A stretch of DNA of 64,000 nucleotides, taken from Exiguobacterium acetylicum (GTDB lineage Bacteria > Bacillota > Bacilli > Exiguobacteriales > Exiguobacteriaceae). Every line of letters begins with the position of its first letter. Positions within the stretch are counted from its first letter, which is position 1. Positions 1 through 64,000 of this stretch are shown in pieces. The notes below the pieces were generated by a model that was not told the origin of the DNA, made no database searches, and saw only the letters and a list, made by a program, of their open reading frames with translations. Where the stretch lies: assembly GCF_019890935.1 (NCBI RefSeq), contig NZ_CP082333.1:2878001-2942000 (forward strand), read 5' to 3'. Position numbers and translations under genes: made by a program.

Positions 1-571
1 TGATGATCATGACTTTCGTATCGAATCGTTGATAACCATAGGTGATCGCTAAGTCACCAAGACCACCGCCTCCAATCGCACCTGCCATCGCCGACGCCCC
101 GATCAAGCCGACCGTCGCGATCGTTAAGTTCAGGATGAGTGAACCGAGTGCTTCCGGTAGGAGGAAGCGGAAAATTGTTTGAAACGGTGTCGCGCCCATC
201 GCTTCTGCTGCTTCAAGAACGCCTTTATCGACTTCGAGTAAAGAACTCTCGATCAGCCGCGCCATGTACGGTGCAGCGTAAAAGACGAGCGGGACGATGG
301 CGGCTTCTGTTCCGATCGATGTCTGGACGATCAACCGTGTCAACGGGATGATCGCAACGAGTAAGATGATGAACGGAATCGAGCGAAAAATATTGACGAT
401 ACTGTTGAAGAACGTGAACAGCGGGACATTTTCAAGCAATGCGCCTTTTCGCGTGACGACAAGCAGGATCCCGAGTGGTAAGCCGATCAAGGTTGAGAAT
501 AAGAGTGAGATGGAGACCATCGTCATCGTCTGTAAGAATGCTGTCCAAATATCACTGTAGTTAACTAGCAT
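1..571 (-). CDS. metI: Methionine ABC transporter permease MetI, partial (3' end outside window)
   Basis: Inner-membrane subunit of the MetNIQ importer, which brings in D/L-methionine. The reading frame begins with ATG at 571, overlaps the end of metN by 11 bases, and runs off the left edge. The translation starts MLVNYSDIWTAFLQT and has several hydrophobic segments. The typical permease-ATPase coupling loop is visible (EAAEAMGATPFQT, then the G-x-x-x-A region and LPEAL). The ribosome site GGAGG lies inside the end of metN, so the two are translationally coupled. The substrate-binding lipoprotein gene metQ would be expected next, beyond the window. Expression should follow the S-box riboswitch upstream of metN. 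Confidence 0.93.
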   Translation of the reverse strand, partial: MLVNYSDIWTAFLQTMTMVSISLLFSTLIGLPLGILLVVTRKGALLENVPLFTFFNSIVNIFRSIPFIILLVAIIPLTRLIVQTSIGTEAAIVPLVFYAAPYMARLIESSLLEVDKGVLEAAEAMGATPFQTIFRFLLPEALGSLILNLTIATVGLIGASAMAGAIGGGGLGDLAITYGYQRFDTKVMII

Positions 572-1589
572 CAGCGAGCACCTCCTCAACCGTCACCTGT
601 GCCTGATCGATGTAGTGTAACGCTCGCTTCACTTCAGCCGGCTCACCAATCAACTCGACGAGTAAGGTGCCGAACGGCGTATCCTGCAATTCTGTGATGC
701 TCCCGTGCAAGATATTGACATCGACGTCAAAGCGTTTTGCGACTTGCGATAAGAGCGGTTGACCGGTATGGTGTCCGAGGAAATGAATCTTATAGATCGG
801 ATTCGCATTCCGGGACTCGATCAACTGGCGAATCGATGCTGGAATCTCGTCGTGCATGACGGAGCGGACGAAGTTTTTCGCTGTCTCAGTCTGCGGGTTT
901 GAAAAGACGTCGAAGACCATTCCTGACTCGATCAACTTTCCAGCTTCGATGACGGCGACCCGGTCGCAAATTTCACGAATGACGCCCATCTCGTGGGTGA
1001 TTAAGAGAATCGTGATCCCGTACTCGGCATTGATCCGTTTTAATAACTGGAGAATATGATGTGTCGTCTGGGGGTCGAGGGCTGACGTCGCTTCGTCACA
1101 TAAGAGGACGGAAGGTTGCGTCGCGAGTGCCCGGGCGATACCAACGCGCTGTTTCTGCCCACCCGACAATTGATCCGGATAATGATCCGCCTTGTCCGCG
1201 AGATCGACGAATTCGAGTAACTCCGTTACCCGGCGGCGAATCTCGTCTTTCTTGACGCCTGCGAGAACGAGTGGTTTCGCGACATTCGTAAAGACCGTGT
1301 TCGCATTCAATAGATTGAAGTGCTGAAAGATCATCCCGATCCGTTGTTTTGCTTGGCGTAATTTTTTCGGAGACAGTTGCGTTAAATCTTCCCCATCGAC
1401 CGTCACCGTTCCTGACGTCGGTCGTTCTAACAGATTGACACAGCGGAGCAGTGAACTTTTTCCGGCACCGCTAAAGCCGATGACACCAAAGATTTCGCCT
1501 TTTTCGATCGTCAGGTCGACACCGTCGAGCGCTGCGATCGCCTGATCTTTCGTGACGTACGTTTTTTTGACTTGATGAAATGCGATCAT
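561..1589 (-). CDS. metN: Methionine ABC transporter ATP-binding protein MetN
   Basis: ATPase of the methionine importer, 342 aa, the usual MetN length. Walker A (GFSGAGKSSLL), the ABC signature LSGGQKQRVGIARAL and Walker B LLCDEATSALD are all intact. A C-terminal NIL/ACT-like domain of about 90 residues, which senses methionine in this family, is present. I chose the ATG at 1589 rather than the in-frame ATG at 1607 because AAGGGGG sits about 8 bases before 1589. It is first in an operon with metI. The leader upstream carries a complete SAM-I riboswitch and terminator, so high SAM should switch the operon off. Confidence 0.96.
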   Translation of the reverse strand: MIAFHQVKKTYVTKDQAIAALDGVDLTIEKGEIFGVIGFSGAGKSSLLRCVNLLERPTSGTVTVDGEDLTQLSPKKLRQAKQRIGMIFQHFNLLNANTVFTNVAKPLVLAGVKKDEIRRRVTELLEFVDLADKADHYPDQLSGGQKQRVGIARALATQPSVLLCDEATSALDPQTTHHILQLLKRINAEYGITILLITHEMGVIREICDRVAVIEAGKLIESGMVFDVFSNPQTETAKNFVRSVMHDEIPASIRQLIESRNANPIYKIHFLGHHTGQPLLSQVAKRFDVDVNILHGSITELQDTPFGTLLVELIGEPAEVKRALHYIDQAQVTVEEVLADAS

Positions 1590-1610
1590 TCCGTTTTCCC
1601 CCTTCATTCA

Positions 1611-1648
1611 ACAAAAAAGGTCCCTTCTTGAGAAACAAGAAGAGACCT
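1611..1648 (-). terminator. Riboswitch-controlled terminator of the metNI leader
   Basis: Read on the minus strand, GGTCTCTTCTTG pairs with CAAGAAGGGACC across a short loop and is followed by a run of T. It lies between the SAM aptamer and the metN ribosome site, so it is the expression platform of the S-box. Confidence 0.9.
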
Positions 1649-1677
1649 GGATCCGCACAGTGGCAGAATCCACTCCA

Positions 1678-1776
1678 CTCATCTCTCAGACATCTGTCTG
1701 ATGGAATTGGCACAGTGCTCATAATGAGTCTGTTGCCGAGGTTTCGTAGGGCCAGTCCCTCCACCTCTCTGGATAA
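1678..1776 (-). promoter_or_regulatory. SAM-I (S-box) riboswitch controlling metNI
   Basis: The minus-strand RNA shows the conserved S-box core: AGAGAGGTGGAGGGACTGGC, then CCTCGGCAAC, then GTGCCAATTCC and a CAGA/TCTG hairpin. The closing P1 helix is CTTATC paired with GATGAG. SAM binding to such aptamers stabilises the anti-antiterminator, so the following terminator forms and metNI is shut off when SAM is plentiful. The match is complete enough to call without a covariance search. Confidence 0.95.
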
Positions 1777-1841
1777 GTATTGCGGTATGAAATTCGTATG
1801 TGCGTTGTTGCGTTGTTGCTTATGTCGTAAAACTAATTTTT

Positions 1842-1870
1842 ACATTACGGGTCGGAACTTTAAAAGTCAA
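1842..1870 (-). promoter_or_regulatory. SigA-type promoter of the metNI leader
   Basis: On the minus strand, TTGACT (1865-1870) and TAATGT (1842-1847) are separated by 17 bases and lie about 70 bases upstream of the S-box P1 helix. Confidence 0.65.
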
Positions 1871-1964
1871 CCAACTTTGCAAAAATAATCCATTTGGCGC
1901 ATATCGATGGATGAACAAGTTATGAATTAGCTTAATGAACGGATCATGATTCGTCAAGAACGAT

Positions 1965-1994
1965 TTGACAAGTCATTTTCGAACGTGCTACCAT
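1965..1994 (+). promoter_or_regulatory. SigA-type promoter of the S-box/hydrolase transcript
   Basis: TTGACA (1965-1970) and TACCAT (1989-1994) with an 18-base spacer, placed about 35 bases before the second S-box. It diverges from the metNI promoter. Confidence 0.6.
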
Positions 1995-2029
1995 CGTTTC
2001 AATGATTATTCCGACAATTCCAATATGAT

Positions 2030-2127
2030 ATTTATCAAGAGTGAACGAGAGACCTGGCTCTATGACTTCACGGCAACCTGCAATCTGTAAGGTGCTCCGA
2101 CCAGCAAAGCGCGGCTTTGGATGATAC
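2030..2127 (+). promoter_or_regulatory. Second SAM-I (S-box) riboswitch, upstream of an alpha/beta hydrolase
   Basis: The plus strand carries AAGAGTGAACGAGAGACCTG, GGCTCTATGA, CACGGCAACC, AAGGTGCTCCGACCAGCAAA and GGATGATA in the order and spacing of an S-box. P1 is TTATC paired with GATGA. It departs from the metN copy at some non-core positions but keeps the GGCAACC and AAGGTGCT core. A terminator and then the hydrolase gene follow. S-boxes normally control methionine, cysteine or SAM genes, so the hydrolase is probably part of that metabolism. Confidence 0.88.
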
Positions 2128-2131
2128 GGTG

Positions 2132-2175
2132 AAAAACTCGTGGGCGTCCAAGCAGTGACGTCGACGAGTTTTTTT
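2132..2175 (+). terminator. Riboswitch-controlled terminator before the hydrolase gene
   Basis: AAACTCGT and ACGAGTTT, with an inner CGTC/GACG pair, form a hairpin followed by seven T. It is placed between the S-box and the ribosome site GGAGG of the hydrolase, as expected for the expression platform. Confidence 0.88.
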
Positions 2176-2197
2176 CATGAATGGAGGAAAAATAGTA

Positions 2198-2956
2198 ATG
2201 ATGAACTATCCTGTACTGACTGGTGCTGAAGCGTTTTATTTTCAAGGTGGACCGATCGGCATTCTAATCTGTCATGGTTTTAATGCGACACCGCAAAGTG
2301 TCCGAGACGTCGGTGAGGCATTCGCTGCTGAAGGTTTTACCGTCTATGCCCCGCGCTTACGTGGACATGGAACGAACGTCCGCGAGTTTGAACAATCGAC
2401 TGCTCGATGTTGGAAGCAAAGCCTGCAAGACGGCTATGAACGTTTACAAGAAACATGCGATCAAGTCTTCGTCATCGGTCAATCGATGGGGGCGACGCTT
2501 GCACTGTCACTCGCCGCTGACGGCATTCCGTTCGCCGGCATCATTACGATTAATGCTGCCCTTTCCGTTCCATCCTATGAAGCACTCTCGTTCGACGACG
2601 GTCCACAGTATTTACCGGAAGGGGCACCGGACATCAAGCGGTCTGCTTTCGAAATCATCTATGACCTCGTTCCGAGCCGTTGTGCGTTCGAACTCGTTCG
2701 TCTGATGGACGAGACGAAAGGACGTCTTGGATCGATCCTTCTACCGACCTTGATTCTTTACTCGGCGACGGATCACGTCGTTCCGCCATCGAGCTCAGAT
2801 TATCTGCATCAACATATCGGGACGAATGATAAACGCAGCTACTGTTTACTCAACTCGTATCACGTCGCGACACTCGATTATGATCAGGATTTGATCGTTC
2901 GTGAGACGATCCGCTTCATCGAACGCTCAAGCCGGTTCTCACAGGAAACGGGATAA
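2198..2956 (+). CDS. Est30/YvaK-like alpha/beta hydrolase (carboxylesterase family), S-box controlled
   Basis: A cytoplasmic serine hydrolase of about 252 aa with the alpha/beta fold. The oxyanion region is ILICHGFNATPQS, the nucleophile elbow is GQSMGAT, the acid lies in YSATDHVVP and the histidine in NSYHVATLD. These are the hallmarks of the Est30 carboxylesterase and monoacylglycerol-lipase-like group. The start at 2198 was chosen because GGAGG ends 10 bases before it; the in-frame ATG at 2177 lies in the terminator stem and lacks a ribosome site. The gene stands alone, opposite metNI, behind its own SAM riboswitch. The true substrate is unknown. A role in releasing an acyl or ester group in methionine, homocysteine or SAM-related metabolism is only an inference from the riboswitch. 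Confidence 0.85.
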   Translation: MMNYPVLTGAEAFYFQGGPIGILICHGFNATPQSVRDVGEAFAAEGFTVYAPRLRGHGTNVREFEQSTARCWKQSLQDGYERLQETCDQVFVIGQSMGATLALSLAADGIPFAGIITINAALSVPSYEALSFDDGPQYLPEGAPDIKRSAFEIIYDLVPSRCAFELVRLMDETKGRLGSILLPTLILYSATDHVVPPSSSDYLHQHIGTNDKRSYCLLNSYHVATLDYDQDLIVRETIRFIERSSRFSQETG

Positions 2957-2993
2957 TAAAAAAAACAGCTATTCACTTAAAAGCGAATAGCTG
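2957..2993 (-). terminator. Terminator of tdk
   Basis: CAGCTATTC pairs with GAATAGCTG. On the minus strand it is followed by a run of eight T, so it suits tdk. Confidence 0.8.
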
Positions 2994-3004
2994 CTACATC
3001 AAAG

Positions 3005-3031
3005 GACGACCGCGATCGGTTCGTCTTTTTT
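3005..3031 (+). terminator. Terminator of the hydrolase gene
   Basis: GACGACCG pairs with CGGTTCGTC (one bulge) and is followed by seven T on the plus strand. It touches the tdk stop codon. Confidence 0.7.
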
Positions 3032-3648
3032 TAATTTTCTTGGTGCTGCACCGACTGGAGCGGCTTCGGTTTTCCAGGCACCTCATGGCAATGGCGGCAT
3101 CGTGGCTCATACGATTCTGAAGCGCCTACTAGGATGATCGGATCATCGTAGTTCGCTGGTTTTCCATCAATCAACCGTTGTGTCCGGGAAGCCGGATCCC
3201 CACACGAAAGACAGATGGCTTGCAGCTTCGTCACGAATTCTGCGCGCGCCAGTAATTCCGGCATCTTGCCGAATGGCTCTGCCCGGAAATCTTGATCAAG
3301 ACCTGCACAAATGACGCGTTTTCCGTCTTGTGCGAGTGCTTCGATGACTTGTACGATCTCATCATCAAAGAATTGAACTTCATCGATTCCGACGATTTGT
3401 GTTTCTTCTGCTACTGCTGCGTAGAGATCGCGACTCGTCGCCATCGGAATCGCCACGACGGAGTTGCCGATATGAGAGACGACATGCTCTTCATGGTACC
3501 GGTCGTCGATTGCCGGCTTGAATACTTGAACGGGCAGTTTGCCGTACTGCGCCCGTCTGACACGACGAATCAACTCTTCCGATTTCCCGGAAAACATACT
3601 GCCACAAATTACTTCGATCCAGCCGTACTGATTTATTACATGCATCAT
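3031..3648 (-). CDS. tdk: Thymidine kinase (type II)
   Basis: Salvage enzyme that phosphorylates thymidine to dTMP; 205 aa, cytosolic. The P-loop [11 protein letters not shown] is near the N-terminus. The DEVQFFD motif (Walker B) and the lasso zinc site CLSCG...CRHC are intact. The N-terminus [16 protein letters not shown] matches the family. I set the start at the tandem ATG at 3648, preceded by AGAGGA about 12 bases away; a longer frame reaches 3735 but its extra residues do not resemble the family. In Bacillus tdk follows rho-rpmE, and that order is kept here with a DedA gene inserted on the other strand. Confidence 0.95.
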
Positions 3649-3828
3649 CGTCCGACACCGTCCTCTAAAAATAGTCACTTTAACGAGTATAGCCCGAAAC
3701 GGTATCGAGAAAAAGGGTTGACTTCCGGAAATCAAAATTCATTTTTTCTTTACCTAGAATTTTTGTCCTTTCATTCCAACCGTCCCCTATTTCCTGTACA
3801 CTGAAGAAGAAGACTCTCACGAAAGAAG

Positions 3829-4479
3829 GTGTCCCCGATTCATCATCTCTTACATGACATCCTGCACCAATATGGTGCCCTTGGTCTCTCCGTCCTTCTC
3901 GCAGGTGGTATCGTGGGATTGCCGGTTCCTGATGAGACCCTGCTCGTCCTGTCCGGTTTTTGGATGCATCAAGGCAATCTACCACTCGTCGGTACGATTC
4001 TCGCCGCTTACGCCGGCAGTTGTATCGGGATGACGATCAGCTATTTACTCGGATTAAAACTCGGTATGCCACTATTACACCGCGTCGGACCGAAAATGCG
4101 TATCTCAGAAAAACATATTCTTTCCGCTGAAGCCGGATTTCGTCGTTACGGAAAATCGGTCCTAATCATCGGTTACTACATACCTGGTCTCCGCCAACTC
4201 TCTGCCTTTTTTGCAGGTGTCTCGAAAATGCCGTTTCGCGTGTTTGCGAGTTATGCGTATACAGGTGCGTTGATTTGGATCAGCGTGTTCTTAGGCGCTG
4301 GCTACTTTGTCGGTCGTCATCTCTCGTTCCACAAAGTCGTGGACTATATCTTGGCACATCCGGAAGTCATGCCGTATTTAATCGGGATTGCCGGTGGAAT
4401 CGCCTTCTCCTTCGTCTTGAAGACGTATCTCGCGTATCGTTCACAATTCAGTCTATACAAAAACAGCCTGCTTCCATAA
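3829..4479 (+). CDS. DedA family membrane protein (SNARE-associated/VTT domain)
   Basis: An integral membrane protein of about 216 aa from the DedA family, members of which act in membrane lipid (for example undecaprenyl phosphate or phosphatidylethanolamine) flipping and envelope homeostasis. The conserved GLPVPDETLLVLSGF segment, the re-entrant loop GSCIGMTISYLLG and the GYYIPGLRQLSAFFAG block with its family arginine are all seen. The start is uncertain: GTG at 3829 has its AAGAAGG immediately adjacent, which is too close, while ATT at 3838 is better spaced from that site. The substrate cannot be told from sequence. Confidence 0.85.
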   Translation: MSPIHHLLHDILHQYGALGLSVLLAGGIVGLPVPDETLLVLSGFWMHQGNLPLVGTILAAYAGSCIGMTISYLLGLKLGMPLLHRVGPKMRISEKHILSAEAGFRRYGKSVLIIGYYIPGLRQLSAFFAGVSKMPFRVFASYAYTGALIWISVFLGAGYFVGRHLSFHKVVDYILAHPEVMPYLIGIAGGIAFSFVLKTYLAYRSQFSLYKNSLLP

Positions 4480-4499
4480 TGGAGGCAGGCTGTTTTTTT
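4462..4499. terminator. Bidirectional terminator between dedA and rpmE2
   Basis: AACAGCCTGC pairs with GCAGGCTGTT and is flanked by A on the left and seven T on the right. It can serve the convergent dedA and rpmE2 genes. Confidence 0.88.
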
Positions 4500-4515
4500 A
4501 AGAACCGACAAGTGA

Positions 4516-4761
4516 TTACTTGCGGCCGTATTTTTTGTTGAAGCGATCGACACGACCATCTGCCGCGTTGAACTTTTGACGACCTGTGTAGAATGGGTGC
4601 GAGTCTGAAGACACATCCACACGGATGAGTGGGTACTCGTTACCATCTTCCCAAGTGATCGTTTCGTTCGAAGAACGAGTAGAACCGCTTAAGAATTTGT
4701 ACTCAGTCGTTGAATCCATAAATACTACTTTGTTGTAGTTAGGGTGAATTCCTTGTTTCAT
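4516..4761 (-). CDS. rpmE2: 50S ribosomal protein L31 type B (zinc-free form)
   Basis: Large-subunit ribosomal protein, 81 aa. [16 protein letters not shown] and [10 protein letters not shown] identify the L31 type B family. The protein has no cysteine, so it is the zinc-independent (C-minus) form that replaces the zinc form under zinc limitation in B. subtilis. The ribosome site GAAGGAGAG precedes the ATG by about 9 bases. It occupies the place next to rho where B. subtilis carries the zinc-binding rpmE. Confidence 0.96.
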
Positions 4762-4783
4762 GGTTGATTTCTCTCCTTCCGCC

Positions 4784-4804
4784 CTGGTTCATTTGCTGAG
4801 CCAG
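4784..4804 (-). promoter_or_regulatory. Hairpin in the rpmE2 5' leader, possible L31 autoregulatory site
   Basis: CTGGCTCA and TGAACCAG form a short stem in the roughly 50-base leader between the promoter and the rpmE2 ribosome site. Ribosomal L31 leaders are known regulatory RNAs in Firmicutes. The link here is inferred from position only. Confidence 0.35.
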
Positions 4805-4820
4805 AGTAAGTTACCTTCCT

Positions 4821-4849
4821 ATACTAAACGATTTTTTTACGCGTCGCAA
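4821..4849 (-). promoter_or_regulatory. Promoter of rpmE2
   Basis: On the minus strand TTGCGA (4844-4849), a 17-base spacer and TAGTAT (4821-4826). The -35 hexamer lies only a few bases before the rho stop codon, so rpmE2 can be expressed independently of rho. Confidence 0.6.
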
Positions 4850-4852
4850 TAG

Positions 4853-6226
4853 TTATTTTTCCGTCGTCGTTTCCTTCTTGACGGTACGCGGTTTAGCCGG
4901 TGCGCGTCGGACCGTCTTCTTCTTTTCTTTCTCGAGTTCAACGAAAAATTCTTCATTATTTTTCGTATCGCGAATCTTCCGTAGGAACGTATCGACGAAC
5001 TCGTTCGACTCATTCATCGTCCGGCGAATCGTCCAAAGCGCATCGAGTTGCTCTTTTGGAAGCAAGAGTTCTTCCTTCCGTGTACCGGACTTCCGAATGT
5101 CGATCGCTGGGAAGATCCGACGCTCTGACAGCTTACGATCAAGATGCAACTCCATGTTACCCGTCCCTTTGAACTCCTCATAGATGACGTCATCCATGCG
5201 TGATCCTGTCTCAACGAGTGCTGTCGCAAGAATCGTTAAACTACCACCGTGTTCGATGTTTCGCGCTGCCCCAAAGAATCGTTTTGGCTTATGGAACGCA
5301 GCCGGGTCGATCCCCCCTGAGAGCGTCCGACCGCTTTGCGGTACCGTTAAGTTATAGGCACGTGTCAGACGCGTGATCGAATCCATCAAGATGACGACAT
5401 CCTTCTTGTGTTCGACGAGTCGCATCGCCCGCTCGAGGACAAGCTCAGAAATCCGGACGTGGTTGTCTGGTGTTTCGTCAAACGTCGAGCTGACGACGTC
5501 TGCTCCCGGAACTGAACGCTCAATATCCGTCACTTCCTCCGGTCGCTCATCAATCAAGAGAATGATCAGTTCGACATCCGGATGATTCTCCTGAATCGAG
5601 TTTGCGATTTCTTTGAGAAGTGATGTCTTCCCTGCTTTTGGTGGTGCGACGATCAAACCACGTTGACCAAACCCAACCGGTGCAATCATATCCATGACAC
5701 GAACGGATAGATGGCGTGGTTCTGTCTCAAGTCGCATCAATCGGTCCGGATAGATCGGTGTCAGTGCCGGGAAGAATAAACGGTTACGGGCAGTATCCGG
5801 TGCTTCACCGTTGACGGCTTCCACACTAAGTAATCCCTGGAACCGTTCGTTTTCCTTCGGTGGACGGACTTTACCTGTGACGACATCACCATTACGTAGA
5901 TTAAAGCGTCGGATTTGAGATGCTGCGATATAAATATCTTCAGAGGATTGGGAATAATTGATAGGACGAAGGAAGCCAAAGCCACCATCGTTTTGCATTT
6001 GTGGATTGCCAGGGATGACTTCGAGTACCCCTTCGAGGAAATAAAGACCAGTCGATTCAGCCTGTGCTTTTAGAATCTTGAACATCAACTCGCGTTTACG
6101 GGCTTCCCGGTATTGTGGGACATTTTTCGTTTTTGCGATTTCATAGAGTTCTTTTAATGTCAGTTGGCTCAATTGAGCCAGTGTATAGGAACGTTCTGGT
6201 TTATCTTTTTTATCAGTTGTTGGCAT
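4853..6226 (-). CDS. rho: Transcription termination factor Rho
   Basis: Hexameric RNA helicase that ends transcription of untranslated RNA; 457 aa. The N-terminal helical domain ([13 protein letters not shown]) is followed by a cold-shock RNA-binding domain ([11 protein letters not shown]) and a RecA-like ATPase with [11 protein letters not shown] as Walker [13 protein letters not shown], and the Q and R loops. The C-terminus carries a basic tail rich in K/R/T. I chose the ATG at 6226, which has AGGTGA 6 bases upstream, rather than the GTG at 6235. It sits upstream of rpmE2 and downstream of glpX, as in Bacillus, though two extra genes separate it from glpX. Confidence 0.97.
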
Positions 6227-6581
6227 GTTCTTCACCTATTCTTTATAAATTCAACTGCATTCAGCATACTTCCATACATACATCTAGAGGTATCTTATTA
6301 TATTCGTGAACTAAAGGTATCATATTTTTTTGAATTCGTCGTTAACAATCCTCTGCGTTTCTTACTTTGTAATATTCAAGGATATTATTTCAGTTATGTT
6401 ACAAAAGCATCTGTTTTGTCTTCTAACTGAAAAAACGTTTTCAAGTGTGCTCGTGCTAAGATATTCCTGCAGACAAAATTCTTACACAGTTGTAAGGTAG
6501 ACTGCTTAATCACACACTTAATGATTTCATCATATAACTTACGGACGCAACACACTACATTTAAACGGAGGAATTCTTAAC
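6227..6581. other. AT-rich intergenic region between divergent rho and the NlpC/P60 gene
   Basis: About 355 bases without a credible gene. It must hold the divergent promoters of rho and the cell-wall hydrolase; no clear -35/-10 pair stands out. A perfect palindrome CTTACA-CAGT-TGTAAG at 6481-6496, about 85 bases before the hydrolase start, could be an operator. Its arms resemble the TGTAA halves used by the cell-wall regulator WalR, but these are inverted rather than in direct repeat. Confidence 0.4.
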
Positions 6582-7259
6582 ATGAAACGTTTTCTAGCAT
6601 CGATCGCGACGGCAGCCTTAGTGGTTTCAGGTTTTACATCAGTGGGTACAGGTAAAGTTGAAGCAGCGACAGTCACGAAAGTCAAGATCACGGACAACGG
6701 TCTTCGTGTTCGGACAGCACCTTCTACGAAAGCAAGCATCGTCGGGAAAGTCAACGCTGGTCAAGTCTTTACATACAAAGGCAAATCAGGCAGCTGGACA
6801 AAAATCTCATACGGCGGTAAAACACGCTATGTCTACTCACAGTACACAAAGACATACAAATCATCTTCTAGCGCTAAAAAATCAACAAGCTCTTCTTCTA
6901 AACGGACGAAAATCCTGAACGAAGCAGCAAAACATAAAGGTACACCTTATGTATGGGGCGGAACAACGACTCGTGGATTCGACTGCTCTGGTTTCACAAG
7001 CTACGTGTACAAGAAAGCGGCTGGTAAAACATTGCCACGTACGTCTTCTTCACAATATTCTTCTTCTAAGAAAGTCAGCGTTTCAAAAGTACAACCAGGA
7101 GATCTTGTCTTCTTCTCACACGGTAGCGGCATTCAGCACGTTGGGATCGCAACAAGCAAGTCAAGCATGGTCAACTCAGAAACAGGTGGCGTTAAATACT
7201 CAAGCTTCAAATCAGGGTACTGGGGTTCACGCCTTGTCGGCGCAGGATCTTACCTATAA
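6582..7259 (+). CDS. Secreted SH3b-NlpC/P60 peptidoglycan endopeptidase
   Basis: Cell-wall hydrolase of 225 aa expected to cut peptide stems. Signal peptide 1-29 (hydrophobic core then KVEA-A). An SH3b wall-binding domain covers roughly residues 31-90, a Ser/Lys-rich linker 91-108, and the NlpC/P60 catalytic domain 109-225 with Cys135 (FDCSGF) and His186 (QHVGIA). The third, often histidine, catalytic position falls at or near Asn198 (MVNSE), which is less usual. The ribosome site GGAGG precedes the ATG by 9 bases. It ends before a terminator, so it is monocistronic. Confidence 0.92.
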   Translation: MKRFLASIATAALVVSGFTSVGTGKVEAATVTKVKITDNGLRVRTAPSTKASIVGKVNAGQVFTYKGKSGSWTKISYGGKTRYVYSQYTKTYKSSSSAKKSTSSSSKRTKILNEAAKHKGTPYVWGGTTTRGFDCSGFTSYVYKKAAGKTLPRTSSSQYSSSKKVSVSKVQPGDLVFFSHGSGIQHVGIATSKSSMVNSETGGVKYSSFKSGYWGSRLVGAGSYL

Positions 7260-7272
7260 TTCATCATCTCAA

Positions 7273-7304
7273 AGCGGTTGAGCATTGGCTCGATCGCTTT
7301 TTTT
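7273..7304 (+). terminator. Terminator of the NlpC/P60 gene
   Basis: AGCGGTTGAGC pairs with GCTCGATCGCT (two G-U pairs) and is followed by seven T. Confidence 0.75.
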
Positions 7305-7329
7305 ATCTCATTCATAAGGAGGAAACAAG

Positions 7330-8097
7330 ATGCATGTCTTAATCACAGGTGCTTCAAGAGGTCTTGGTCGTGAATTCGCTTATCTGCATGCACGACAAGG
7401 GGATCACGTCCTGCTCGTCGGACGCGATGCGACAGCGCTCTTCGAGACGAAGTTCCATGTCGAGCGACTCGGGGGAACGGCAACCGTCTTTCCGTATGAC
7501 TTAACGCAGCGGACGCATCGTCTGGCACTGTTTCGGGCAACGGAACAGATTCCGGTCGACTGCGTCATCAACAATGCTGGAATCGGTGTCTTCGGTTCCT
7601 TCCTTGAGACCTCGTTTGAAGACGAGTCCCGGATGATTGCTTTAAACATCGAAGCGTTGACACACGTGACGAAGATCTATGCCTCACGGATGAAAGAACA
7701 GGGAATCAAAGGACGTATCGTCCATCTCGCGTCAACGGCTGCATTTGAAGGCGGACCATGGCTGAGTGTCTATTACGCGACAAAAGCCTATGTCCTTCAT
7801 TTCTCGGAAGGCTTGACAGAAGAGCTCGCAGTAGACGGGATTCAAGTGAGCGTCGTCTGTCCGGGCGCGACCCATACCGGCTTCGAATCGGCAGCAAATC
7901 TTGATCAATCACGCTTGTTCTTGCGACCAGGCGTCATGGATGCTCCGACGGTTGCGCGCATCGCCTACCGTGGCTATATGAAAGGGAAAACGTTCATCGT
8001 GCCTGGCTTCGGCAATGCCTGGTATATCTTTTCAACCCGTTTTCTACCGCGTCGGTACGTCACCCGACAAGCAGGAGAAGTCCAGCGTCCGCGGTGA
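7330..8097 (+). CDS. Short-chain dehydrogenase/reductase (DltE/YqjQ-like)
   Basis: NAD(P)-dependent oxidoreductase of 255 aa. TGASRGLG at residues 6-13 binds the cofactor, NNAG at 81-84 is the structural motif, and the catalytic set is Ser135, Tyr148 and Lys152 (YYATK). The VCPGATHTGF segment follows as in classical SDRs. The region from about residue 225 (YIFSTRFLPRRYVTR) is hydrophobic/basic, which is common in the DltE-type subgroup. AAGGAGG lies 8 bases before the ATG. Substrate unknown. Confidence 0.88.
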   Translation: MHVLITGASRGLGREFAYLHARQGDHVLLVGRDATALFETKFHVERLGGTATVFPYDLTQRTHRLALFRATEQIPVDCVINNAGIGVFGSFLETSFEDESRMIALNIEALTHVTKIYASRMKEQGIKGRIVHLASTAAFEGGPWLSVYYATKAYVLHFSEGLTEELAVDGIQVSVVCPGATHTGFESAANLDQSRLFLRPGVMDAPTVARIAYRGYMKGKTFIVPGFGNAWYIFSTRFLPRRYVTRQAGEVQRPR

Positions 8098-8105
8098 TAG
8101 TTATA

Positions 8106-8381
8106 ATGTTCATTATTTCAATATTTATGACGTTCATCCTCAACTCCTACAGGAAAAGGAAACGGGTTCAACGTTTCCGTCAGGGTAAGGTAAGACCCAG
8201 CATTTCGCATAAGTTGCGAGATGTCGCGGCTTACCTCCCGCCTGAGGAAAGTGAGGATATGAACGTTATCAGTTTTAAACATCATCAAAAAAGAGTTGGC
8301 ATTCCGGAAATCATCCGCAACGCCAACTCTTTTTATGTGGATTCAGACGTCCTGTTTGAGGAGTCGTCCTGTTTTACTTAA
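8106..8381 (+). CDS. Possible small membrane protein, doubtful
   Basis: A 91-codon frame starting ATG at 8106 (a GTG at 8094 overlaps the SDR stop). The first 16 residues are strongly hydrophobic ([15 protein letters not shown]) and are followed by a basic stretch [15 protein letters not shown], the pattern of a small single-TM protein. Against it, the last third of the frame runs through a strong bidirectional terminator at 8288-8336, and no good ribosome site is seen. It may be a gene whose original stop has been lost. I do not recognise a family. Confidence 0.35.
8288..8336. terminator. Bidirectional terminator between the SDR region and glpX
   Basis: AAAGAGTTGGC pairs with GCCAACTCTTT with T runs on both strands. 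It can end glpX (minus) and the plus-strand SDR transcript. Confidence 0.85.
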
Positions 8382-9339
8382 TGACAAGCTTAGGTTTCTT
8401 CTTGAACGAGTGGATACCCTCGACAAAACGAACCGTTCCTGATTTCGCACGCATGACGACAGAGTGCGTCTGACCGCCTTGCGCCGTGAACTGGACACCT
8501 TTCATCAATTCGCTGTCCGTGACGCCTGTCGCAGCAAAGATACAGTCGTCTCCTGCGACGAGATCATCCATCATGAGGATCTTCGACGGATCCTCAATGC
8601 CCATCTTCTTGCAACGCTCAATCTCAGCCTCGTCTGCCGGTAACAAACGTCCTTGGAGCTCACCACCGAGACATTTCAAGGCAACGGCAGCAAGAACGCC
8701 TTCCGGTGCTCCACCTGAACCGAGCAAGATATCAATCCCTGTATGCGGGAACGCCGTGTTGATCGCACCAGCAACGTCACCGTCACCGATCAAGCGAATC
8801 CGTGCCCCTGTTGCCCGAATCCGTTGAATGATCTCTTCGTGACGTTCCCGATCCAGGATCGAGACGACGACGTCTTCGATTTCCTTGTTTTTCGCCTTCG
8901 CGACGGCCGCGATGTTTTCTTCGATCGTCGCATCCAGACTGATGTGTCCTGCCGCTTCCGGACCAACTGCGATCTTATCCATGTACATGTCCGGTGCATG
9001 GAGTAAATCTCCTGCATCCGCGACCGCGAGGACAGCAAGCGCGCCCCATGTTCCTTTTGCGACGATGTTCGTTCCTTCAAGCGGATCGACAGCGACGTCG
9101 AGTCGTGGTCCATACCCATTTCCTAGCTTTTCTCCAATGTAAAGCATCGGTGCTTCATCCATCTCGCCTTCCCCGATGACGACGGTTCCTTTCATCGGAA
9201 TCGTATCGAAGACGTCACGCATAGCGCTTGTTGCCGCATCATCCGCTTCGTTCTTCAATCCTTTTCCCATCCAACGCGCAGAGGCAAGCGCTGCTGCCTC
9301 CGTGACGCGTACAAGTTCCATTGATAGACTTCTCTCCAT
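8374..9339 (-). CDS. glpX: Class II fructose-1,6-bisphosphatase
   Basis: Gluconeogenic enzyme converting fructose-1,6-bisphosphate to fructose-6-phosphate; 321 aa, standard length. The GlpX features are clear: [13 protein letters not shown] metal site, [19 protein letters not shown] and [12 protein letters not shown]. The ribosome site GAGAGGGGA precedes the ATG. It is the last gene of the block fbaA-tal-murA-glpX, which ties triose-phosphate metabolism to an early cell-wall step, as in B. subtilis. Confidence 0.96.
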
Positions 9340-9371
9340 GTGTATGTCCCCTCTCCCTTGTTACAAATCGG

Positions 9372-10619
9372 TCAAATCGTTTCACGCCATACGAGGGCGC
9401 CCAGTTCCTTCAACTTCTGATCAAATCGTTCGTAACTCTGGTCAAGCACTTCTGCGTGGTGCAACGTCGTCTCCCCTGAAGCGAGAAGTCCCGCCAAGAC
9501 AAGTGCTGCGCCACCGCGTGGGTCCGGTGCCTCGATTTCCGTACCAAGTAAGGTTTCTCCACCACGAATGATGATTGAGGCGTCTTCATGCGTGATTCGA
9601 GCATTCAAGCGTCGTAACTCCTGCACGTGCCGGAAACGTTGCGGGTACAACTTATCGACGACGATACTCGCTCCCTTCGCTTGCAACAACGCTGCCGAGA
9701 TGACAGGCTGTAAGTCGCTCGGGAATCCACCGTAGTGGAAAACACGAATATCGACCGGCTTCGCCTCCTGAAACGTCGCCGTGACGGAATCATCCGTTGC
9801 TTCAATCAACGCACCGTACCGTTCGAGTTTTTGGATGACGCTCTCGAGATGAAGCGGAATGACGTTATCGACGGTGACGCGTCCAAGTGCCGCCCCCATC
9901 GTCAAGAACGTTCCTGCCTCCATGCGGTCCGGAATCAAGGTATGCCGGCAACCACTTAGTTGCGATACGCCCTTGATTCGAATCTCGTCCGTTCCTGCCC
10001 CTTTGACGCTTGCCCCCATGTTCGTCAACATCGTACTGACGTCGATGACTTCCGGGTCATAGGCAGCGTTTTCGATGACAGTCGTTCCTTCAGCGAAGAC
10101 AGCGACGAGTAACGCACTGATCGTCGCTCCGAAAGACGGAAGATCGAGGTAAATCCGGTTGCCGACGAGACGATCGACGCGCATGTAATGGACGCCTTGC
10201 TCGTTACGTACAGAAACACCGAGACGCTCTAGTGCTTTGATGTGTAAATCGATCGGTCGTGGTCCGATGGCATAACCTCCAGGCAGACCGACGACTCCTT
10301 GTTTGAATCTGGCTGCCAGAACGCTCATGAGGTAGATCGATCCGCGTAACTTGCGCGTCTCCGCACCAGTCAACGGCATCGATTCGACCCGGCTTGGATC
10401 AATCGTCACCATATCGCCTTGACGTGTCACGACCGCGCCGAGCGTCTCCAAAATCTCGATCATCGTCGCGACGTCGCCAATCTCCGGCACGCCTTCCAGA
10501 ACGACCGTCTGATCCGTCAGGAGGGCTGCAGCAAGACACGGGATGGCGCTTTGCTTCGAACCACTGATTGATACGGTTCCTTCCAGGCGTTGTTGCCCTA
10601 CGATATGCAAAATGTCCAC
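9372..10619 (-). CDS. murA: MurA/MurZ-family UDP-GlcNAc 1-carboxyvinyltransferase paralogue with altered active site
   Basis: Enolpyruvyl transferase fold, 415 aa, in the place of the second MurA copy (murAB/murZ) of Bacillus between tal and glpX. The family blocks are recognisable: SGSKQSAIP, LPGG-x-AIGPRPIDLHI, IIPDRMEAGTF, GGFPSDLQP and the final GALVWRE. However, the catalytic cysteine of the LPGGC loop (Cys115 in E. coli) is Tyr116 here (codon TAT). The asparagine after the active-site lysine (K22-N23 in E. coli) is Gln, and the late DLR motif reads DPR. The lysine, the loop arginine and the catalytic-site Asp are kept. The frame is open throughout. It could be a fosfomycin-insensitive enzyme, or a paralogue that has lost or changed activity; another murA elsewhere is expected. 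Confidence 0.85.
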   Translation of the reverse strand: MDILHIVGQQRLEGTVSISGSKQSAIPCLAAALLTDQTVVLEGVPEIGDVATMIEILETLGAVVTRQGDMVTIDPSRVESMPLTGAETRKLRGSIYLMSVLAARFKQGVVGLPGGYAIGPRPIDLHIKALERLGVSVRNEQGVHYMRVDRLVGNRIYLDLPSFGATISALLVAVFAEGTTVIENAAYDPEVIDVSTMLTNMGASVKGAGTDEIRIKGVSQLSGCRHTLIPDRMEAGTFLTMGAALGRVTVDNVIPLHLESVIQKLERYGALIEATDDSVTATFQEAKPVDIRVFHYGGFPSDLQPVISAALLQAKGASIVVDKLYPQRFRHVQELRRLNARITHEDASIIIRGGETLLGTEIEAPDPRGGAALVLAGLLASGETTLHHAEVLDQSYERFDQKLKELGALVWRETI

Positions 10620-10647
10620 GTTCCATCAACCTTTCTCTTCGCTACGA

Positions 10648-11295
10648 TTATTGCTGCGTTTTTTCCCAGTCGGCGAGGAACTTTTCAATTCCTTGCGTCG
10701 TGAGTGGGTGGTGTGTGAGTGACTCGATGACCGAGAATGGAATCGTCGCGATGTCTGCGCCCGCAAGAGCAGCGTTCGTCACGTGAACCGGATTTCGGAC
10801 CGACGCCGCGATGATTTGTGTCGGAATATCATGTACGACGAAAATTTGAGCAATCGTCTCGACGAGCCCCATTCCATCTTGTCCGATATCATCTAGACGA
10901 CCGAGGAATGGTGATACGTATGTCGCACCAGCACGGGCTGCGAGTAATGCTTGGTTCGGGTTGAAGATCAATGTGACGTTCGTCGTGATCTTCTCTTTTG
11001 AAAGTGCTGCGACTGCCTCGAGTCCGGCCGGAGTCATTGGAACCTTAACCGTAATGTTCGGTGCGATCTGGGCAAGTTCCTTCCCTTCGCGAATCATTCC
11101 TTCTGCATCAAGCGCGATGACTTCAGCGCTGACAGAGACGTCCCCGACGATTTCACAAATTTCACGAAGTCGTGTATGGAAATCGACGCCTTCCTTAGCG
11201 ACGAGCGACGGATTCGTCGTGACACCATCTAAAATCCCCATTTTATGTGCTTTCTTGATGTCCTCTACGTTTGCTGTGTCAATGAAAAATCTCAT
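10648..11295 (-). CDS. tal: Transaldolase / fructose-6-phosphate aldolase-like (TalC type)
   Basis: Short transaldolase of 215 aa. [27 protein letters not shown], the Schiff-base lysine in ITVKVPMTP and [13 protein letters not shown] are characteristic. It transfers dihydroxyacetone units in the pentose phosphate pathway. It lies between fbaA and the murA paralogue with about 30 bases on the downstream side, matching the ywjH position in B. subtilis. A roughly 150-base gap and a terminator separate it from fbaA, so it may have its own promoter. Confidence 0.94.
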
Positions 11296-11401
11296 CTTTC
11301 TCGTTCCCCTTTCATCCCTTGAAATCGCTTACGACTCTATTATAGGTTTTTTTCACGAGAAGTCCTACTGTTTTCCATTGAATACACGTTCACATGATAT
11401 G

Positions 11402-11432
11402 AAAAAAGCACGGTAGACCGAAGTCTACCGCA
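11402..11432 (-). terminator. Terminator of fbaA
   Basis: On the minus strand GCGGTAGACT pairs with AGTCTACCG-type sequence (GCGGTAGACTTCGGTCTACC) and is followed by TGCTTTTTT. Confidence 0.85.
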
Positions 11433-11449
11433 CTTTAAAGAGGAGTCGA

Positions 11450-12304
11450 TTAAGCTTTGTTGCTTGAACCGAACTCACGCATCTTACCGATGACAGTTTG
11501 TTTGATTGCTTCACGACCTGGTGCGATGAATACGCGTGGGTCATATGCTTCTGGTTTCTCAGCCAACACTTCACGAACGACTTTCGCGAATGAGATTTGG
11601 TTCTCTGTGTTAACGTTGATTTTTGAAGTTCCGAGTGAGATCGCTTTTTCGATATCGTGTGTCGGAATTCCAGTTCCACCGTGAAGAACGAGTGGGAGGT
11701 TTGTAGCATCACGGATTTCTTCCATCTCTTTGAATCCGAGGTTTGGTTCACCTTTGTATGGTCCGTGAACAGAACCGAGTGCAGGCGCAAGCGTGTCGAT
11801 TCCAGTTTCTTTGACGATGCGTACACACTCGTCAAGTTTCGCGTACATGACATCACCGATGACGTCGTCTTCTTGTCCGCCAACTGTACCAACTTCTGCT
11901 TCTACTGAAACGCCTTTAGCGTGAGCGTATTCAACGACTGCTTTAGTTGTTTCGATGTTTGTGTCGATCGGGCTGTGCGAATCATCGATCATGACAGATG
12001 TAAATCCAGCGTCGATCGCTTCTTTACATTTTTCAACGCTCGAACCGTGGTCGAGGTGGATTGCGACTGGAACTGTGATTTTCATGTCGTGTACGAGACC
12101 TTCAACCATTTTCACGACAGTGTAGAATCCGCCCATGTGGCGTGCTGCACCTTCAGATACTCCAAGGATGACTGGTGACTGCTCTTCTTGAGCCGCACCG
12201 AGAATCGCTTGTGTCCACTCGAGGTTGTTGATGTTGAATTGACCTACTGCATACTTACCTTCGAGAGCTTTGTTTAACATGTCTGTCATAGATACTAATG
12301 GCAT
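11450..12304 (-). CDS. fbaA: Class II fructose-1,6-bisphosphate aldolase
   Basis: Zinc-dependent glycolytic aldolase of 284 aa. [21 protein letters not shown] is the typical N-terminus. HLDHG at residues 83-87 holds a zinc ligand and the catalytic acid Asp85; HGGTG and the KINVNTENQ phosphate-binding loop follow. The codons are those of a highly expressed gene. An extended -10 element TGTTATAAT (minus strand, near 12363-12368) lies about 60 bases upstream. Its neighbour spo0F is also the Bacillus arrangement. Confidence 0.96.
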
Positions 12305-12436
12305 AATGACATCCTCCTCTGTTTTGATCGCTGCTTACACGAACTCGTGCAATTTCAGACTGATTATAACATACTGATTCATCGGAACGTACAGCATTTC
12401 GCTCGGTTTTTTGGTTTGTGACGGCGACGTGAAAGA

Positions 12437-12811
12437 TTAACCGCTTACATCGTGAGAAATTTGCACAGTCACTTCTTTTTTTAATTCAAAGATGTCAAAT
12501 GGCTTCCCGAAGAAGGCGACGACCCCTAATCGTTTCGCTTCTTCCATCGCTTCTTTTTCACCGAGTGCCGTCATTAAAATCGTCCGGACACGTCGTCCGA
12601 TCCGGTCCTGATGACGCAATACCTCGATCCCGGTCCGCCCCGGCATGTTGACATCCATCAACAATAGATCGTATGCCGTTTCCCGTAAGTAGACGATCGC
12701 TTCCTCTCCATCGACGGCGACGTCCGTTTCATACCCTTCTGCCCGGAACAATTGTGCAAGCAAATTCCGGATTCCCGGCTCATCCTCGACGATCAACAAT
12801 CTGCCTTTCAT
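12437..12811 (-). CDS. spo0F: Single-domain response regulator Spo0F
   Basis: A receiver-only protein of 124 aa, exactly the Spo0F length. The acid pocket is VEDEPG, the phosphorylated aspartate is in LLLMDVNMPG, the switch Thr is in ILMTALGE, and the lysine is in FFGKPFDIFEL. I chose ATG at 12811, preceded by GAGGGGGAG, over a longer frame reaching 12841. In Bacillus it relays phosphate to Spo0B and Spo0A. If this is a non-sporulating genus, as I infer, it presumably feeds another output. It lies between fbaA and a divergent DUF2529 gene. Confidence 0.88.
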   Translation of the reverse strand: MKGRLLIVEDEPGIRNLLAQLFRAEGYETDVAVDGEEAIVYLRETAYDLLLMDVNMPGRTGIEVLRHQDRIGRRVRTILMTALGEKEAMEEAKRLGVVAFFGKPFDIFELKKEVTVQISHDVSG

Positions 12812-12905
12812 CTCTGCCACTCCCCCTCTAGTTATTTCCATTCTACACTAAAGCAAAACTTGCTTTATACTGTCCTTGAGAGAAACATAGAAAGGATGAA
12901 GAAAA

Positions 12906-13415
12906 ATGATGAAAATCTTAGCTACACAATTCAACGGAAAATTGCAAACGCTCGCAAAACAGGAAGACGAACTATTCGATGTCGTCCGTCTGCTCGCACA
13001 AGCGCTCGTCGGAGAAGGCACGGTCTACGTCGACGCCTACGGCGAATGTGAAGGACTCTATCCGATGCTCTCAGAAGGACCGGACCAGATGAAACGCGTT
13101 ACGAAGATCAAGGATCGAAAGACCTTACACGCTGTCGATCGTGTCTTGATCTTCACGCCGGATACGGAACGCTCGGATCTCCTCGCTTCTCTTGCCCGTT
13201 ACGACGCATGGCATACGCCTTATGCGATCGTCACACTCAGTGACGTGACGGAAACGCTCGAGCGTTCGATTGCTCCGCTCGCATTGAAGTTCAACAAGGG
13301 ACTGCTTCCGGCAGAGGACGGTTCACGTCACGGACTGCCGAGTCTTGCCCTTTGCGCGTTTCTCCTGACACATATCTTGACGCAACTACAAGAGATGACG
13401 GAAGAGTGGGATTGA
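12906..13415 (+). CDS. DUF2529 family protein (YwjG-like)
   Basis: A 169-aa soluble protein of unknown function. Its place beside spo0F and near pyrG matches ywjG of B. subtilis, and the N-terminus MKILATQFNGKLQ with the later VDRVLIFTPDTERSDLLASLA block fits the DUF2529 family, whose fold resembles SIS sugar-isomerase domains. It is divergent from spo0F, with AAAGGATGA as the ribosome site; ATG codons at 12906 and 12909 are both possible. Function cannot be told. Confidence 0.8.
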   Translation: MMKILATQFNGKLQTLAKQEDELFDVVRLLAQALVGEGTVYVDAYGECEGLYPMLSEGPDQMKRVTKIKDRKTLHAVDRVLIFTPDTERSDLLASLARYDAWHTPYAIVTLSDVTETLERSIAPLALKFNKGLLPAEDGSRHGLPSLALCAFLLTHILTQLQEMTEEWD

Positions 13416-13516
13416 CGTTTTTCTTCTATAATATAAAGCTCACTGGATACGTGTCCGCGTCTCACTAAGCTTACGATTTTCATTGAATCAAAGCGAAACC
13501 GTTCATGACCGGTATA

Positions 13517-13550
13517 CAAAAAGGAAGCGCCATTCGCGCTTCCTTTTTTT
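13517..13550. terminator. Bidirectional terminator between DUF2529 and the PTS operon
   Basis: AAAAAGGAAGCGC pairs with GCGCTTCCTTTTT; T runs on both strands. Confidence 0.9.
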
Positions 13551-13552
13551 GA

Positions 13553-14875
13553 TCATGCCGAAGCATGTTCTTCTTGTGCTTTTAGTTCTTCGCCGTAAGA
13601 CAGCTGATCCTGCATGCGGACGAACGGTAGATAGATCGCGACCGACATCGCAATCGTCGCCAACTGGAGCAAGGCACCCTGCCAGCCGCTGATCAAGAAG
13701 CCAGAGATGACGGGTGGTGTCGTCCATGGTACTTGAAGCGCATTAAATGGCTCGACCCAACCCCAGAGGATCGAGAAGTAGACCATGAAGGATGCAATCG
13801 CTGGTACGATGACGAACGGAACGAACATGATCGGGTTGAAGACGATCGGCATCCCGAAGATGACCGGTTCGTTGATGTTGAACAAACTTGGCGCAAGTGA
13901 TAGCTTCCCGAGCTGCTTCAAGTGAGCCGAGCGGGCAACGATCAACGTCGCGATGATGAAGCCGACCGTAATCCCTGTTCCACCGAGCTTCGTAAAGACA
14001 TCGAGGAACTGAATCGTAACGATCTTCGCGTTGTCACCGACGACAAGTTCTTTCCCGGAGTCGATGATCGCTTGGTTTTGTAAAGCGTTCGCTGTCAGCA
14101 ATGGTCCCATGATTCCCATGATGATTGCTGCGCCATGAATCCCGCACCACCACATGACAGACATCAAGATCATGATCAGGACTGCTCCTGCGAGCGTATC
14201 CGTCAAGTTCTGAATCGGTGCTTGCAAGACGTCGTAGACAACTTCCGTGAACGTCCGGTCAGCGAACGCTTGGAAGACAGCAAACGTGACGACAGACAAC
14301 GTGATGATCGCAAGTCCCGGAATGAGGGCCGAGAACGAGTTCGAAACACCCGGTGGTACACCGTCTGGCATTTTGATCCGAATACCGCGCTTGATGAACT
14401 GCGAGTAGATGAAACCGACGACGAGTCCGACGACGATCGAGGCAAGGACCCCTTGTCCGCCCGTCCATACTTTCGGTACGACACCCGTGACGACTTCCCC
14501 TGACTTCGACAGAACGGATGATTGTGTGATGATCAAGAAGGCGATGATTCCGAGAATCCCGGCTGGAACCCCTTCGATCTTCTCGTTTTTTACATAGGAG
14601 TAGGCAATACCGAAAACACCGATCAATGCGAGGATATCAAACGTTGCACCGACGACCTGTGTCAGCGGTAATGTCCAGTCGGCACCGAATAGGCCCGTCA
14701 TGAACTTCTCCCAGCCTGGGATTGGTAACGCGAGAATCAGTAGGAATAACGAGCCGATGATCGTCATCGGCATCGTTAAGATGAAGCCGTCCTTGATCGC
14801 AAGGACAGGCTTGGCGTTCGCGAATCGTGCGAAGGCAGGAGTGACTTTTTCAAATACGGTTTCTAATCGGTTCAT
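13553..14875 (-). CDS. celB: PTS lactose/cellobiose-family EIIC permease
   Basis: Membrane-embedded sugar channel, 440 aa, of the Lac/Cel PTS family. It has about ten hydrophobic segments, the GxxxxNEPVxFG-type motif (SLFNINEPVIFGMPIVFNP) that forms the sugar site, and WWCGIHGAAIIMGI. It imports a beta-glucoside such as cellobiose while EIIB phosphorylates it. It is the last gene of the operon EIIA-EIIB-glucosidase-EIIC, 12 bases after the glucosidase, with AAGGAGGAG before its ATG. The exact sugar is inferred. Confidence 0.92.
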   Translation of the reverse strand: MNRLETVFEKVTPAFARFANAKPVLAIKDGFILTMPMTIIGSLFLLILALPIPGWEKFMTGLFGADWTLPLTQVVGATFDILALIGVFGIAYSYVKNEKIEGVPAGILGIIAFLIITQSSVLSKSGEVVTGVVPKVWTGGQGVLASIVVGLVVGFIYSQFIKRGIRIKMPDGVPPGVSNSFSALIPGLAIITLSVVTFAVFQAFADRTFTEVVYDVLQAPIQNLTDTLAGAVLIMILMSVMWWCGIHGAAIIMGIMGPLLTANALQNQAIIDSGKELVVGDNAKIVTIQFLDVFTKLGGTGITVGFIIATLIVARSAHLKQLGKLSLAPSLFNINEPVIFGMPIVFNPIMFVPFVIVPAIASFMVYFSILWGWVEPFNALQVPWTTPPVISGFLISGWQGALLQLATIAMSVAIYLPFVRMQDQLSYGEELKAQEEHASA

Positions 14876-14887
14876 TCCGACTCCTCC

Positions 14888-16294
14888 TTATAGTTCAGCA
14901 GCACGTGTCGCGATGATTTCCTGGTACCAATGGAACGACTGTTTCTTCTTCCGTGCCAGACCATTCGCATGATCGACATAGATGAATCCGTACTGCTTTT
15001 TATATCCGTTCAACCAGCTGAGTAGATCGATGACGGACCATGCATAATAACCAGAGACATTGATGCCCTCTTCGACAGCACGCTTGACGGCGCGAAGATG
15101 ACTTTCGATGTACTCGATTCGTGGTGTATCCATGATCTCTTCGCCGACGATCGGATCCTCGTCACCGAGACCGTTTTCCGTGATGTAGATTTTGATATCG
15201 CCGTATCGTGCTTGGAGCATCCGCATTCCTTCCAGGAAGGCATCCGGTGCGATTTCCCAGCCCCACTTCGTGTAGACTTTATCGTCCATCAAGACTGTCT
15301 TGTAGACGCCGTCGAATGACGGGTTCCCAGGACGTCCGGTTGAGTTTTCGCGACCACCTGCCATGACGAGCGCCGAATCATTCTTCATGACACGTTGTGG
15401 ACAATAGTAGTTCAGTCCGATGAAGTCGTTCAGCGGTGCTGTCCGCTTCAAGAGAGCAAGCTCTTCTTCTGTCCATTCCGGTAACAAGCCCTGCTTTTCT
15501 AAATCCTTCACGACATATGCTGGGTACTCACCCTTTAAAATCGGATCATAGAACCAGTGTGTCGCGTATTCGTTCGCATGTACTTCGGCCTGTTTGTTCT
15601 CCGGCGCTTCATCGATGCTGAACGCTGGGTTGAAGACGTGGGTGATCCCGATTTCTCCTTCATATCCCGCTTCCTTGAACGCTTCGACTGCGCGAGCGTG
15701 AGCGACGAAGACGTTGTGCGTCGTTTGGAAGTACGCTTTTGCATCGCCTGTGATGCCGGGTGGGTGTGCGCCCGTCAAGTAGCCGAGCGAACAGAAGATG
15801 ACCGTCTCGTTGAAAGTGATCCAGTTGCGGACACGATCGCCGAACGCTTCGAAACAAGTCTTCGCAAAACGCACAAAGGCATCTGCTGTTTCAGGACTAC
15901 GCCAGCCGCCTTGTTCTTCAAGGACTTGTGGTAAATCCCAGTGATAGAGTGTCACGAACGGGACGATCCCGTGCTTGAGGCACTCATCGATCACGTTGTT
16001 ATAGAACTCAAGTCCTTTTTCGTTCACTTCGCCTGTGCCGTTCGGGAAGATGCGTGGCCATGAGATCGAGAAGCGATACGATTCAAGACCCATCTCGGCC
16101 ATCAGACCGATATCTTCTTTGTAACGGTGGTAATGATCGATTGCGACATCCCCGTTCGTCGCTTCAAACGTCTTTCCAGGAATCTTCGAGAAGACATCCC
16201 AGTTCGAGACGCCTTTTCCGTCTACGTTCCAAGCACCCTCTACTTGATAAGAAGCAGAAGCAGCGCCGAATAGAAAATCTTTTGGCATTTTCAT
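14888..16294 (-). CDS. 6-phospho-beta-glucosidase (GH1)
   Basis: Hydrolyses the phosphorylated disaccharide delivered by the PTS to glucose and glucose-6-phosphate; 468 aa. The acid/base Glu163 lies in WITFNE and the nucleophile Glu373 in IYITENG. The C-terminal phosphate pocket SWLNGYKKQYGF (Ser426, Lys433, Tyr435) marks a 6-phospho enzyme rather than a plain beta-glucosidase. The ATG at 16294 is about 8 bases after AGAGG; the in-frame GTG at 16303 is too close to it. It lies between EIIB and EIIC. Confidence 0.94.
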   Translation of the reverse strand: MKMPKDFLFGAASASYQVEGAWNVDGKGVSNWDVFSKIPGKTFEATNGDVAIDHYHRYKEDIGLMAEMGLESYRFSISWPRIFPNGTGEVNEKGLEFYNNVIDECLKHGIVPFVTLYHWDLPQVLEEQGGWRSPETADAFVRFAKTCFEAFGDRVRNWITFNETVIFCSLGYLTGAHPPGITGDAKAYFQTTHNVFVAHARAVEAFKEAGYEGEIGITHVFNPAFSIDEAPENKQAEVHANEYATHWFYDPILKGEYPAYVVKDLEKQGLLPEWTEEELALLKRTAPLNDFIGLNYYCPQRVMKNDSALVMAGGRENSTGRPGNPSFDGVYKTVLMDDKVYTKWGWEIAPDAFLEGMRMLQARYGDIKIYITENGLGDEDPIVGEEIMDTPRIEYIESHLRAVKRAVEEGINVSGYYAWSVIDLLSWLNGYKKQYGFIYVDHANGLARKKKQSFHWYQEIIATRAAEL

Positions 16295-16306
16295 CGTCTT
16301 CACCTC

Positions 16307-16615
16307 TTATTTGTTTGCGAGTTTGATTGCTTGGTCGAGTACTTTCGTTCCGTTCATCATGCCGTAATCGATCGTGTTGATGACATCGATCGGTACACCT
16401 TTTGGTTCACAGATTTGTTTCCCTTTCGAAAGAAGGTATTTCACCTGTGGTCCGAGGAGAGCGACGTCAAGCTCGTTGACGTATGTTTCCATCTCTGATT
16501 CCGGGTATGCTGCAATGTCTGCTTCTAAGCCGCGCTCCGAGGCAACCGCTTTCATTTTTTCTACTAACATACTCGTCGACATACCTGCCGCACAAAAGAG
16601 TCCGATTTTCATCAT
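16307..16615 (-). CDS. celA: PTS lactose/cellobiose-family EIIB component
   Basis: Cytoplasmic phosphocarrier, 102 aa. Cys8 in LFCAAGMSTS is the phosphorylation site, as in all Lac/Cel EIIB proteins. It takes phosphate from EIIA and gives it to the incoming sugar at EIIC. Its ATG overlaps the EIIA stop codon by one base (TAATG), which indicates translational coupling. GH1 follows directly. Confidence 0.94.
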   Translation of the reverse strand: MMKIGLFCAAGMSTSMLVEKMKAVASERGLEADIAAYPESEMETYVNELDVALLGPQVKYLLSKGKQICEPKGVPIDVINTIDYGMMNGTKVLDQAIKLANK

Positions 16616-16959
16616 TATTGATCCATTCCCTTCAATTGGTTGATTTCGTTTTGCATGTTCATCATATATCCGAGCATTTCCTTGACGAGGATCGTGTTCA
16701 TGAGGTGATCCTGCGCGTGTACCATCAGGACGCCTACGGTTGCTGTCTTGCCTTGTGCTTCGAGTGTGACGAACTTCGTTTGAATGCTGTGGGCATCCTT
16801 GAGTGTCGCGTCACCTTCTGCAACAGCCGCTTGTGCCTCTTCGACTTTACCTTCTTGCATCAGTAACATCGCTTGGTGGTAGCTTGCTTTGGCGTCGCCC
16901 GACAAGGCGATCAATCCAAAAATATCTTCCGGGGTAATTTCAATCGTTTCAGAAGTCAT
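16615..16959 (-). CDS. celC: PTS lactose/cellobiose-family EIIA component
   Basis: Trimeric helical phosphocarrier, 114 aa. His81 in LMVHAQDHLM is the phosphorylation site; SGDAKASYHQAM is the family signature. I chose the ATG at 16959 preceded by GGAGAGAC over a longer frame up to 17028 that would include the promoter. It is the first gene of the operon and takes phosphate from HPr. Confidence 0.94.
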   Translation of the reverse strand: MTSETIEITPEDIFGLIALSGDAKASYHQAMLLMQEGKVEEAQAAVAEGDATLKDAHSIQTKFVTLEAQGKTATVGVLMVHAQDHLMNTILVKEMLGYMMNMQNEINQLKGMDQ

Positions 16960-17018
16960 GCTGTCTCTCCTTTGTTGTATGGATAACTTAAATTCATAGG
17001 TACAAATTCCACAGTTCG

Positions 17019-17048
17019 ATAATAGCATGCGCTTTCATAACGTGTAAA
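17019..17048 (-). promoter_or_regulatory. Promoter of the PTS operon with a cre site in the spacer
   Basis: On the minus strand TTTACA (17043-17048), an 18-base spacer and TATTAT (17019-17024). The spacer contains TGAAAGCGCATGCT (17024-17037), a close match to the CcpA catabolite-response element (consensus TGWAAGCGNTWNCW). Binding there would block RNA polymerase, so glucose repression is expected. Confidence 0.75.
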
Positions 17049-17073
17049 CCCTTTCTTTTTAAAAAATTTAAAT

Positions 17074-17105
17074 AAAAAAACACACGAAATTCGCTTCGTG
17101 TGTTT
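17074..17105 (-). terminator. Terminator of the GntR regulator gene
   Basis: AACACACGAA pairs with TTCGTGTGTT, followed on the minus strand by seven T. It separates gntR from the PTS promoter. Confidence 0.88.
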
Positions 17106-17110
17106 CCTTC

Positions 17111-17818
17111 TTATTTAATATTCGAGACCTTCAGCATCTTCACGTGGCGAAAATGATGCGTCGCCCGCGAGACGTCGAAGATTTTCCCATTCGTCAAATA
17201 GACCGTGTTGTCGACGAGTAAGGATGGATCGTTCTCTTTTAATCCAAGCAACTCGGCGTCACTGCTATTCAAATAATCCGCATAGATGACGCGATCCGCA
17301 AATCCGATCGATAGATTTTGATCGTTGCGTAAATACGTATAGATCGATTTTTGAACGATGTTCTCATCGAGATACATGACGAGATTTTTTCGGAAATAGG
17401 ACGCTTCGATCGAGAACGGGTGATCATCGACGAGACGCAGTCGTTTGACGTAATAGACCGGTGTACCGACCGGACATTTCATGCGTTCCGCGACCTCTTC
17501 GTCTGCCTTCGTCTGTTCGAAAGCGAGAACGCGCGTCTCGACCTTCCGTCCACTGAAGTCGCTCGTCAATCCTTGTAGCTTTTCGAGATTGACGTAATCA
17601 CTCTTATAATGATCGCGGACGAAGACACCGCTCCCTTGTACTTGGTAAACGTATCCTTTATTGACGAGAATCTCGATCGCCTTCCGGATCGTATTTCGGC
17701 TGACATCGAATTTTTGGGCGTATTCGTCTTCCGTCAACAGTTTGTTCGTATGTTGATAGACGTGCTCATTGATCTCGATCTCGATTTGTTCAGCGACATG
17801 TTTATACTTCGGTATCAA
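17111..17818 (-). CDS. GntR/HutC-family transcriptional regulator of the PTS operon
   Basis: 235 aa. The N-terminal winged helix covers about residues 1-70 (YAQKFDVSRNTIRKAIEILVNKGYVYQVQGSGVFV). A UTRA effector domain follows, with VYYVKRLRLVDDHPFSIEASYF as its hallmark; such regulators often sense phosphorylated sugars. The start is TTG at 17818, with GGGGGG about 8 bases before it. It lies upstream of the PTS operon on the same strand with its own terminator, so it is the probable local repressor. Confidence 0.9.
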   Translation of the reverse strand: MIPKYKHVAEQIEIEINEHVYQHTNKLLTEDEYAQKFDVSRNTIRKAIEILVNKGYVYQVQGSGVFVRDHYKSDYVNLEKLQGLTSDFSGRKVETRVLAFEQTKADEEVAERMKCPVGTPVYYVKRLRLVDDHPFSIEASYFRKNLVMYLDENIVQKSIYTYLRNDQNLSIGFADRVIYADYLNSSDAELLGLKENDPSLLVDNTVYLTNGKIFDVSRATHHFRHVKMLKVSNIK

Positions 17819-17904
17819 TGATATTCCCCCCTCTATCTAAAATTTGTAGGAATGAATCCGCTACCATTATAGCAGATATGTATTTTGACGATAGGAATAA
17901 ATGA

Positions 17905-17941
17905 AAATAAACCCGTCTCCTTGAAGAAGACAGGTTTATTT
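17905..17941 (-). terminator. Terminator of pyrG
   Basis: AATAAACCTGTCTTC pairs with GAGACGGGTTTATT on the minus strand, followed by TTTCATT. Confidence 0.85.
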
Positions 17942-17950
17942 GGATACGAC

Positions 17951-19663
<1,713 letters not shown>

Positions 19664-19674
19664 TTAAAGAAGCC

Positions 19675-19710
19675 CATGACTAACTTACGTCATTCGGAAA
19701 ACTTCGTCAA
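19675..19710 (-). promoter_or_regulatory. pyrG promoter with GGGC start (reiterative initiation)
   Basis: On the minus strand TTGACG (19705-19710), a 17-base spacer, TAAGTT (19682-19687), 6 bases, then GGGC starting at 19675. In B. subtilis pyrG, transcripts starting GGGC stall when CTP is low and polymerase adds extra G residues; these pair with the pyrimidine run of the terminator. All parts needed are present here. Confidence 0.8.
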
Positions 19711-19759
19711 GCCTAATTTTTCAAAGAAAAATTTCCGTGCTCGTTCGTCAGCCGTCAAC

Positions 19760-19792
19760 GAAAAAACTGCCATTTCTATAGGGAAATAGCAG
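19760..19792 (-). terminator. Terminator of rpoE
   Basis: CTGCTATTTC pairs with GAAATGGCAG, followed by six T on the minus strand. Confidence 0.85.
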
Positions 19793-19816
19793 CTGTACAG
19801 TTGTGGTTGATCGTGC

Positions 19817-20341
19817 TTAGACTTCCTCTTCTTCTTCGAAGTCTTCTAAGTCTTCTTCGTCGAGATCGTCATCGAGATCATCGATGGCTGCGACTTTTTT
19901 GAACGTATCATCGTCTTCGCTGTCGTCAGCTGAATCATAGTCTGCTGTCTTCGCGAATGTATCGAGATCGTCTTCGATCGTTTCGAACTCATCTTCTTCT
20001 GCATCATAGTTGAACTCTTCTTCAAACTCATCAAGTTCTCCACGTTGACGCGCTTCGATGACGAGATCCTCATCCGACTTATCGAACGGATACCAAGCGC
20101 GGAGTGACCAACGGTTCGCTCCGACGTTGACGAAGTTTCCGTCGATGTTCATGTCTGTATAGAGTTGAGCAAGTTTCTCGAACTTGTCTTCTTCATCTGT
20201 AAACGTATGGTACTTTTCGATTTCTGACGTGATGTCATCGAACGTGATTGGCTGTTCGCCAGCTTCTTGCAACATTTCGTTGACGAATTCGATCAGCGAA
20301 AGATCAGTAATCTCTTCTTTACTTAAACGGCTGAGGCTCAT
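19817..20341 (-). CDS. rpoE: DNA-directed RNA polymerase delta subunit
   Basis: Gram-positive-specific subunit that speeds recycling of RNA polymerase; 174 aa. The N-terminal globular HARE-HTH domain (about residues 1-90, EMLQEAGEQPITFDDI, NRWSLRAWYPFDK) is followed by a long acidic tail almost wholly of Asp and Glu. This two-part build is diagnostic. I chose ATG at 20341, about 11 bases after AAAGGAAG, rather than GTG at 20353, which abuts that site. A TATAAT at 20387-20392 (minus strand) is its likely -10 box. pyrG follows, as in Bacillus. Confidence 0.95.
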   Translation of the reverse strand: MSLSRLSKEEITDLSLIEFVNEMLQEAGEQPITFDDITSEIEKYHTFTDEEDKFEKLAQLYTDMNIDGNFVNVGANRWSLRAWYPFDKSDEDLVIEARQRGELDEFEEEFNYDAEEDEFETIEDDLDTFAKTADYDSADDSEDDDTFKKVAAIDDLDDDLDEEDLEDFEEEEEV

Positions 20342-20426
20342 TGTGACGGCCACTTCCTTTCATTTGCGTTCAATCCATTACTTCTCATTATACGCAAAAT
20401 GGCTTTTAAAAATCCAGTCTCTATTT

Positions 20427-20462
20427 AAAAAAAGCTCGAATTGATTCTCAATTCGTGTTTTT
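20427..20462. terminator. Orphan terminator-like hairpin upstream of rpoE
   Basis: CGAATTGA and TCAATTCG form a stem flanked by seven A and five T. It lies upstream of the rpoE -10 box and before a plus-strand gene, so no annotated gene ends into it. Confidence 0.5.
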
Positions 20463-20511
20463 CCTACTCCCGAAAAAGGAATATCCAAGGGAGAAGAAGG
20501 AGGAATGACAG

Positions 20512-20955
20512 ATGGAGATGACAATCGAACGGATCAACGATTTTGATGACTTCAACTGGTTACCAATCTTATCAAAGAGTACACAGGAAGGCTATCCCTT
20601 CATCGAACGGATGCTACGTGAACGACGAAACGAAACGTATCGAGAAGACGGAGAAGCAATGTTCGTCGTTTTGTCGCTCTCCGGTCACGTCATTGCGTGC
20701 GGGGGTTATATGAAACAAACCGACGCGACCGACGTCGGTCGGATTCGTCATGTCTACGTCTTACCGGAAATGCGACATCACGGTGTCGGTACACAACTGC
20801 TTGAGAAAATCATCCCAGAAGCGCTGTTGACGTATTCCGAGCTCTGGCTCTATACAGACGATGCCAGTACATTTTATGAACGATTCGGTTTTGAGCCGTA
20901 TACGGCAACCAAAGTGACACATCGACTTTTAAAGCATGCATTCGTCCAACCTTAA
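20512..20955 (+). CDS. GNAT-family N-acetyltransferase
   Basis: 147 aa. The acetyl-CoA site is seen in the segment VGRIRHVYVLPEMRHHGVGT (V-x-P-x-x-R-x-x-G-V-G-x-x-L) followed by FYERFGFEPY. AAGGAGG is 8 bases before the ATG. It lies just before the arsR promoter with no clear terminator between. Substrate unknown. Confidence 0.88.
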   Translation: MEMTIERINDFDDFNWLPILSKSTQEGYPFIERMLRERRNETYREDGEAMFVVLSLSGHVIACGGYMKQTDATDVGRIRHVYVLPEMRHHGVGTQLLEKIIPEALLTYSELWLYTDDASTFYERFGFEPYTATKVTHRLLKHAFVQP

Positions 20956-20965
20956 GTGTCTTGGA

Positions 20966-20994
20966 TTGACATATCGAGAATCATCGATTAGTTT
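20966..20994 (+). promoter_or_regulatory. arsR promoter with operator in the spacer
   Basis: TTGACA (20966-20971), 17 bases, TAGTTT (20989-20994). An inverted repeat ATATCGA-N6-TCGATTA (20971-20990) fills the spacer. The ATG of arsR is only 6 bases after the -10 box, so transcription should start on or beside the start codon. The same repeat occurs before the next gene. Confidence 0.75.
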
Positions 20995-21000
20995 AAGCGT

Positions 21001-21318
21001 ATGACAAATCAAGTGGATCTATTCAAGGCATTATCGAACGAGGTACGTCTTGATATCTTACGCTGGCTCAAGGATCCCGAGACTCATTTCAATAAGCCGA
21101 CGGCCCATCTCGCGACGAATCTGTCGGACAAGGGAGGCATCTGCGTCGGAGATATCCAAGAGAAGGCGAACTTATCTCAATCGACCGTCTCCCAATATCT
21201 TGCGATGTTGCAAAAAGTCGGATTGCTCGAATCCGAACGTCACGGCAAATGGACGTATTACCGGCGAAATGAAGAAAAAATCCAGGAGCTCGCAGCGTAC
21301 CTCAAAGGAGAACTTTGA
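21001..21318 (+). CDS. ArsR-family winged-helix regulator, probably leaderless
   Basis: 105 aa. FKALSNEVRLDILRWL and the recognition helix region LSQSTVSQYLAMLQKVGLLESERHGKWTYY (read in parts) are typical ArsR. One cysteine only (GGICVGDI), so the classical metal CxC site is missing and it may sense something other than metal. No ribosome site precedes the ATG and the promoter lies directly against it. It is followed by two DMT transporter genes with a copy of its own probable operator in front of them, so it most likely represses both itself and them. Confidence 0.88.
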   Translation: MTNQVDLFKALSNEVRLDILRWLKDPETHFNKPTAHLATNLSDKGGICVGDIQEKANLSQSTVSQYLAMLQKVGLLESERHGKWTYYRRNEEKIQELAAYLKGEL

Positions 21319-21337
21319 TCCGTTCTCCTTGCCTTAC

Positions 21338-21357
21338 ATATCGACATTTCTCGATAT
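21338..21357 (+). promoter_or_regulatory. Second copy of the ArsR-type operator, before the DMT pair
   Basis: ATATCGA-CATTTC-TCGATAT is a perfect inverted repeat, with the same arms and spacing as the site in the arsR promoter. It overlaps the likely promoter region (TTGCCT at 21329, GATATT at 21353) of the transporters. Confidence 0.7.
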
Positions 21358-21383
21358 TTAGATTCATGAAAGGATGAATTCTG

Positions 21384-21812
21384 TTGAAAATCGTGTATTA
21401 CGTACTCGCGTTACTTGCGGGTATCGCTTTAAGTGTCGAAGGGGCCATCTATGGTGAGCTCGGGAACTTCGTCGGAAAACTCGAAAGTAGCTTTTATAAT
21501 TTCTTCGCCGGTACGATCATCATCGGGCTGATCGTCCTCTTCTTCGGAAAAGGTTCACTCGGCTATACATTCCGCGCACCGAAATGGACCTTGCTCGGTG
21601 GTCTACTCGGTAGTATCTACTTGACGATCCTAATCATCAGTATCCCGCTCGTTGGTGTCGGTCTCGCCATGATCAGTGTCATCATCGGACAAATGATCGC
21701 CAGCATGGTCATCGAACATTACGGCTGGCTCGGTAGCCCGAAACGTCCGATCAATCGTGACAAGCTGACGGCTTCTGCTTTGATGCTCGTCGCTCTATTT
21801 CTTATCTTTTAA
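21384..21812 (+). CDS. Half-size DMT-family transporter (YdcZ/DUF606), first of a pair
   Basis: 142 aa and about five hydrophobic helices. The motif GKLESSFYNFFAGTIIIG matches the YdcZ/DUF606 family of the drug/metabolite transporter superfamily. Start is TTG at 21384, with AAAGGATGA upstream. The next gene encodes a paralogue 12 bases later, so the two may form a heterodimer with opposite orientations in the membrane, as in paired SMR proteins. The substrate is unknown. Confidence 0.82.
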   Translation: MKIVYYVLALLAGIALSVEGAIYGELGNFVGKLESSFYNFFAGTIIIGLIVLFFGKGSLGYTFRAPKWTLLGGLLGSIYLTILIISIPLVGVGLAMISVIIGQMIASMVIEHYGWLGSPKRPINRDKLTASALMLVALFLIF

Positions 21813-21824
21813 GGAGGTTCGCTC

Positions 21825-22304
21825 GTGAATATTCTATTACTCGGTTTTACATTACTCGGCGGCGTGATGCTGAGCGCCCAGTCCTCGATCAACGGTGCCT
21901 TCAGTCAAAAGGCAGGGGCTCTGGAAAGTACGTTCCTGACGTTCTTCACCGGAATGCTGATTCTCGCACTCGCCATCCTATTCTTTGGTCAAGGAAACGT
22001 CTTGCTTTTGCTTGAAGCACCACGTTGGCAACTGAGCGCCGTCCTATTCGGCGTCAGTTATCTCTTCCTGACGATTCTTGCTGTCCCGCAAATCGGTGTC
22101 ACGGCAGCTAGTATCGCGACCGTCATCGGTCAACTCGCAGCAGGTATGGTCATTGATCACATCGGTGCGTTCGGTGGCGTCGTCGTTCCGCTCGACGGAA
22201 AACGTCTGCTTGGTCTAGTTGCGATGCTGGCTGCGCTTTACTTCGTCTATCGCGGGAACACACGCAAAGACGTGTCCGCTTCATCTGATTCGATGGCATC
22301 GTGA
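21825..22304 (+). CDS. Half-size DMT-family transporter (YdcZ/DUF606), second of a pair
   Basis: 159 aa. AQSSINGAFSQKAGALESTFLTFFTGM repeats, in diverged form, the family block of the gene before it (S-x-N-G-x, G-x-L-E-S-x-F, F-F-x-G). Start GTG at 21825, with AAGGAGG 7 bases before it. The C-terminus is short and polar. It is the last gene of the arsR-DMT-DMT unit and ends before a repeat-rich region. Confidence 0.82.
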   Translation: MNILLLGFTLLGGVMLSAQSSINGAFSQKAGALESTFLTFFTGMLILALAILFFGQGNVLLLLEAPRWQLSAVLFGVSYLFLTILAVPQIGVTAASIATVIGQLAAGMVIDHIGAFGGVVVPLDGKRLLGLVAMLAALYFVYRGNTRKDVSASSDSMAS

Positions 22305-22322
22305 CGATTGTCCTCACGATTC

Positions 22323-22445
22323 GTTCACGCGCTTTCCTCAGGCGAGACACAAGCCAGTCTCGGCTGTCAGTGACAGCCGACCCGGGTCTTGTTTGTCTCT
22401 GACAGCGCAATATCTTGCGCTTTTTCCTGTAGGAGTCGCGTGAAC
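22323..22445 (-). repeat. Dispersed palindromic intergenic element, copy A
   Basis: Bounded by GTTCACGCG and CGCGTGAAC. Read on the minus strand it contains GACTCCTACAGGAAAAAGCG, GAGAC...AAGACCC and CTGAGGAAAGCGCG. The same anchors occur in copy B (GACTCCTGCGGGAAAAGCG, GAGACCCCG, GCGGAAAGCG). I read both as members of one repeat family with self-complementary ends. A long internal hairpin GGCTGTCA/TGACAGCC is also present. Confidence 0.65.
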
Positions 22446-22488
22446 AACGTGAGTCCGACTGTTTCTCATGATCTATCAAATAGAACAT

Positions 22489-22538
22489 AAAAAAAACCGA
22501 AATGCTGAAGTGGATCTACTTCAGCATTTCGGTTTTTT
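22489..22538. terminator. Strong bidirectional terminator between the two repeat copies
   Basis: AAACCGAAATGCTGAAGT pairs with ACTTCAGCATTTCGGTTT, about 18 perfect pairs, with A and T runs on both sides. Confidence 0.92.
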
Positions 22539-22553
22539 CGTGTCGAACAATCC

Positions 22554-22679
22554 GTTGATGCACGTGCAAGACGAAGACTCCTGCGGGAAAAGCGGAATGG
22601 GTGAGACCCCGTAGGCGCGAATGCGGCGAGGAGGCTCGCCTTCCGCCCGCGGAAAGCGAAGTCTTGCACGAGAATCAAC
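22554..22679 (+). repeat. Dispersed palindromic intergenic element, copy B
   Basis: Bounded by GTTGAT...GTGCAAGAC and GTCTTGCAC...ATCAAC. Inside are GACTCCTGCGGGAAAAGCGG, GTGAGACCCCG, GGCGAGGAGGCTCGCC and GCCCGCGGAAAGCGAAGTC. I recall very similar GACTCCTGCGGGA / GAGACCCC / GGAAAGCGAAGTC elements between genes of many Bacillaceae, but could not check this here. It is inverted relative to copy A. Confidence 0.72.
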
Positions 22680-22699
22680 ACTTGTGTTTTATAAATACC

Positions 22700-23170
22700 T
22701 TATTGCCCCAGCTGTTGTCTCTTCAATAAGCGCAACGCTTCCGTCGCAAGACGATGATCCGCTTCCTGCGATAAACCGGAAACGGTGATCGTACCAACGA
22801 CACCGACTCCTTCGATTCGGATCGGGAACGATCCGCCGGCATCGGCATAATCAGCTGGCGAGACCGCATACATCGAGTGGTACGAGCGATGTTTACTTTC
22901 ATTATACCGACGCATGTAGAGCGAGCTATAGCCATGCCGCAAGACGACGTTCGATTTCCGGCGGATCCACTCTTCCTGATCCGGTGCCGTACCGTCGAGC
23001 GCTGCGTAATATAAACGCTGCCCGTTTCGTTTGATTTCAACGGCAATCGATAAGTTCTCCTTCATCGCCCGTCCGATCAATTCATGCCCCATCCCAATCG
23101 CTTCCGTATTCGTCAAGGACGTCAAGACGAGTTCGTCCTCTTCCGCTAGCAACACCTTCAATTCTTCCAT
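22700..23170 (-). CDS. UPF0303 family protein
   Basis: 156 aa, soluble. AVEIKRNGQRLYYAALDGTAPDQEEWIRRK and the glycine-rich VGVVGTITVSGL segment place it in UPF0303, which is related to the GlcG/HbpS heme-binding fold. No function is established. I took the ATG at 23170 (9 bases after AAAGGA) over the ATG at 23179, which abuts that site. It overlaps the end of the oxidoreductase gene by 13 bases, so the two are co-transcribed. Confidence 0.8.
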   Translation of the reverse strand: MEELKVLLAEEDELVLTSLTNTEAIGMGHELIGRAMKENLSIAVEIKRNGQRLYYAALDGTAPDQEEWIRRKSNVVLRHGYSSLYMRRYNESKHRSYHSMYAVSPADYADAGGSFPIRIEGVGVVGTITVSGLSQEADHRLATEALRLLKRQQLGQ

Positions 23171-24207
23171 GCATCCCATTCCTTTCGTAAAAGGCGTCGT
23201 CCTTCATCACTGCTGGTACGCACTGCTTCAATCAAGCGCATCGTTTTTTCTGCGTCACGTAAATCGACAGGTACTCGTCCTCTGCGAAGTCCTTCTGCCA
23301 ATTGTTCATAAAACGTCGCATAACTGCCTGGAAGTGTCGCGAGACGCTCGACTGGCTGATCGGCGATCTGAAGGTAACCGTAGGAATCTACTTCATCTTC
23401 ACCGAGCTGTTCGTTCACCGGATGACCTTTCGCAAGCCGTCCTTCTTGCGGGTCCATTCCGTATTTAATGTAACTGCCGCGCGTCGCATGAAACTCGAAA
23501 CGTGGCGTTGGTCCTTGGATGAAAGACGTCGAACGGAGAATGACACGACGCGTACCGTAATGCAGCGTGACATGGAAACCGTCATCAACGACAGCACCGT
23601 CACGTTGCAGATAGACGTCGCCCGTCAGTGCATCCGGTTCTCCGAACAAGGCAAGTGCTTGATCGAGTAAGTGTGAGCCGAGATCAAACAGGATGCCGGC
23701 ACCGCTTCCCGCTTGTTCCCGCCAGCGTTCCCGAACGACCGGGCGATAGCGATCAAAGCGTGATTCAATGACTTGCCAGTCGCCGATCTCGTTCATTTCC
23801 ATCAATTGTTCAAGTGTCAGGAAGTCACCGTCAAAGCGACGATTTTGATAGACGGCGACTTGAACGCCGTGTTGTTTCGCTAACGTTTGCAGCGTCAGTG
23901 CTTCTTCGATCGTTACGACAGCCGGCTTTTCGAGTAAGACGTGCTTTTTTGCTTCAATCGCTTGTTTTGCCATTTCGAAATGGAGTGCCGTTGGTGTCGT
24001 GATGATGACGAGTTCCGTGTTCTCATCCTGTAAGGCTTCAGCAAGTGTCGCGACGACCGTCGCCTTACTGAAATGTTGTGCTACCTGTTCCGGTCGACTG
24101 GAGACGACTTGCGTCACTTCAAATGCCGGTAATGTCTGTAAGAACGGAACGTGGAACGTCACCGCTGAAAAGCCGAATCCGACGAGCGTCGTTTGAATCG
24201 GGTTCAT
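23158..24207 (-). CDS. Gfo/Idh/MocA-family oxidoreductase
   Basis: 349 aa. N-terminal Rossmann domain with GFGFSAVTFHVPFL and the family signature VLLEKPAVVTIEEA (EKP), then a beta-sheet C-terminal domain. These enzymes oxidise or reduce sugars or inositols with NAD(P). Start ATG at 24207, 7 bases after GAGGAGG; it overlaps the stop of the DeoR regulator (ATGA). The operon deoR-oxidoreductase-UPF0303 suggests a sugar-responsive unit. Confidence 0.9.
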   Translation of the reverse strand: MNPIQTTLVGFGFSAVTFHVPFLQTLPAFEVTQVVSSRPEQVAQHFSKATVVATLAEALQDENTELVIITTPTALHFEMAKQAIEAKKHVLLEKPAVVTIEEALTLQTLAKQHGVQVAVYQNRRFDGDFLTLEQLMEMNEIGDWQVIESRFDRYRPVVRERWREQAGSGAGILFDLGSHLLDQALALFGEPDALTGDVYLQRDGAVVDDGFHVTLHYGTRRVILRSTSFIQGPTPRFEFHATRGSYIKYGMDPQEGRLAKGHPVNEQLGEDEVDSYGYLQIADQPVERLATLPGSYATFYEQLAEGLRRGRVPVDLRDAEKTMRLIEAVRTSSDEGRRLLRKEWDAWKN

Positions 24208-24959
24208 GTTGTTTCCTCCTCTGTCACGTCGAGATCGACATGATAATGATCTAGTCGTTCTTGCCACGTTGCATCTGGTACTTGATCCGTAACGAGCACA
24301 TCGATTTGCTCCCAGTCACAGACCTTATGCAAAAAACGCTTATTGAATTTCGTATGGTCTGCGAGGACGATGACACGGGTCGCGCTTCGAATCATCGCTT
24401 TCTTTACGACCGCTTCTTCGAGTTGTTCCGCAAAAAGTCCTTCTTCCGTCAATCCACATGCTCCAAGAAAAACACAATCAACTTGATAATTCAGGATGTC
24501 GTCTGCCGTCTTGATCCCACTCAAGCTACGCGCATGCCGGTCGAAACGTCCTCCCGTGACATACAGCTCAATATCCGTGCGAGCTCCGACATAGTCTGCG
24601 ATATCGAGGGAGTTCGTGATGACTTGTAGTGGATATGGCGGAAGTGCTCGTGCCATCTCAGATACCGTCGTTGCAGCATCGAGCAATAAGCGATCGTTCG
24701 CTTGGACGTGACACGCTGCACGCTGCCCGATCCGCCGTTTTTCCGGTTTCTCTGTCCGCTGTTCATACGCAAGCGTTCCACCAGCACGGACTAATCCATT
24801 CTTAACGCGAATGATCTCCCCTTCTTGTTCGAGGACGATGACGTCACGACGTGCAGTATCTCGTGAAATCTGATACTCCTGCATCAATTGATCGAGCGAA
24901 ATTTCAGGACTCGTCTTGATCCATTCTCGCATCTGTTGCAACCGTTCGATTTGCCCCAT
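24204..24959 (-). CDS. DeoR-family transcriptional regulator
   Basis: 251 aa. N-terminal helix-turn-helix (ISLDQLMQEYQISRDTARRDVIVLEQEG) and a C-terminal sugar-phosphate sensor domain with VTGGRFD, LGACGLTEEGLF and VLADHTKFNKR. It is the first gene of its operon and overlaps the oxidoreductase by 4 bases, so it likely regulates itself and that gene. AAAGGAGG precedes the ATG. Confidence 0.92.
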   Translation of the reverse strand: MGQIERLQQMREWIKTSPEISLDQLMQEYQISRDTARRDVIVLEQEGEIIRVKNGLVRAGGTLAYEQRTEKPEKRRIGQRAACHVQANDRLLLDAATTVSEMARALPPYPLQVITNSLDIADYVGARTDIELYVTGGRFDRHARSLSGIKTADDILNYQVDCVFLGACGLTEEGLFAEQLEEAVVKKAMIRSATRVIVLADHTKFNKRFLHKVCDWEQIDVLVTDQVPDATWQERLDHYHVDLDVTEEETT

Positions 24960-25085
24960 CGATTCCTGCCTCCTTTTTCTTTATATTAAGTTTTTTCATT
25001 ACAATATGCAATTTTAATGCAAATAGTTCAACAGTAATTCGGGTAAATAATAGAAGACAACTACTTTCAGAACGGAGGAATTGAT

Positions 25086-25919
25086 ATGCAAACGATGTTG
25101 ATCACGGGTGCTTCTTCCGGTATCGGTCTTGCGACGGCGCAGCGATTCGCAGACGCCGGATGGTTCGTCTACGCTGGTGTCCGGAGTCCAGACGAAATGA
25201 CCGTGTCGTTACCGACGCTTACCTTCTTGCCGCTCGATGTCACGGATGAGACAAGCGTGAAAGCAGCCGTTCGTCAAATTGAACAAGAAGTCGATCATCT
25301 CGACGTCGTGTTCTGTAATGCCGGTCATGGTTTGCTGCGCGCACTCGGTCAAGCGACGAGTTATGAAATCAAGCAACTCTTCGAAACGAACGTCTTCGGT
25401 GTCATCCGAACGATCGAAGCTTGTCTCCCCTTACTCAAACAAGCACTGGACGGTAGTCACTTACTCGCGACTTCAAGCGTCAGTGGTCTCGTCGGTCAAC
25501 CGATGAATGAACTGTATTGTGCCAGTAAGTTCGCGATCGAAGGGCTGCTCGAAAGTCTTGCGACCTACTATAAACCGTACTTCAACATCGACGTCACCCT
25601 GATTGAACCAGCCGCCGTCGAGACGAACTTTACCGCAACGGTTCTCGATCAACTCGAACGTACGGGTGGCTTACACGAAGACGACTTCAAACCGATCATC
25701 ACGGCTTATTTGCAGACGTATCGGACGCGACATGCCGATCGCCAATCGGCAGAAGCTCTGGCTGAGGTGATCTTCGAAGTCGTCCACCGTGACGAACGTC
25801 CGTTACGAATCCGGACGACGGAAGCCGATGAACATTTCGTCGCCCATAAGACGCATCATGATCCGTCAGGTCTCGAAGGGATTGCCAAAATACGACGGCT
25901 GACATTAAATCTCGACTGA
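25086..25919 (+). CDS. Short-chain dehydrogenase/reductase
   Basis: 277 aa. TGASSGIG at residues 7-14, NAGHG in place of NNAG, a Ser in SSVSG and the catalytic YCASK. The substrate loop and C-terminus resemble the 17-beta-HSD/YusZ-like group. CGGAGGAATTGAT precedes the ATG. It is divergent from the deoR operon. Substrate unknown. Confidence 0.88.
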   Translation: MQTMLITGASSGIGLATAQRFADAGWFVYAGVRSPDEMTVSLPTLTFLPLDVTDETSVKAAVRQIEQEVDHLDVVFCNAGHGLLRALGQATSYEIKQLFETNVFGVIRTIEACLPLLKQALDGSHLLATSSVSGLVGQPMNELYCASKFAIEGLLESLATYYKPYFNIDVTLIEPAAVETNFTATVLDQLERTGGLHEDDFKPIITAYLQTYRTRHADRQSAEALAEVIFEVVHRDERPLRIRTTEADEHFVAHKTHHDPSGLEGIAKIRRLTLNLD

Positions 25920-26013
25920 TTTCCCTTTTTTTGAAATTTCAATCCGCCTAAGCAATCTTTGCCAACTATACTGAGACTATCTACCTAAAAATTATCTAGA
26001 AGGGCGGAACGCC

Positions 26014-27579
26014 ATGCCATCCTTGTTTCTTTTTACGATCGTCTATCTGATTCCGACCTTCATCATGTTCTACATGTCGATTGATATATTTTTACGCAAT
26101 CCATCACGTCCGCAACACCGACTGCTTAGCTTATTCACGTTCGCTTACGGGATGTTGTTCCTTGGTGAATTTTTCCGGAATGCCTCCCCGATCGAGTTTA
26201 GTCCGGCATTCGTGACCTACTGGTTCGGAAACGCTGGTCTGATCGTCTTCAGTACATCGCTCCACTTCATCTTTCGCGTCTCGAATTTGTGGAAACGAAT
26301 GCCACGCTTACTGTACCCATGGATCTTCTATCTGCCGATGGGCGTCGTGCTGACGACATACGTCTTCCAGACGAACGTCATCAACAGTCAGCAATTCACA
26401 CAGGTCGGACAGTTCATCTACCCTGAATTCAACACACAATATCTAGTGACGATGACGGTCGGGAACATCTTCCATCTTCTTGTCATCGGTCTGCTCGTGT
26501 ACGCACGGACACACTTGAAAGATGCACGTCGTGGCATTATCAACGTCTTACTCAGTGTCGCGATTCTCGTTCTCGCGTGGGATATCGTCTTCGGCTACTG
26601 GTCGTTCTACGGCATCATGCCACCGTATGCCTATATGTATGGCGGTTTGTTCTGGGCAGGAGCACTGGCGATCGCAATGCGCCGATTCGATTATCTCGCG
26701 TCCTATCAGAAGCGTTTCGCGACGCTCTACAATTTGAATCCTTCGGCAATCCTGCTACTCGACCGGGATGGACGAATCGAGAGCGCCAATCCAGCCGCTC
26801 ATCGCCTGTTTGAGACCGATGACTTAACGGCATGTACGTTTTCGACCTACTTGCCGGATAAAAAACAAGCCGATTGGTCGCTGCATTATATGACGCACTT
26901 TTTATCACAGCGGAAGTTCAACGAATTCGAGACGAAGATTTTGACAGCGCAACAGCAAGAACGCTACGTCGTCATGGATGCCGACTTCGTCTTCATCGAA
27001 CAAGAGCTGCACGGGATGCTGTTGATTCGTGATATCCAGTCCTTCAAGGAAGCGGAGCAGACAATTCGTTTCTTCGCCTACCACGATCCGTTGACGAAGA
27101 TTGCGAATCGCCGGAGCTTTTACGAACGTGCGGCGCAAGAGTTACTCGAGCTTGATCATATCGCGATCATCGTCGTCGATCTCGACGGTTTCAAAGCCAT
27201 CAACGATACGTACGGTCATCAGATTGGCGATGCCTTTTTGATTCATATCGCTCGTCTACTTGAACATCATGCGGAACAGAATGGGTTCGCCGCCCGTGTC
27301 GGTGGCGACGAATTCTTCTTACTCTATCGTCATCCGACTGTCGCTACGCTCCATGCCTATGCTGCGAATTTGTTGACGTACTTGCAAGACAACCCTTACC
27401 GGTTCGCTGAAGAAACCATTGAAATCCGAACGAGTATCGGACTTAGTTACTCACCCAATCATGGCGTCGATCTCGACACGCTGATTCAGCATGCTGACCA
27501 AGCGATGTATCGCGTCAAACATGCCGGAAAGAATGATTATTTCATTCATGATACGATGGACTCGACGCAACGATCCTAA
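26014..27579 (+). CDS. Diguanylate cyclase with seven-TM N-terminus and PAS domain
   Basis: 521 aa. About seven hydrophobic helices fill residues 1-235, a PAS-like domain follows (LYNLNPSAILLLDRDGRIESANPA, read in parts), and the GGDEF domain occupies about 355-515. The active-site motif GGDEF is intact at 430-434. The inhibitory RxxD site five residues upstream is absent (EQNG), so product feedback inhibition is not expected. It should make cyclic di-GMP in response to a membrane signal. It heads a tight cluster with a channel gene and an acyltransferase-like gene. Confidence 0.92.
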   Translation: MPSLFLFTIVYLIPTFIMFYMSIDIFLRNPSRPQHRLLSLFTFAYGMLFLGEFFRNASPIEFSPAFVTYWFGNAGLIVFSTSLHFIFRVSNLWKRMPRLLYPWIFYLPMGVVLTTYVFQTNVINSQQFTQVGQFIYPEFNTQYLVTMTVGNIFHLLVIGLLVYARTHLKDARRGIINVLLSVAILVLAWDIVFGYWSFYGIMPPYAYMYGGLFWAGALAIAMRRFDYLASYQKRFATLYNLNPSAILLLDRDGRIESANPAAHRLFETDDLTACTFSTYLPDKKQADWSLHYMTHFLSQRKFNEFETKILTAQQQERYVVMDADFVFIEQELHGMLLIRDIQSFKEAEQTIRFFAYHDPLTKIANRRSFYERAAQELLELDHIAIIVVDLDGFKAINDTYGHQIGDAFLIHIARLLEHHAEQNGFAARVGGDEFFLLYRHPTVATLHAYAANLLTYLQDNPYRFAEETIEIRTSIGLSYSPNHGVDLDTLIQHADQAMYRVKHAGKNDYFIHDTMDSTQRS

Positions 27580-27591
27580 AGGAGAGATTCC

Positions 27592-27921
27592 ATGATTTCT
27601 GTACTGACGATTTTTTCACGTTTATTCAAGGGATTGCGCCGCGCCTTTCACTTATCTTACTTTCGTGGTCTATTGATTCTCTGCCTGTTGACGCTCGTCT
27701 CCGGGACGATCTTCTATAGCACGGAAGAAAACCTGTCGATGGTGGATGCACTCTACTTTTGTATCACGACACTAAGTACGGTCGGGCATCCAACATTCGT
27801 TCCGACGACGACGCTCGGTAAGGTCTTTACGATGGCATATATCACGATTGGCTGCGGGTTGTTCTTAACACTGATTGCCACACTATCGTATGTCCTGATT
27901 AAACAACCGGAGGATGAATAA
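27592..27921 (+). CDS. Two-TM ion channel with unusual selectivity filter
   Basis: 109 aa. TM1 about residues 26-42, pore helix and filter 52-71, TM2 78-103: the Ion_trans_2 layout of simple K+ channels. The filter reads TTLSTVGHPTFVP, so the canonical TVGYGD is TVGHPT (residues 63-68). No regulatory RCK domain follows. It starts 12 bases after the cyclase gene with AAAGGAGAG as its ribosome site. Ion preference cannot be assumed. Confidence 0.8.
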   Translation: MISVLTIFSRLFKGLRRAFHLSYFRGLLILCLLTLVSGTIFYSTEENLSMVDALYFCITTLSTVGHPTFVPTTTLGKVFTMAYITIGCGLFLTLIATLSYVLIKQPEDE

Positions 27922-27934
27922 GGGGGAATGATCC

Positions 27935-28585
27935 ATGCGCCAAGCTGCCATCCAAAATAACTTCGATTGGTGTCGCCTCGTCTGTGAGTCAGCCGGTTGC
28001 CGGGTGACGGAAACTGATTCGACCTGGCACGCTCAAGGAAGCGTACCGAGCTATTATCCGGAACTGATGGTCCGACTTCCCCATCAGCGAATTGGTGTCA
28101 CGGATGTCTATAGCATCAAGGACTGCACGGCAAGCTATGATTTCTCGAATGCCGGTCTCAGTCATTTATTCACAGCGGAATGGATGACCCGCCCTGCCAT
28201 ACTCGATCGCCGTGCCCTTCCCGTCGATTGGTCCGTCGTGACGGATCTCGATCAGTTCGCTCGCTTCCAGTCGATCCAGGCAACACCGGAGTTGCCCACA
28301 ACATTATGGCAACATCCCGCTGTCCGCTTTTTCTATTCAGAGGCGCAACAAGCAAGTTGCATCGCCTACTCGAATCAAGTGACGACCGGACTGACGTACG
28401 TCAACTCCGATTACCTCGACGAACGCTTATGGGATGATATCGCACGTTTGAGTTCAGCACATTTTCCCGGTCAATCGCTCGTCGGTTACGAGTATGGTGA
28501 TCACCTGATCACGGCGCTTGAAGCCGGCTTTGACGATGTTGGTCCACTCGCGATCTGGATTCGCACGACGAATGATCACACATGA
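27935..28585 (+). CDS. Uncharacterised protein, GNAT-like C-terminus
   Basis: 216 aa, no signal peptide or membrane segment. The end GQSLVGYEYGDHLITALEAGFDDVGPLAIWIR (read in parts) resembles the acyl-CoA and closing strand region of some GNAT proteins (GYExGxxLxxALxxGFxxVGxLxIW). The N-terminal half is not recognised. It follows the channel gene by 13 bases with AAGGGGG before the ATG, and ends at a bidirectional terminator, so it belongs to the cyclase cluster. Function unknown. Confidence 0.65.
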   Translation: MRQAAIQNNFDWCRLVCESAGCRVTETDSTWHAQGSVPSYYPELMVRLPHQRIGVTDVYSIKDCTASYDFSNAGLSHLFTAEWMTRPAILDRRALPVDWSVVTDLDQFARFQSIQATPELPTTLWQHPAVRFFYSEAQQASCIAYSNQVTTGLTYVNSDYLDERLWDDIARLSSAHFPGQSLVGYEYGDHLITALEAGFDDVGPLAIWIRTTNDHT

Positions 28586-28640
28586 AAAAACCGAACCGAT
28601 TCCCTTCCTCTTGACGAAGGTGAATCGGTTCGGTTTTTTT
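28585..28640. terminator. Bidirectional terminator between the cyclase cluster and mgtE
   Basis: AAAAAACCGAACCGATTC pairs with GAATCGGTTCGGTTTTTT. It serves convergent transcripts from both sides. Confidence 0.92.
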
Positions 28641-30000
28641 ACATTAAGCGGCTAATGAATGCCGTGGCGATCCCGAAGTAGACGAGGAGCGACAAGATAT
28701 CGTTCAACGTCGTGATCAATGGTCCGGATGCGATTGCCGGGTCAATCTTTAGACGATGCAAGATCAGCGGAATGATCGTTCCAGCAAGTGTCCCAAAGAT
28801 CAACGTAATGACGAGCGAGCTGCCGACGACAAGACCTAAGACGGCACTTCCTTGCCAGACGTAGGCGATGACGGCAATCAAGATGCCACAAATGACACCA
28901 ATGATTAAACCAACCCAGAGTTCCCGCAAGATTAATCGAGTCGCGACCCGCTTATCGACTTCACGCGTAATCAATACGCGGACGACGACCGCGAGCGATT
29001 GGGTACCGGTATTTCCGGTCATCCCGGCAATCATTGGCATGAAGAAGGCGAGCGCGACGACTTTTGAGAGCGTCTCTTCGAACTGGCTGATGATCGATCC
29101 GGAGACGAGCCCGATGAACAATAGCAAGACGAGCCACGGCAAACGACGGGTCGCAGCAATCCACGGCTTCGTCTCGAAATCGATCGATTTACCGGACGCC
29201 GAGAGTTTCTCGATGTCTTCGTTCGCTTCTTCCCGTAAGACGTCAAGCGCATCATCGACCGTGATCAGTCCGACAAGAATATCGCCCTCGACGACGGGTA
29301 ACGAGACGAGATCATAGCGTTCGAACAGTTGCGCGACCTCTTCCTGATCGGTCTCTGCTGCGACCCGGATCACCTTCGTCTCCATGACGTCACTGATCCG
29401 TTCCGTATTTTCAGCTAAGATGACATCCCGGTATGAGATGACCCCAACGAGTTCACTGAGTTGATTGACGACGTAGACATAGTTGATCGTCTCCGAGTAT
29501 TCGATGTAGTCGCGCATCTTCTCGACCGTCTCACCGACCGTAAAATCCTCTCCGACCCAGATGAACCGGTTCGTCATCAAGCGTCCGGCCGTTTCTGGTG
29601 GATACGTCAAGAGATTGCGGACGATCAGAGCCTCGTCCGTCCGCATGCTGCCAAGCAAACGGTCGGTCTCTTCCGGTCCCAGTTCCTCAAGTACATCCGC
29701 GACATCATCGTTCTCCATTAAATCGAGGACGTGCCCGGCACGCTCGACGTCTAAACGACGTAAGACGGCGAGACGTTGCTCCCCTTCGAGCTCTTCGAGG
29801 ACATCTGCCAATCGCTCGTGATCGAGATAGTCGAGGAGTCGTGCCTGATCGTCTTCGCCCAACTCTTCATACACTTGCGCGATATCATACGGATAGACCT
29901 CTTCGATGACTTGCTGTGCTTGCTCCCGTTTTTCCTTCGCGAGTGCATCAAGCAAGAGCCACTTCCATTGCTGTTCTGCTGTCTGACGCAATCTCCTCAC
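28639..30000 (-). CDS. mgtE: Magnesium transporter MgtE
   Basis: Mg2+ channel gated by cytoplasmic Mg2+, 453 aa. The N domain (superhelix of LLDYLDHERLADVLEELEGE repeats, about residues 30-130), two CBS domains (about 135-250) and a five-helix C-terminal pore domain (MPMIAGMTGNTGTQSLAVVVR, with the family GNxGxQ) are all present. The start is not clear: GTG at 30000 and TTG nine bases later both sit too close to the GGGGGTGAGGAG ribosome site. No magnesium riboswitch is seen upstream. Confidence 0.94.
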   Translation of the reverse strand: MRRLRQTAEQQWKWLLLDALAKEKREQAQQVIEEVYPYDIAQVYEELGEDDQARLLDYLDHERLADVLEELEGEQRLAVLRRLDVERAGHVLDLMENDDVADVLEELGPEETDRLLGSMRTDEALIVRNLLTYPPETAGRLMTNRFIWVGEDFTVGETVEKMRDYIEYSETINYVYVVNQLSELVGVISYRDVILAENTERISDVMETKVIRVAAETDQEEVAQLFERYDLVSLPVVEGDILVGLITVDDALDVLREEANEDIEKLSASGKSIDFETKPWIAATRRLPWLVLLLFIGLVSGSIISQFEETLSKVVALAFFMPMIAGMTGNTGTQSLAVVVRVLITREVDKRVATRLILRELWVGLIIGVICGILIAVIAYVWQGSAVLGLVVGSSLVITLIFGTLAGTIIPLILHRLKIDPAIASGPLITTLNDILSLLVYFGIATAFISRLM

Positions 30001-30061
30001 CCCCTGTATTCTGCCTTTTCATCTTAGCACGAGTTGATTCGCGATCGATATCGAAAAACAG

Positions 30062-30090
30062 TTGACATCTGTTTCCTACGGCTTTAAAGT
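30062..30090 (+). promoter_or_regulatory. Promoter of the manganese transporter operon
   Basis: TTGACA (30062-30067), 17-base spacer, TAAAGT (30085-30090). The first MntR box begins at the last base of the -10 element. Confidence 0.65.
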
Positions 30091-30105
30091 TTGCCTTAAG
30101 GAAAC
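30090..30105 (+). promoter_or_regulatory. MntR box 1
   Basis: TTTGCCTTAAGGAAAC closely follows the MntR operator pattern (TTTGCMTWAGGRAAAC-like) of Bacillus mnt promoters. Its location over the start site predicts repression when manganese is plentiful. Confidence 0.78.
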
Positions 30106-30162
30106 ATTATTTGTAGACCAAATCTTTCTCCAGAAATTGGAGTTAAAATTTTTATCCTACTT

Positions 30163-30180
30163 TTTGCCCTAAGGAAACTT
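30163..30180 (+). promoter_or_regulatory. MntR box 2
   Basis: TTTGCCCTAAGGAAACTT, one base different from box 1 over the core, lies 73 bases downstream and 39 bases before the mntB start. Two boxes suggest tight or cooperative control. Confidence 0.75.
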
Positions 30181-30218
30181 TCCTTCTATATACCACAAAA
30201 CCAAAGGAGTGATCATTC

Positions 30219-30956
30219 ATGTACGCCCTTGACGTTGATCGTCTCACCGTCTCTTATTTTGATACCCATGCACTCGACGGAGTGTCCGTTCGCCTCCCGT
30301 TCGCTTCGTTGATTGGCATCATCGGACCGAACGGTGCTGGTAAATCCACATTCTTAAAAGCCATCCTCGGTCTGATCCCGGCTCGGATCGAGCAGTTACG
30401 CGTGCTCGACCAATCACTCGAAGACGTCCGGTCACGCGTCGCATATGTCCCGCAACGAAGTGCAATTGATTGGGACTTCCCGGTTCGTGTGCAGGATGTC
30501 GTGTTAATGGGCTGTTATCCGAAGCTCGGCTTATTCAAACGACCATCGAAGGCACAAAAAGCGTTCGCCATGGAATGCCTCGAGCGCGTCGGTATGGCGG
30601 GTCATGCCGAACGCCAAATCGGTGAACTGTCAGGTGGACAGCAACAACGGGTCTTTCTGGCGCGCGCCCTTGCCCAAGAAGCAGAGCTGCTATTGCTGGA
30701 CGAACCGTTCGTCGGCATCGATGTTGCGAGTGAACAGATGATCATCGAACTCTTACGGACCCTTCGAGCCGAAGGGCGGACGATCGTCGTCGTCCACCAT
30801 GATTTGCATAAAGCAGAGGACTACTTCGACACATTGATGCTGTTGAACAAACAACTGATCGCTGTCGGTCCGCCGTCTGATATCTTGACACCGGAATGGC
30901 TCGAACTAGCATATGGCTTACCCCTATTCGAACGACGCAAGGAGGGACAAGGATGA
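30219..30956 (+). CDS. mntB: Manganese/zinc ABC transporter ATP-binding protein
   Basis: 245 aa. Walker A GPNGAGKSTF, signature LSGGQQQRVFLARAL, Walker B LLLDEPFVGID. The block VPQRSAIDWDFPV is typical of the Mn/Zn (MntB/TroB/PsaB) branch. AAAGGAG precedes the ATG by 8 bases. First gene of a three-gene operon (ATPase, permease, binding protein) under two MntR boxes. Confidence 0.94.
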   Translation: MYALDVDRLTVSYFDTHALDGVSVRLPFASLIGIIGPNGAGKSTFLKAILGLIPARIEQLRVLDQSLEDVRSRVAYVPQRSAIDWDFPVRVQDVVLMGCYPKLGLFKRPSKAQKAFAMECLERVGMAGHAERQIGELSGGQQQRVFLARALAQEAELLLLDEPFVGIDVASEQMIIELLRTLRAEGRTIVVVHHDLHKAEDYFDTLMLLNKQLIAVGPPSDILTPEWLELAYGLPLFERRKEGQG

Positions 30957-31798
30957 CGTTCATCGAGGCATTACTTCAGTATGAGTTCTTACAAAAAGCG
31001 ATGATCACCGCCGTCATGGTCGGCATCATCTGTGGTGTGATCGGTTGTTTCATCATCCTTCGCGGAATGTCGTTGATGGGGGACGCAATCTCGCACGCCG
31101 TTTTACCTGGTGTTGCGATTTCCTACCTACTCGGGATCAACTTCCTGATCGGTGCTGTCGTGACGGGTCTCGTGACAGCGCTCGGAATCGGCTTCGTTAG
31201 CCAGAACAGTCGCATCAAGAACGATACGGCAATCGGAATCATGTTCACATCGGCCTTCGCCCTCGGGATCATCCTGATTTCGTTCTTGCGTAGCAGTAGC
31301 GATCTCTATCACATTCTGTTTGGTAACGTCCTCGCGGTCCGTCCGAGCGACATGTGGATGACCGTCATCATCGGATTGATCGTCCTCGGTGGAATCTTCT
31401 TGTTCTACAAAGAGTTGCTGATCAGCTCGTTTGATCCAACGATGGCGCAAGCCTATGGACTATCAACGCGCTGGATTCATTACGGACTGATGACGTTACT
31501 GACACTCGTCACCGTCGCTTCACTTCAGACCGTCGGCATCATCCTCGTCGTCGCGATGTTGATCACACCAGCAGCGACCGCGTATTTACTGACGAACCGC
31601 CTCTCACGGATGCTGTTCCTAGCGGCAGGATTCGGTACGTTGTCCGCCATCGTCGGACTGTATTTCAGCTTCACCTATAATCTATCTTCCGGTGCGTCGA
31701 TCGTCCTCGTCGCGACGACGTTGTTCGCACTCGTCTTTGTCTTCTCACCACGTCACGGTCTGATGCGTCACCGGAAACGAAAGGAGTCTACTGTATGA
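30953..31798 (+). CDS. mntC: Manganese/zinc ABC transporter permease
   Basis: 281 aa with eight to nine hydrophobic helices. GIICGVIGCFIILRGMSLMGDAISHAVLPG (read in parts) and the family ISHAVLPGVAISY block are clear. The start at 30953 overlaps the ATPase stop by four bases (ATGA) and has GGAGGGACAAGG ahead of it. Only one permease gene is present, so it should work as a homodimer, unlike the mntC/mntD pair of B. subtilis. Confidence 0.93.
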   Translation: MTFIEALLQYEFLQKAMITAVMVGIICGVIGCFIILRGMSLMGDAISHAVLPGVAISYLLGINFLIGAVVTGLVTALGIGFVSQNSRIKNDTAIGIMFTSAFALGIILISFLRSSSDLYHILFGNVLAVRPSDMWMTVIIGLIVLGGIFLFYKELLISSFDPTMAQAYGLSTRWIHYGLMTLLTLVTVASLQTVGIILVVAMLITPAATAYLLTNRLSRMLFLAAGFGTLSAIVGLYFSFTYNLSSGASIVLVATTLFALVFVFSPRHGLMRHRKRKESTV

Positions 31799-32712
31799 AA
31801 GTAAAACTTTTTCTGTTCGTCCTCCTCAGCACAGTGTTACTTGCTGCTTGTTCGACACCAGCAGAAGATAATGGAAAGCTGAAGGTCGTTGCGACATATT
31901 CGATCCTCGCTGACCTCGCACGTGAGGTCGGCGGTGAACATGTCGATGTCCACAGCATGGTCAAGATCGGTGCAAATCCGCACGAGTATGATCCACTTCC
32001 AGCAGACGTACAAGCGATGGCGGATGCTGACGTCGTCTTCTACAACGGGTTGAACTTAGAAGCCGGCGGTGCGTGGTTCGATAAACTGCGGGCAACGACT
32101 GGCAAAGACGCATCTGACGCGCCCGTCTATCGTTTAAGTAAAGGCGTCGAACCGAAATACCTGACGACGAAAGGCAAGGAATCGGAGACCGATCCGCACG
32201 CGTGGCTCGACGTAAGCAATGGGATACGCTACGTCGAAAACGTCAAGCAGGCATTAATCAAGGAAGATCCAAAGCACAAAGCCGACTACGAAAAAAATGC
32301 CGATTCTTATATCGAAAAACTGCAGACGCTTGATCAGGAAGCGAAACAGCAGTTTGCCGCTATTCCGAAAGCAGAACGTCATCTTGTCACGAGCGAAGGA
32401 GCCTTCAAATACTTCGGAACCGCCTATGACGTCAAAGCGGATTATATTTGGGAGATCAACTCAGATAATCAAGGAACTCCGGCTCAAGTCCGCCGGATCG
32501 TTGATACGATCAAGGAGCAAGATATCCCTGTCTTATTCGTCGAAACAAGCGTCGATCGACGGAGCATGGAAACCGTCTCAAGGGAGACTGGCGTTCCGAT
32601 CGGCGGCACACTCTTCACTGATTCGCTTGGCGCACCTGGAAAAGACGGTGATACGTATTACAGCATGATGCAAACAAACATCGAGACGATCACAACAGCA
32701 CTTGCCAAGTAA
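31795..32712 (+). CDS. mntA: Manganese-binding lipoprotein of the ABC importer
   Basis: 305 aa cluster A-I binding protein. Lipobox LLAAC with Cys19. The four metal ligands of the family are in place: His63 (NPHEYDP), His135 (DPHAWLD), Glu201 (TSEGAF) and Asp276 (FTDSLG); this His-His-Glu-Asp set favours Mn2+. Start overlaps the permease stop (ATGA). The MntR boxes upstream support manganese rather than zinc. Confidence 0.93.
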   Translation: MKVKLFLFVLLSTVLLAACSTPAEDNGKLKVVATYSILADLAREVGGEHVDVHSMVKIGANPHEYDPLPADVQAMADADVVFYNGLNLEAGGAWFDKLRATTGKDASDAPVYRLSKGVEPKYLTTKGKESETDPHAWLDVSNGIRYVENVKQALIKEDPKHKADYEKNADSYIEKLQTLDQEAKQQFAAIPKAERHLVTSEGAFKYFGTAYDVKADYIWEINSDNQGTPAQVRRIVDTIKEQDIPVLFVETSVDRRSMETVSRETGVPIGGTLFTDSLGAPGKDGDTYYSMMQTNIETITTALAK

Positions 32713-32788
32713 GCGTCAACAAATCGTCACGCCTTCTGGATACGTCTTTCCTTATAATGAAAGCAAGACGATGAAAGAGAGGCTTCCT

Positions 32789-33301
32789 ATGCAGACACGA
32801 CTTTATCGTTTCGCACTTCCACTCAGCCTTAGCCTGCTTCTTGCCGCGTGCGGGACGGCTGATCAAACGGGTGCTCCGAAAACAGAACAGACGAATCACG
32901 GAGACCATGCGGACCATGCCAGCCACGGTGCTGGTGATCAACTCGAGAAGACCGCGGGACCAGACACATTACCCGCTTTTCTGAACGAACAGGATGAGTC
33001 GATCCAGACAATTTACCGCTCCGTCGCTAAACATCCTGATCTCTTGAAGAAAATGCCTTGTTATTGCGGTTGCGGCGAATCTGCTGGTCATACAAGCAAC
33101 TATGACTGCTTCATCGAAGAGCAGACTGCTAGTTCCACGACCTGGACGACGCACGGCATCACGTGCGGCACCTGTCTCGATATCGCAGCACAGTCGATTG
33201 TCGCTTATCAAAAAGGTAGCTCCGTCAAGGAAATCCGGACTGCCATCGATCAAGCGTACGCGAAGACTGCTGGCACACCGACGCCGACGCCAGCGCTTTA
33301 A
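32789..33301 (+). CDS. PCYCGC-motif lipoprotein with His-rich segment
   Basis: 170 aa, secreted and lipid-anchored: signal ending LLLAAC with Cys21. A His/Asp stretch NHGDHADHASHG (about residues 36-47) is followed by KKMPCYCGCGESAGH with Cys91, Cys93 and Cys95 and a later YDCF and TCGTC. This is the PCYCGC family, of unknown function but plausibly metal-binding. It lies 76 bases after mntA with its own AGAGAGG site. The start at 32789 is preferred over an upstream frame to 32702 that overlaps mntA. Confidence 0.85.
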   Translation: MQTRLYRFALPLSLSLLLAACGTADQTGAPKTEQTNHGDHADHASHGAGDQLEKTAGPDTLPAFLNEQDESIQTIYRSVAKHPDLLKKMPCYCGCGESAGHTSNYDCFIEEQTASSTTWTTHGITCGTCLDIAAQSIVAYQKGSSVKEIRTAIDQAYAKTAGTPTPTPAL

Positions 33302-33350
33302 AAATAGCCTGCTTCTTGTCACGAACCATGTGATCTGAAGCAGGCTATTT
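33302..33350. terminator. Terminator after the PCYCGC gene, also usable by the VOC gene
   Basis: AAATAGCCTGCTTC pairs with GAAGCAGGCTATTT. The loop is about 20 bases. Confidence 0.75.
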
Positions 33351-33353
33351 CGT

Positions 33354-33722
33354 TTAGACCGTCACAGCAACTTGCGCCGTCAACGCCATCGTATTTTGTT
33401 CCGAATCCTTAAAGAACGCCATCCACGTCTCTTCCGTCTCGGAACGCGTAATCATGTGTGGTTCTCCGAGAAAAACGACACCTTGTTCTTGCATCCGCTT
33501 ATATTCTACTTGCAACGAATCAACCTCAAAATATATAACGGAACTCGGATGATCGAATGCCTCTGTCTCTGGCAAAGTTAACATTAATTGAATATTCCCA
33601 CACTGAAGGAAAACCATCGTCTCGAGTTCAAATAGGACGGATAATTGCAACACATCCCGATAAAATGCTGTACTACGCTTAATATCCTTCACTGGAATTC
33701 CAATCTGTTGAATGCGTTTCAT
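33354..33722 (-). CDS. VOC-family protein (glyoxalase/bleomycin-resistance fold)
   Basis: 122 aa. IQQIGIPVKDIKRSTAFYRDVLQL is the first beta-alpha-beta-beta-beta unit; HPSSVIYFEVDSL and GEPHMITRSETEETWMAFFKDSEQN the second. Substrate unknown. Its ATG overlaps the stop of the preceding gene (ATGA), with GGGAGGAAATGAA before it, so the two are coupled. Confidence 0.88.
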   Translation of the reverse strand: MKRIQQIGIPVKDIKRSTAFYRDVLQLSVLFELETMVFLQCGNIQLMLTLPETEAFDHPSSVIYFEVDSLQVEYKRMQEQGVVFLGEPHMITRSETEETWMAFFKDSEQNTMALTAQVAVTV

Positions 33723-34159
33723 TTCATTTCCTCCCTCTGTTTGGCTCGTAAGACAAGCGGTCGACCCGACAACAGCTCATCCAGTTGATAGTACGTATGT
33801 GCCCGAATCGGTCGATCCGTTCGTGGCAGGTGACGAAGCTCATATGCCACTTCGAGTAAGTAAAACTTGTATTCCTCCCCTTCATCAAAACCGAAGCTCG
33901 CGCGCCGTTCTTCGATATACGCAAGGACACGCTCCTGTTGTGAGAACGAGAGCCGCTGGACTTGTGGGGCGAGTGCCTCGTGCGGAGAGAGCACGATTTC
34001 CCGCTCCGTGCGATACAATCGATGCATGACGCCACCACTTTGACGCAAGGCAATCAGACGCGCGGGTCGATATGGACGGGGGTGCGGATGCGCATGGACG
34101 AGGTAACGTTCAATCGTGACTTGAGTCGGTCCTGCCGGTAGAGAGATGACGTCATACAT
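33719..34159 (-). CDS. Uncharacterised protein coupled to a VOC protein
   Basis: 146 aa, no membrane segment or signal peptide, not recognised. It is rich in His/Arg/Pro near residues 22-36 (HAHPHPRPYRPARLIALR) and has a helical middle (SFSQQERVLAYIEERRASFGFDEGEEYKFYLLEVAYELRHL, read in parts). It overlaps the VOC gene by four bases. GAAGGAG precedes the ATG by 9 bases, which supports real translation. Confidence 0.65.
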   Translation of the reverse strand: MYDVISLPAGPTQVTIERYLVHAHPHPRPYRPARLIALRQSGGVMHRLYRTEREIVLSPHEALAPQVQRLSFSQQERVLAYIEERRASFGFDEGEEYKFYLLEVAYELRHLPRTDRPIRAHTYYQLDELLSGRPLVLRAKQREEMK

Positions 34160-34339
34160 ACAAAATCGCTCCTTCTCAAAAAATAATAGCTACTCTCATA
34201 TGCTACCATATCTATCTAGCATTATTCCGTTGACGACAGAAGGGGAATCCGTTTTCAAAGTTTCGCAACTGGTTTTAAGACGAAGCGAGCGTGGAACAGA
34301 TGGAGAGAAGCGATTCCTATCTGGAAAGGATGATTGTAG

Positions 34340-35362
34340 ATGTCGAACATGTCCGCTGTCGGTTTCCACCGACACTTACCACTAACGGAACACGAAAGTC
34401 TGATTGACCTGGAACTACCACGCCCGGAAGCAACGGGACACGATCTCTTAGTTGAGATCAAAGCTGTCTCCGTCAACCCGGTCGATACGAAAGTCCGTGC
34501 TCACGGGAAAGAAGAAGACGCCCCGAAGGTTATCGGTTACGATGCAGCCGGAGTCGTCGTTGAAGTCGGCGATGATGCCTCCCTCTTCCAAGTCGGTGAT
34601 GAAGTTTATTACGCCGGTGCAATCCAGCGCCCCGGTTCAAACAGTGACTTCCAACTCGTTGATGAACGAATCGTCGCCAAAAAGCCGGAACGGTTGACGT
34701 TCAGCGAAGCCGCTGCTCTCCCGTTGACGACGCTGACAGCTTACGAAGCATTGACCGATCGTCTCGGATTGACGTTTGATGCTAAGTCGAATCTCGAGAA
34801 GACGATCCTCATCATCGGAGCTGCTGGTGGTGTCGGTTCAATCGCGACACAACTCGCGAATCACGCTGGGCTGACCGTCATCGGAACGGCGTCGCGTGAC
34901 GAGACGATTGATTGGGCAAAGGAACACGGTGCACATCATACGATCAATCACCACGAGGCATTCCGTCCTCAGCTGGAAGCCCTCGGTTACAAATACGTCG
35001 ACTATATCTTCTGTCTCAATGCGACGGACCAACATTTTGAGACGATGGTCGATGTAATTGCACCACAAGGGAAAATCTGTAGCATCGTCGAGACGGATCA
35101 AAAACTCGATTTAAGTGCGCTCCAACAAAAGAGTGCGACGTTCGTCTGGGAGTTCATGTTCACGCGTCCGCTGTTCGAGACAGAGGACATGATCCGCCAA
35201 CATGAGATTCTGACACAAGTCGCAACATGGATCGAAGAGCATACACTTGAGACGACGGTGACACAGACGTTAATCGGCATGAACGCTGACAATCTGAAAG
35301 AAGCACACCGTCTCGTCGAGAGCGGAAAAACGATTGGGAAGATTGTCGTCGAACATCATTAA
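34340..35362 (+). CDS. Zinc-type alcohol dehydrogenase-like quinone oxidoreductase
   Basis: 340 aa, medium-chain dehydrogenase superfamily. The N-terminal GroES-like domain has VSVNPVDTKVR and GYDAAGVVVEVG; the Rossmann site is GAAGGVGSIATQLA. It lacks the cysteine zinc ligands, as in the ZADH/YogA quinone reductase branch. GGAAAGGATGA lies ahead of the ATG. A terminator follows, so it is monocistronic. Confidence 0.9.
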   Translation: MSNMSAVGFHRHLPLTEHESLIDLELPRPEATGHDLLVEIKAVSVNPVDTKVRAHGKEEDAPKVIGYDAAGVVVEVGDDASLFQVGDEVYYAGAIQRPGSNSDFQLVDERIVAKKPERLTFSEAAALPLTTLTAYEALTDRLGLTFDAKSNLEKTILIIGAAGGVGSIATQLANHAGLTVIGTASRDETIDWAKEHGAHHTINHHEAFRPQLEALGYKYVDYIFCLNATDQHFETMVDVIAPQGKICSIVETDQKLDLSALQQKSATFVWEFMFTRPLFETEDMIRQHEILTQVATWIEEHTLETTVTQTLIGMNADNLKEAHRLVESGKTIGKIVVEHH

Positions 35363-35371
35363 TGGGCATCG

Positions 35372-35407
35372 GAGCAGGTTGGGAGTAAAATCCCGTCCTG
35401 CTTTTTT
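35372..35407 (+). terminator. Terminator of the quinone oxidoreductase gene
   Basis: GAGCAGGTTGGGA pairs with TCCCGTCCTGCTT, then six T. Confidence 0.85.
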
Positions 35408-35577
35408 GTCGTTCTAAGTTTTCTTTGTGAACCTGTATCTCTTACTTTGAAGATATTTTAAGCATTATGACTATATTTATTCGTCTAAAAAATGTACGAT
35501 TACGGTAACAAATATTCCAACGTAATACATCTAATCGACGCTTGACTCACATAGACAAAGGAGCATCCATAATCCAT

Positions 35578-38010
35578 ATGCGAAAATGGTTCAATCAAAA
35601 GATCAGCCGACAGATCATGTCGTCGTTTTATCTCATTCTTATTACACTATCGATCTCTTCCCTGGCTGCTTATTTTTATACGAACCACCAAGTCACGGAT
35701 GCGAAACAAGAGCTCGATGCGATCAGCTTGCGCGAAGATCGAGCGACAAAACTTTGGGACGATTGGCAGTCCCTTCAATACGAGATGCGGGGTTATATCG
35801 TCTTCGGTGACGATGCCGTGCTCGACGTGATTGATGAAAAAAAAGCCTCACTCGAACAACAGACGGCTTGGTTTGAGAAAAATCGTCTCTACAAGGCGGA
35901 TCAAATCTATGCGTCTGATATTCGTTCGCTCTATAATTCTTATACCAATTTCGTCATGCCGAGCTTAATTAAATATGTCCAAGCAAAACAAGAAGGAAAG
36001 ATTGACGAACGTTTCTTGCAGATGCCAAGTCTGAAGGCGATGATGCCACAAGTACCACGGGATCCGAATCGGAAATTCAAGATGAATGCCTCGAACAGTG
36101 AGACGATGCGTAAAAGTGTCAACACGATGGAGAGCACATTCACAAACTATCGGAGTAGTCTTCGCGCGAAAGAACTCGGTGCAAAAGAACAACTTGTCAC
36201 CCAGACAAAGTATGCTGAGTGGATTTGGCTCGTCAATCTGCTCGTCCTATTCCTTGTCATCTTGCTGATTGTCCGCCCGTTCATCGAACGGACGACACGA
36301 CAAATCCATCTCTTGAGTAAAGAGAGTAAGCTTCTTGCGAGCGGTGAGCATACGTTACCACTTATTCCGCTCAATCGTGCTGACGAGATTGGCGAATTGA
36401 GTAAATCGTTCCATCAGATGGCGACAGCCTTGATTGAAAATAAACACCAATTGATGTCGACGAACAACAATCTCGAAGATGCATTGAAACTAACGCAACG
36501 GAACGAGTCCCACTTGCGCCTGCGAAACCAATTGACCGAAACACTGGCATCGCGCGATAGCATCAGTGCTTATCCTTCTGTCATCCAAAAGATGGTTGAA
36601 ATCACGCAGTCTGATCAAGGCGCACTGATCTTTAAAGAAGGAACAAAAGTCATCGATATCGTCTTTTATCCACAGACACCGCTCACAGTCGAGGATTGGA
36701 TGCCAACGATTGAGCCGTTATTGCGTGAATCGCGACAAGATAAACGACCGCATACACAGTTCGAGGACGAAGTCGCACGCGCTGTCACACCGGTTCTTGA
36801 TCCGAGTCAAAATGAGATCATCGCCTATATCTTCTTGTCCCGCGATCAGGATCGGTTTGATCGTTACGAGCTGGAAGAACTAGCCGCTTTCGCGCGCCAG
36901 CTGGCATTGTCACTCTTGCGGATGCGGACGTTCGACGAGATTGAACGCGAGCGGGAAAAAACGGCGCGACTATTGAACTCGATTCGTGAATCGATCGTCT
37001 ATATCGAACCCGAAGGCGATATTCAATTGATCAACCGACCGTTGCTTGACCTGTTCGATCACCCGGTTGATGACAGCCTCGATGAGAACGGACTGATGAA
37101 CATCACTCCGTCTGTCGTTCAACTCAAGCATCGCGTCGACCAACTATCGGAATTCGAACGTTACTTGAAAAAGACGTTCGTGAAACGAGAAATCGGTGAA
37201 GGAATCACCTTCTCGATCGATCACGAGCGACGCTTCATCAAGACGTATTCCGAGAGCATTCATTATGGTGGACAGTTCCGCGGGATTCTACTCGTCTTAC
37301 GTGACGTGACGAACGAAGTCGAGATTGATCGAATCAAAAACGAACTCGTCTCGACGATCTCGCACGAACTGCGGACACCACTCTCGTCGATCTATGGCTT
37401 TACTGAGCTGATGATCCAGCGAGACCTGCCACCGAAGAGACAGAAGAAGTATCTCGAAGCGGTCCATTCGGAAACAGAACGTCTTTCACTGTTGATCAAT
37501 GACTTCCTCGACCTGCAACGGATGGAAGCAAACCGTCAAGAATACGAGATGGCACCGTTCGATATCGTCGCGATGATTCGTGATTTGAAACAGTTGCATA
37601 GCCTGTCGTCTTCTTCCCACGCGATTGAAATATTCCGAAACGTCGAACCGCTGATCGTCGAGGGGGATGCGAAGAAGATTCGCCAATTGTTCAGTAACCT
37701 GATCAACAATGCGATCAAATACTCACCAGCGGGTGGAACGATCGATATCCAACTGACGCGACACGAATCACGTGTCACCGTCGCGATTCAAGATGAGGGC
37801 ATCGGGATTCCGGCTTCCGCGATGAGTAACCTGTTCCAAAAATTCTATCGTGTCGACAATTCGGACACCCGTCAAATCGGCGGTACTGGTCTTGGGCTCT
37901 CAATCTGTCGCGAAATTGCGCGTGGACATGAGGGAGAAATCCATGTCGAGTCGATCGAAGGACAAGGCTCGACGTTCACAGTCGAACTTCCGTTGACGCA
38001 AAATACATGA
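35578..38010 (+). CDS. Hybrid-length sensor histidine kinase (TM-sensor-HAMP-GAF-PAS-HisKA-HATPase)
   Basis: About 810 aa. TM1 around residues 13-33, an extracellular CHASE3-like helical sensor of about 180 residues, TM2 around 213-235, HAMP, a GAF-like segment, a PAS-like segment, then HisKA with the phospho-acceptor His596 (SHELRTPLSSIYGF) and a complete HATPase (NLINNAIKYSPAGG, DEGIGIP, GGTGLGLSI). The start ATG at 35578 is 14 bases after AAAGGAG, a little long; a TTG at 35542 is the alternative. No response regulator is next to it, so its partner is encoded elsewhere. Confidence 0.9.
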   Translation: MRKWFNQKISRQIMSSFYLILITLSISSLAAYFYTNHQVTDAKQELDAISLREDRATKLWDDWQSLQYEMRGYIVFGDDAVLDVIDEKKASLEQQTAWFEKNRLYKADQIYASDIRSLYNSYTNFVMPSLIKYVQAKQEGKIDERFLQMPSLKAMMPQVPRDPNRKFKMNASNSETMRKSVNTMESTFTNYRSSLRAKELGAKEQLVTQTKYAEWIWLVNLLVLFLVILLIVRPFIERTTRQIHLLSKESKLLASGEHTLPLIPLNRADEIGELSKSFHQMATALIENKHQLMSTNNNLEDALKLTQRNESHLRLRNQLTETLASRDSISAYPSVIQKMVEITQSDQGALIFKEGTKVIDIVFYPQTPLTVEDWMPTIEPLLRESRQDKRPHTQFEDEVARAVTPVLDPSQNEIIAYIFLSRDQDRFDRYELEELAAFARQLALSLLRMRTFDEIEREREKTARLLNSIRESIVYIEPEGDIQLINRPLLDLFDHPVDDSLDENGLMNITPSVVQLKHRVDQLSEFERYLKKTFVKREIGEGITFSIDHERRFIKTYSESIHYGGQFRGILLVLRDVTNEVEIDRIKNELVSTISHELRTPLSSIYGFTELMIQRDLPPKRQKKYLEAVHSETERLSLLINDFLDLQRMEANRQEYEMAPFDIVAMIRDLKQLHSLSSSSHAIEIFRNVEPLIVEGDAKKIRQLFSNLINNAIKYSPAGGTIDIQLTRHESRVTVAIQDEGIGIPASAMSNLFQKFYRVDNSDTRQIGGTGLGLSICREIARGHEGEIHVESIEGQGSTFTVELPLTQNT

Positions 38011-38018
38011 TGCATATG

Positions 38019-38058
38019 AAAAAGCGCCAGAATGCGAATCCGCATTCCGGCGCTTTTT
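38019..38058. terminator. Terminator between the sensor kinase and wrbA
   Basis: AAAAAGCGCCAGAATGCG pairs with CGCATTCCGGCGCTTTTT; usable from both sides. Confidence 0.9.
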
Positions 38059-38071
38059 AAATTAGGTAATG

Positions 38072-38674
38072 TTATGAGTTGAGACGGCTTGCCACTTCAA
38101 CCGTCCGTTTCGCTTGATGTCGCACGGCTGGTTCGACGGATTCGACCATGTTGCCGTCTTGGTCGACAGTGACCGATGTACCATATGGATTTCCGCCCGC
38201 TGCGAACAAGACAGGATCCGAATAACCTGGTGCCGCAACGATTGCACCCCAGTGGAACATCGTCGTATAGACCGCGAGAACAGTCGCTTCCTGACCGCCA
38301 TGCGGATTCTGTGCCGACGACATCGCACTGACGACTTTATTGACGAGTTTGCCTTGTGCCCACAGTCCGCCTGTCGTGTCGAGGAACTGTTGGAATTGTC
38401 CTGGGACATGACCGTAACGTGTCGGGACGCTAAAGATAATCGCATCTGCCCAGTCGAGTAGATCCGGTGTCGCTTCTTCGATATCACGTGTGGCATCCGC
38501 ATGCTTTTGCCACAATGGGTTCGAAGCAATCGCTTCTGCTGGGGCTGTCTCCTTGATTTTTGCAAGACGGACTTCTGCCCCTGCTGCTTCTCCCGCTTCT
38601 TTTGCCCATGAGGCAAGTTGATGGTTCGTTCCGGTTGCGCTGTAATAGATGACCGCTAGTTTCACGTTTGACAT
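38072..38674 (-). CDS. wrbA: NAD(P)H:quinone oxidoreductase WrbA type
   Basis: 200 aa flavodoxin-fold protein that reduces quinones by two electrons. VKLAVIYYSATGTNHQLASW is the FMN phosphate loop; ADAIIFSVPTRYGHVPGQFQQFLD and FHWGAIVAAPGYSDP are WrbA blocks. AAAAGGAGCG lies before the ATG. It stands alone between two terminators. Confidence 0.93.
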   Translation of the reverse strand: MSNVKLAVIYYSATGTNHQLASWAKEAGEAAGAEVRLAKIKETAPAEAIASNPLWQKHADATRDIEEATPDLLDWADAIIFSVPTRYGHVPGQFQQFLDTTGGLWAQGKLVNKVVSAMSSAQNPHGGQEATVLAVYTTMFHWGAIVAAPGYSDPVLFAAGGNPYGTSVTVDQDGNMVESVEPAVRHQAKRTVEVASRLNS

Positions 38675-38827
38675 GACTTCGCTCCTTTTTTAAAAGACAG
38701 TGACGGACGATGGACGTACACGCTTTCTATTCCCGCTTTCTGCGCAAATTAACGTCAATTGTTTGAATTCAAGAGGAAATATAGACCAATTCTTCAACCA
38801 AACGTTTGAGCCAAAGACCATTTTAAA

Positions 38828-38875
38828 ATAAAACAGGAATCCTATAAGACATTTTCTGCCTTGAAGGATTCCTGT
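38828..38875 (-). terminator. Terminator of the secreted propeller-like protein gene
   Basis: AACAGGAATCCT...AGGATTCCTGT with a long loop; T run on the minus strand after ACAGGAATCC/GGATTCCTGTTTT. Confidence 0.7.
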
Positions 38876-38883
38876 CCGCTCAC

Positions 38884-41031
38884 TTATTTAACGGTTAAAC
38901 TAAAGGTCTTACTCTTACGCAACTTGATCGACTCGGCATGTACCGTGACCCGAGTGCCTCGTTTTTGTTTCGGGAACGTCATCGTTTGTGTCTTACCGGT
39001 TGCGAGTTTCGTGTACCGCTTCTTATTGATTGTGACGACGATCGTCTTCCCTTTCGTCGCTTTGACTTTCCATGATGTACTCGTCGGACTGAGTGACGTC
39101 GTATACGACTTGAGTGTTGGATTGGCTGCTGCCACGACTTTCTGCCCGGAGACTTGAAGTTGTGTTCCTTTACGGGCAACGAACGTCACGACTTGACCAA
39201 TCTTCAACGGTTTGGTTTTGATTGCAAAGATTCGTGTTTTCTTCCGATCGATGTATGCTGTATATTTCCCATCAATGTACAGCTTTCCGTAATCAGCACC
39301 CCAATCAAGAACTCCTTCGATCGTCGTATGTTCATCCGTTAGTGGTGCGGATAGATTACTGTAAATCATCACGCTATCTTTCAGAGAGAGTGATTTCGTA
39401 GGATACTCACCACTTCGTGTAACACGATATGACGCTAAGTCATTCGTATACGGAATCGTGATCTCGGTCTTTTTCGTTGCTGGAACAGATTGAATTTGTC
39501 GTTTCCCTGCATAGATTTTATAGATACCGCCTTCTTTGGCACTTTCTAAGCGGTATGTAATGAATTTAAAATTATCGTTTTTCGACTGGGTAATGCGTGG
39601 CACTTCATAACCTACGACGGTCCGGTTCACGGATGTTACTTGATTGAAGTCTCGTGTATTTCCGAACGTCCAACGCGTCACCTGACCGACAAGATTTTTC
39701 GTCGACACATTGATTTGGACACGTCCTGTCTCATCGGAGGCAGCACTTCCAAGTTGTTCGCCATCTTTTCCATAGACCGTCACCGGAACATCGCTTTGAC
39801 CGATGTTGAAGCTATAAGATGTTGTGCCTTCCTTGATGGTTGGAATCGTTGAACCCTGTGCTTTTAAATAACGCTGGTATTGATAACGTGTCCGGTCCTC
39901 CAAGACCTTACCGGTTTCAGTCGTGTATGTCGTCCGGTACTCACTATACGGCAAGCGTTTCGGAGTCGTCGTGATCGTGAATAGCTCATTTTTCAGTTCG
40001 ACATTCCCAGTGAACGATAATTTACTAGGCTCAACGATACCTGTCGTCCCATCTACGCGCGTCAGTTCAACGCTCGGAGCTAGAACCGTTCCTTCGAGCA
40101 GCGTCGTATCATCCTTCGTCAAGTCATCAATTGCGATCGGTTGGCGCAAATAGGACGAAAACGATAACATCGTCGCTTGATCTTTGCTTCGGTAGATGGC
40201 TTTTCCATCCGCTAACAGTTCATTCGCTAATTGCTTTGAATGGTCAACGAGTGTCATCAGTTGCCCACTCGCCGTATCTAAGTAGAATAACGATGACTCG
40301 CTTGACGAACTAGAATCGACCAGTTGAACGTACAATCCGTCTTTCGTTTCGTATGCTCCCTCAACGTAATATCCTCGTGAGACTTTCGGTAAGGTGATTT
40401 GTTGATTGGTGACGACTTGACGCAACGTGTCCTGTTCATCATCTAAGATCCAGTCATTCGTTAAAGGCGAGAACCGCTTCACGTCAACGGAAAGGGCTTT
40501 TGAGAATGTACCGTCCGGATTCACATCATACCAATCAGCACTGTCCTCTCGTTGGATCGAAAAACGATTCGCACCAATCCATTGCACCCGATTTTGAGAA
40601 GTCACTTTCATCGTATCTTGCTCAACGAATTGATCCCCTTCGCGAATAAAGACTGATAACTTATCAAACGAGGTATACCCTATCACCATATCGCGATTCA
40701 AGACACGCAGGTACTCCTTGCCTTCTGGAAGTTCCAGCAGTTCCGAAGCTCCCGTCTTCGCATCAATCAAATAATAAGGATGCTCGGTTTCGTCTCCATA
40801 ATAATCTTCATACAAGAATAACGTTTTATCAGCTGACGTCGCCCGCATCACCATATACGGTGAGACGTCTTTCGGATAAGGTGTCGTCTCTTTTGTCTCT
40901 AAATCATAAAATCCAACGATTGCTTGATCTTTCGTTTTGACGTCATACGGTGCAGCATCCGCACTTACAGTGAGCGTCATCCATGTACCGTAGATCAGCG
41001 CGGCACTTCCCATCCATTGTTTCCAGTTCAT
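38884..41031 (-). CDS. Large secreted protein with propeller-like and Ig-like regions
   Basis: 715 aa. Signal peptide about 1-26 (ending VSADA-A). Residues about 30-300 show short repeats typical of a beta-propeller (FYDLETKETTPYPKDVSPY, YLIDAKTGASELLELPEG, FYLDTASGQLMTLVDH). The rest looks like several beta-sandwich domains; the C-terminal 90 residues (KVKATKGKTIVVTINKKRY, GTRVTVHAESIKLRKSKTFSLTVK) resemble the Ig-like tails of other secreted proteins such as the Vpr-like protease in this window. No catalytic motif was found. Function unknown. Confidence 0.8.
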   Translation of the reverse strand: MNWKQWMGSAALIYGTWMTLTVSADAAPYDVKTKDQAIVGFYDLETKETTPYPKDVSPYMVMRATSADKTLFLYEDYYGDETEHPYYLIDAKTGASELLELPEGKEYLRVLNRDMVIGYTSFDKLSVFIREGDQFVEQDTMKVTSQNRVQWIGANRFSIQREDSADWYDVNPDGTFSKALSVDVKRFSPLTNDWILDDEQDTLRQVVTNQQITLPKVSRGYYVEGAYETKDGLYVQLVDSSSSSESSLFYLDTASGQLMTLVDHSKQLANELLADGKAIYRSKDQATMLSFSSYLRQPIAIDDLTKDDTTLLEGTVLAPSVELTRVDGTTGIVEPSKLSFTGNVELKNELFTITTTPKRLPYSEYRTTYTTETGKVLEDRTRYQYQRYLKAQGSTIPTIKEGTTSYSFNIGQSDVPVTVYGKDGEQLGSAASDETGRVQINVSTKNLVGQVTRWTFGNTRDFNQVTSVNRTVVGYEVPRITQSKNDNFKFITYRLESAKEGGIYKIYAGKRQIQSVPATKKTEITIPYTNDLASYRVTRSGEYPTKSLSLKDSVMIYSNLSAPLTDEHTTIEGVLDWGADYGKLYIDGKYTAYIDRKKTRIFAIKTKPLKIGQVVTFVARKGTQLQVSGQKVVAAANPTLKSYTTSLSPTSTSWKVKATKGKTIVVTINKKRYTKLATGKTQTMTFPKQKRGTRVTVHAESIKLRKSKTFSLTVK

Positions 41032-41186
41032 CTATGTAGAACATCCTTTCAAAAATAAGTGATTACTTCTATTTTATTCCATATTCAGTAATTCTTCTAA
41101 TGTTTTTTGAAGAAAACACTCAAGCGTTCGACACGTTTCGATTCAGGGTAAAGACTGTGTGACGACACACGTAAGGAGTACTGACC

Positions 41187-42977
41187 ATGGCGATTCGCTA
41201 CACCCTTTATTTGTTACTCGGCATGCTGAAGTTCATGCTGTTTAGTTACTTTACAAAGACCGATCTTTCGCTCCATTTAACACTCATGAACCTGGCCGGG
41301 ATGCTGATCCTGTCGAGCTGGACATTACTGATTCCGTGGAATAAACGCCGCTGGGTCTGGCTCGGTCTACTGCTCGCGCACAGTTTTCTGCTCGCTTCCG
41401 ACATGTGGTACTATCGTTACTTCGAGGACTTCCTCTCCATCTCGCTCCTCTCACAGATGACGCAGATGAGTGACGTCAGTAGCGGCTTCACCGCCTTGAT
41501 CGTACCGCAAGACTTCCTCTTGTTTGCCGATAGTTTGATTTTCGTACTACTGCTCTTCGTCTTCCGCAAACGACCGGAGGTGACGACGGTACAAACACGC
41601 CGCCGGACAGCCGGACTACTCGCAATCAGTGGCATCGTCTTGTCTGCCTCACTGCTGACGTACCGGACGCTAACGGAAGATCGTCAACCGACGGCAACGA
41701 TCTCCGATATGCGTGACTACTACCTGTTTGGTTTCTGGGGTTATCACGGATGGGATGTGTTCAAAGGCGTGACGGGACGACCCGGCGACGGACTGACGGC
41801 ACAGGAGCAACAGCGCATCAATCAAAAGGAGCAAACGAATCCAACGGGCCCGAAACAGACACCGAATATCATTTTGGTACAGCTCGAGTCATTCCAGGCT
41901 TCAGTCATCGACCAAACCATCAACGGTGAAGAAGTGACGCCGAACCTAAATCAATTGAAGAAGGAATCGCTCTACTTCTCGTCGCTCTATCACCAGACGC
42001 ATGAAGGACGAACTTCGGACGCTGAGTTCATCACGAACACCTCACTTTATCCATTGAAATCAGGCTCTGTCTATACGCAATATCCGACGAATGAATTCGA
42101 GCCGCTCCCTGCATTGCTTGAGAAAAATGGATACGATACGGCAGCGATGCATGCCTACGAAAAAGGCTTCTGGAACCGTGACGATGTCTACAAGAATATT
42201 GGTTTTAAGCACTTCTTCAGCCAAAAGGATTATTCAAAAGAGAAGAAAATCGGAATGGCGTTAAACGATCAGCAGTTCTTCCTCGAATCGATTGATCATA
42301 TGGAGACGTTACAAAAACCGTTCTTCTCGTTTTTAGTCGCGCTGACGAGTCATACACCGTATGAGATCGACAAGGAAGATCAGACGCTTGATCTGTCCGG
42401 ATATAAGGATCCGATGTTGAAACGGTATTACCAGACTGTCCATTACGTCGATACCGGTGTCGGAAAGATGATCGACGAGTTAAAACAACGGGATCTTTGG
42501 GATCAGTCCCTCGTCATCTTTTATGGCGATCACGATAGTGGACTCGTCAATGAAGGAAGCGAGATGCGCAAAAAAGCGGATGTCTCGTCTCCAGTTGCTG
42601 CTTTTGAACTCGAGCGCCGCATCCCGCTCTTCATCAAAAAACCCGACCAGCAAACCGGTCGGGTCATGAAAGAGAATGGTGGACAGATTGATATCTCACC
42701 AACGATCATTGATTTGTTGAATCTTAAGACGTCCTATATGATGGGACAATCCCTCATCGACGACAAACCGAATTTGACGGGCTTCCGCGATGGTTCGTTC
42801 CGCTATCAGGACTATTACTATGAAGCAGATTTGACGAAAGCATCCGGTGAAGGCACCTGTTACGACGTCTCAACGGAAAAGAAAGTTGAGCTGAAGTTCT
42901 GTCGAAATCAAGTGAAGGATGTGAGTAAGCAGTTAAAGCTGTCGGATAAGATTATTGAGGAGAATGAACTGGAGTAA
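41187..42977 (+). CDS. LTA synthase family protein (membrane sulfatase-like phosphotransferase)
   Basis: 596 aa. Five N-terminal TM helices (about 1-170) and an extracellular alkaline phosphatase-type domain. The nucleophile Thr276 lies in HEGRTSDAEF; metal ligands are in QLESFQ and FYGDHDSG. LTA synthases polymerise glycerol phosphate from phosphatidylglycerol onto a glycolipid anchor. It may be the main LtaS or a YfnI/YqgS-like paralogue; sequence alone does not decide. AAGGAG lies before the ATG. Confidence 0.9.
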   Translation: MAIRYTLYLLLGMLKFMLFSYFTKTDLSLHLTLMNLAGMLILSSWTLLIPWNKRRWVWLGLLLAHSFLLASDMWYYRYFEDFLSISLLSQMTQMSDVSSGFTALIVPQDFLLFADSLIFVLLLFVFRKRPEVTTVQTRRRTAGLLAISGIVLSASLLTYRTLTEDRQPTATISDMRDYYLFGFWGYHGWDVFKGVTGRPGDGLTAQEQQRINQKEQTNPTGPKQTPNIILVQLESFQASVIDQTINGEEVTPNLNQLKKESLYFSSLYHQTHEGRTSDAEFITNTSLYPLKSGSVYTQYPTNEFEPLPALLEKNGYDTAAMHAYEKGFWNRDDVYKNIGFKHFFSQKDYSKEKKIGMALNDQQFFLESIDHMETLQKPFFSFLVALTSHTPYEIDKEDQTLDLSGYKDPMLKRYYQTVHYVDTGVGKMIDELKQRDLWDQSLVIFYGDHDSGLVNEGSEMRKKADVSSPVAAFELERRIPLFIKKPDQQTGRVMKENGGQIDISPTIIDLLNLKTSYMMGQSLIDDKPNLTGFRDGSFRYQDYYYEADLTKASGEGTCYDVSTEKKVELKFCRNQVKDVSKQLKLSDKIIEENELE

Positions 42978-43005
42978 TCAGAGTGCATCTGATTTTCTTA
43001 AAATA

Positions 43006-43052
43006 AACAAGCCTGACTTCTCACTAGACGTGAGGAAGGTCAGGCTTGTTTA
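43006..43052. terminator. Bidirectional terminator after the LTA synthase gene
   Basis: AAACAAGCCTGAC pairs with GTCAGGCTTGTTT. Confidence 0.88.
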
Positions 43053-43084
43053 TTGATTGTTATCTCCACCTATCCTCGAGCCCA

Positions 43085-44023
43085 TCAGTAGAAAGTAAAA
43101 TGGTCTTCGATCCATTGCCATTCTTCGTCAAACAAGACTTCTCTTTTTGTTTGAATGATCCAATGAAATAATTTAGGAATCGCCTGATGGGAATGCTGGT
43201 ATCGATGTAAAAATCGAAGAGCGATTAGGACTTCATCTGTTTGTATTTGTCGCGTTCGCTTCAATAATATTTGTACACGTTTGATCACCGGTTCAATCGC
43301 TACTTCATCACCATGTCGCTCAATTGCGACTAACGCATACTCTCTCACATTGCTAGATCGATCTTTTAGTCCATGCAAAAATATTGAAAGATCTAATCCA
43401 TTTCCAAGTTCACTCAGTGCAGCTAAAGCCGAATGTCTCACGTCTCCTCGAGAATGATCCAACAAAGGAGTCAAATAAGGAACGGCTCGCTCTGTTCCAA
43501 TCGTGGCTAAAACAAAATTAGCATTCATGATATCAAAAGAGTTATTTGATGTCGTAATCAAACGAATTAGCGCATCTTCTGCTGTCTCATCTCGACAGGC
43601 TCGCAATGCTTGAATCGCAGCTTCTCGAACTGACGACCGAGAATCGTCTATATATTTTACGATTCGTTCTGTATCAGGAATGCATTGTTGTTTTGCTAGT
43701 TCTTCCAAAATGCTTTCAAGAAGACTCGGCTTTGTCTCTTGCTCCAGTTTTTCAAGCAATAACATCCCTGCACGAGCATCTCCCGAATTCACACCAATCG
43801 TTCCAATCATAAAATAAAGATGTTGTTTTTGTTCTGCTTGTTTCACTTTATCGAGTAAAGTGTTTAATATCGGAAGCATATTCACGTCCCTAAATTGACG
43901 GACTCTTGCATAAGCTAAGTCAGATGGTGATCCTTCGTTCGTACAGCACTTCAATTCTTCATGATAGAGGTATTCTTCATCAGACATCTGTTCAACTAAA
44001 TATAAAATCTCATCGTCCTTCAT
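43085..44023 (-). CDS. HEAT-repeat protein
   Basis: 312 aa, all-helical. HEAT/PBS-lyase repeats are seen several times: SSVREAAIQALRACRDETAE, GDVRHSALAALSELGNG, SNVREYALVAIERHGDE, each about 32 residues apart. Such proteins are protein-protein scaffolds. Its base composition is AT-richer than its neighbours, as is that of the adjacent LysE gene, which suggests a shared foreign origin. AAGGAG is about 12 bases from the ATG. Confidence 0.85.
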   Translation of the reverse strand: MKDDEILYLVEQMSDEEYLYHEELKCCTNEGSPSDLAYARVRQFRDVNMLPILNTLLDKVKQAEQKQHLYFMIGTIGVNSGDARAGMLLLEKLEQETKPSLLESILEELAKQQCIPDTERIVKYIDDSRSSVREAAIQALRACRDETAEDALIRLITTSNNSFDIMNANFVLATIGTERAVPYLTPLLDHSRGDVRHSALAALSELGNGLDLSIFLHGLKDRSSNVREYALVAIERHGDEVAIEPVIKRVQILLKRTRQIQTDEVLIALRFLHRYQHSHQAIPKLFHWIIQTKREVLFDEEWQWIEDHFTFY

Positions 44024-44059
44024 ATGCGATAGTTGCTCCTTACCCCTTTAAATATCTAT

Positions 44060-44680
44060 TTAACTTTGTTCTAAAGCAAACTGAATTAATTGATACGATA
44101 GCCAGAACATTAAGCATCCTATTCCAAAATCTAGTACCTTCCACGCTTTTGGTTGTTTAAAGACAGGAATGAGCCATCTCGATCCATATCCTAATCCAAA
44201 AAACCAAACAAATGAGGCAATCAAAGCTCCGATCAAGAAATTGACTTTTTGATCAAATGTCAAAGTCCCAGCTATACCACCGATGATGACGACCGTATCT
44301 AAGTAGACATGTGGATTTAAAAGTGTAATCGCTAATGTGAGTATGATCGTTTTGTGAATAGGCATGATTTTAGAATCTGTTGAAACATTTATTGTATGTG
44401 ATGACGAAAATGCACTACGAAACGATTTAAATCCATACAAGAAAAGAAACAGTCCTCCAACAATCGCAAGACCAACATTTGCAAACGTATTATTCTTAAT
44501 GACGGTACCGACTCCCAGTACGCCCGCACACATCAACAACACATCGCACAAGAAACATACTAGCGCCACCCAGAAAATATTGTTTTTAAGTAAACCTTGT
44601 TTAAGGACGAACGCATTTTGAGCGCCGATTGCGACGATGAGTGTACCCGAGGTTACTATGCCTTTTAAAATTTCATTCAC
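44060..44680 (-). CDS. LysE/ArgO-family amino acid exporter
   Basis: 206 aa with five to six helices. GAQNAFVLKQGL at the N-terminus and TLLNPHVYLDTVVIIGG are diagnostic of the LysE/ArgO subgroup, which exports basic amino acids. GGAGACGTCAAGTGA precedes the ATG. It is upstream of the HEAT gene on the same strand, 36 bases apart. AT-rich relative to the surroundings. Confidence 0.92.
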   Translation of the reverse strand: MNEILKGIVTSGTLIVAIGAQNAFVLKQGLLKNNIFWVALVCFLCDVLLMCAGVLGVGTVIKNNTFANVGLAIVGGLFLFLYGFKSFRSAFSSSHTINVSTDSKIMPIHKTIILTLAITLLNPHVYLDTVVIIGGIAGTLTFDQKVNFLIGALIASFVWFFGLGYGSRWLIPVFKQPKAWKVLDFGIGCLMFWLSYQLIQFALEQS

Positions 44681-44769
44681 TTGACGTCTCCTCTTTCGTT
44701 GTCTTTATTTTTAAATTGATGAGTACTGTTTATGTAATTCTTTCAACTATTAAGTATACTATCGCAAAC

Positions 44770-44811
44770 AAAAAGTACCGAACCCTATTTACTAGGATTC
44801 GGTACTTTTAG
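44770..44811. terminator. Bidirectional terminator between groEL and the LysE region
   Basis: AAAAAGTACCGAA...TTCGGTACTTTT, with T-rich flanks on the minus side for groEL. Confidence 0.85.
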
Positions 44812-44821
44812 ATGAAATGTC

Positions 44822-46477
<1,656 letters not shown>

Positions 46478-46494
46478 TTAGATGATTGACTGAA

Positions 46495-46779
46495 TTACTC
46501 GGCTACTGCCAAAATATCGCTTTCGCGTAAAATTAAGTATTCATTGCCGTCGACTTTGACCTCTGAACCGGCATATTGTGCATAGATGACGTGATCTCCG
46601 ACACTCACTTCAAGTGGTACACGTACGCCTTGCTCTGTCACACGGCCTGTACCGACAGCGACGACTTTACCCTCTTGTGGTTTTTCTTTCGCTGACCCAG
46701 GAAGAACGATTCCTCCGAGTGTTGTTTCTTCTTTTTTAACGACTTCGATCACGATGCGATCACCAAGTGGTTTTAACAT
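46495..46779 (-). CDS. groES: 10 kDa co-chaperonin GroES
   Basis: 94 aa lid of the GroEL chamber. [20 protein letters not shown], the mobile loop [16 protein letters not shown] and the closing [12 protein letters not shown] are standard. The ATG at 46779 is 9 bases after AAGGAGG; upstream frames to 46827 would run through CIRCE. Confidence 0.98.
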
Positions 46780-46810
46780 GCGAAACATCCTCCTTGAAAA
46801 TGACTGTTTT

Positions 46811-46837
46811 TTAGCACTCACTTTCATTGAGTGCTAA
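46811..46837 (-). promoter_or_regulatory. CIRCE operator of groESL
   Basis: TTAGCACTC-N9-GAGTGCTAA, a perfect match to the HrcA-binding CIRCE element. It lies between promoter and groES, so HrcA should repress groESL and heat should relieve it. Confidence 0.98.
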
Positions 46838-46846
46838 CATATTTTT

Positions 46847-46875
46847 ATCTTATACGCTTTCTCTTCTGAATTCAA
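46847..46875 (-). promoter_or_regulatory. groESL promoter
   Basis: TTGAAT (46870-46875), 17-base spacer, TAAGAT (46847-46852), directly upstream of CIRCE. Confidence 0.8.
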
Positions 46876-46999
46876 GCCTGAACCTTTATCCGTTTTCCCG
46901 AAATCGACACCTTTGAATCATCGTCAATCGTGCGCCAAGACCGTTTGTTTGTTACAATCGGGACAGTACCTTCATTACAAAGGAGTTGTGTCCTGTACG

Positions 47000-47692
47000 A
47001 TGAAAAATCCAATTAGTCTGCCTTTTCTGATGGCGGAGAAGTGGCAAAAGCGTCACGTCATCCCAATCATCATCTATCTGATCGTCCAATTGGTTCCGGG
47101 TTCGTTCCAGTATTTCCTTCCGAAAAACGTCATTGCTGACGTCGCCGGTTGGTGGCTTGCGATCGGCTTCACGGTCGCCGTCATCGTCTCCTACTACTGC
47201 TTGCGCCCCGATTGGCAGAAGTGGAAGGCAGAGGGACGTCAAACCGATCCGATGGATACGTTGAAATGGATCGGAATCGGGATCGTGCTCCTGTATGCGC
47301 TCTTGATCAGCGTCAACTTGATCGATGCCTGGATGGCAGGCGGGATCGAGAATGTCGCGAAATCGCAAAATACGGATCAGATCATCCAAGCGATCCAAGT
47401 CATCCCACTCCTGCAAGTCATGGTCGTCCTGCTCGGACCGATCATGGAAGAGTTCTTGTTCCGGCATATCCTATTCGGCAATCTCTCCTCGAAGCTCGGT
47501 TTCTTCTTCAGCTTCATCTTGACGGGTGCATTGTTCGGACTGATTCACCAAGACAACAAATTTTTAATCTATGTCGCGATGAGTTTCGTCTTCTCACTCG
47601 TCTTCGTCAAGACGCGCCGGATCATAGCTCCGATAGCCATCCATGTCTTTAACAACGGAATCGTCGTACTCGCCATCTACGCGATGTCTTAA
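47000..47692 (+). CDS. CPBP intramembrane metalloprotease (YdiL-like)
   Basis: 230 aa with about seven TM helices. The Abi/CPBP motifs are complete: EEFLFR (Glu150, Glu151, Arg155), FGLIH (His183) and HVFNN near the end. The family includes prenyl-protein proteases and bacteriocin immunity proteins. It is divergent from groESL, in the position of ydiL in Bacillus. The ATG at 47000 lies 14 bases from AAAGGAG; GTG at 46988 is in frame but too close. Confidence 0.88.
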   Translation: MKNPISLPFLMAEKWQKRHVIPIIIYLIVQLVPGSFQYFLPKNVIADVAGWWLAIGFTVAVIVSYYCLRPDWQKWKAEGRQTDPMDTLKWIGIGIVLLYALLISVNLIDAWMAGGIENVAKSQNTDQIIQAIQVIPLLQVMVVLLGPIMEEFLFRHILFGNLSSKLGFFFSFILTGALFGLIHQDNKFLIYVAMSFVFSLVFVKTRRIIAPIAIHVFNNGIVVLAIYAMS

Positions 47693-47713
47693 TTTACGAA
47701 AGGTCGTGTTTTC

Positions 47714-47947
47714 ATGCGTCAAAGCTCGAACTTCATGGCAGTATTCTATGCCATATTCGGTATTCTCTTCATGTTCCTCGCCTACAACAACTCGGTCGAA
47801 GCAGGAACGGTCTTTAACTTCTGGACGATCCTGCTGACGTTGTTCGCTGCGATCGACTTCTACCGTCTCTACTTGATCTTCCGCTTCCGCGCAGCAGCAA
47901 AGAAGATGATCAAGAAGGAACAGGACAAAAAGAACGACAAGCAATAA
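47714..47947 (+). CDS. YdiK-like small membrane protein
   Basis: 77 aa. Two TM helices (MAVFYAIFGILFMFLAYNN and FWTILLTLFAAIDFYRLYLIF) and a charged tail ending KKEQDKKNDKQ. Length, topology and position next to the ydiL homologue fit YdiK (DUF4305). It follows the CPBP gene by 21 bases. Function unknown. Confidence 0.8.
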   Translation: MRQSSNFMAVFYAIFGILFMFLAYNNSVEAGTVFNFWTILLTLFAAIDFYRLYLIFRFRAAAKKMIKKEQDKKNDKQ

Positions 47948-47985
47948 AAAAACGAGATTTCCGTCAGACGGGAATCTCGTTTTTT
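47946..47985. terminator. Bidirectional terminator after ydiK
   Basis: AAAAAACGAGATTCC-type stem: AACGAGATTTCC pairs with GGAATCTCGTT, with A and T runs on the two sides. Confidence 0.9.
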
Positions 47986-47988
47986 GGT

Positions 47989-48285
47989 TTATTCTTTCGC
48001 TTGACCCTTGCGGTAGGAGTCGATGATTGTCTTCGCCACATCGAGACTCAACCGTTCATCTAAGACCAAGTTCTTGATCATGTTGACGAATTCGACATCT
48101 TCCTGCTGCACCGAATCAATCCGCTCGATCAACTGGTTCAACTTTGCCCGGACGGTCGGGTAGGATACTTGATAGGCTGTTGCCATATCCTTCAACGAAC
48201 CAGAGCTCAAGACGAACTTCCGGATGAACTCGAGATGTTCCTGTTCGAGTGCCAGTACCCAAGCGGGCACGTCTTGTCGTTCCAT
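47989..48285 (-). CDS. DUF2089-family small helix-turn-helix protein
   Basis: 98 aa. LEQEHLEFIRKFVLSSGSLKDMATAYQVSYPTVRAKLNQLIERI (read in parts) is a helix-turn-helix of the DUF2089 type, a family found in Gram-positive envelope-stress loci. It has no zinc-ribbon N-terminus. GTGAGGGAA precedes the ATG. It follows a small membrane-protein gene by 18 bases, a typical regulator/membrane pair. Confidence 0.8.
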   Translation of the reverse strand: MERQDVPAWVLALEQEHLEFIRKFVLSSGSLKDMATAYQVSYPTVRAKLNQLIERIDSVQQEDVEFVNMIKNLVLDERLSLDVAKTIIDSYRKGQAKE

Positions 48286-48303
48286 CGTGTTCCCTCACTT
48301 CTC

Positions 48304-48591
48304 TTACAAATCTTGAATCTCCATTCGTTCTTTTTCACGCTTCAGTTGCTTACGGCGCGAGTCGACACCCATCTCAGCCATCGAGATCATCATGGACAAC
48401 CCAACACACGTACCGATTCGGATCAATGACTCCCGATCCGACGAGTGTGGTCCTGTTCCGAAATACCAGTAAATTCCGAGACCGATGATGATTGCTGGAA
48501 TGATGAAACTCCAGACTCTTCCGCGCCGTGCTAAGTAAAATTGTACGATACAGACTGTGACAATACCAATGACGATTCCTACCGTTTGCAT
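48304..48591 (-). CDS. Small membrane protein upstream of the DUF2089 gene
   Basis: 95 aa with about three hydrophobic helices (MQTVGIVIGIVTVCIVQFYLA, WSFIIPAIIIGLGIYWYFG, LIRIGTCVGLSMMISMAEMG) and a basic C-terminal tail. Not recognised by name. It shares a transcript with the DUF2089 gene and may be its sensor or target. Confidence 0.7.
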   Translation of the reverse strand: MQTVGIVIGIVTVCIVQFYLARRGRVWSFIIPAIIIGLGIYWYFGTGPHSSDRESLIRIGTCVGLSMMISMAEMGVDSRRKQLKREKERMEIQDL

Positions 48592-48723
48592 CCTATCGCC
48601 TCTCCCTTATGATTATATCAATAATATTAACTTTAAAATTAATAATGTTCAACTTATTTTTAACTATAATCAAAAATAAACGATTTTCTTTAAAAACAAT
48701 CGACTTTAATCTATTTTCAGGGA

Positions 48724-48758
48724 CGAAAAAAAGAAGGACTGACGATGCAGTCCTTCCT
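48724..48758 (-). terminator. Terminator of the symporter gene
   Basis: AAGGAAGGACTGC pairs with CAGTCCTTCTT; eight or more T follow on the minus strand. Confidence 0.85.
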
Positions 48759-48772
48759 TGTATTTACGATAG

Positions 48773-50068
48773 TCACGCACTGCGGACGTCGTCTTTTTTA
48801 CCTTCTGTCGACATGAACGTCTCGAGTTGGTCTTCATCCAGGACACCTTCCCACTTCGCGATGACGAGTGAAGCGAGTGTGTTTCCTGTCACGTTGACGA
48901 CCGAGCGCATCATATCCATGATTCGGTCAATCCCTGCGATGAAGGCAAGTCCTTCTGCCGGGATACCGACCGTACCGAGTGTTGCGAGTAAAACGACGAA
49001 GGAGACGCCAGGAACGGCAGCCATCCCTTTTGATGTCAGCATCAAGACGAAGACAAGCGTCAGCTGTGTTCCGATCGAGAGATCAATGCCGTACATCTGT
49101 GCAATGAACAAGGCAGCAAGTGCTTGATACAGCGCTGATCCATCGAGGTTAAACGAATAACCCGTCGGTACGACGAAGCTGACGATTGATTTCGGAACGC
49201 CCATCCGTTCGAGTTTTTCCATAATCCGTGGTAATACCGTCTCAGACGATGCTGTCGAGTACGTCAACAAGAGCTCATCCTTAAAGATACGCGTGAAATC
49301 AGAAACCCGAATCCCGACCCATTTCATGATCGCACCGAAGACGATGACCATGAAGAGAAGCGCCGTGACGTATAATGTCGCAATCAGTTTAAACAATGAG
49401 CCGAGCGATTCAATCCCGAACGTCGAGACCGTGACACCGATCAAGGCGAAAACACCGATCGGTGCAAATTTCATAACGATATTAACGAGGTTGAACATCG
49501 CTGCTGCGACGCCTTCAAAGAAACGAACGACCGGTTGGCCCTTCTCTCCTGCAAAACCGACACCGAGTCCGAATAAGACCGAGAAGAAAATGATGGCAAG
49601 CATATCACCGCGGACCATCGCGTCCAAGATGTTCGTCGGAACGATGTTGACGATCTTGTCGACGAGTCCTGCATCTTGTGTCGTCTCTTCCGTTTCGACA
49701 TACGTCGAGATGTCCGTTTTATCGAGTGTCGACATGTTAATACCAGCACCCGGTTCAACGAGATTGGCTGCGAACAGCCCCGTGAAAATCGCGATCATCG
49801 TCACGATCGTGAAGTAACCGAGTGTCTTGACGCCAAGACGTCCGAGACTTTTCGGGCTACCGACTGATGAGACACCGAGAACGATCGTCGTGAAGACGAT
49901 CGGAACGACGATCATTTTCATCATCCGGATAAAGATGTCACCGATTGGCTTAAGCCACTCCGCGACATGGGGATTCCCATAAAATACACCACCGACTGTG
50001 ATCCCGAGAATCAAGCCGATTAAAATCTGCCAGGCAAGACCAATGGGCTTACGTTTCGTAGTTGTCAT
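48773..50068 (-). CDS. Dicarboxylate/amino acid:cation symporter (DAACS)
   Basis: 431 aa. The GltP/GltT/DctA hallmark segments are clear: the serine-rich TYSTASSETVLPRIMEKL loop, the PTGYSFNLDGSALYQ motif, TSKGMAAVPG and the DRIMDMMRSVVNVTGN metal/substrate helix. It imports glutamate/aspartate or C4-dicarboxylates with H+ or Na+. AGGAGG precedes the ATG. Which substrate is preferred cannot be decided. Confidence 0.93.
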   Translation of the reverse strand: MTTTKRKPIGLAWQILIGLILGITVGGVFYGNPHVAEWLKPIGDIFIRMMKMIVVPIVFTTIVLGVSSVGSPKSLGRLGVKTLGYFTIVTMIAIFTGLFAANLVEPGAGINMSTLDKTDISTYVETEETTQDAGLVDKIVNIVPTNILDAMVRGDMLAIIFFSVLFGLGVGFAGEKGQPVVRFFEGVAAAMFNLVNIVMKFAPIGVFALIGVTVSTFGIESLGSLFKLIATLYVTALLFMVIVFGAIMKWVGIRVSDFTRIFKDELLLTYSTASSETVLPRIMEKLERMGVPKSIVSFVVPTGYSFNLDGSALYQALAALFIAQMYGIDLSIGTQLTLVFVLMLTSKGMAAVPGVSFVVLLATLGTVGIPAEGLAFIAGIDRIMDMMRSVVNVTGNTLASLVIAKWEGVLDEDQLETFMSTEGKKDDVRSA

Positions 50069-50192
50069 ACGCTTCCTCCTTATACATCCGTCTTACTTGT
50101 ATCCTACATGTAGTGGAACATAAGTAGAATTTTGTCCTAAATACAGCACGTTGTCAAATCCACCTGTTATAGTACAAAACTGAATTCTGTAT

Positions 50193-50238
50193 GAAAAAAC
50201 GTCCAAACTCCGCTTGTTTCCAAGCATTTTGGACGTTT
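50193..50238 (-). terminator. Terminator of the ferredoxin-NADP reductase gene
   Basis: AACGTCCAAA pairs with TTTGGACGTT, then TTTTTTC on the minus strand. Confidence 0.85.
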
Positions 50239-50247
50239 GAACATTAT

Positions 50248-51306
50248 TCAAGATTGTTGATTGACGCGTTCCTCAATCAACGCCCGATTGCGTTTTTTGA
50301 AGACTTCGTTGTGCGATGAGACCATTGCTACTTTTGGCGCTTCCGGCTCGATGAAGCGTTTCGCCCGATTGACGGCGTTTGCCGCATCTTGGAACGCACC
50401 CGAGATCAAATGGACCTTCCCGTCGTGCGACAAGATATCTCCAGCCGCATATAATCCCGGGACACTCGATTCACTCGCGGCGTTCCCTGCGATATAGAAG
50501 TCATCGACCCGTGCGATATCGAGATCACACGCGTCAAGCAGTGCTGCATCCTGTTCATACCCATGATTGATGATGACTTCATCAATTGGAATCTCGACGA
50601 TTTCCTCTGTTTGACAGTCGATCAATTCAACTGATGCGATCCGTTGATGATCGGGACTTGCGATCAGCTTGTGAATCGTCGTGTTGAGGAGACAAACAGC
50701 CGAACTTTTAACGAGCTGGTCGACTTGCGCCTCGTGCCCCGAGAAACAATCCCGGCGATACGTGACGTAGACTTTTTTCGCGACCGGTTCGAGCTCATTC
50801 GCCCAGTCGATCGCAGAGTTCCCACCACCTGATACGATGACGGTCTTTCCTTTAAAGCGCTCGATTGATTTGACCGTATAGTTCAAGTTCGACACTTCAA
50901 AGCGCTCCGCACCCTCGACCTTTAGTTTTTGTGGATTGAGGATACCGCCGCCGACCGCGACGATGACCGTCTTCGAATAATGGATCCGTCCCGATTCCGC
51001 TTCTAAGACGAAGTTACCGAAGACGTCTTTTGCGATCGAGATGATCTTTTCATTCAATTGAACGGTCGGTTGGAACGTCAGTCCCTGTTCGACGAGTTGA
51101 GCCATGAGTTTTTCCCCGGTGATCGGTGGCTGTCCACCGACGTCCCAGATCATCTTTTCCGGATAGACGTGCAGTTTTCCTCCGAGTTCTGCTTGATACT
51201 CGATCAATTTCGTCTTCATGCCCCGAAGACCACTATAGAACGTCGAATATAACCCTGCAGGTCCTCCGCCGATGATCGTTACGTCGAACAACTCCTGTTC
51301 CCTCAT
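50248..51306 (-). CDS. Ferredoxin--NADP+ reductase, thioredoxin-reductase-like (YumC/YcgT type)
   Basis: 352 aa flavoprotein moving electrons between NADPH and ferredoxin. FAD site TIIGGGPAGLYSTFYSGLRG, NADPH site VSGGGNSAIDWANEL, GLYAAGD near the end. It has no CxxC disulfide, which separates it from thioredoxin reductase. I chose ATG at 51306, 8 bases after GAGGAG, over GTG at 51315. A Fur box lies 30 bases upstream, which fits the iron-starvation paralogue (YcgT-like); in siderophore use it could supply electrons for iron release. Confidence 0.92.
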   Translation of the reverse strand: MREQELFDVTIIGGGPAGLYSTFYSGLRGMKTKLIEYQAELGGKLHVYPEKMIWDVGGQPPITGEKLMAQLVEQGLTFQPTVQLNEKIISIAKDVFGNFVLEAESGRIHYSKTVIVAVGGGILNPQKLKVEGAERFEVSNLNYTVKSIERFKGKTVIVSGGGNSAIDWANELEPVAKKVYVTYRRDCFSGHEAQVDQLVKSSAVCLLNTTIHKLIASPDHQRIASVELIDCQTEEIVEIPIDEVIINHGYEQDAALLDACDLDIARVDDFYIAGNAASESSVPGLYAAGDILSHDGKVHLISGAFQDAANAVNRAKRFIEPEAPKVAMVSSHNEVFKKRNRALIEERVNQQS

Positions 51307-51335
51307 CTCACTCACTCCTCATCTTTGATTACGAT

Positions 51336-51350
51336 TGATTATCATTCTCA
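51336..51350 (-). promoter_or_regulatory. Fur box before the ferredoxin-NADP reductase gene
   Basis: TGATTATCATTCTCA matches the TGATAATCATTATCA 7-1-7 Fur consensus at 13 of 15 positions. Confidence 0.75.
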
Positions 51351-51395
51351 CTCCCTCATGATAACGTGAACATCTCTTGAACACAAGAAAAAATG

Positions 51396-51425
51396 TTGAC
51401 AGCGTTTTTACAGGACTGGTATGGT
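51396..51425 (+). promoter_or_regulatory. Promoter of the siderophore ABC operon
   Basis: TTGACA (51396-51401), 18-base spacer, TATGGT (51420-51425), with a perfect Fur box 15 bases downstream. Confidence 0.65.
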
Positions 51426-51439
51426 TAATGAGACGATAG

Positions 51440-51454
51440 TGATAATCATTATCA
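51440..51454 (+). promoter_or_regulatory. Fur box of the siderophore ABC operon
   Basis: TGATAATCATTATCA, identical to the Fur 7-1-7 consensus. It lies just past the transcription start, so iron should repress the importer. Confidence 0.93.
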
Positions 51455-51490
51455 GTGAAAACGGAGAGAACAACGAAGGAGTCGTCGCGT

Positions 51491-52282
51491 ATGGTACGTC
51501 TAGCAACAGAAGAAATCAATATCGGCTACGGTGATCGTCCCATCGTCAAAGACTTGTCCGTCCAAATTCCCGATCGACAAATCACGACGATCATTGGGGC
51601 GAACGGATGTGGCAAATCGACTTTATTGAAAGCGATGACACGGATCATTCCTCATCAGTCAGGACGTGCATTGCTCGATGGTCTCGATATCGCCAAGGAA
51701 AGTACGAAGCTACTTGCCCGGAAGATGGCTATTCTGCCACAAACTCCAGAAAGCGCAAGTGGTCTGACGGTCGCAGAGCTCGTCTCATACGGTCGTTTCC
51801 CGTACCAAAAAGGATTCGGACGCTTGACGAAACACGATTACGAGATCATCGATTGGGCACTCGAAGCAACGGATACGATGGCATTCAAACACCGTCCGGT
51901 CGATGCGCTGTCGGGTGGTCAACGTCAACGGGTCTGGATTGCGATGGCACTCGCCCAAGAGACGGACATCATCTTCCTCGATGAACCGACGACTTATCTT
52001 GATCTCGCCCACCAACTCGAGGTGCTCGAACTGCTCGAACATCTCAACCGGACCGAAGGACGGACGATCGTCATGGTCCTGCATGATTTGAATCAAGCGG
52101 CACGGTTCGCCGACTATATCATCGCCATGAAAAACGGTGAAGTCGTCAAAGCCGGAACGTGTGAGGAAGTCATCGCAAAAGACGTCTTACAAGAAGTATT
52201 CCATATCGATGCTGAAATCGGACGCGATCCGCGGACGAACAAGCCGATGTGTATCACCTACAACTTAATCAAGGGAGATTGA
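51491..52282 (+). CDS. Iron-siderophore ABC transporter ATP-binding protein
   Basis: 263 aa, FhuC/FecE branch. Walker A GANGCGKSTLLKAM, signature LSGGQRQRVWIAMALAQ, Walker B IIFLDEPTTYLD. ATG at 51491 lies 9 bases after GAAGGAG; a longer frame to 51455 would begin in the Fur box. It is first in the ATPase-binding protein-permease-permease operon. Confidence 0.93.
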   Translation: MVRLATEEINIGYGDRPIVKDLSVQIPDRQITTIIGANGCGKSTLLKAMTRIIPHQSGRALLDGLDIAKESTKLLARKMAILPQTPESASGLTVAELVSYGRFPYQKGFGRLTKHDYEIIDWALEATDTMAFKHRPVDALSGGQRQRVWIAMALAQETDIIFLDEPTTYLDLAHQLEVLELLEHLNRTEGRTIVMVLHDLNQAARFADYIIAMKNGEVVKAGTCEEVIAKDVLQEVFHIDAEIGRDPRTNKPMCITYNLIKGD

Positions 52283-52285
52283 ATC

Positions 52286-53197
52286 ATGAAGAAACTACTT
52301 TTACCGGTTCTACTCATTCTCACGCTCGTCATCGCAGCGTGTGGCAATACAGAGAAGAAGGACAATGCAGCATCTGGGTCGAAAAACGAGACGATCACGT
52401 ATAAATCGGAGAATGGTGACATTAAAGTTCCGGCTAATCCAAAACGTGTCGTCGTCCTCGCTGGTTTTGCCGGCAACGTCATGGCACTCGACGTACCTGT
52501 CGTTGGTGTCGATTCGTGGTCAAAAGCGAATCCGAAGTTCGACAAACTCAAGGACGTCACGGAAGTATCGGAAGAGAACGTTGAAAAAATCATCGAACTC
52601 GAACCAGATTTGATCATCGGCTATTCGACAACGAAAAACCTCGATAAAATCAAAAAGATTGCTCCGACGGTCACGTACACATACGGAAAAGTCGACTACT
52701 TGACGCAACACATCGAAATCGGTAAATTGCTCAACAAAGAGCAAGAAGCACGCGACTGGGTCAAAGACTTCAAAACACGCGCTGCTGCTGCCGGTAAAGA
52801 CATCAAAGCAAAAATCGGTGAAGATGCTACTGTTTCTGTCATCGAAAGCTTCGATAAACAACTCTACGTCTTCGGCGATAACTGGGGTCGTGGAACAGAG
52901 ATTCTCTATCAGGAAATGAAATTGAAAATGCCGGATAAAGTTACGAAAATGGCATTAAAAGACGGATACTACGCGTTGTCACCAGAAGTCCTTCCTGAAT
53001 ACGCAGGCGACTACCTCGTCTTCAGTAAGAGTGCGGAAGCGGACAACTCATTCACGAAAACAGATACGTTCAAGAACATTCCAGCTGTCAAAAACGATCG
53101 TGTCTTCGAAGTCGATTCAAAGGAATTCTACTTCAACGATCCACTCACACTCGAACGTCAACTCGAGTTCTTCAAGAAAAGTTTCCTTGGCGCATAA
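52286..53197 (+). CDS. Iron-siderophore-binding lipoprotein
   Basis: 303 aa cluster A-II binding protein (FhuD/FeuA/YfmC type). Lipobox VIAAC with Cys19 or so, then two lobes linked by a long helix; NVEKIIELEPDLIIGYSTT and YFNDPLTLERQLEFFKK are family landmarks. It starts 3 bases after the ATPase stop with AAGGGAG before the ATG. The particular siderophore (hydroxamate, citrate or catechol) is not evident. Confidence 0.92.
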   Translation: MKKLLLPVLLILTLVIAACGNTEKKDNAASGSKNETITYKSENGDIKVPANPKRVVVLAGFAGNVMALDVPVVGVDSWSKANPKFDKLKDVTEVSEENVEKIIELEPDLIIGYSTTKNLDKIKKIAPTVTYTYGKVDYLTQHIEIGKLLNKEQEARDWVKDFKTRAAAAGKDIKAKIGEDATVSVIESFDKQLYVFGDNWGRGTEILYQEMKLKMPDKVTKMALKDGYYALSPEVLPEYAGDYLVFSKSAEADNSFTKTDTFKNIPAVKNDRVFEVDSKEFYFNDPLTLERQLEFFKKSFLGA

Positions 53198-53203
53198 TGA
53201 ATA

Positions 53204-53237
53204 AGGGAGGGAACCTGCGGGATCCCTCCCTTTTTTT
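53204..53237 (+). terminator. Internal terminator within the siderophore operon
   Basis: AGGGAGGGA pairs with TCCCTCCCT, then seven T. Sitting between binding-protein and permease genes, it likely lowers permease expression relative to the binding protein. Confidence 0.88.
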
Positions 53238-53275
53238 GTGGCTCACTCACTGAATCAGAAATGGAGGCGACATTC

Positions 53276-54277
53276 ATGTCAGCTGGTCGAATTCCGTTCG
53301 GCATTAAAATCACACTCGGTCTCGTCCTCTTTTTCGGGATGTTCTGGATCGCAATGACGTTCGGTGCCGCCGATACGACGACGCGCGAAGTCTGGAACGC
53401 TTTGACTTTCGGACCGTTGAATGAAAAAGCAAAAATCGTCCAGGAAATTCGCTTGCCGCGGGAACTGGCAGCAATCCTCGTTGGAGCGGCACTCGGTGTC
53501 TCAGGTGCCATCATGCAAGCGATGACACGCAATCCCCTCGCCGATCCTGGTCTGCTCGGTCTGACGGCAGGAGCAAATGCGGCACTGGCGCTCGTCATCG
53601 TCCTTTTTCCGAAAATTGACTACTTCGGGATCATGATCGCGTGTTTCGTCGGAGCAGCACTCGGGGCAGCACTTGTCTTTGGAATCGGCGCTTCGAAAAA
53701 AGGCGGCTTCTCTCCGCTCCGGATCGTCCTTGCCGGTTCCGCGATCTCAGCGTTTCTGTACGCGATTGCGGAAGGCATCGGGATTTACTTCAAGATTGCC
53801 CAAGATGTCTCACAATGGACGTCCGGGGGACTCGTCGGGTCGACATGGGGACAACTACAAGTCATCACGCCGGTCATCGCGATTGGCATCGTGATTGCGT
53901 TTATTTTCTCGCGGCAATTGACGATCCTCAGTCTTTCGGAAGAAGTCGCGCTCGGACTCGGACAGAACATCCAGCGGATCAAAGCGGTGCTTTATGTCGT
54001 CGTCATCCTGCTTGCCGGTGCTGCTGTTGCCCTCGTCGGCAACATGGCGTTCATCGGGCTGATGATTCCGCATATCGTCCGCGCAATCGTCGGGACGGAC
54101 TATCGGTTCATCCTGCCGATGACCGCGATCTTTGGTGCGACATTCATGTTGCTTGCCGATACGATTGGACGGACACTATATGCACCCTATGAGACACCAG
54201 TCATCGCAATCGTCTCGATGCTCGGGCTACCATTCTTCCTCTTAATCGTTCGGAAAGGAGGGCGTGCTTTCTCATGA
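53276..54277 (+). CDS. Iron-siderophore ABC permease, first subunit
   Basis: 333 aa, FecCD family, about nine to ten TM helices. RLPRELAAILVGAALGVSGAIMQAMTRNPLADPGLLGLTAG (read in parts) is the canonical FecCD block; GNMAFIGLMIPHIVRAIVG the coupling region. ATG at 53276 lies 8 bases after GGAGG. Works with the next gene as a heterodimer. Confidence 0.94.
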   Translation: MSAGRIPFGIKITLGLVLFFGMFWIAMTFGAADTTTREVWNALTFGPLNEKAKIVQEIRLPRELAAILVGAALGVSGAIMQAMTRNPLADPGLLGLTAGANAALALVIVLFPKIDYFGIMIACFVGAALGAALVFGIGASKKGGFSPLRIVLAGSAISAFLYAIAEGIGIYFKIAQDVSQWTSGGLVGSTWGQLQVITPVIAIGIVIAFIFSRQLTILSLSEEVALGLGQNIQRIKAVLYVVVILLAGAAVALVGNMAFIGLMIPHIVRAIVGTDYRFILPMTAIFGATFMLLADTIGRTLYAPYETPVIAIVSMLGLPFFLLIVRKGGRAFS

Positions 54278-55281
54278 TGGAATCTCGTTTACGCCGTCGC
54301 CAGCAACTGACGTTTTGGACGTTACTGGCACTATTAATCGCAACACTCGTCGTCAGCATCGGTCTTGGACCTGCTTCTCTCTCGTACGATCGTTTACTGC
54401 CGACGTTACTTGGAAACGGATCGTTCAAAGAGGAGTTCGTCCTCTATTCGCTCCGCTTGCCCCGACTGCTCATCACCGTCATGGCAGGAATGGCGCTTGC
54501 CTTATCGGGTGCCATCTTACAAGGCATCACCCGCAATGAACTCGCTGATCCTGGTATCATCGGCATCAATACGGGAGCTGGCGTCGCCGTCGCCTTGTTC
54601 TTCCTGTACTTCCCGACCGATGTCGGGTCATTCATCTATCTGTTACCGATTGCTGCCTTCTTCGGTGCACTCGTGACTGCGACAGCGATCTACTTGTTCT
54701 CGTACGACCGCATACAAGGACTCCAACCGATCCGGTTGATTTTGACGGGTGTCGGCTTCTCGATGGCACTGTCTGGAATCATGGTCATCCTGATTTCGTC
54801 GACGCGTCGTGAAAAGGTCGACTTCATCGCGAAGTGGCTCGCCGGTAACATCTGGGGAACGGACTGGATTTTCGTCTACTCACTCTTACCGTGGTTGCTC
54901 GTCTTGATTCCACTGACATTCTATAAGGCGAATAAGCTCAATCTGCTTGCCTTGAATGAACCGGTCGCGATTGGTGTTGGCGTCGCGATTGAAAAAGAAC
55001 GGATTCAACTCTTGTTGACAGCTGTCGCGCTCGCTGCTGCTGCCGTCTCCGTGACAGGGGGAATCTCCTTCATTGGTTTGATGGCGCCACATATCGCTCG
55101 AGCGCTCGTTGGACCACGCCATCAGTTCTTCCTGCCAATCGCCCTCTTGCTCGGCGGCTGGTTGCTTGCGTTCGCTGATACGATCGGACGCAACATCGCG
55201 GGACCAGACGGGGTACCGGCTGGGATCGTCGTCGCCTTGATCGGAGCACCATACTTCATCTATCTCCTGTTGAAGAAATAA
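54274..55281 (+). CDS. Iron-siderophore ABC permease, second subunit
   Basis: 335 aa, FecCD family. RLPRLLITVMAGMALALSGAILQGITRNELADPGIIGINTG (read in parts) and GGISFIGLMAPHIARALVG repeat the motifs of the first subunit. Overlaps it by four bases (ATGA). Last gene of the operon. Confidence 0.94.
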   Translation: MMESRLRRRQQLTFWTLLALLIATLVVSIGLGPASLSYDRLLPTLLGNGSFKEEFVLYSLRLPRLLITVMAGMALALSGAILQGITRNELADPGIIGINTGAGVAVALFFLYFPTDVGSFIYLLPIAAFFGALVTATAIYLFSYDRIQGLQPIRLILTGVGFSMALSGIMVILISSTRREKVDFIAKWLAGNIWGTDWIFVYSLLPWLLVLIPLTFYKANKLNLLALNEPVAIGVGVAIEKERIQLLLTAVALAAAAVSVTGGISFIGLMAPHIARALVGPRHQFFLPIALLLGGWLLAFADTIGRNIAGPDGVPAGIVVALIGAPYFIYLLLKK

Positions 55282-55284
55282 TCA

Positions 55285-55333
55285 AAAATCCGCATCAAAC
55301 AGCTTCTTTTTCGCTGATTGATGCGGATTTTTT
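55285..55333. terminator. Terminator between the siderophore operon and the membrane triplet
   Basis: AAAAATCCGCATCAA pairs with TTGATGCGGATTTTT; usable from both sides. Confidence 0.9.
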
Positions 55334-55336
55334 GCT

Positions 55337-55804
55337 TTACCGTTTCCACCACGCACGTTCGATTTCACCCATCGAGACGTACGCGGGATCGATTTGTTTG
55401 GCTAACCGGTTTAGTCGAGTGACACCTAGACTGACTCCACCAACCCAAAAGAGGAAGATGCCAAATAGATAACCAGGGGAACTTGGAATCGACAGCATGA
55501 CGACAGCAATCAACCACGCTACGACATAACCGATGATTGTCAAACGAGCTACTTTTTGAACAGTTTGTTGATAGATAGTCGGTGTTAAATACGACTTCAT
55601 GAGTCGTAGCCGGACGATTTCTCGAGCGACTGCGGTCGCGCAAAGACAAAAGAGCATGATTGGGAAAAAGACGGATGCAATTGACGTCATAAACCAAGCA
55701 AATACTGCAAAAATCAATCCAGGGATCAAAAAGAAATAGGCGACGACACGCACCGGTCGTTTCATTACATTCAGACGTGCTTGTCGCTCGAATAGGTGTT
55801 CCAT
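55337..55804 (-). CDS. Small membrane protein with C-terminal D-P-x-Y motif (third of triplet)
   Basis: 155 aa with four hydrophobic helices in two hairpins (VRVVAYFFLIPGLIFAVFAWF, SIASVFFPIMLFCLCATAVA; IGYVVAWLIAVVMLSIP, YLFGIFLFWVGGVSLG). It ends KQIDPAYVSMGEIERAWWKR. The D-P-x-Y-[IV]-[ST]-x-x-E-[IV] motif recurs in the two genes before it. It overlaps the second gene by 34 bases, with AAAGGAA before the ATG. No family recognised. Confidence 0.72.
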   Translation of the reverse strand: MEHLFERQARLNVMKRPVRVVAYFFLIPGLIFAVFAWFMTSIASVFFPIMLFCLCATAVAREIVRLRLMKSYLTPTIYQQTVQKVARLTIIGYVVAWLIAVVMLSIPSSPGYLFGIFLFWVGGVSLGVTRLNRLAKQIDPAYVSMGEIERAWWKR

Positions 55805-56280
55805 TGCGATGTTCCTTTCTGTCTGACGAAGCGGGCTACTTCTCCGTCACTGATATAGTCCGGATCACGCGCCCCATCACGTCGGATGATCCATTCGCTG
55901 ATGAAATAGAGCGGTGTTAAAATCGCAAAAATTGCCACAAGCATCTGCCAGAACGGTCCCTCGATCGTCTGGGTGATGACGACCGTCAAGACAGCGTACA
56001 GCAGGACGTGACTACCAATGCGGAGTAAAAATTGGCGACGGACCTGCGCTTTTGAGATGTAGCCGTCTAAAATTTTTCGTTTTTTTAGTTGGTAGCGAAA
56101 ATCAGAGCCGAGAAAAAGGGCTGGAATCGTCAAAATCAACAAGGGGATATCGGTCCACTCGATCAGCATACCAACTGTTATGAATAAGAGCACGTTCCAG
56201 TACCAGCGTGTGCCGAGCCACTCGACATCCCGGTACGCGAGCGCAAGTTTTTGTAGACGTTCTTCACGAGCCGTTTGCAT
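55771..56280 (-). CDS. Small membrane protein with C-terminal D-P-x-Y motif (second of triplet)
   Basis: 169 aa. Two hairpins of hydrophobic helices (WYWNVLLFITVGMLIEW, PLLILTIPALFLG; SHVLLYAVLTVVIT, MLVAIFAILTPLYFISEWII) and a C-terminal motif ARDPDYISDGEVARFVRQ, followed by a hydrophilic tail not seen in the other two. ATG at 56280, about 7 bases after AAAGGAGAAG, starts 13 bases after the first gene ends. No family recognised. Confidence 0.72.
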   Translation of the reverse strand: MQTAREERLQKLALAYRDVEWLGTRWYWNVLLFITVGMLIEWTDIPLLILTIPALFLGSDFRYQLKKRKILDGYISKAQVRRQFLLRIGSHVLLYAVLTVVITQTIEGPFWQMLVAIFAILTPLYFISEWIIRRDGARDPDYISDGEVARFVRQKGTSQWNTYSSDKHV

Positions 56281-56293
56281 AGTACCTTCTCCT

Positions 56294-56746
56294 TTAGCGC
56301 GCTTTGTGAATTTCTTTTTCCGTGATATACGTTGGATCAATCTTTCGTGAGATGAACTCTAACGTTTTTCGACAGATCCAGTAGAACGGAATGACGATGA
56401 TGATCAGACCGAGCAAAAAAGACGTGTTCGGTCGATCGGCTGCCCAGACAATTAGACCGGCAAGCGCTCCGTATTGTAAGATGCCGATCAGCACATGTAC
56501 CTGATAGAGCCGTCTTGCTGAATCCTCTGATGTGTATTCTGCAACAAGCGCGAACCGCTTTCGTTGTAGTAACATGTCATAGCCAAAATACAATAACGGG
56601 ACGATCATCGCGTAGACTGGTTTCTCGAGTGTGTTACTGAGCGCTAAGAATGCCGCAAGCATGACCCACATGCCGGTCTTCGTCTTCTGATGCATCTCTT
56701 CGTACAGCGCCGCCAAGGCATCCGTTTGTGTATGTACGTGTTCCAT
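56294..56746 (-). CDS. Small membrane protein with C-terminal D-P-x-Y motif (first of triplet)
   Basis: 150 aa. Hydrophobic segments at about residues 25-60 (MWVMLAAFLALS, VYAMIVPLLYFGYDMLL) and 85-130 (HVLIGILQYGALAGLIVWAAD, FLLGLIIIVIPFYWICRK), ending RKIDPTYITEKEIHKAR. I chose ATG at 56746, 6 bases after AGAGGTGG. It is the first gene of the three. All have a similar size, layout and end, so they look like diverged copies of one ancestor. Confidence 0.72.
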   Translation of the reverse strand: MEHVHTQTDALAALYEEMHQKTKTGMWVMLAAFLALSNTLEKPVYAMIVPLLYFGYDMLLQRKRFALVAEYTSEDSARRLYQVHVLIGILQYGALAGLIVWAADRPNTSFLLGLIIIVIPFYWICRKTLEFISRKIDPTYITEKEIHKAR

Positions 56747-56819
56747 GATCATCCACCTCTCTATACTGTCATATACTTACATTTTACTAGATTGGTTTCA
56801 TCTGTAGTACGATTTTCGA

Positions 56820-56856
56820 AAAAAAAAGACGTCCTACCGCTTAGGGTAAGACATCT
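56820..56856 (-). terminator. Terminator of the 52-residue membrane protein gene
   Basis: AGATGTCTTACC pairs with GGTAGGACGTCT, then more than eight T on the minus strand. Confidence 0.85.
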
Positions 56857-56866
56857 TCCATGAAGA

Positions 56867-57025
56867 CTACGCACTGACCTGAATGATCAGATAAATGACG
56901 CTATAGGCAACGATCGCGAGCGGTATCATCGCGACACCAATCAGCCAACCGTTTTTGTCGCGGATACCGAGATATAAGACGAGACACCCTACGATGAAGG
57001 CGATTAAGGTCGTGAACGGATTCAT
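56867..57025 (-). CDS. 52-residue two-TM membrane protein
   Basis: A short gene with a very good ribosome site (GAGGGGGAACAACC before ATG at 57025), an open frame of 52 codons and its own terminator. The product has two helices (TTLIAFIVGCLVLYLGI and IGVAMIPLAIVAYSVIYLII) joined by a short polar turn RDKNGW. Not recognised. It lies between the triplet and the Vpr-like protease on the same strand. Confidence 0.75.
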   Translation of the reverse strand: MNPFTTLIAFIVGCLVLYLGIRDKNGWLIGVAMIPLAIVAYSVIYLIIQVSA

Positions 57026-57109
57026 GGTTGTTCCCCCTCTGACTTGTTTCTGTTCTTAAAATTCCCCCTCTTCTCATCTCATAAACCCTTCAAGGCGCTT
57101 CGGCACGCA

Positions 57110-57139
57110 AGAAAAGCCAGACGGATTTCCGCCTGACTT
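57110..57139 (-). terminator. Terminator of the subtilase gene
   Basis: AGTCAGGCGG pairs with CCGTCTGGCT, followed by TTTTCTT on the minus strand. Confidence 0.8.
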
Positions 57140-57152
57140 CATCTTTTGTTCC

Positions 57153-60100
57153 TTATTTTTTCGTGATGACGACTGTTTTCGTAACAACGTGTCCACCGAG
57201 GTCCTTCAGTTTCAAGTTGTACGTGTTTTTCCCCTTCTTGAGTGTCACTTTTTTCGTGATTGTCTTTTTGAAGGCTTTCATCTCGTACGGCTCTTTGAAC
57301 GTCCGGCGGTATTCCGCGCTACCGTTGAAGTCAAAGCGTAATTCGCTATAGTTATCGCGAAGAACGATCTTCATCTCAGCTGTTTTTGTTTTGCTTGAAA
57401 CGGTTTTTGGTGCTGTGACGCGAATCGTCGGTAATTCTGTGTCGATGATGACTTGACGACTGAACGCCACACGGTTTCCTTTACCATCGTACGCTTCGAC
57501 CTTGAATGACTTGACGCCATCCGTCGTATACGTCACGTCGTGGCTGAAAGCATAGTTTTGTTGAGCCGCATCGAAGCGAAGTTTGACAGATTTACCATTG
57601 ATTTTGAACGATTTGATGCCTGATTCATCAGAGACGTGACCTGCGATGTTGATGACTTTTGATGTCGCAAGACCAAGTGCGACTGGTGTATCGATTTGAA
57701 CGTTCGGTACCGCTTTATCGACACCTGTCGTGTTGACGTCTTTTTTCACACTGTTTCCTGCATAATCCTTCACGACGAAGGCAATCTTCGCGCGCTCTGG
57801 AAGATCCGTCAACGTGTACGCTTTTTCTGTTGCAGCAAGCGGTTGTTTCAAGACACTCTTACCATTGACGAGAATATCGTATGACGCGACACCTGTTCCT
57901 TGGTCACCTGCTGTCCACGAGAGCGTTGATTTTGACGCATCCCATTTCACGGTTGCGGCTGGTTTTTTCGTATCGACATAGACTGGGAAGAGGTTCGACT
58001 GCCATTTTGCATTCGGATAATCGATTACGGATTTGACTTTGTAGTAGTAAAGACCATCCTTGACCGGTTTCCCGTTGATCGTTCCGTCCCAAGCAGCGCT
58101 TGTGACTGGTGTGTATCCGTCCTCTGAACCGCTATCATAGTAGTTCTTGACGACGTCCGTTTGCGTATCGAGCTTCTGAAGCGTTGCTTTGTTCCGGTCA
58201 AGAATCGAGTACTCGACTTTTTTCGCATTACGGAGGAACGAGATGATCGGGAATGCTTCATCTGCGCTACCATCGTTGTTTGGTGAGAACGAGACTTTGT
58301 TCGCGACGACATCGCCCGCAGCATCTGCGCCGAGGAATTCGAAGTTATCCTTCACTTCTGTTGCTAGACCTGTCAAACCGTAGAACGTGTTGTCTTCATC
58401 GTATAATGGTGCGTCTAGAATCGGAGCTTGATCCCATTTTCCTTTGAAGCCAACGTAAGGAACCGTCAATTCTGGATTCTTACTCTTCGTATCGATCAGA
58501 CGGACGAATCCTTCGACGAAGTAGCCGTTCTCAAAGACTTGTTCGAGCGGAAGTTCGTTTGCCCAGTCCGTTGTATCCTTCAGATCAACCGATACACTGA
58601 CTTTCGTTGAGCTCTTCGGATTAATCGAGACCGAACTTGCTTTCTTCGAGCCAACTGCGAATGAGATCGGATATGTGCCTTTGTTTGCATCCACCGTACC
58701 GATCGTTCCCTTTTTAAAGATGCCGTTTGCTTCGAGGAAGTTTGATCCTTCTGCACCGAGATCTGATTGAACCGTTCCGGCTAACTTATATGTCACTTTT
58801 TCACTGCTGTAGTTTTTCAAATCAAGTGTGAACGTGAACTTCTCGCCGACTTCCTTCAAGGATGCCTTACCTTCACCTGACTTCGTCTCTGTGACGACGA
58901 CTGGTGTCTTCATGGCAGCACGAAGATCCATCAATCCAGCTCCCTCACGACGTGGGGAGTAGAAGTTGCCTGTTTTTAGCTGCGCATTGTATTTTCCTTG
59001 ATCGAGTTGCGGACGCGACGTGTTCATCAAGATGTTCTTCGCGAGCTTGACGCGTGTCGCACCATCGACTTTGAAGTCCTTCGCGATCCGTTGCATGACG
59101 AGTGCCGTTCCACCAGCGACGTGTGGTGCCGCCATCGATGTTCCACTCATGACACCATACTCGTTATCGTTGAGCGTCGAGTAGATTTTTCCACCTGGTG
59201 CCGTGATTTCTGGCTTGAAGTCAAGGCTTGGTGTGACACCCCAAGACGTGAAGTCAGACATTTGTCCTGCGACCGGGTTATCGGCTGAGACTGCTTTTCC
59301 GTCGAACGTGACAGCGATTGCCTTGCCCTCTTTTGCTTTTGCTTCAAGATCGTTTCCGTCTGCGATGCTGAGCGTGACGAGTGGAATCGTCGGATTGTTG
59401 AGCGCCATGCTGACGTAATCCCCATGATCGACTCGACCGCGGACGATGACACCTGCTGCCCCTTGCTTCTCAGCTTCTGCTTGGATCATGCCGTAGTTGA
59501 AACCACCGTTACGCACGACGAAGACGACTTTCCCTTTGACGTCTTTGCCTTCGTAGTTCGAAGCTTGACCGTCACCGACATAGACGACATCCTTCTTCTC
59601 TTTATCGAAGACAGCAATCGGATTCGGTGAATCTTGTTTTTGGTATGCCAAATAACCAGCATCCTGACCGTCGATCGTCAGCGCCATGCCTTCGAGTGTC
59701 AATTTCGTATTTTCGAGTGATGCGACTTGGAGTGCTTGGCTCGTTAAACCTGGTGCACCGACGACACCGATATCCGGGTTTGCTGTGTACGGATTACCTG
59801 CACCATGACCTGCGAATGCCGAGTTACCAGCAGAAATCGCACACAAGATACCGTTGTTCATCGCGTTGACGATTGCGCGTTGTTCTGGATCATCTGCATT
59901 GACGAACGATGCCGTCGAACCGAGACTCATGTTGATGACATCGGCTCCGAGTGCAATTGCATCATCGATCGCTTTAATGTAGATATCGCTGAATGTCGAT
60001 GGCATTCCTGGATCGTTTCCGAAGACTTTCATCGCGAGGAGTTGTGTTTCCGGAGCGACCCCTTTGATACCGCCGTTTGCTTCATCGCCGTTTGCTCCGA

Positions 60101-60899
60101 CCGTACCCGCGACGTGCATCCCGTGCATTGATGCGCCCGCACCTAAATCACGGATTTCGCTATCGTGATCGGCATAGTTATAGCCGTACGGTACTTTTTC
60201 CGTGAAGTACTTTCCTTTTAAGCCTTTTGTTTCTTTCGCACTATCGACTTTCGAAGAAGTCAAATCGATCTTCGTTTCTGGGCTCAAGACCATGTCCTTA
60301 TGCGATGGATCGATTCCCGTATCGATGACGGCAACGATTGTTCCTTCCCCTTTAAAACCATAGTCCTGCCATGTTTCCTTCGCATTGACCATGTCCTTGC
60401 TGTACAGCATGTCTGGCTTGGCACCTTTAGCAACTTCCGGACGCGCGTATTCATGGGCGATATGTACGCTCTTGACTCCGCTCAGTTGTTTGATGTCTTC
60501 GATGTCTCCGAACTTGACTTCACCACTGAATCCGTTGATGACGGTTGTGAAGCTTTCCTTATATGTAACGGGAATCGCCTTTTTAGCGATGGCTGACTTG
60601 ACTGATTTTTGGACGTTGACGAGACGATCTTTGATCGACTCTTTTTCGGCATTGCTCAATGTGCTATACCGCTTGTTTTGAGCCTGGGCGATTTGAATCG
60701 CCGGCTTCTCTTCCATCTCGATGACGACACGGACTTTATCCGATTGTTTGTAGTTCTTCTCTTGCCCCGATTTCTTCAGCGAGAGTGCTTGCGGTTTTTG
60801 ACCCGTTGCTTTGTCTTGCGACGACAGTGCACCTTGCGCACTGACTAGATTGGAAGACGTCATTAAGACGGCTGCCATAAGTGCAATCTTCTTCTTCAT
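57153..60899 (-). CDS. Vpr-like secreted S8 serine protease with PA insert and Ig-like C-terminus
   Basis: 1248 aa subtilase. Signal peptide about 1-21 (VSAQG), an I9 propeptide about 55-150, catalytic triad Asp193 (VIDTGID), His259 (SMHGMHVAGT) and Ser588 (SGTSMAAPH), oxyanion Asn359 (ISAGNS). A PA domain is inserted at about 400-540. An Fn3-like domain and several Ig-like domains fill 640-1248, the end reading KKGKNTYNLKLKDLGGHVVTK. ATG at 60899 follows AAAAGGGGAAAA; a longer frame to 61004 is not supported. It degrades external protein. Confidence 0.93.
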   Translation of the reverse strand: MKKKIALMAAVLMTSSNLVSAQGALSSQDKATGQKPQALSLKKSGQEKNYKQSDKVRVVIEMEEKPAIQIAQAQNKRYSTLSNAEKESIKDRLVNVQKSVKSAIAKKAIPVTYKESFTTVINGFSGEVKFGDIEDIKQLSGVKSVHIAHEYARPEVAKGAKPDMLYSKDMVNAKETWQDYGFKGEGTIVAVIDTGIDPSHKDMVLSPETKIDLTSSKVDSAKETKGLKGKYFTEKVPYGYNYADHDSEIRDLGAGASMHGMHVAGTVGANGDEANGGIKGVAPETQLLAMKVFGNDPGMPSTFSDIYIKAIDDAIALGADVINMSLGSTASFVNADDPEQRAIVNAMNNGILCAISAGNSAFAGHGAGNPYTANPDIGVVGAPGLTSQALQVASLENTKLTLEGMALTIDGQDAGYLAYQKQDSPNPIAVFDKEKKDVVYVGDGQASNYEGKDVKGKVVFVVRNGGFNYGMIQAEAEKQGAAGVIVRGRVDHGDYVSMALNNPTIPLVTLSIADGNDLEAKAKEGKAIAVTFDGKAVSADNPVAGQMSDFTSWGVTPSLDFKPEITAPGGKIYSTLNDNEYGVMSGTSMAAPHVAGGTALVMQRIAKDFKVDGATRVKLAKNILMNTSRPQLDQGKYNAQLKTGNFYSPRREGAGLMDLRAAMKTPVVVTETKSGEGKASLKEVGEKFTFTLDLKNYSSEKVTYKLAGTVQSDLGAEGSNFLEANGIFKKGTIGTVDANKGTYPISFAVGSKKASSVSINPKSSTKVSVSVDLKDTTDWANELPLEQVFENGYFVEGFVRLIDTKSKNPELTVPYVGFKGKWDQAPILDAPLYDEDNTFYGLTGLATEVKDNFEFLGADAAGDVVANKVSFSPNNDGSADEAFPIISFLRNAKKVEYSILDRNKATLQKLDTQTDVVKNYYDSGSEDGYTPVTSAAWDGTINGKPVKDGLYYYKVKSVIDYPNAKWQSNLFPVYVDTKKPAATVKWDASKSTLSWTAGDQGTGVASYDILVNGKSVLKQPLAATEKAYTLTDLPERAKIAFVVKDYAGNSVKKDVNTTGVDKAVPNVQIDTPVALGLATSKVINIAGHVSDESGIKSFKINGKSVKLRFDAAQQNYAFSHDVTYTTDGVKSFKVEAYDGKGNRVAFSRQVIIDTELPTIRVTAPKTVSSKTKTAEMKIVLRDNYSELRFDFNGSAEYRRTFKEPYEMKAFKKTITKKVTLKKGKNTYNLKLKDLGGHVVTKTVVITKK

Positions 60900-61080
60900 G
60901 CGTTCGTTTTCCCCTTTTCTGTAAAACCATAGTAGTACTACTGATAAAACAGTTAAACGAAAATTCTGTATATTTAGTTTAATGAATTTAATGGAAATAA
61001 ACAATTTATATTTGCCTATTTTTTTAATTTATTTGTTTTACGTGACATTTTATATTTTTGAGGAATTTAACTGGGAGTAA

Positions 61081-61112
61081 AATAAAAACTCCTCGACGCC
61101 TCGAGGAGTTGG
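61081..61112 (-). terminator. Terminator of the tRNA-Ala gene
   Basis: AACTCCTCGA pairs with TCGAGGAGTT, followed by TTTATTTTA on the minus strand. Confidence 0.85.
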
Positions 61113-61123
61113 ATGTTTGATAT

Positions 61124-61199
61124 TGGTGGAGACTATCGGGATCGAACCGACGACCTTTTGGCTGCCAGCCAAACGCTCTCCCAGCTGAGCTAAGCCCCC
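61124..61199 (-). tRNA. tRNA-Ala (anticodon GGC)
   Basis: 76 bases with encoded CCA. Acceptor GGGGGCT pairs with AGTCTCC and includes the G3-U70 pair that identifies alanine tRNA. The anticodon stem TTTGG/CCAAA carries loop CTGGCAG, so the anticodon is GGC (reads GCC and GCT). D and T arms (GCTC/GAGC, GTCGG/CCGAT with TTCGATC) are normal. It stands alone between the protease gene and tatC. Confidence 0.97.
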
Positions 61200-61303
61200 A
61201 TGAATTATCTTTAGTATACGCATCGCTAACTGCTTTATCAATATAAAAATAACGCTTTCATAAAAAAGAATCCCTTCCAAAATCGTCGGAAGGAATTCAC
61301 GAT

Positions 61304-62083
61304 TCATTTATTCAATTCACGCATCAAATCCGCCTGTCGTTCAAGCTCTGCCTGTTGCTCGAGGATCAAGACCTTTTTGTACGTCCGCGCAGAAATCAAG
61401 ATGCTGATCTCATAGAGAACGAACAATGGAACCGAGATCATCAAGTGTGACGTCACGTCCGGCGGTGCGATCAATGCCGCAACGACGAACAGCGCAAAGT
61501 ACGCATATTTCCGATTCTTTCGCATGAAATATGGCGTCACGAGACCAAGACGTGTCAGGAACATCGTCACGACCGGCAATTGGAACAGAAGACCAAACGG
61601 CATCGTCAACCGGATTAAGAAACTGAAGTAGTTCTCGACTCCGATGACTTGTTCGATTCCGAGCTCTTTCCCGAGATCCGTTGAGACTTCAAGCAAAAAG
61701 GGAAGCAACCAGAAATACGAGAAGGCTACGCCAGCCAAAAACAGAAAGAAGATGACCGGAATATACGTCAATGTCGCTTTTTGCTCCTTGTCATAAAGTC
61801 CTGGTCGGACGAATGCCCAGAGTTGATACATCCAGAACGGTGACGCTAAAATCAGCGCAATGATGAACGCAAGATTCAAATACAACATTAAAGGATCGGC
61901 GACGTTGAAGGCATTCAAACCGATGCCGAGCTCTTTTAAGTCCGCTTGCAAGAAGCGAACGAGCGGTCGGACGAGCGGAAATGCGACAGCGAACAGGACG
62001 ACGACGATGATAAGCGACCAGACGATCCGCTTACGCAGTTCGTCAAGGTGCGACGTCATGCTTTGCTCTTGATCAACCGTCAT
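61304..62083 (-). CDS. tatC: Sec-independent protein translocase TatC
   Basis: 259 aa, six TM helices. SHLDELRKRIVWSL at the N-terminus, FVRPGLYDKEQK in the first periplasmic/cytoplasmic loop and the family FGLLFQLPVV segment are present. It receives folded proteins with twin-arginine signals and acts with TatA. It follows tatA by about 7 bases, with GAGAAGTGA before the ATG. Matches tatCY in Bacillus. Confidence 0.96.
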   Translation of the reverse strand: MTVDQEQSMTSHLDELRKRIVWSLIIVVVLFAVAFPLVRPLVRFLQADLKELGIGLNAFNVADPLMLYLNLAFIIALILASPFWMYQLWAFVRPGLYDKEQKATLTYIPVIFFLFLAGVAFSYFWLLPFLLEVSTDLGKELGIEQVIGVENYFSFLIRLTMPFGLLFQLPVVTMFLTRLGLVTPYFMRKNRKYAYFALFVVAALIAPPDVTSHLMISVPLFVLYEISILISARTYKKVLILEQQAELERQADLMRELNK

Positions 62084-62090
62084 GATTCAA

Positions 62091-62288
62091 TCACTTCTCT
62101 TTCGGTTCGTCCTTTTTATCGTCGTCCATGATGCCGTTCGTGGCATTCTTGAACTCTTTCAATGTCTGACCTGCAGCGCGTCCGAATTCTGGTAACTTCT
62201 TCGGTCCGAAAATGATCAATGCGACGACCGCGATTAATCCGATGCTCGCAGGTCCGATACCTAGTGTGAGCGGAATAAGGTTTTCCAT
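62091..62288 (-). CDS. tatA: Sec-independent translocase TatA
   Basis: 65 aa. One TM helix ([14 protein letters not shown]), then the amphipathic [21 protein letters not shown] and an acidic/lysine tail. The start overlaps the rex stop by one base (TAATG). With TatC it forms a minimal Gram-positive Tat system, as no tatB is present. Confidence 0.96.
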
Positions 62289-62947
62289 TATGATTTCACT
62301 CCTTCAGCTGATTGCGAATAATGCTTCATGAAATAAACTAACGACTGCAACTCGATCGATAAATCAATGTGATGGACCCGGACGCTAGCTGGCACGTTCA
62401 ACCGCGCTGGCGTAAAGTTCAGGATGCCTGTCACACCATACTCGACTAACTCATCCGCTACTGACTGCGCGAACTGGGATGGAACCGTCAAGATGGCAAC
62501 ATCGACCTGATTCGCTTCGATTTGTTCTTTCATGTCCGAAACATGATAGATTGGAACGTCATGCGTCGTTGTTCCGACCTTCTCTTCGTCCGCATCAAAC
62601 GCAACGACTATCCGAGTACTATTATTCTTTAAAAAGTTATAATTTGCAAACGCTGTTCCGAGATGACCGACCCCGATTAAGGCAACATTCGTCACCTCAT
62701 CTTGATTCAAGGTTTTGCGGAAAAACGTTAAGAGATGTTGAACGTTATATCCATACCCCTTCTTCCCTAATGCCCCAAAGTAGGAAAAATCGCGACGAAT
62801 CGTTGCTGAATCAACCTTCACCGCCTCGCTTAACTCAGCAGAAGAGACGCGGAGCTTGCCTGAATTGTATAAACTTTGGATGAAGCGATAATATAGCGGC
62901 AACCGTTTTGCTGTCGCTTGTGGAATTTTTGTGTCTGGTCCATTCAT
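62288..62947 (-). CDS. rex: Redox-sensing transcriptional repressor Rex
   Basis: 219 aa. N-terminal winged helix ([52 protein letters not shown], read in parts) and a C-terminal NADH-binding Rossmann domain ([14 protein letters not shown]). It represses fermentation and respiration genes when NADH/NAD+ is low. ATG at 62947 follows GAAGGGGGAAC. First gene of rex-tatA-tatC, as in Bacillus. A Rex-like site overlaps its own promoter. Confidence 0.95.
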
Positions 62948-63018
62948 CCTGCAGTTCCCCCTTCGGCCACATCCATCGTGGCACCCAAATCTTTGCAAAA
63001 AGCTTTCTACTCTCCTTG

Positions 63019-63047
63019 ATTGTAAACCACTTCACATAGAGTCACAA
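63019..63047 (-). promoter_or_regulatory. rex promoter with an overlapping Rex-like operator
   Basis: On the minus strand TTGTGA (63042-63047), 17 bases, TACAAT (63019-63024). TTGTAA-N6-TCACAT (63020-63037) matches TTGTGA-N6-TCACAA at 10 of 12 positions and covers the -10 box, which would allow autorepression. Confidence 0.6.
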
Positions 63048-63114
63048 ATAATATATTCCGCAGGACCTCGCGCTTTTGTTCGTGATAGACTAAAGGGTGG
63101 AAGGATGGATGGAA

Positions 63115-64000
63115 ATGATACTCTTACAAGTCAACCAACTCTCGAAATCATTCGGCGTCGAGCCGATTTTAGAAAATATCAAATTGGAAGTACAAGAGCG
63201 GGACCGCATTGCGCTCGTCGGACGAAACGGTGCCGGTAAATCGACCTTGCTCAAAATCATTGCTGGCGAACTCAGTCATGACTCGGGCGACATCATGAAA
63301 GGCAAGGATGTCAAAATCGGTTATCTCGCGCAAGACAGTGGTCTCGAATCGAACGAGACGATCTGGAACGAGATGCTGACCGTCTTTGAACATCTCCAAG
63401 AACAAGAACGGACACTGCGCCGGATGGAAATCGAAATGGGCATGGAGCATATCTTGAACGACCCGGTCGCGTACGATCGTCTCCTGAAGACATACGATCA
63501 AGCGCAACACGACTTCTCAGAAGCGGGTGGTTATCAGTTTGAAGCGAATATCCGCTCCGTCCTGCACGGGATGCGCTTTTATCCGGATGATTACTCGCGC
63601 CGGATTCAGACATTATCCGGTGGTCAACGGACACGGCTTGCCTTAGCGAAGATGCTCTTACAAGCACCAGAGCTCCTCATTCTCGACGAGCCGACCAACC
63701 ACCTCGATATCGATACACTCGCTTGGCTCGAAAGTTACCTCGGTGGTTATCGTGGTGCCGTTCTGATCGTCTCGCACGACCGGTACTTCCTCGACCAAGT
63801 CGTCAATGTCGTCTATGAGCTGTCACGCAATGTCTGTCGTAAGTTCACCGGGAACTATACAAAGTACTTGGAACAAAAAGCGGCCTTGTACGATCAGGAA
63901 ATGAAGCAGTTTGAACAGCAGCAAGAAGAGATCGCGAAGATGCAGGACTTCATTCAACGCAACATCGCCCGGGCGACGACGACAAAACGTGCCCAAAGTG
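63115..64000 (+). CDS. ABC-F family ATPase (YdiF-like), 5' part
   Basis: Partial, at least 295 residues; runs off the right edge. First ABC domain with Walker A LVGRNGAGKSTLLKII, signature LSGGQRTRLALAKMLL and Walker B LLILDEPTNHLDID, followed by the start of the inter-domain linker (EQKAALYDQEMKQFEQQQEEI, rich in charge, forming coiled coil). ABC-F proteins act on the ribosome, not in transport. ATG at 63115 is chosen; ATG at 63109 in the same frame is possible. Divergent from rex, as ydiF lies near rex in Bacillus. Confidence 0.93.
   Translation, partial: MILLQVNQLSKSFGVEPILENIKLEVQERDRIALVGRNGAGKSTLLKIIAGELSHDSGDIMKGKDVKIGYLAQDSGLESNETIWNEMLTVFEHLQEQERTLRRMEIEMGMEHILNDPVAYDRLLKTYDQAQHDFSEAGGYQFEANIRSVLHGMRFYPDDYSRRIQTLSGGQRTRLALAKMLLQAPELLILDEPTNHLDIDTLAWLESYLGGYRGAVLIVSHDRYFLDQVVNVVYELSRNVCRKFTGNYTKYLEQKAALYDQEMKQFEQQQEEIAKMQDFIQRNIARATTTKRAQS

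Follow-up and report, generated by a model that had tools for sequence, protein, structure and literature searches.

The MurZ protein of the Exiguobacterium order carries a tyrosine at the position of the catalytic cysteine of MurA (Cys115 in Escherichia coli MurA) and, judged from its residues, has very probably lost normal enolpyruvyl transfer activity. The loss of catalytic residues, together with retention of the gene in 38/38 genomes of the order, suggests that MurZ may be worth keeping without enolpyruvyl chemistry and that the second MurA copy may now control or sense cell-wall synthesis instead of carrying out chemistry. The reasons for which Gram-positive bacteria have retained a pair of MurA proteins, and for which MurA becomes more stable in Listeria and Enterococcus once MurZ is lost, are an open question, going by the accessible text of the papers concerned (PMC7286690, PMC12077105, PMC9600426). 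The protein described here, which we call the Tyr-type MurZ, would be a natural case of separation of function and a ready-made tool for studying the other role of MurZ. Among the literature matches listed, which were titles and abstract openings, none gave an account of a Tyr-type MurZ or of any MurA pseudoenzyme; supplements and subscription papers could differ.

The gene lies in the window, the 64,000-nucleotide stretch of DNA analyzed here, at 9372..10619 on the minus strand, where a frame with a GTG start encodes 415 amino acids and reads with zero internal stops. A preliminary description of this DNA had reported the intact frame, an active-site loop LPGGYAIGPRP in which TAT encodes Tyr116 in place of Cys115, a Lys-Gln pair instead of Lys-Asn (Lys22-Gln23), DPR instead of DLR (Asp366-Pro367-Arg368), and the gene order fba-tal-murZ-glpX, and all of these were confirmed, with the TAT codon at 10272..10274 (10274-10272 as read on the minus strand). 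Open reading frames and synteny place the transaldolase-like gene tal (10648..11295) upstream of murZ across a 28 bp gap, the fructose-bisphosphate aldolase gene fba at 11450..12304, and glpX, for a class II fructose-1,6-bisphosphatase, at 8374..9339, all on the minus strand; the names tal, fba, and glpX follow the preliminary description and are putative. Farther out from this set are a spo0F-like gene and, on the same grounds of reading frame and synteny, the minus-strand frame 4853..6235, which we take to be rho. Between rho and glpX, the interval 6582-8097 holds two plus-strand open reading frames, presumably encoding an SH3/NlpC-P60-like secreted protein and a short-chain-dehydrogenase-like protein; both adjoin glpX in 15/18 further genus stretches and in none of the 20 class stretches.

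We sampled 38 genomes of the order, whose members are bacteria of soil and water, covering two genera (19 Exiguobacterium genomes and 19 from a sister genus). The Tyr-type MurZ was present in all 38, in each case in a frame without an internal stop, and codon 116 was TAT in each of the 19 Exiguobacterium genomes, so that the tyrosine, whose fixation in the genus the preliminary description had left as a question, is fixed there and is found in 38/38 proteins of the order. A sequencing error or frame damage is rejected on the same count. Nor is tyrosine a common residue in MurZ-type enzymes, as it occurred in 0/50 other Bacilli MurZ and 0/69 named loci outside the genus. With profile A1, built from the 19 Exiguobacterium Tyr-type proteins, members of the order scored 624-929 bits and the order's own MurA 316-339 bits (282 for a MurA split in one genome, G022); in a set of 398 class genomes, 38 of them from the order, 475 bits was the highest score from beyond the order. 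Among 398 phylum genomes, an E value of 1e-145 was passed by the window's own protein only.

In a tree of 53 chosen rows, the branch dividing MurZ from MurA (support 100/99) puts the Tyr-type protein with MurZ; its exact place among the MurZ rows is unsure because the stem is long. The order spo0F-fba-tal-murZ-glpX was found in 18/18 further genus stretches and in 18/19 sister-genus stretches, the 19th being cut by a contig end. Among 20 class stretches with a Cys-type MurZ, rho was found in 20, fba, tal, glpX, and rho together in 10, and the complete set with rho in 8; 69 of 79 named loci showed none of the murZ neighbors. By clade and gene order, the window protein is the MurZ/MurAB orthologue of the Exiguobacterium order.

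The window protein matches Pfam PF00275 and passes the cut-off of the NCBIfam murA model TIGR01072 (452.6 versus 392.7 bits), so automatic pipelines may name it a working MurA, and fosfomycin-resistance or drug-target calls on the Tyr-type MurZ could be wrong if it is named in this way. Unlike the MurZ/MurAB orthologous group, it misses the equivalog cut-off of NF009470 (491.8 versus 552 bits), and no match exceeded that cut-off in any of the 38 genomes of the order. A structure model based on 42 chosen sequences (pLDDT 94.7) has the two-domain MurA fold expected of the EC 2.5.1.7 family. The window protein also matched NikO (4fqd), an enolpyruvyl transferase of nikkomycin synthesis with an acceptor other than that of MurA, although the 27-29% identity sets the Tyr-type MurZ apart from NikO. 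The best structural match of the model was 9a7b_A, from an entry titled as a MURA2-MURA1 model, with a TM score of 0.99 and 50% identity; we infer from this title and from PMC10090944, as far as its accessible text goes, that chain A is Bacillus subtilis MurAB.

We place the substitutions by E. coli MurA numbering and by the roles usually assigned to its residues. The 38 order proteins were compared with 168 rows, consisting of 50 other Bacilli MurZ, 49 MurA of the order, and 69 named loci outside the genus (the remaining 10 of the 79 named loci being Exiguobacterium). The 50 MurZ are the 30 best-scoring loci plus 20 picked across families, from the 216 of 250 class genomes with a match. The 49 MurA rows represent 36 distinct genomes, and removing 13 repeat-genome rows leaves 155 comparison rows, in which species may overlap between the named and unnamed sets and for which the third Firmicutes clade, MurAC (PMC9600426, accessible text), was not deliberately sampled.

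At position 115, the 155 comparison rows have Cys in 154 and Asp in one (L113, which retains Arg397), and the 38 order proteins have Tyr. Asn23 and Arg397 are invariant across the comparison rows. In the order, Asn23 is replaced by Gln in 38/38 (Gln23, codon 10551..10553, minus strand), and Arg397, at Gln394 of the window protein (CAG, 9438..9440, minus strand), by Gln in 18, Asp in 18, Lys in 1, and Asn in 1. Leu370 of the DLR motif is Pro in 19/19 Exiguobacterium proteins (Pro367, codon 9519..9521, minus strand) and Ala in 19/19 proteins of the sister genus. The replacement of Arg397 goes beyond the preliminary description, as do three others that hold in 38/38: Phe163 for Val163 (codon 10131..10133, minus strand), with Phe in zero comparison rows, Asp188 for Glu188 (codon 10056..10058, minus strand), with Glu in every comparison row, and Ser395 for Gly398. 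The Tyr-type MurZ thus lacks Cys115, Asn23, Leu370, and Arg397, unlike the other Bacilli MurZ, of which 50/50 keep them.

Much of the remaining site is unchanged. Of 42 positions with 98.5% identity or more across the 168 comparison rows, 32 are kept and 10 differ in some or all of the 38 proteins, and most other pocket residues of the window protein are conserved. Lys22, Arg91, Arg120, Pro121, Asp123, His125, Ser162, Gly164, Asp231, Asp305, Arg331, Asp369, and Arg371 are retained in 38/38. As regards membership of EC 2.5.1.7, the protein has Lys22, Arg120, Asp305, Arg331, Asp369, and Arg371 in 38/38 and is without Cys or Asp at 115, Arg397, and Asn23 in 38/38. Unlike Listeria MurZ, a catalytically competent second enzyme, it is probably not catalytically competent. 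The phosphonate group of fosfomycin is described as surrounded by three positively charged residues, Lys22, Arg120, and Arg397 (PMC4790336, accessible text). Since the thiol and one of these three residues are gone, normal enolpyruvyl transfer is unlikely, and the retention of much of the remaining site points to continued ligand binding.

The most likely account is that MurZ of the Exiguobacterium order has turned into a pseudoenzyme, with its predicted MurA fold intact, and we hypothesize that it controls MurA through ReoM and ClpCP, probably in a UDP-sugar-bound form, a role to which we give slightly less than an even chance. Such a protein would no longer make enolpyruvyl-UDP-GlcNAc, chemistry that would be carried out by the Cys115 MurA, and would still bind UDP-GlcNAc (or UDP-MurNAc). 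It would keep the second function of MurZ in Listeria and Enterococcus, as part of a complex that contains ReoM/IreB, perhaps also MurA, and would hand MurA over to the ClpCP protease, and the bound sugar nucleotide may signal substrate availability to this complex. More speculatively, the Tyr-type MurZ might act as a gauge of UDP-GlcNAc or UDP-MurNAc, its sugar-bound, loop-closed form presenting or withholding MurA to ReoM/ClpCP so that the level of MurA tracks precursor supply; we consider this form of the proposal rather unlikely. If true, it would mean that evolution has separated ligand sensing by MurZ from catalysis, and it would shed light on the persistence of a second MurA in Bacilli.

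Genes for part of such a pathway are present. ReoM (PF06135) and ReoY (PF08864) were each found in 38/38 genomes of the order, and the window genome (G000) has a 660-residue frame with three PASTA matches, recognized from its PASTA repeats alone. In the ReoM frame of G000 (L258 1477-1770), a threonine close to the start and an SGDPAY loop presumably correspond to Thr7 and Asp50 of IreB. The ReoM and ReoY profiles match in B. subtilis too; the two proteins are therefore not peculiar to the order, and their presence does not single out a function in MurA control. In its clade, gene order, fold, most nucleotide-sugar residues, and the presence of ReoM and ReoY in the genome, the Tyr-type MurZ resembles the Bacilli MurZ/MurAB proteins (MurA2; B. 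subtilis MurAB, Listeria MurZ, and Enterococcus faecalis MurAB). With ReoM and ReoY in 38/38 genomes, a PASTA-repeat protein in G000, and a MurZ orthologue, the order resembles in gene content the Listeria ReoM-ReoY-MurZ-ClpCP system as outlined in the accessible text of PMC7286690.

In Listeria, degradation of MurA by ClpCP is reported to involve MurZ, ReoM, and ReoY (PMC7286690), and deletion of murZ, reoM, or reoY to relieve loss of the kinase PrkA to differing degrees (PMC8959180). In E. faecalis, according to the accessible text of PMC12077105, IreB (ReoM) directly binds MurAB and inhibits its activity, MurAA is spared proteolysis when MurAB is lost, and a MurAA-2IreB-MurAB complex is proposed. 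A crosslinking study in B. subtilis lists a predicted MurAA-MurAB paralogue dimer among its high-scoring models (PMC10090944). B. subtilis MurAB was suggested earlier not to compensate for MurAA, and deletion of MurAB lowers UDP-MurNAc, so MurAB is an enzyme there (PMC9600426, accessible text). This last point weighs against a purely regulatory reading, as MurZ is reported to be an enzyme in both E. faecalis and B. subtilis (PMC12077105, PMC9600426). The retention of Lys22, Asp305, and Arg120 also appears to exceed what a bare scaffold would need, and would fit changed chemistry as well.

Residues implicated in ReoM binding gave mixed evidence on whether the Tyr-type MurZ may bind ReoM in the manner of Listeria MurA, in which changing N197 or S262 is reported to abolish the ReoM interaction (PMC8959180, accessible text). 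Placed by alignment with Listeria 3r38, N197 corresponds to T196, a MurZ-type residue (T in 48/50 class MurZ) kept in 38/38, and S262 to position 260, which is Ser in 19/19 Exiguobacterium proteins and Gly in 19/19 proteins of the sister genus. MurA of the genus itself carries Asn where Listeria MurA has N197 and Pro where it has S262. MurZ-type positions are kept at 6/9 in two helix regions versus 21/43 overall, with no clear excess.

In the main rival reading, the Tyr-type MurZ would act on a new substrate or by a new chemistry, as an enolpyruvyl transferase or a relative of one in which the UDP-sugar half of the site was kept and the PEP half rebuilt (Tyr116, Gln23, Phe163, and Pro/Ala367) for another donor or another nucleotide-sugar reaction; we regard this as possible but doubtful. 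It would account well for the retention of Lys22, Asp305, Arg120, Arg331, Asp369, and Arg371 in 38/38, and since Tyr116, Gln23, Phe163, Asp188, and Ser395 are likewise fixed in 38/38, the replacements look chosen rather than drifted. The superfamily includes enzymes with other acceptors, such as NikO. However, positions 394 (Q/D/K/N) and 367 (P/A) differ between the genera, and 394 also within them, a variability seldom expected where a catalytic site has been rebuilt, and murZ still has its ancestral neighbors fba, tal, and glpX, without an adjoining biosynthetic cluster.

Less probable still is an active, fosfomycin-insensitive MurA-type enzyme without Cys115, in which Tyr116 or another residue aids product release and which serves as a reserve under antibiotic stress. 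Lys22 and Asp305 are in place for it, and the accessible text of PMC4790336 describes a Cys115Asp MurA that is active and fosfomycin-resistant, showing that Cys is replaceable, although a Cys115Glu MurA is inactive. The Tyr-type MurZ shares the replacement of Cys115 with the fosfomycin-resistant Asp115 MurA of Mycobacterium tuberculosis, Chlamydia, and Borrelia (PMC4790336), and differs from them in having Tyr rather than Asp and in lacking Arg397 too. Resistance of the Asp type is rejected, as the residue at 115 is Tyr and not Asp in 38/38. The TIGR01072 cut-off is exceeded, but passing a profile cut-off does not test activity, and Arg397, the fosfomycin phosphonate residue present in every comparison row, is replaced, by Asp in 18/38. 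Of the roles offered in the preliminary description, the active fosfomycin-insensitive enzyme is thus unlikely, given that Arg397, present in every comparison row, has given way to a variable residue (Q/D/K/N) among the 38 proteins, and the regulator fits best with the accessible Listeria and Enterococcus MurZ literature and with ReoM and ReoY in 38/38.

The evolutionary rates describe a gene that changed fast early and is now held. The stem branch before the genera split has 1.87 changes per column versus 1.05 for the order's MurA in the 53-row tree, and identity between the two genera is 63% for the Tyr-type MurZ and 82% for MurA. Within the genus, median dN/dS is 0.047 for the Tyr-type MurZ (106 of 171 pairs, with dS 0.1-1.5) and 0.034 for MurA (159 of 171 pairs), by a simple Nei-Gojobori estimate in which dS is high. 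Fast early change followed by strong purifying selection is what the longer stem, lower intergenus identity, and low present dN/dS together indicate, and the low ratio and Tyr in 38/38 support the preliminary view that this MurA paralogue is kept by selection. A decaying gene not yet lost, to which the long stem and low intergenus identity might point, is highly improbable and is rejected by the dN/dS of about 0.05 within the genus and the frames with zero stops in 38/38 genomes.

Loss of sporulation explains little as a reason for the Tyr type. SpoIIIAE is absent from the order's genomes (0/38), and Listeria is a nonsporulating genus with a Cys-type MurZ. MurAB is reported to aid sporulation in B. 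subtilis, but the accessible text of the same paper describes Spo0A and MurA paralogue number as unlinked (PMC9600426).

A second, normal murA, the search for which the preliminary description had proposed, is present with Cys115. The window genome (3.39 Mb, three contigs) encodes three PF00275 proteins, namely the normal MurA, AroA, and the Tyr-type MurZ, and three such proteins are found in each of the 19 Exiguobacterium genomes. The normal MurA has Cys115 in 19/19 Exiguobacterium genomes and in 17/17 of the sister-genus genomes read (of 19); MurA was thus read in 36 of the 38 genomes, leaving out G024 and G022. In G022, a sister-genus draft with 8% contamination, the normal murA lies in two frames (G022:C13:57606-58860), and the split probably reflects an error of assembly or sequencing. 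In 19/19 sister-genus genomes, the AroA match to NF009470 contains one TAA and probably extends past the gene's stop codon. In the window genome, reoY (C1:1933458-1933769) lies ~1.4 kb from aroA (C1:1935135-1936355).
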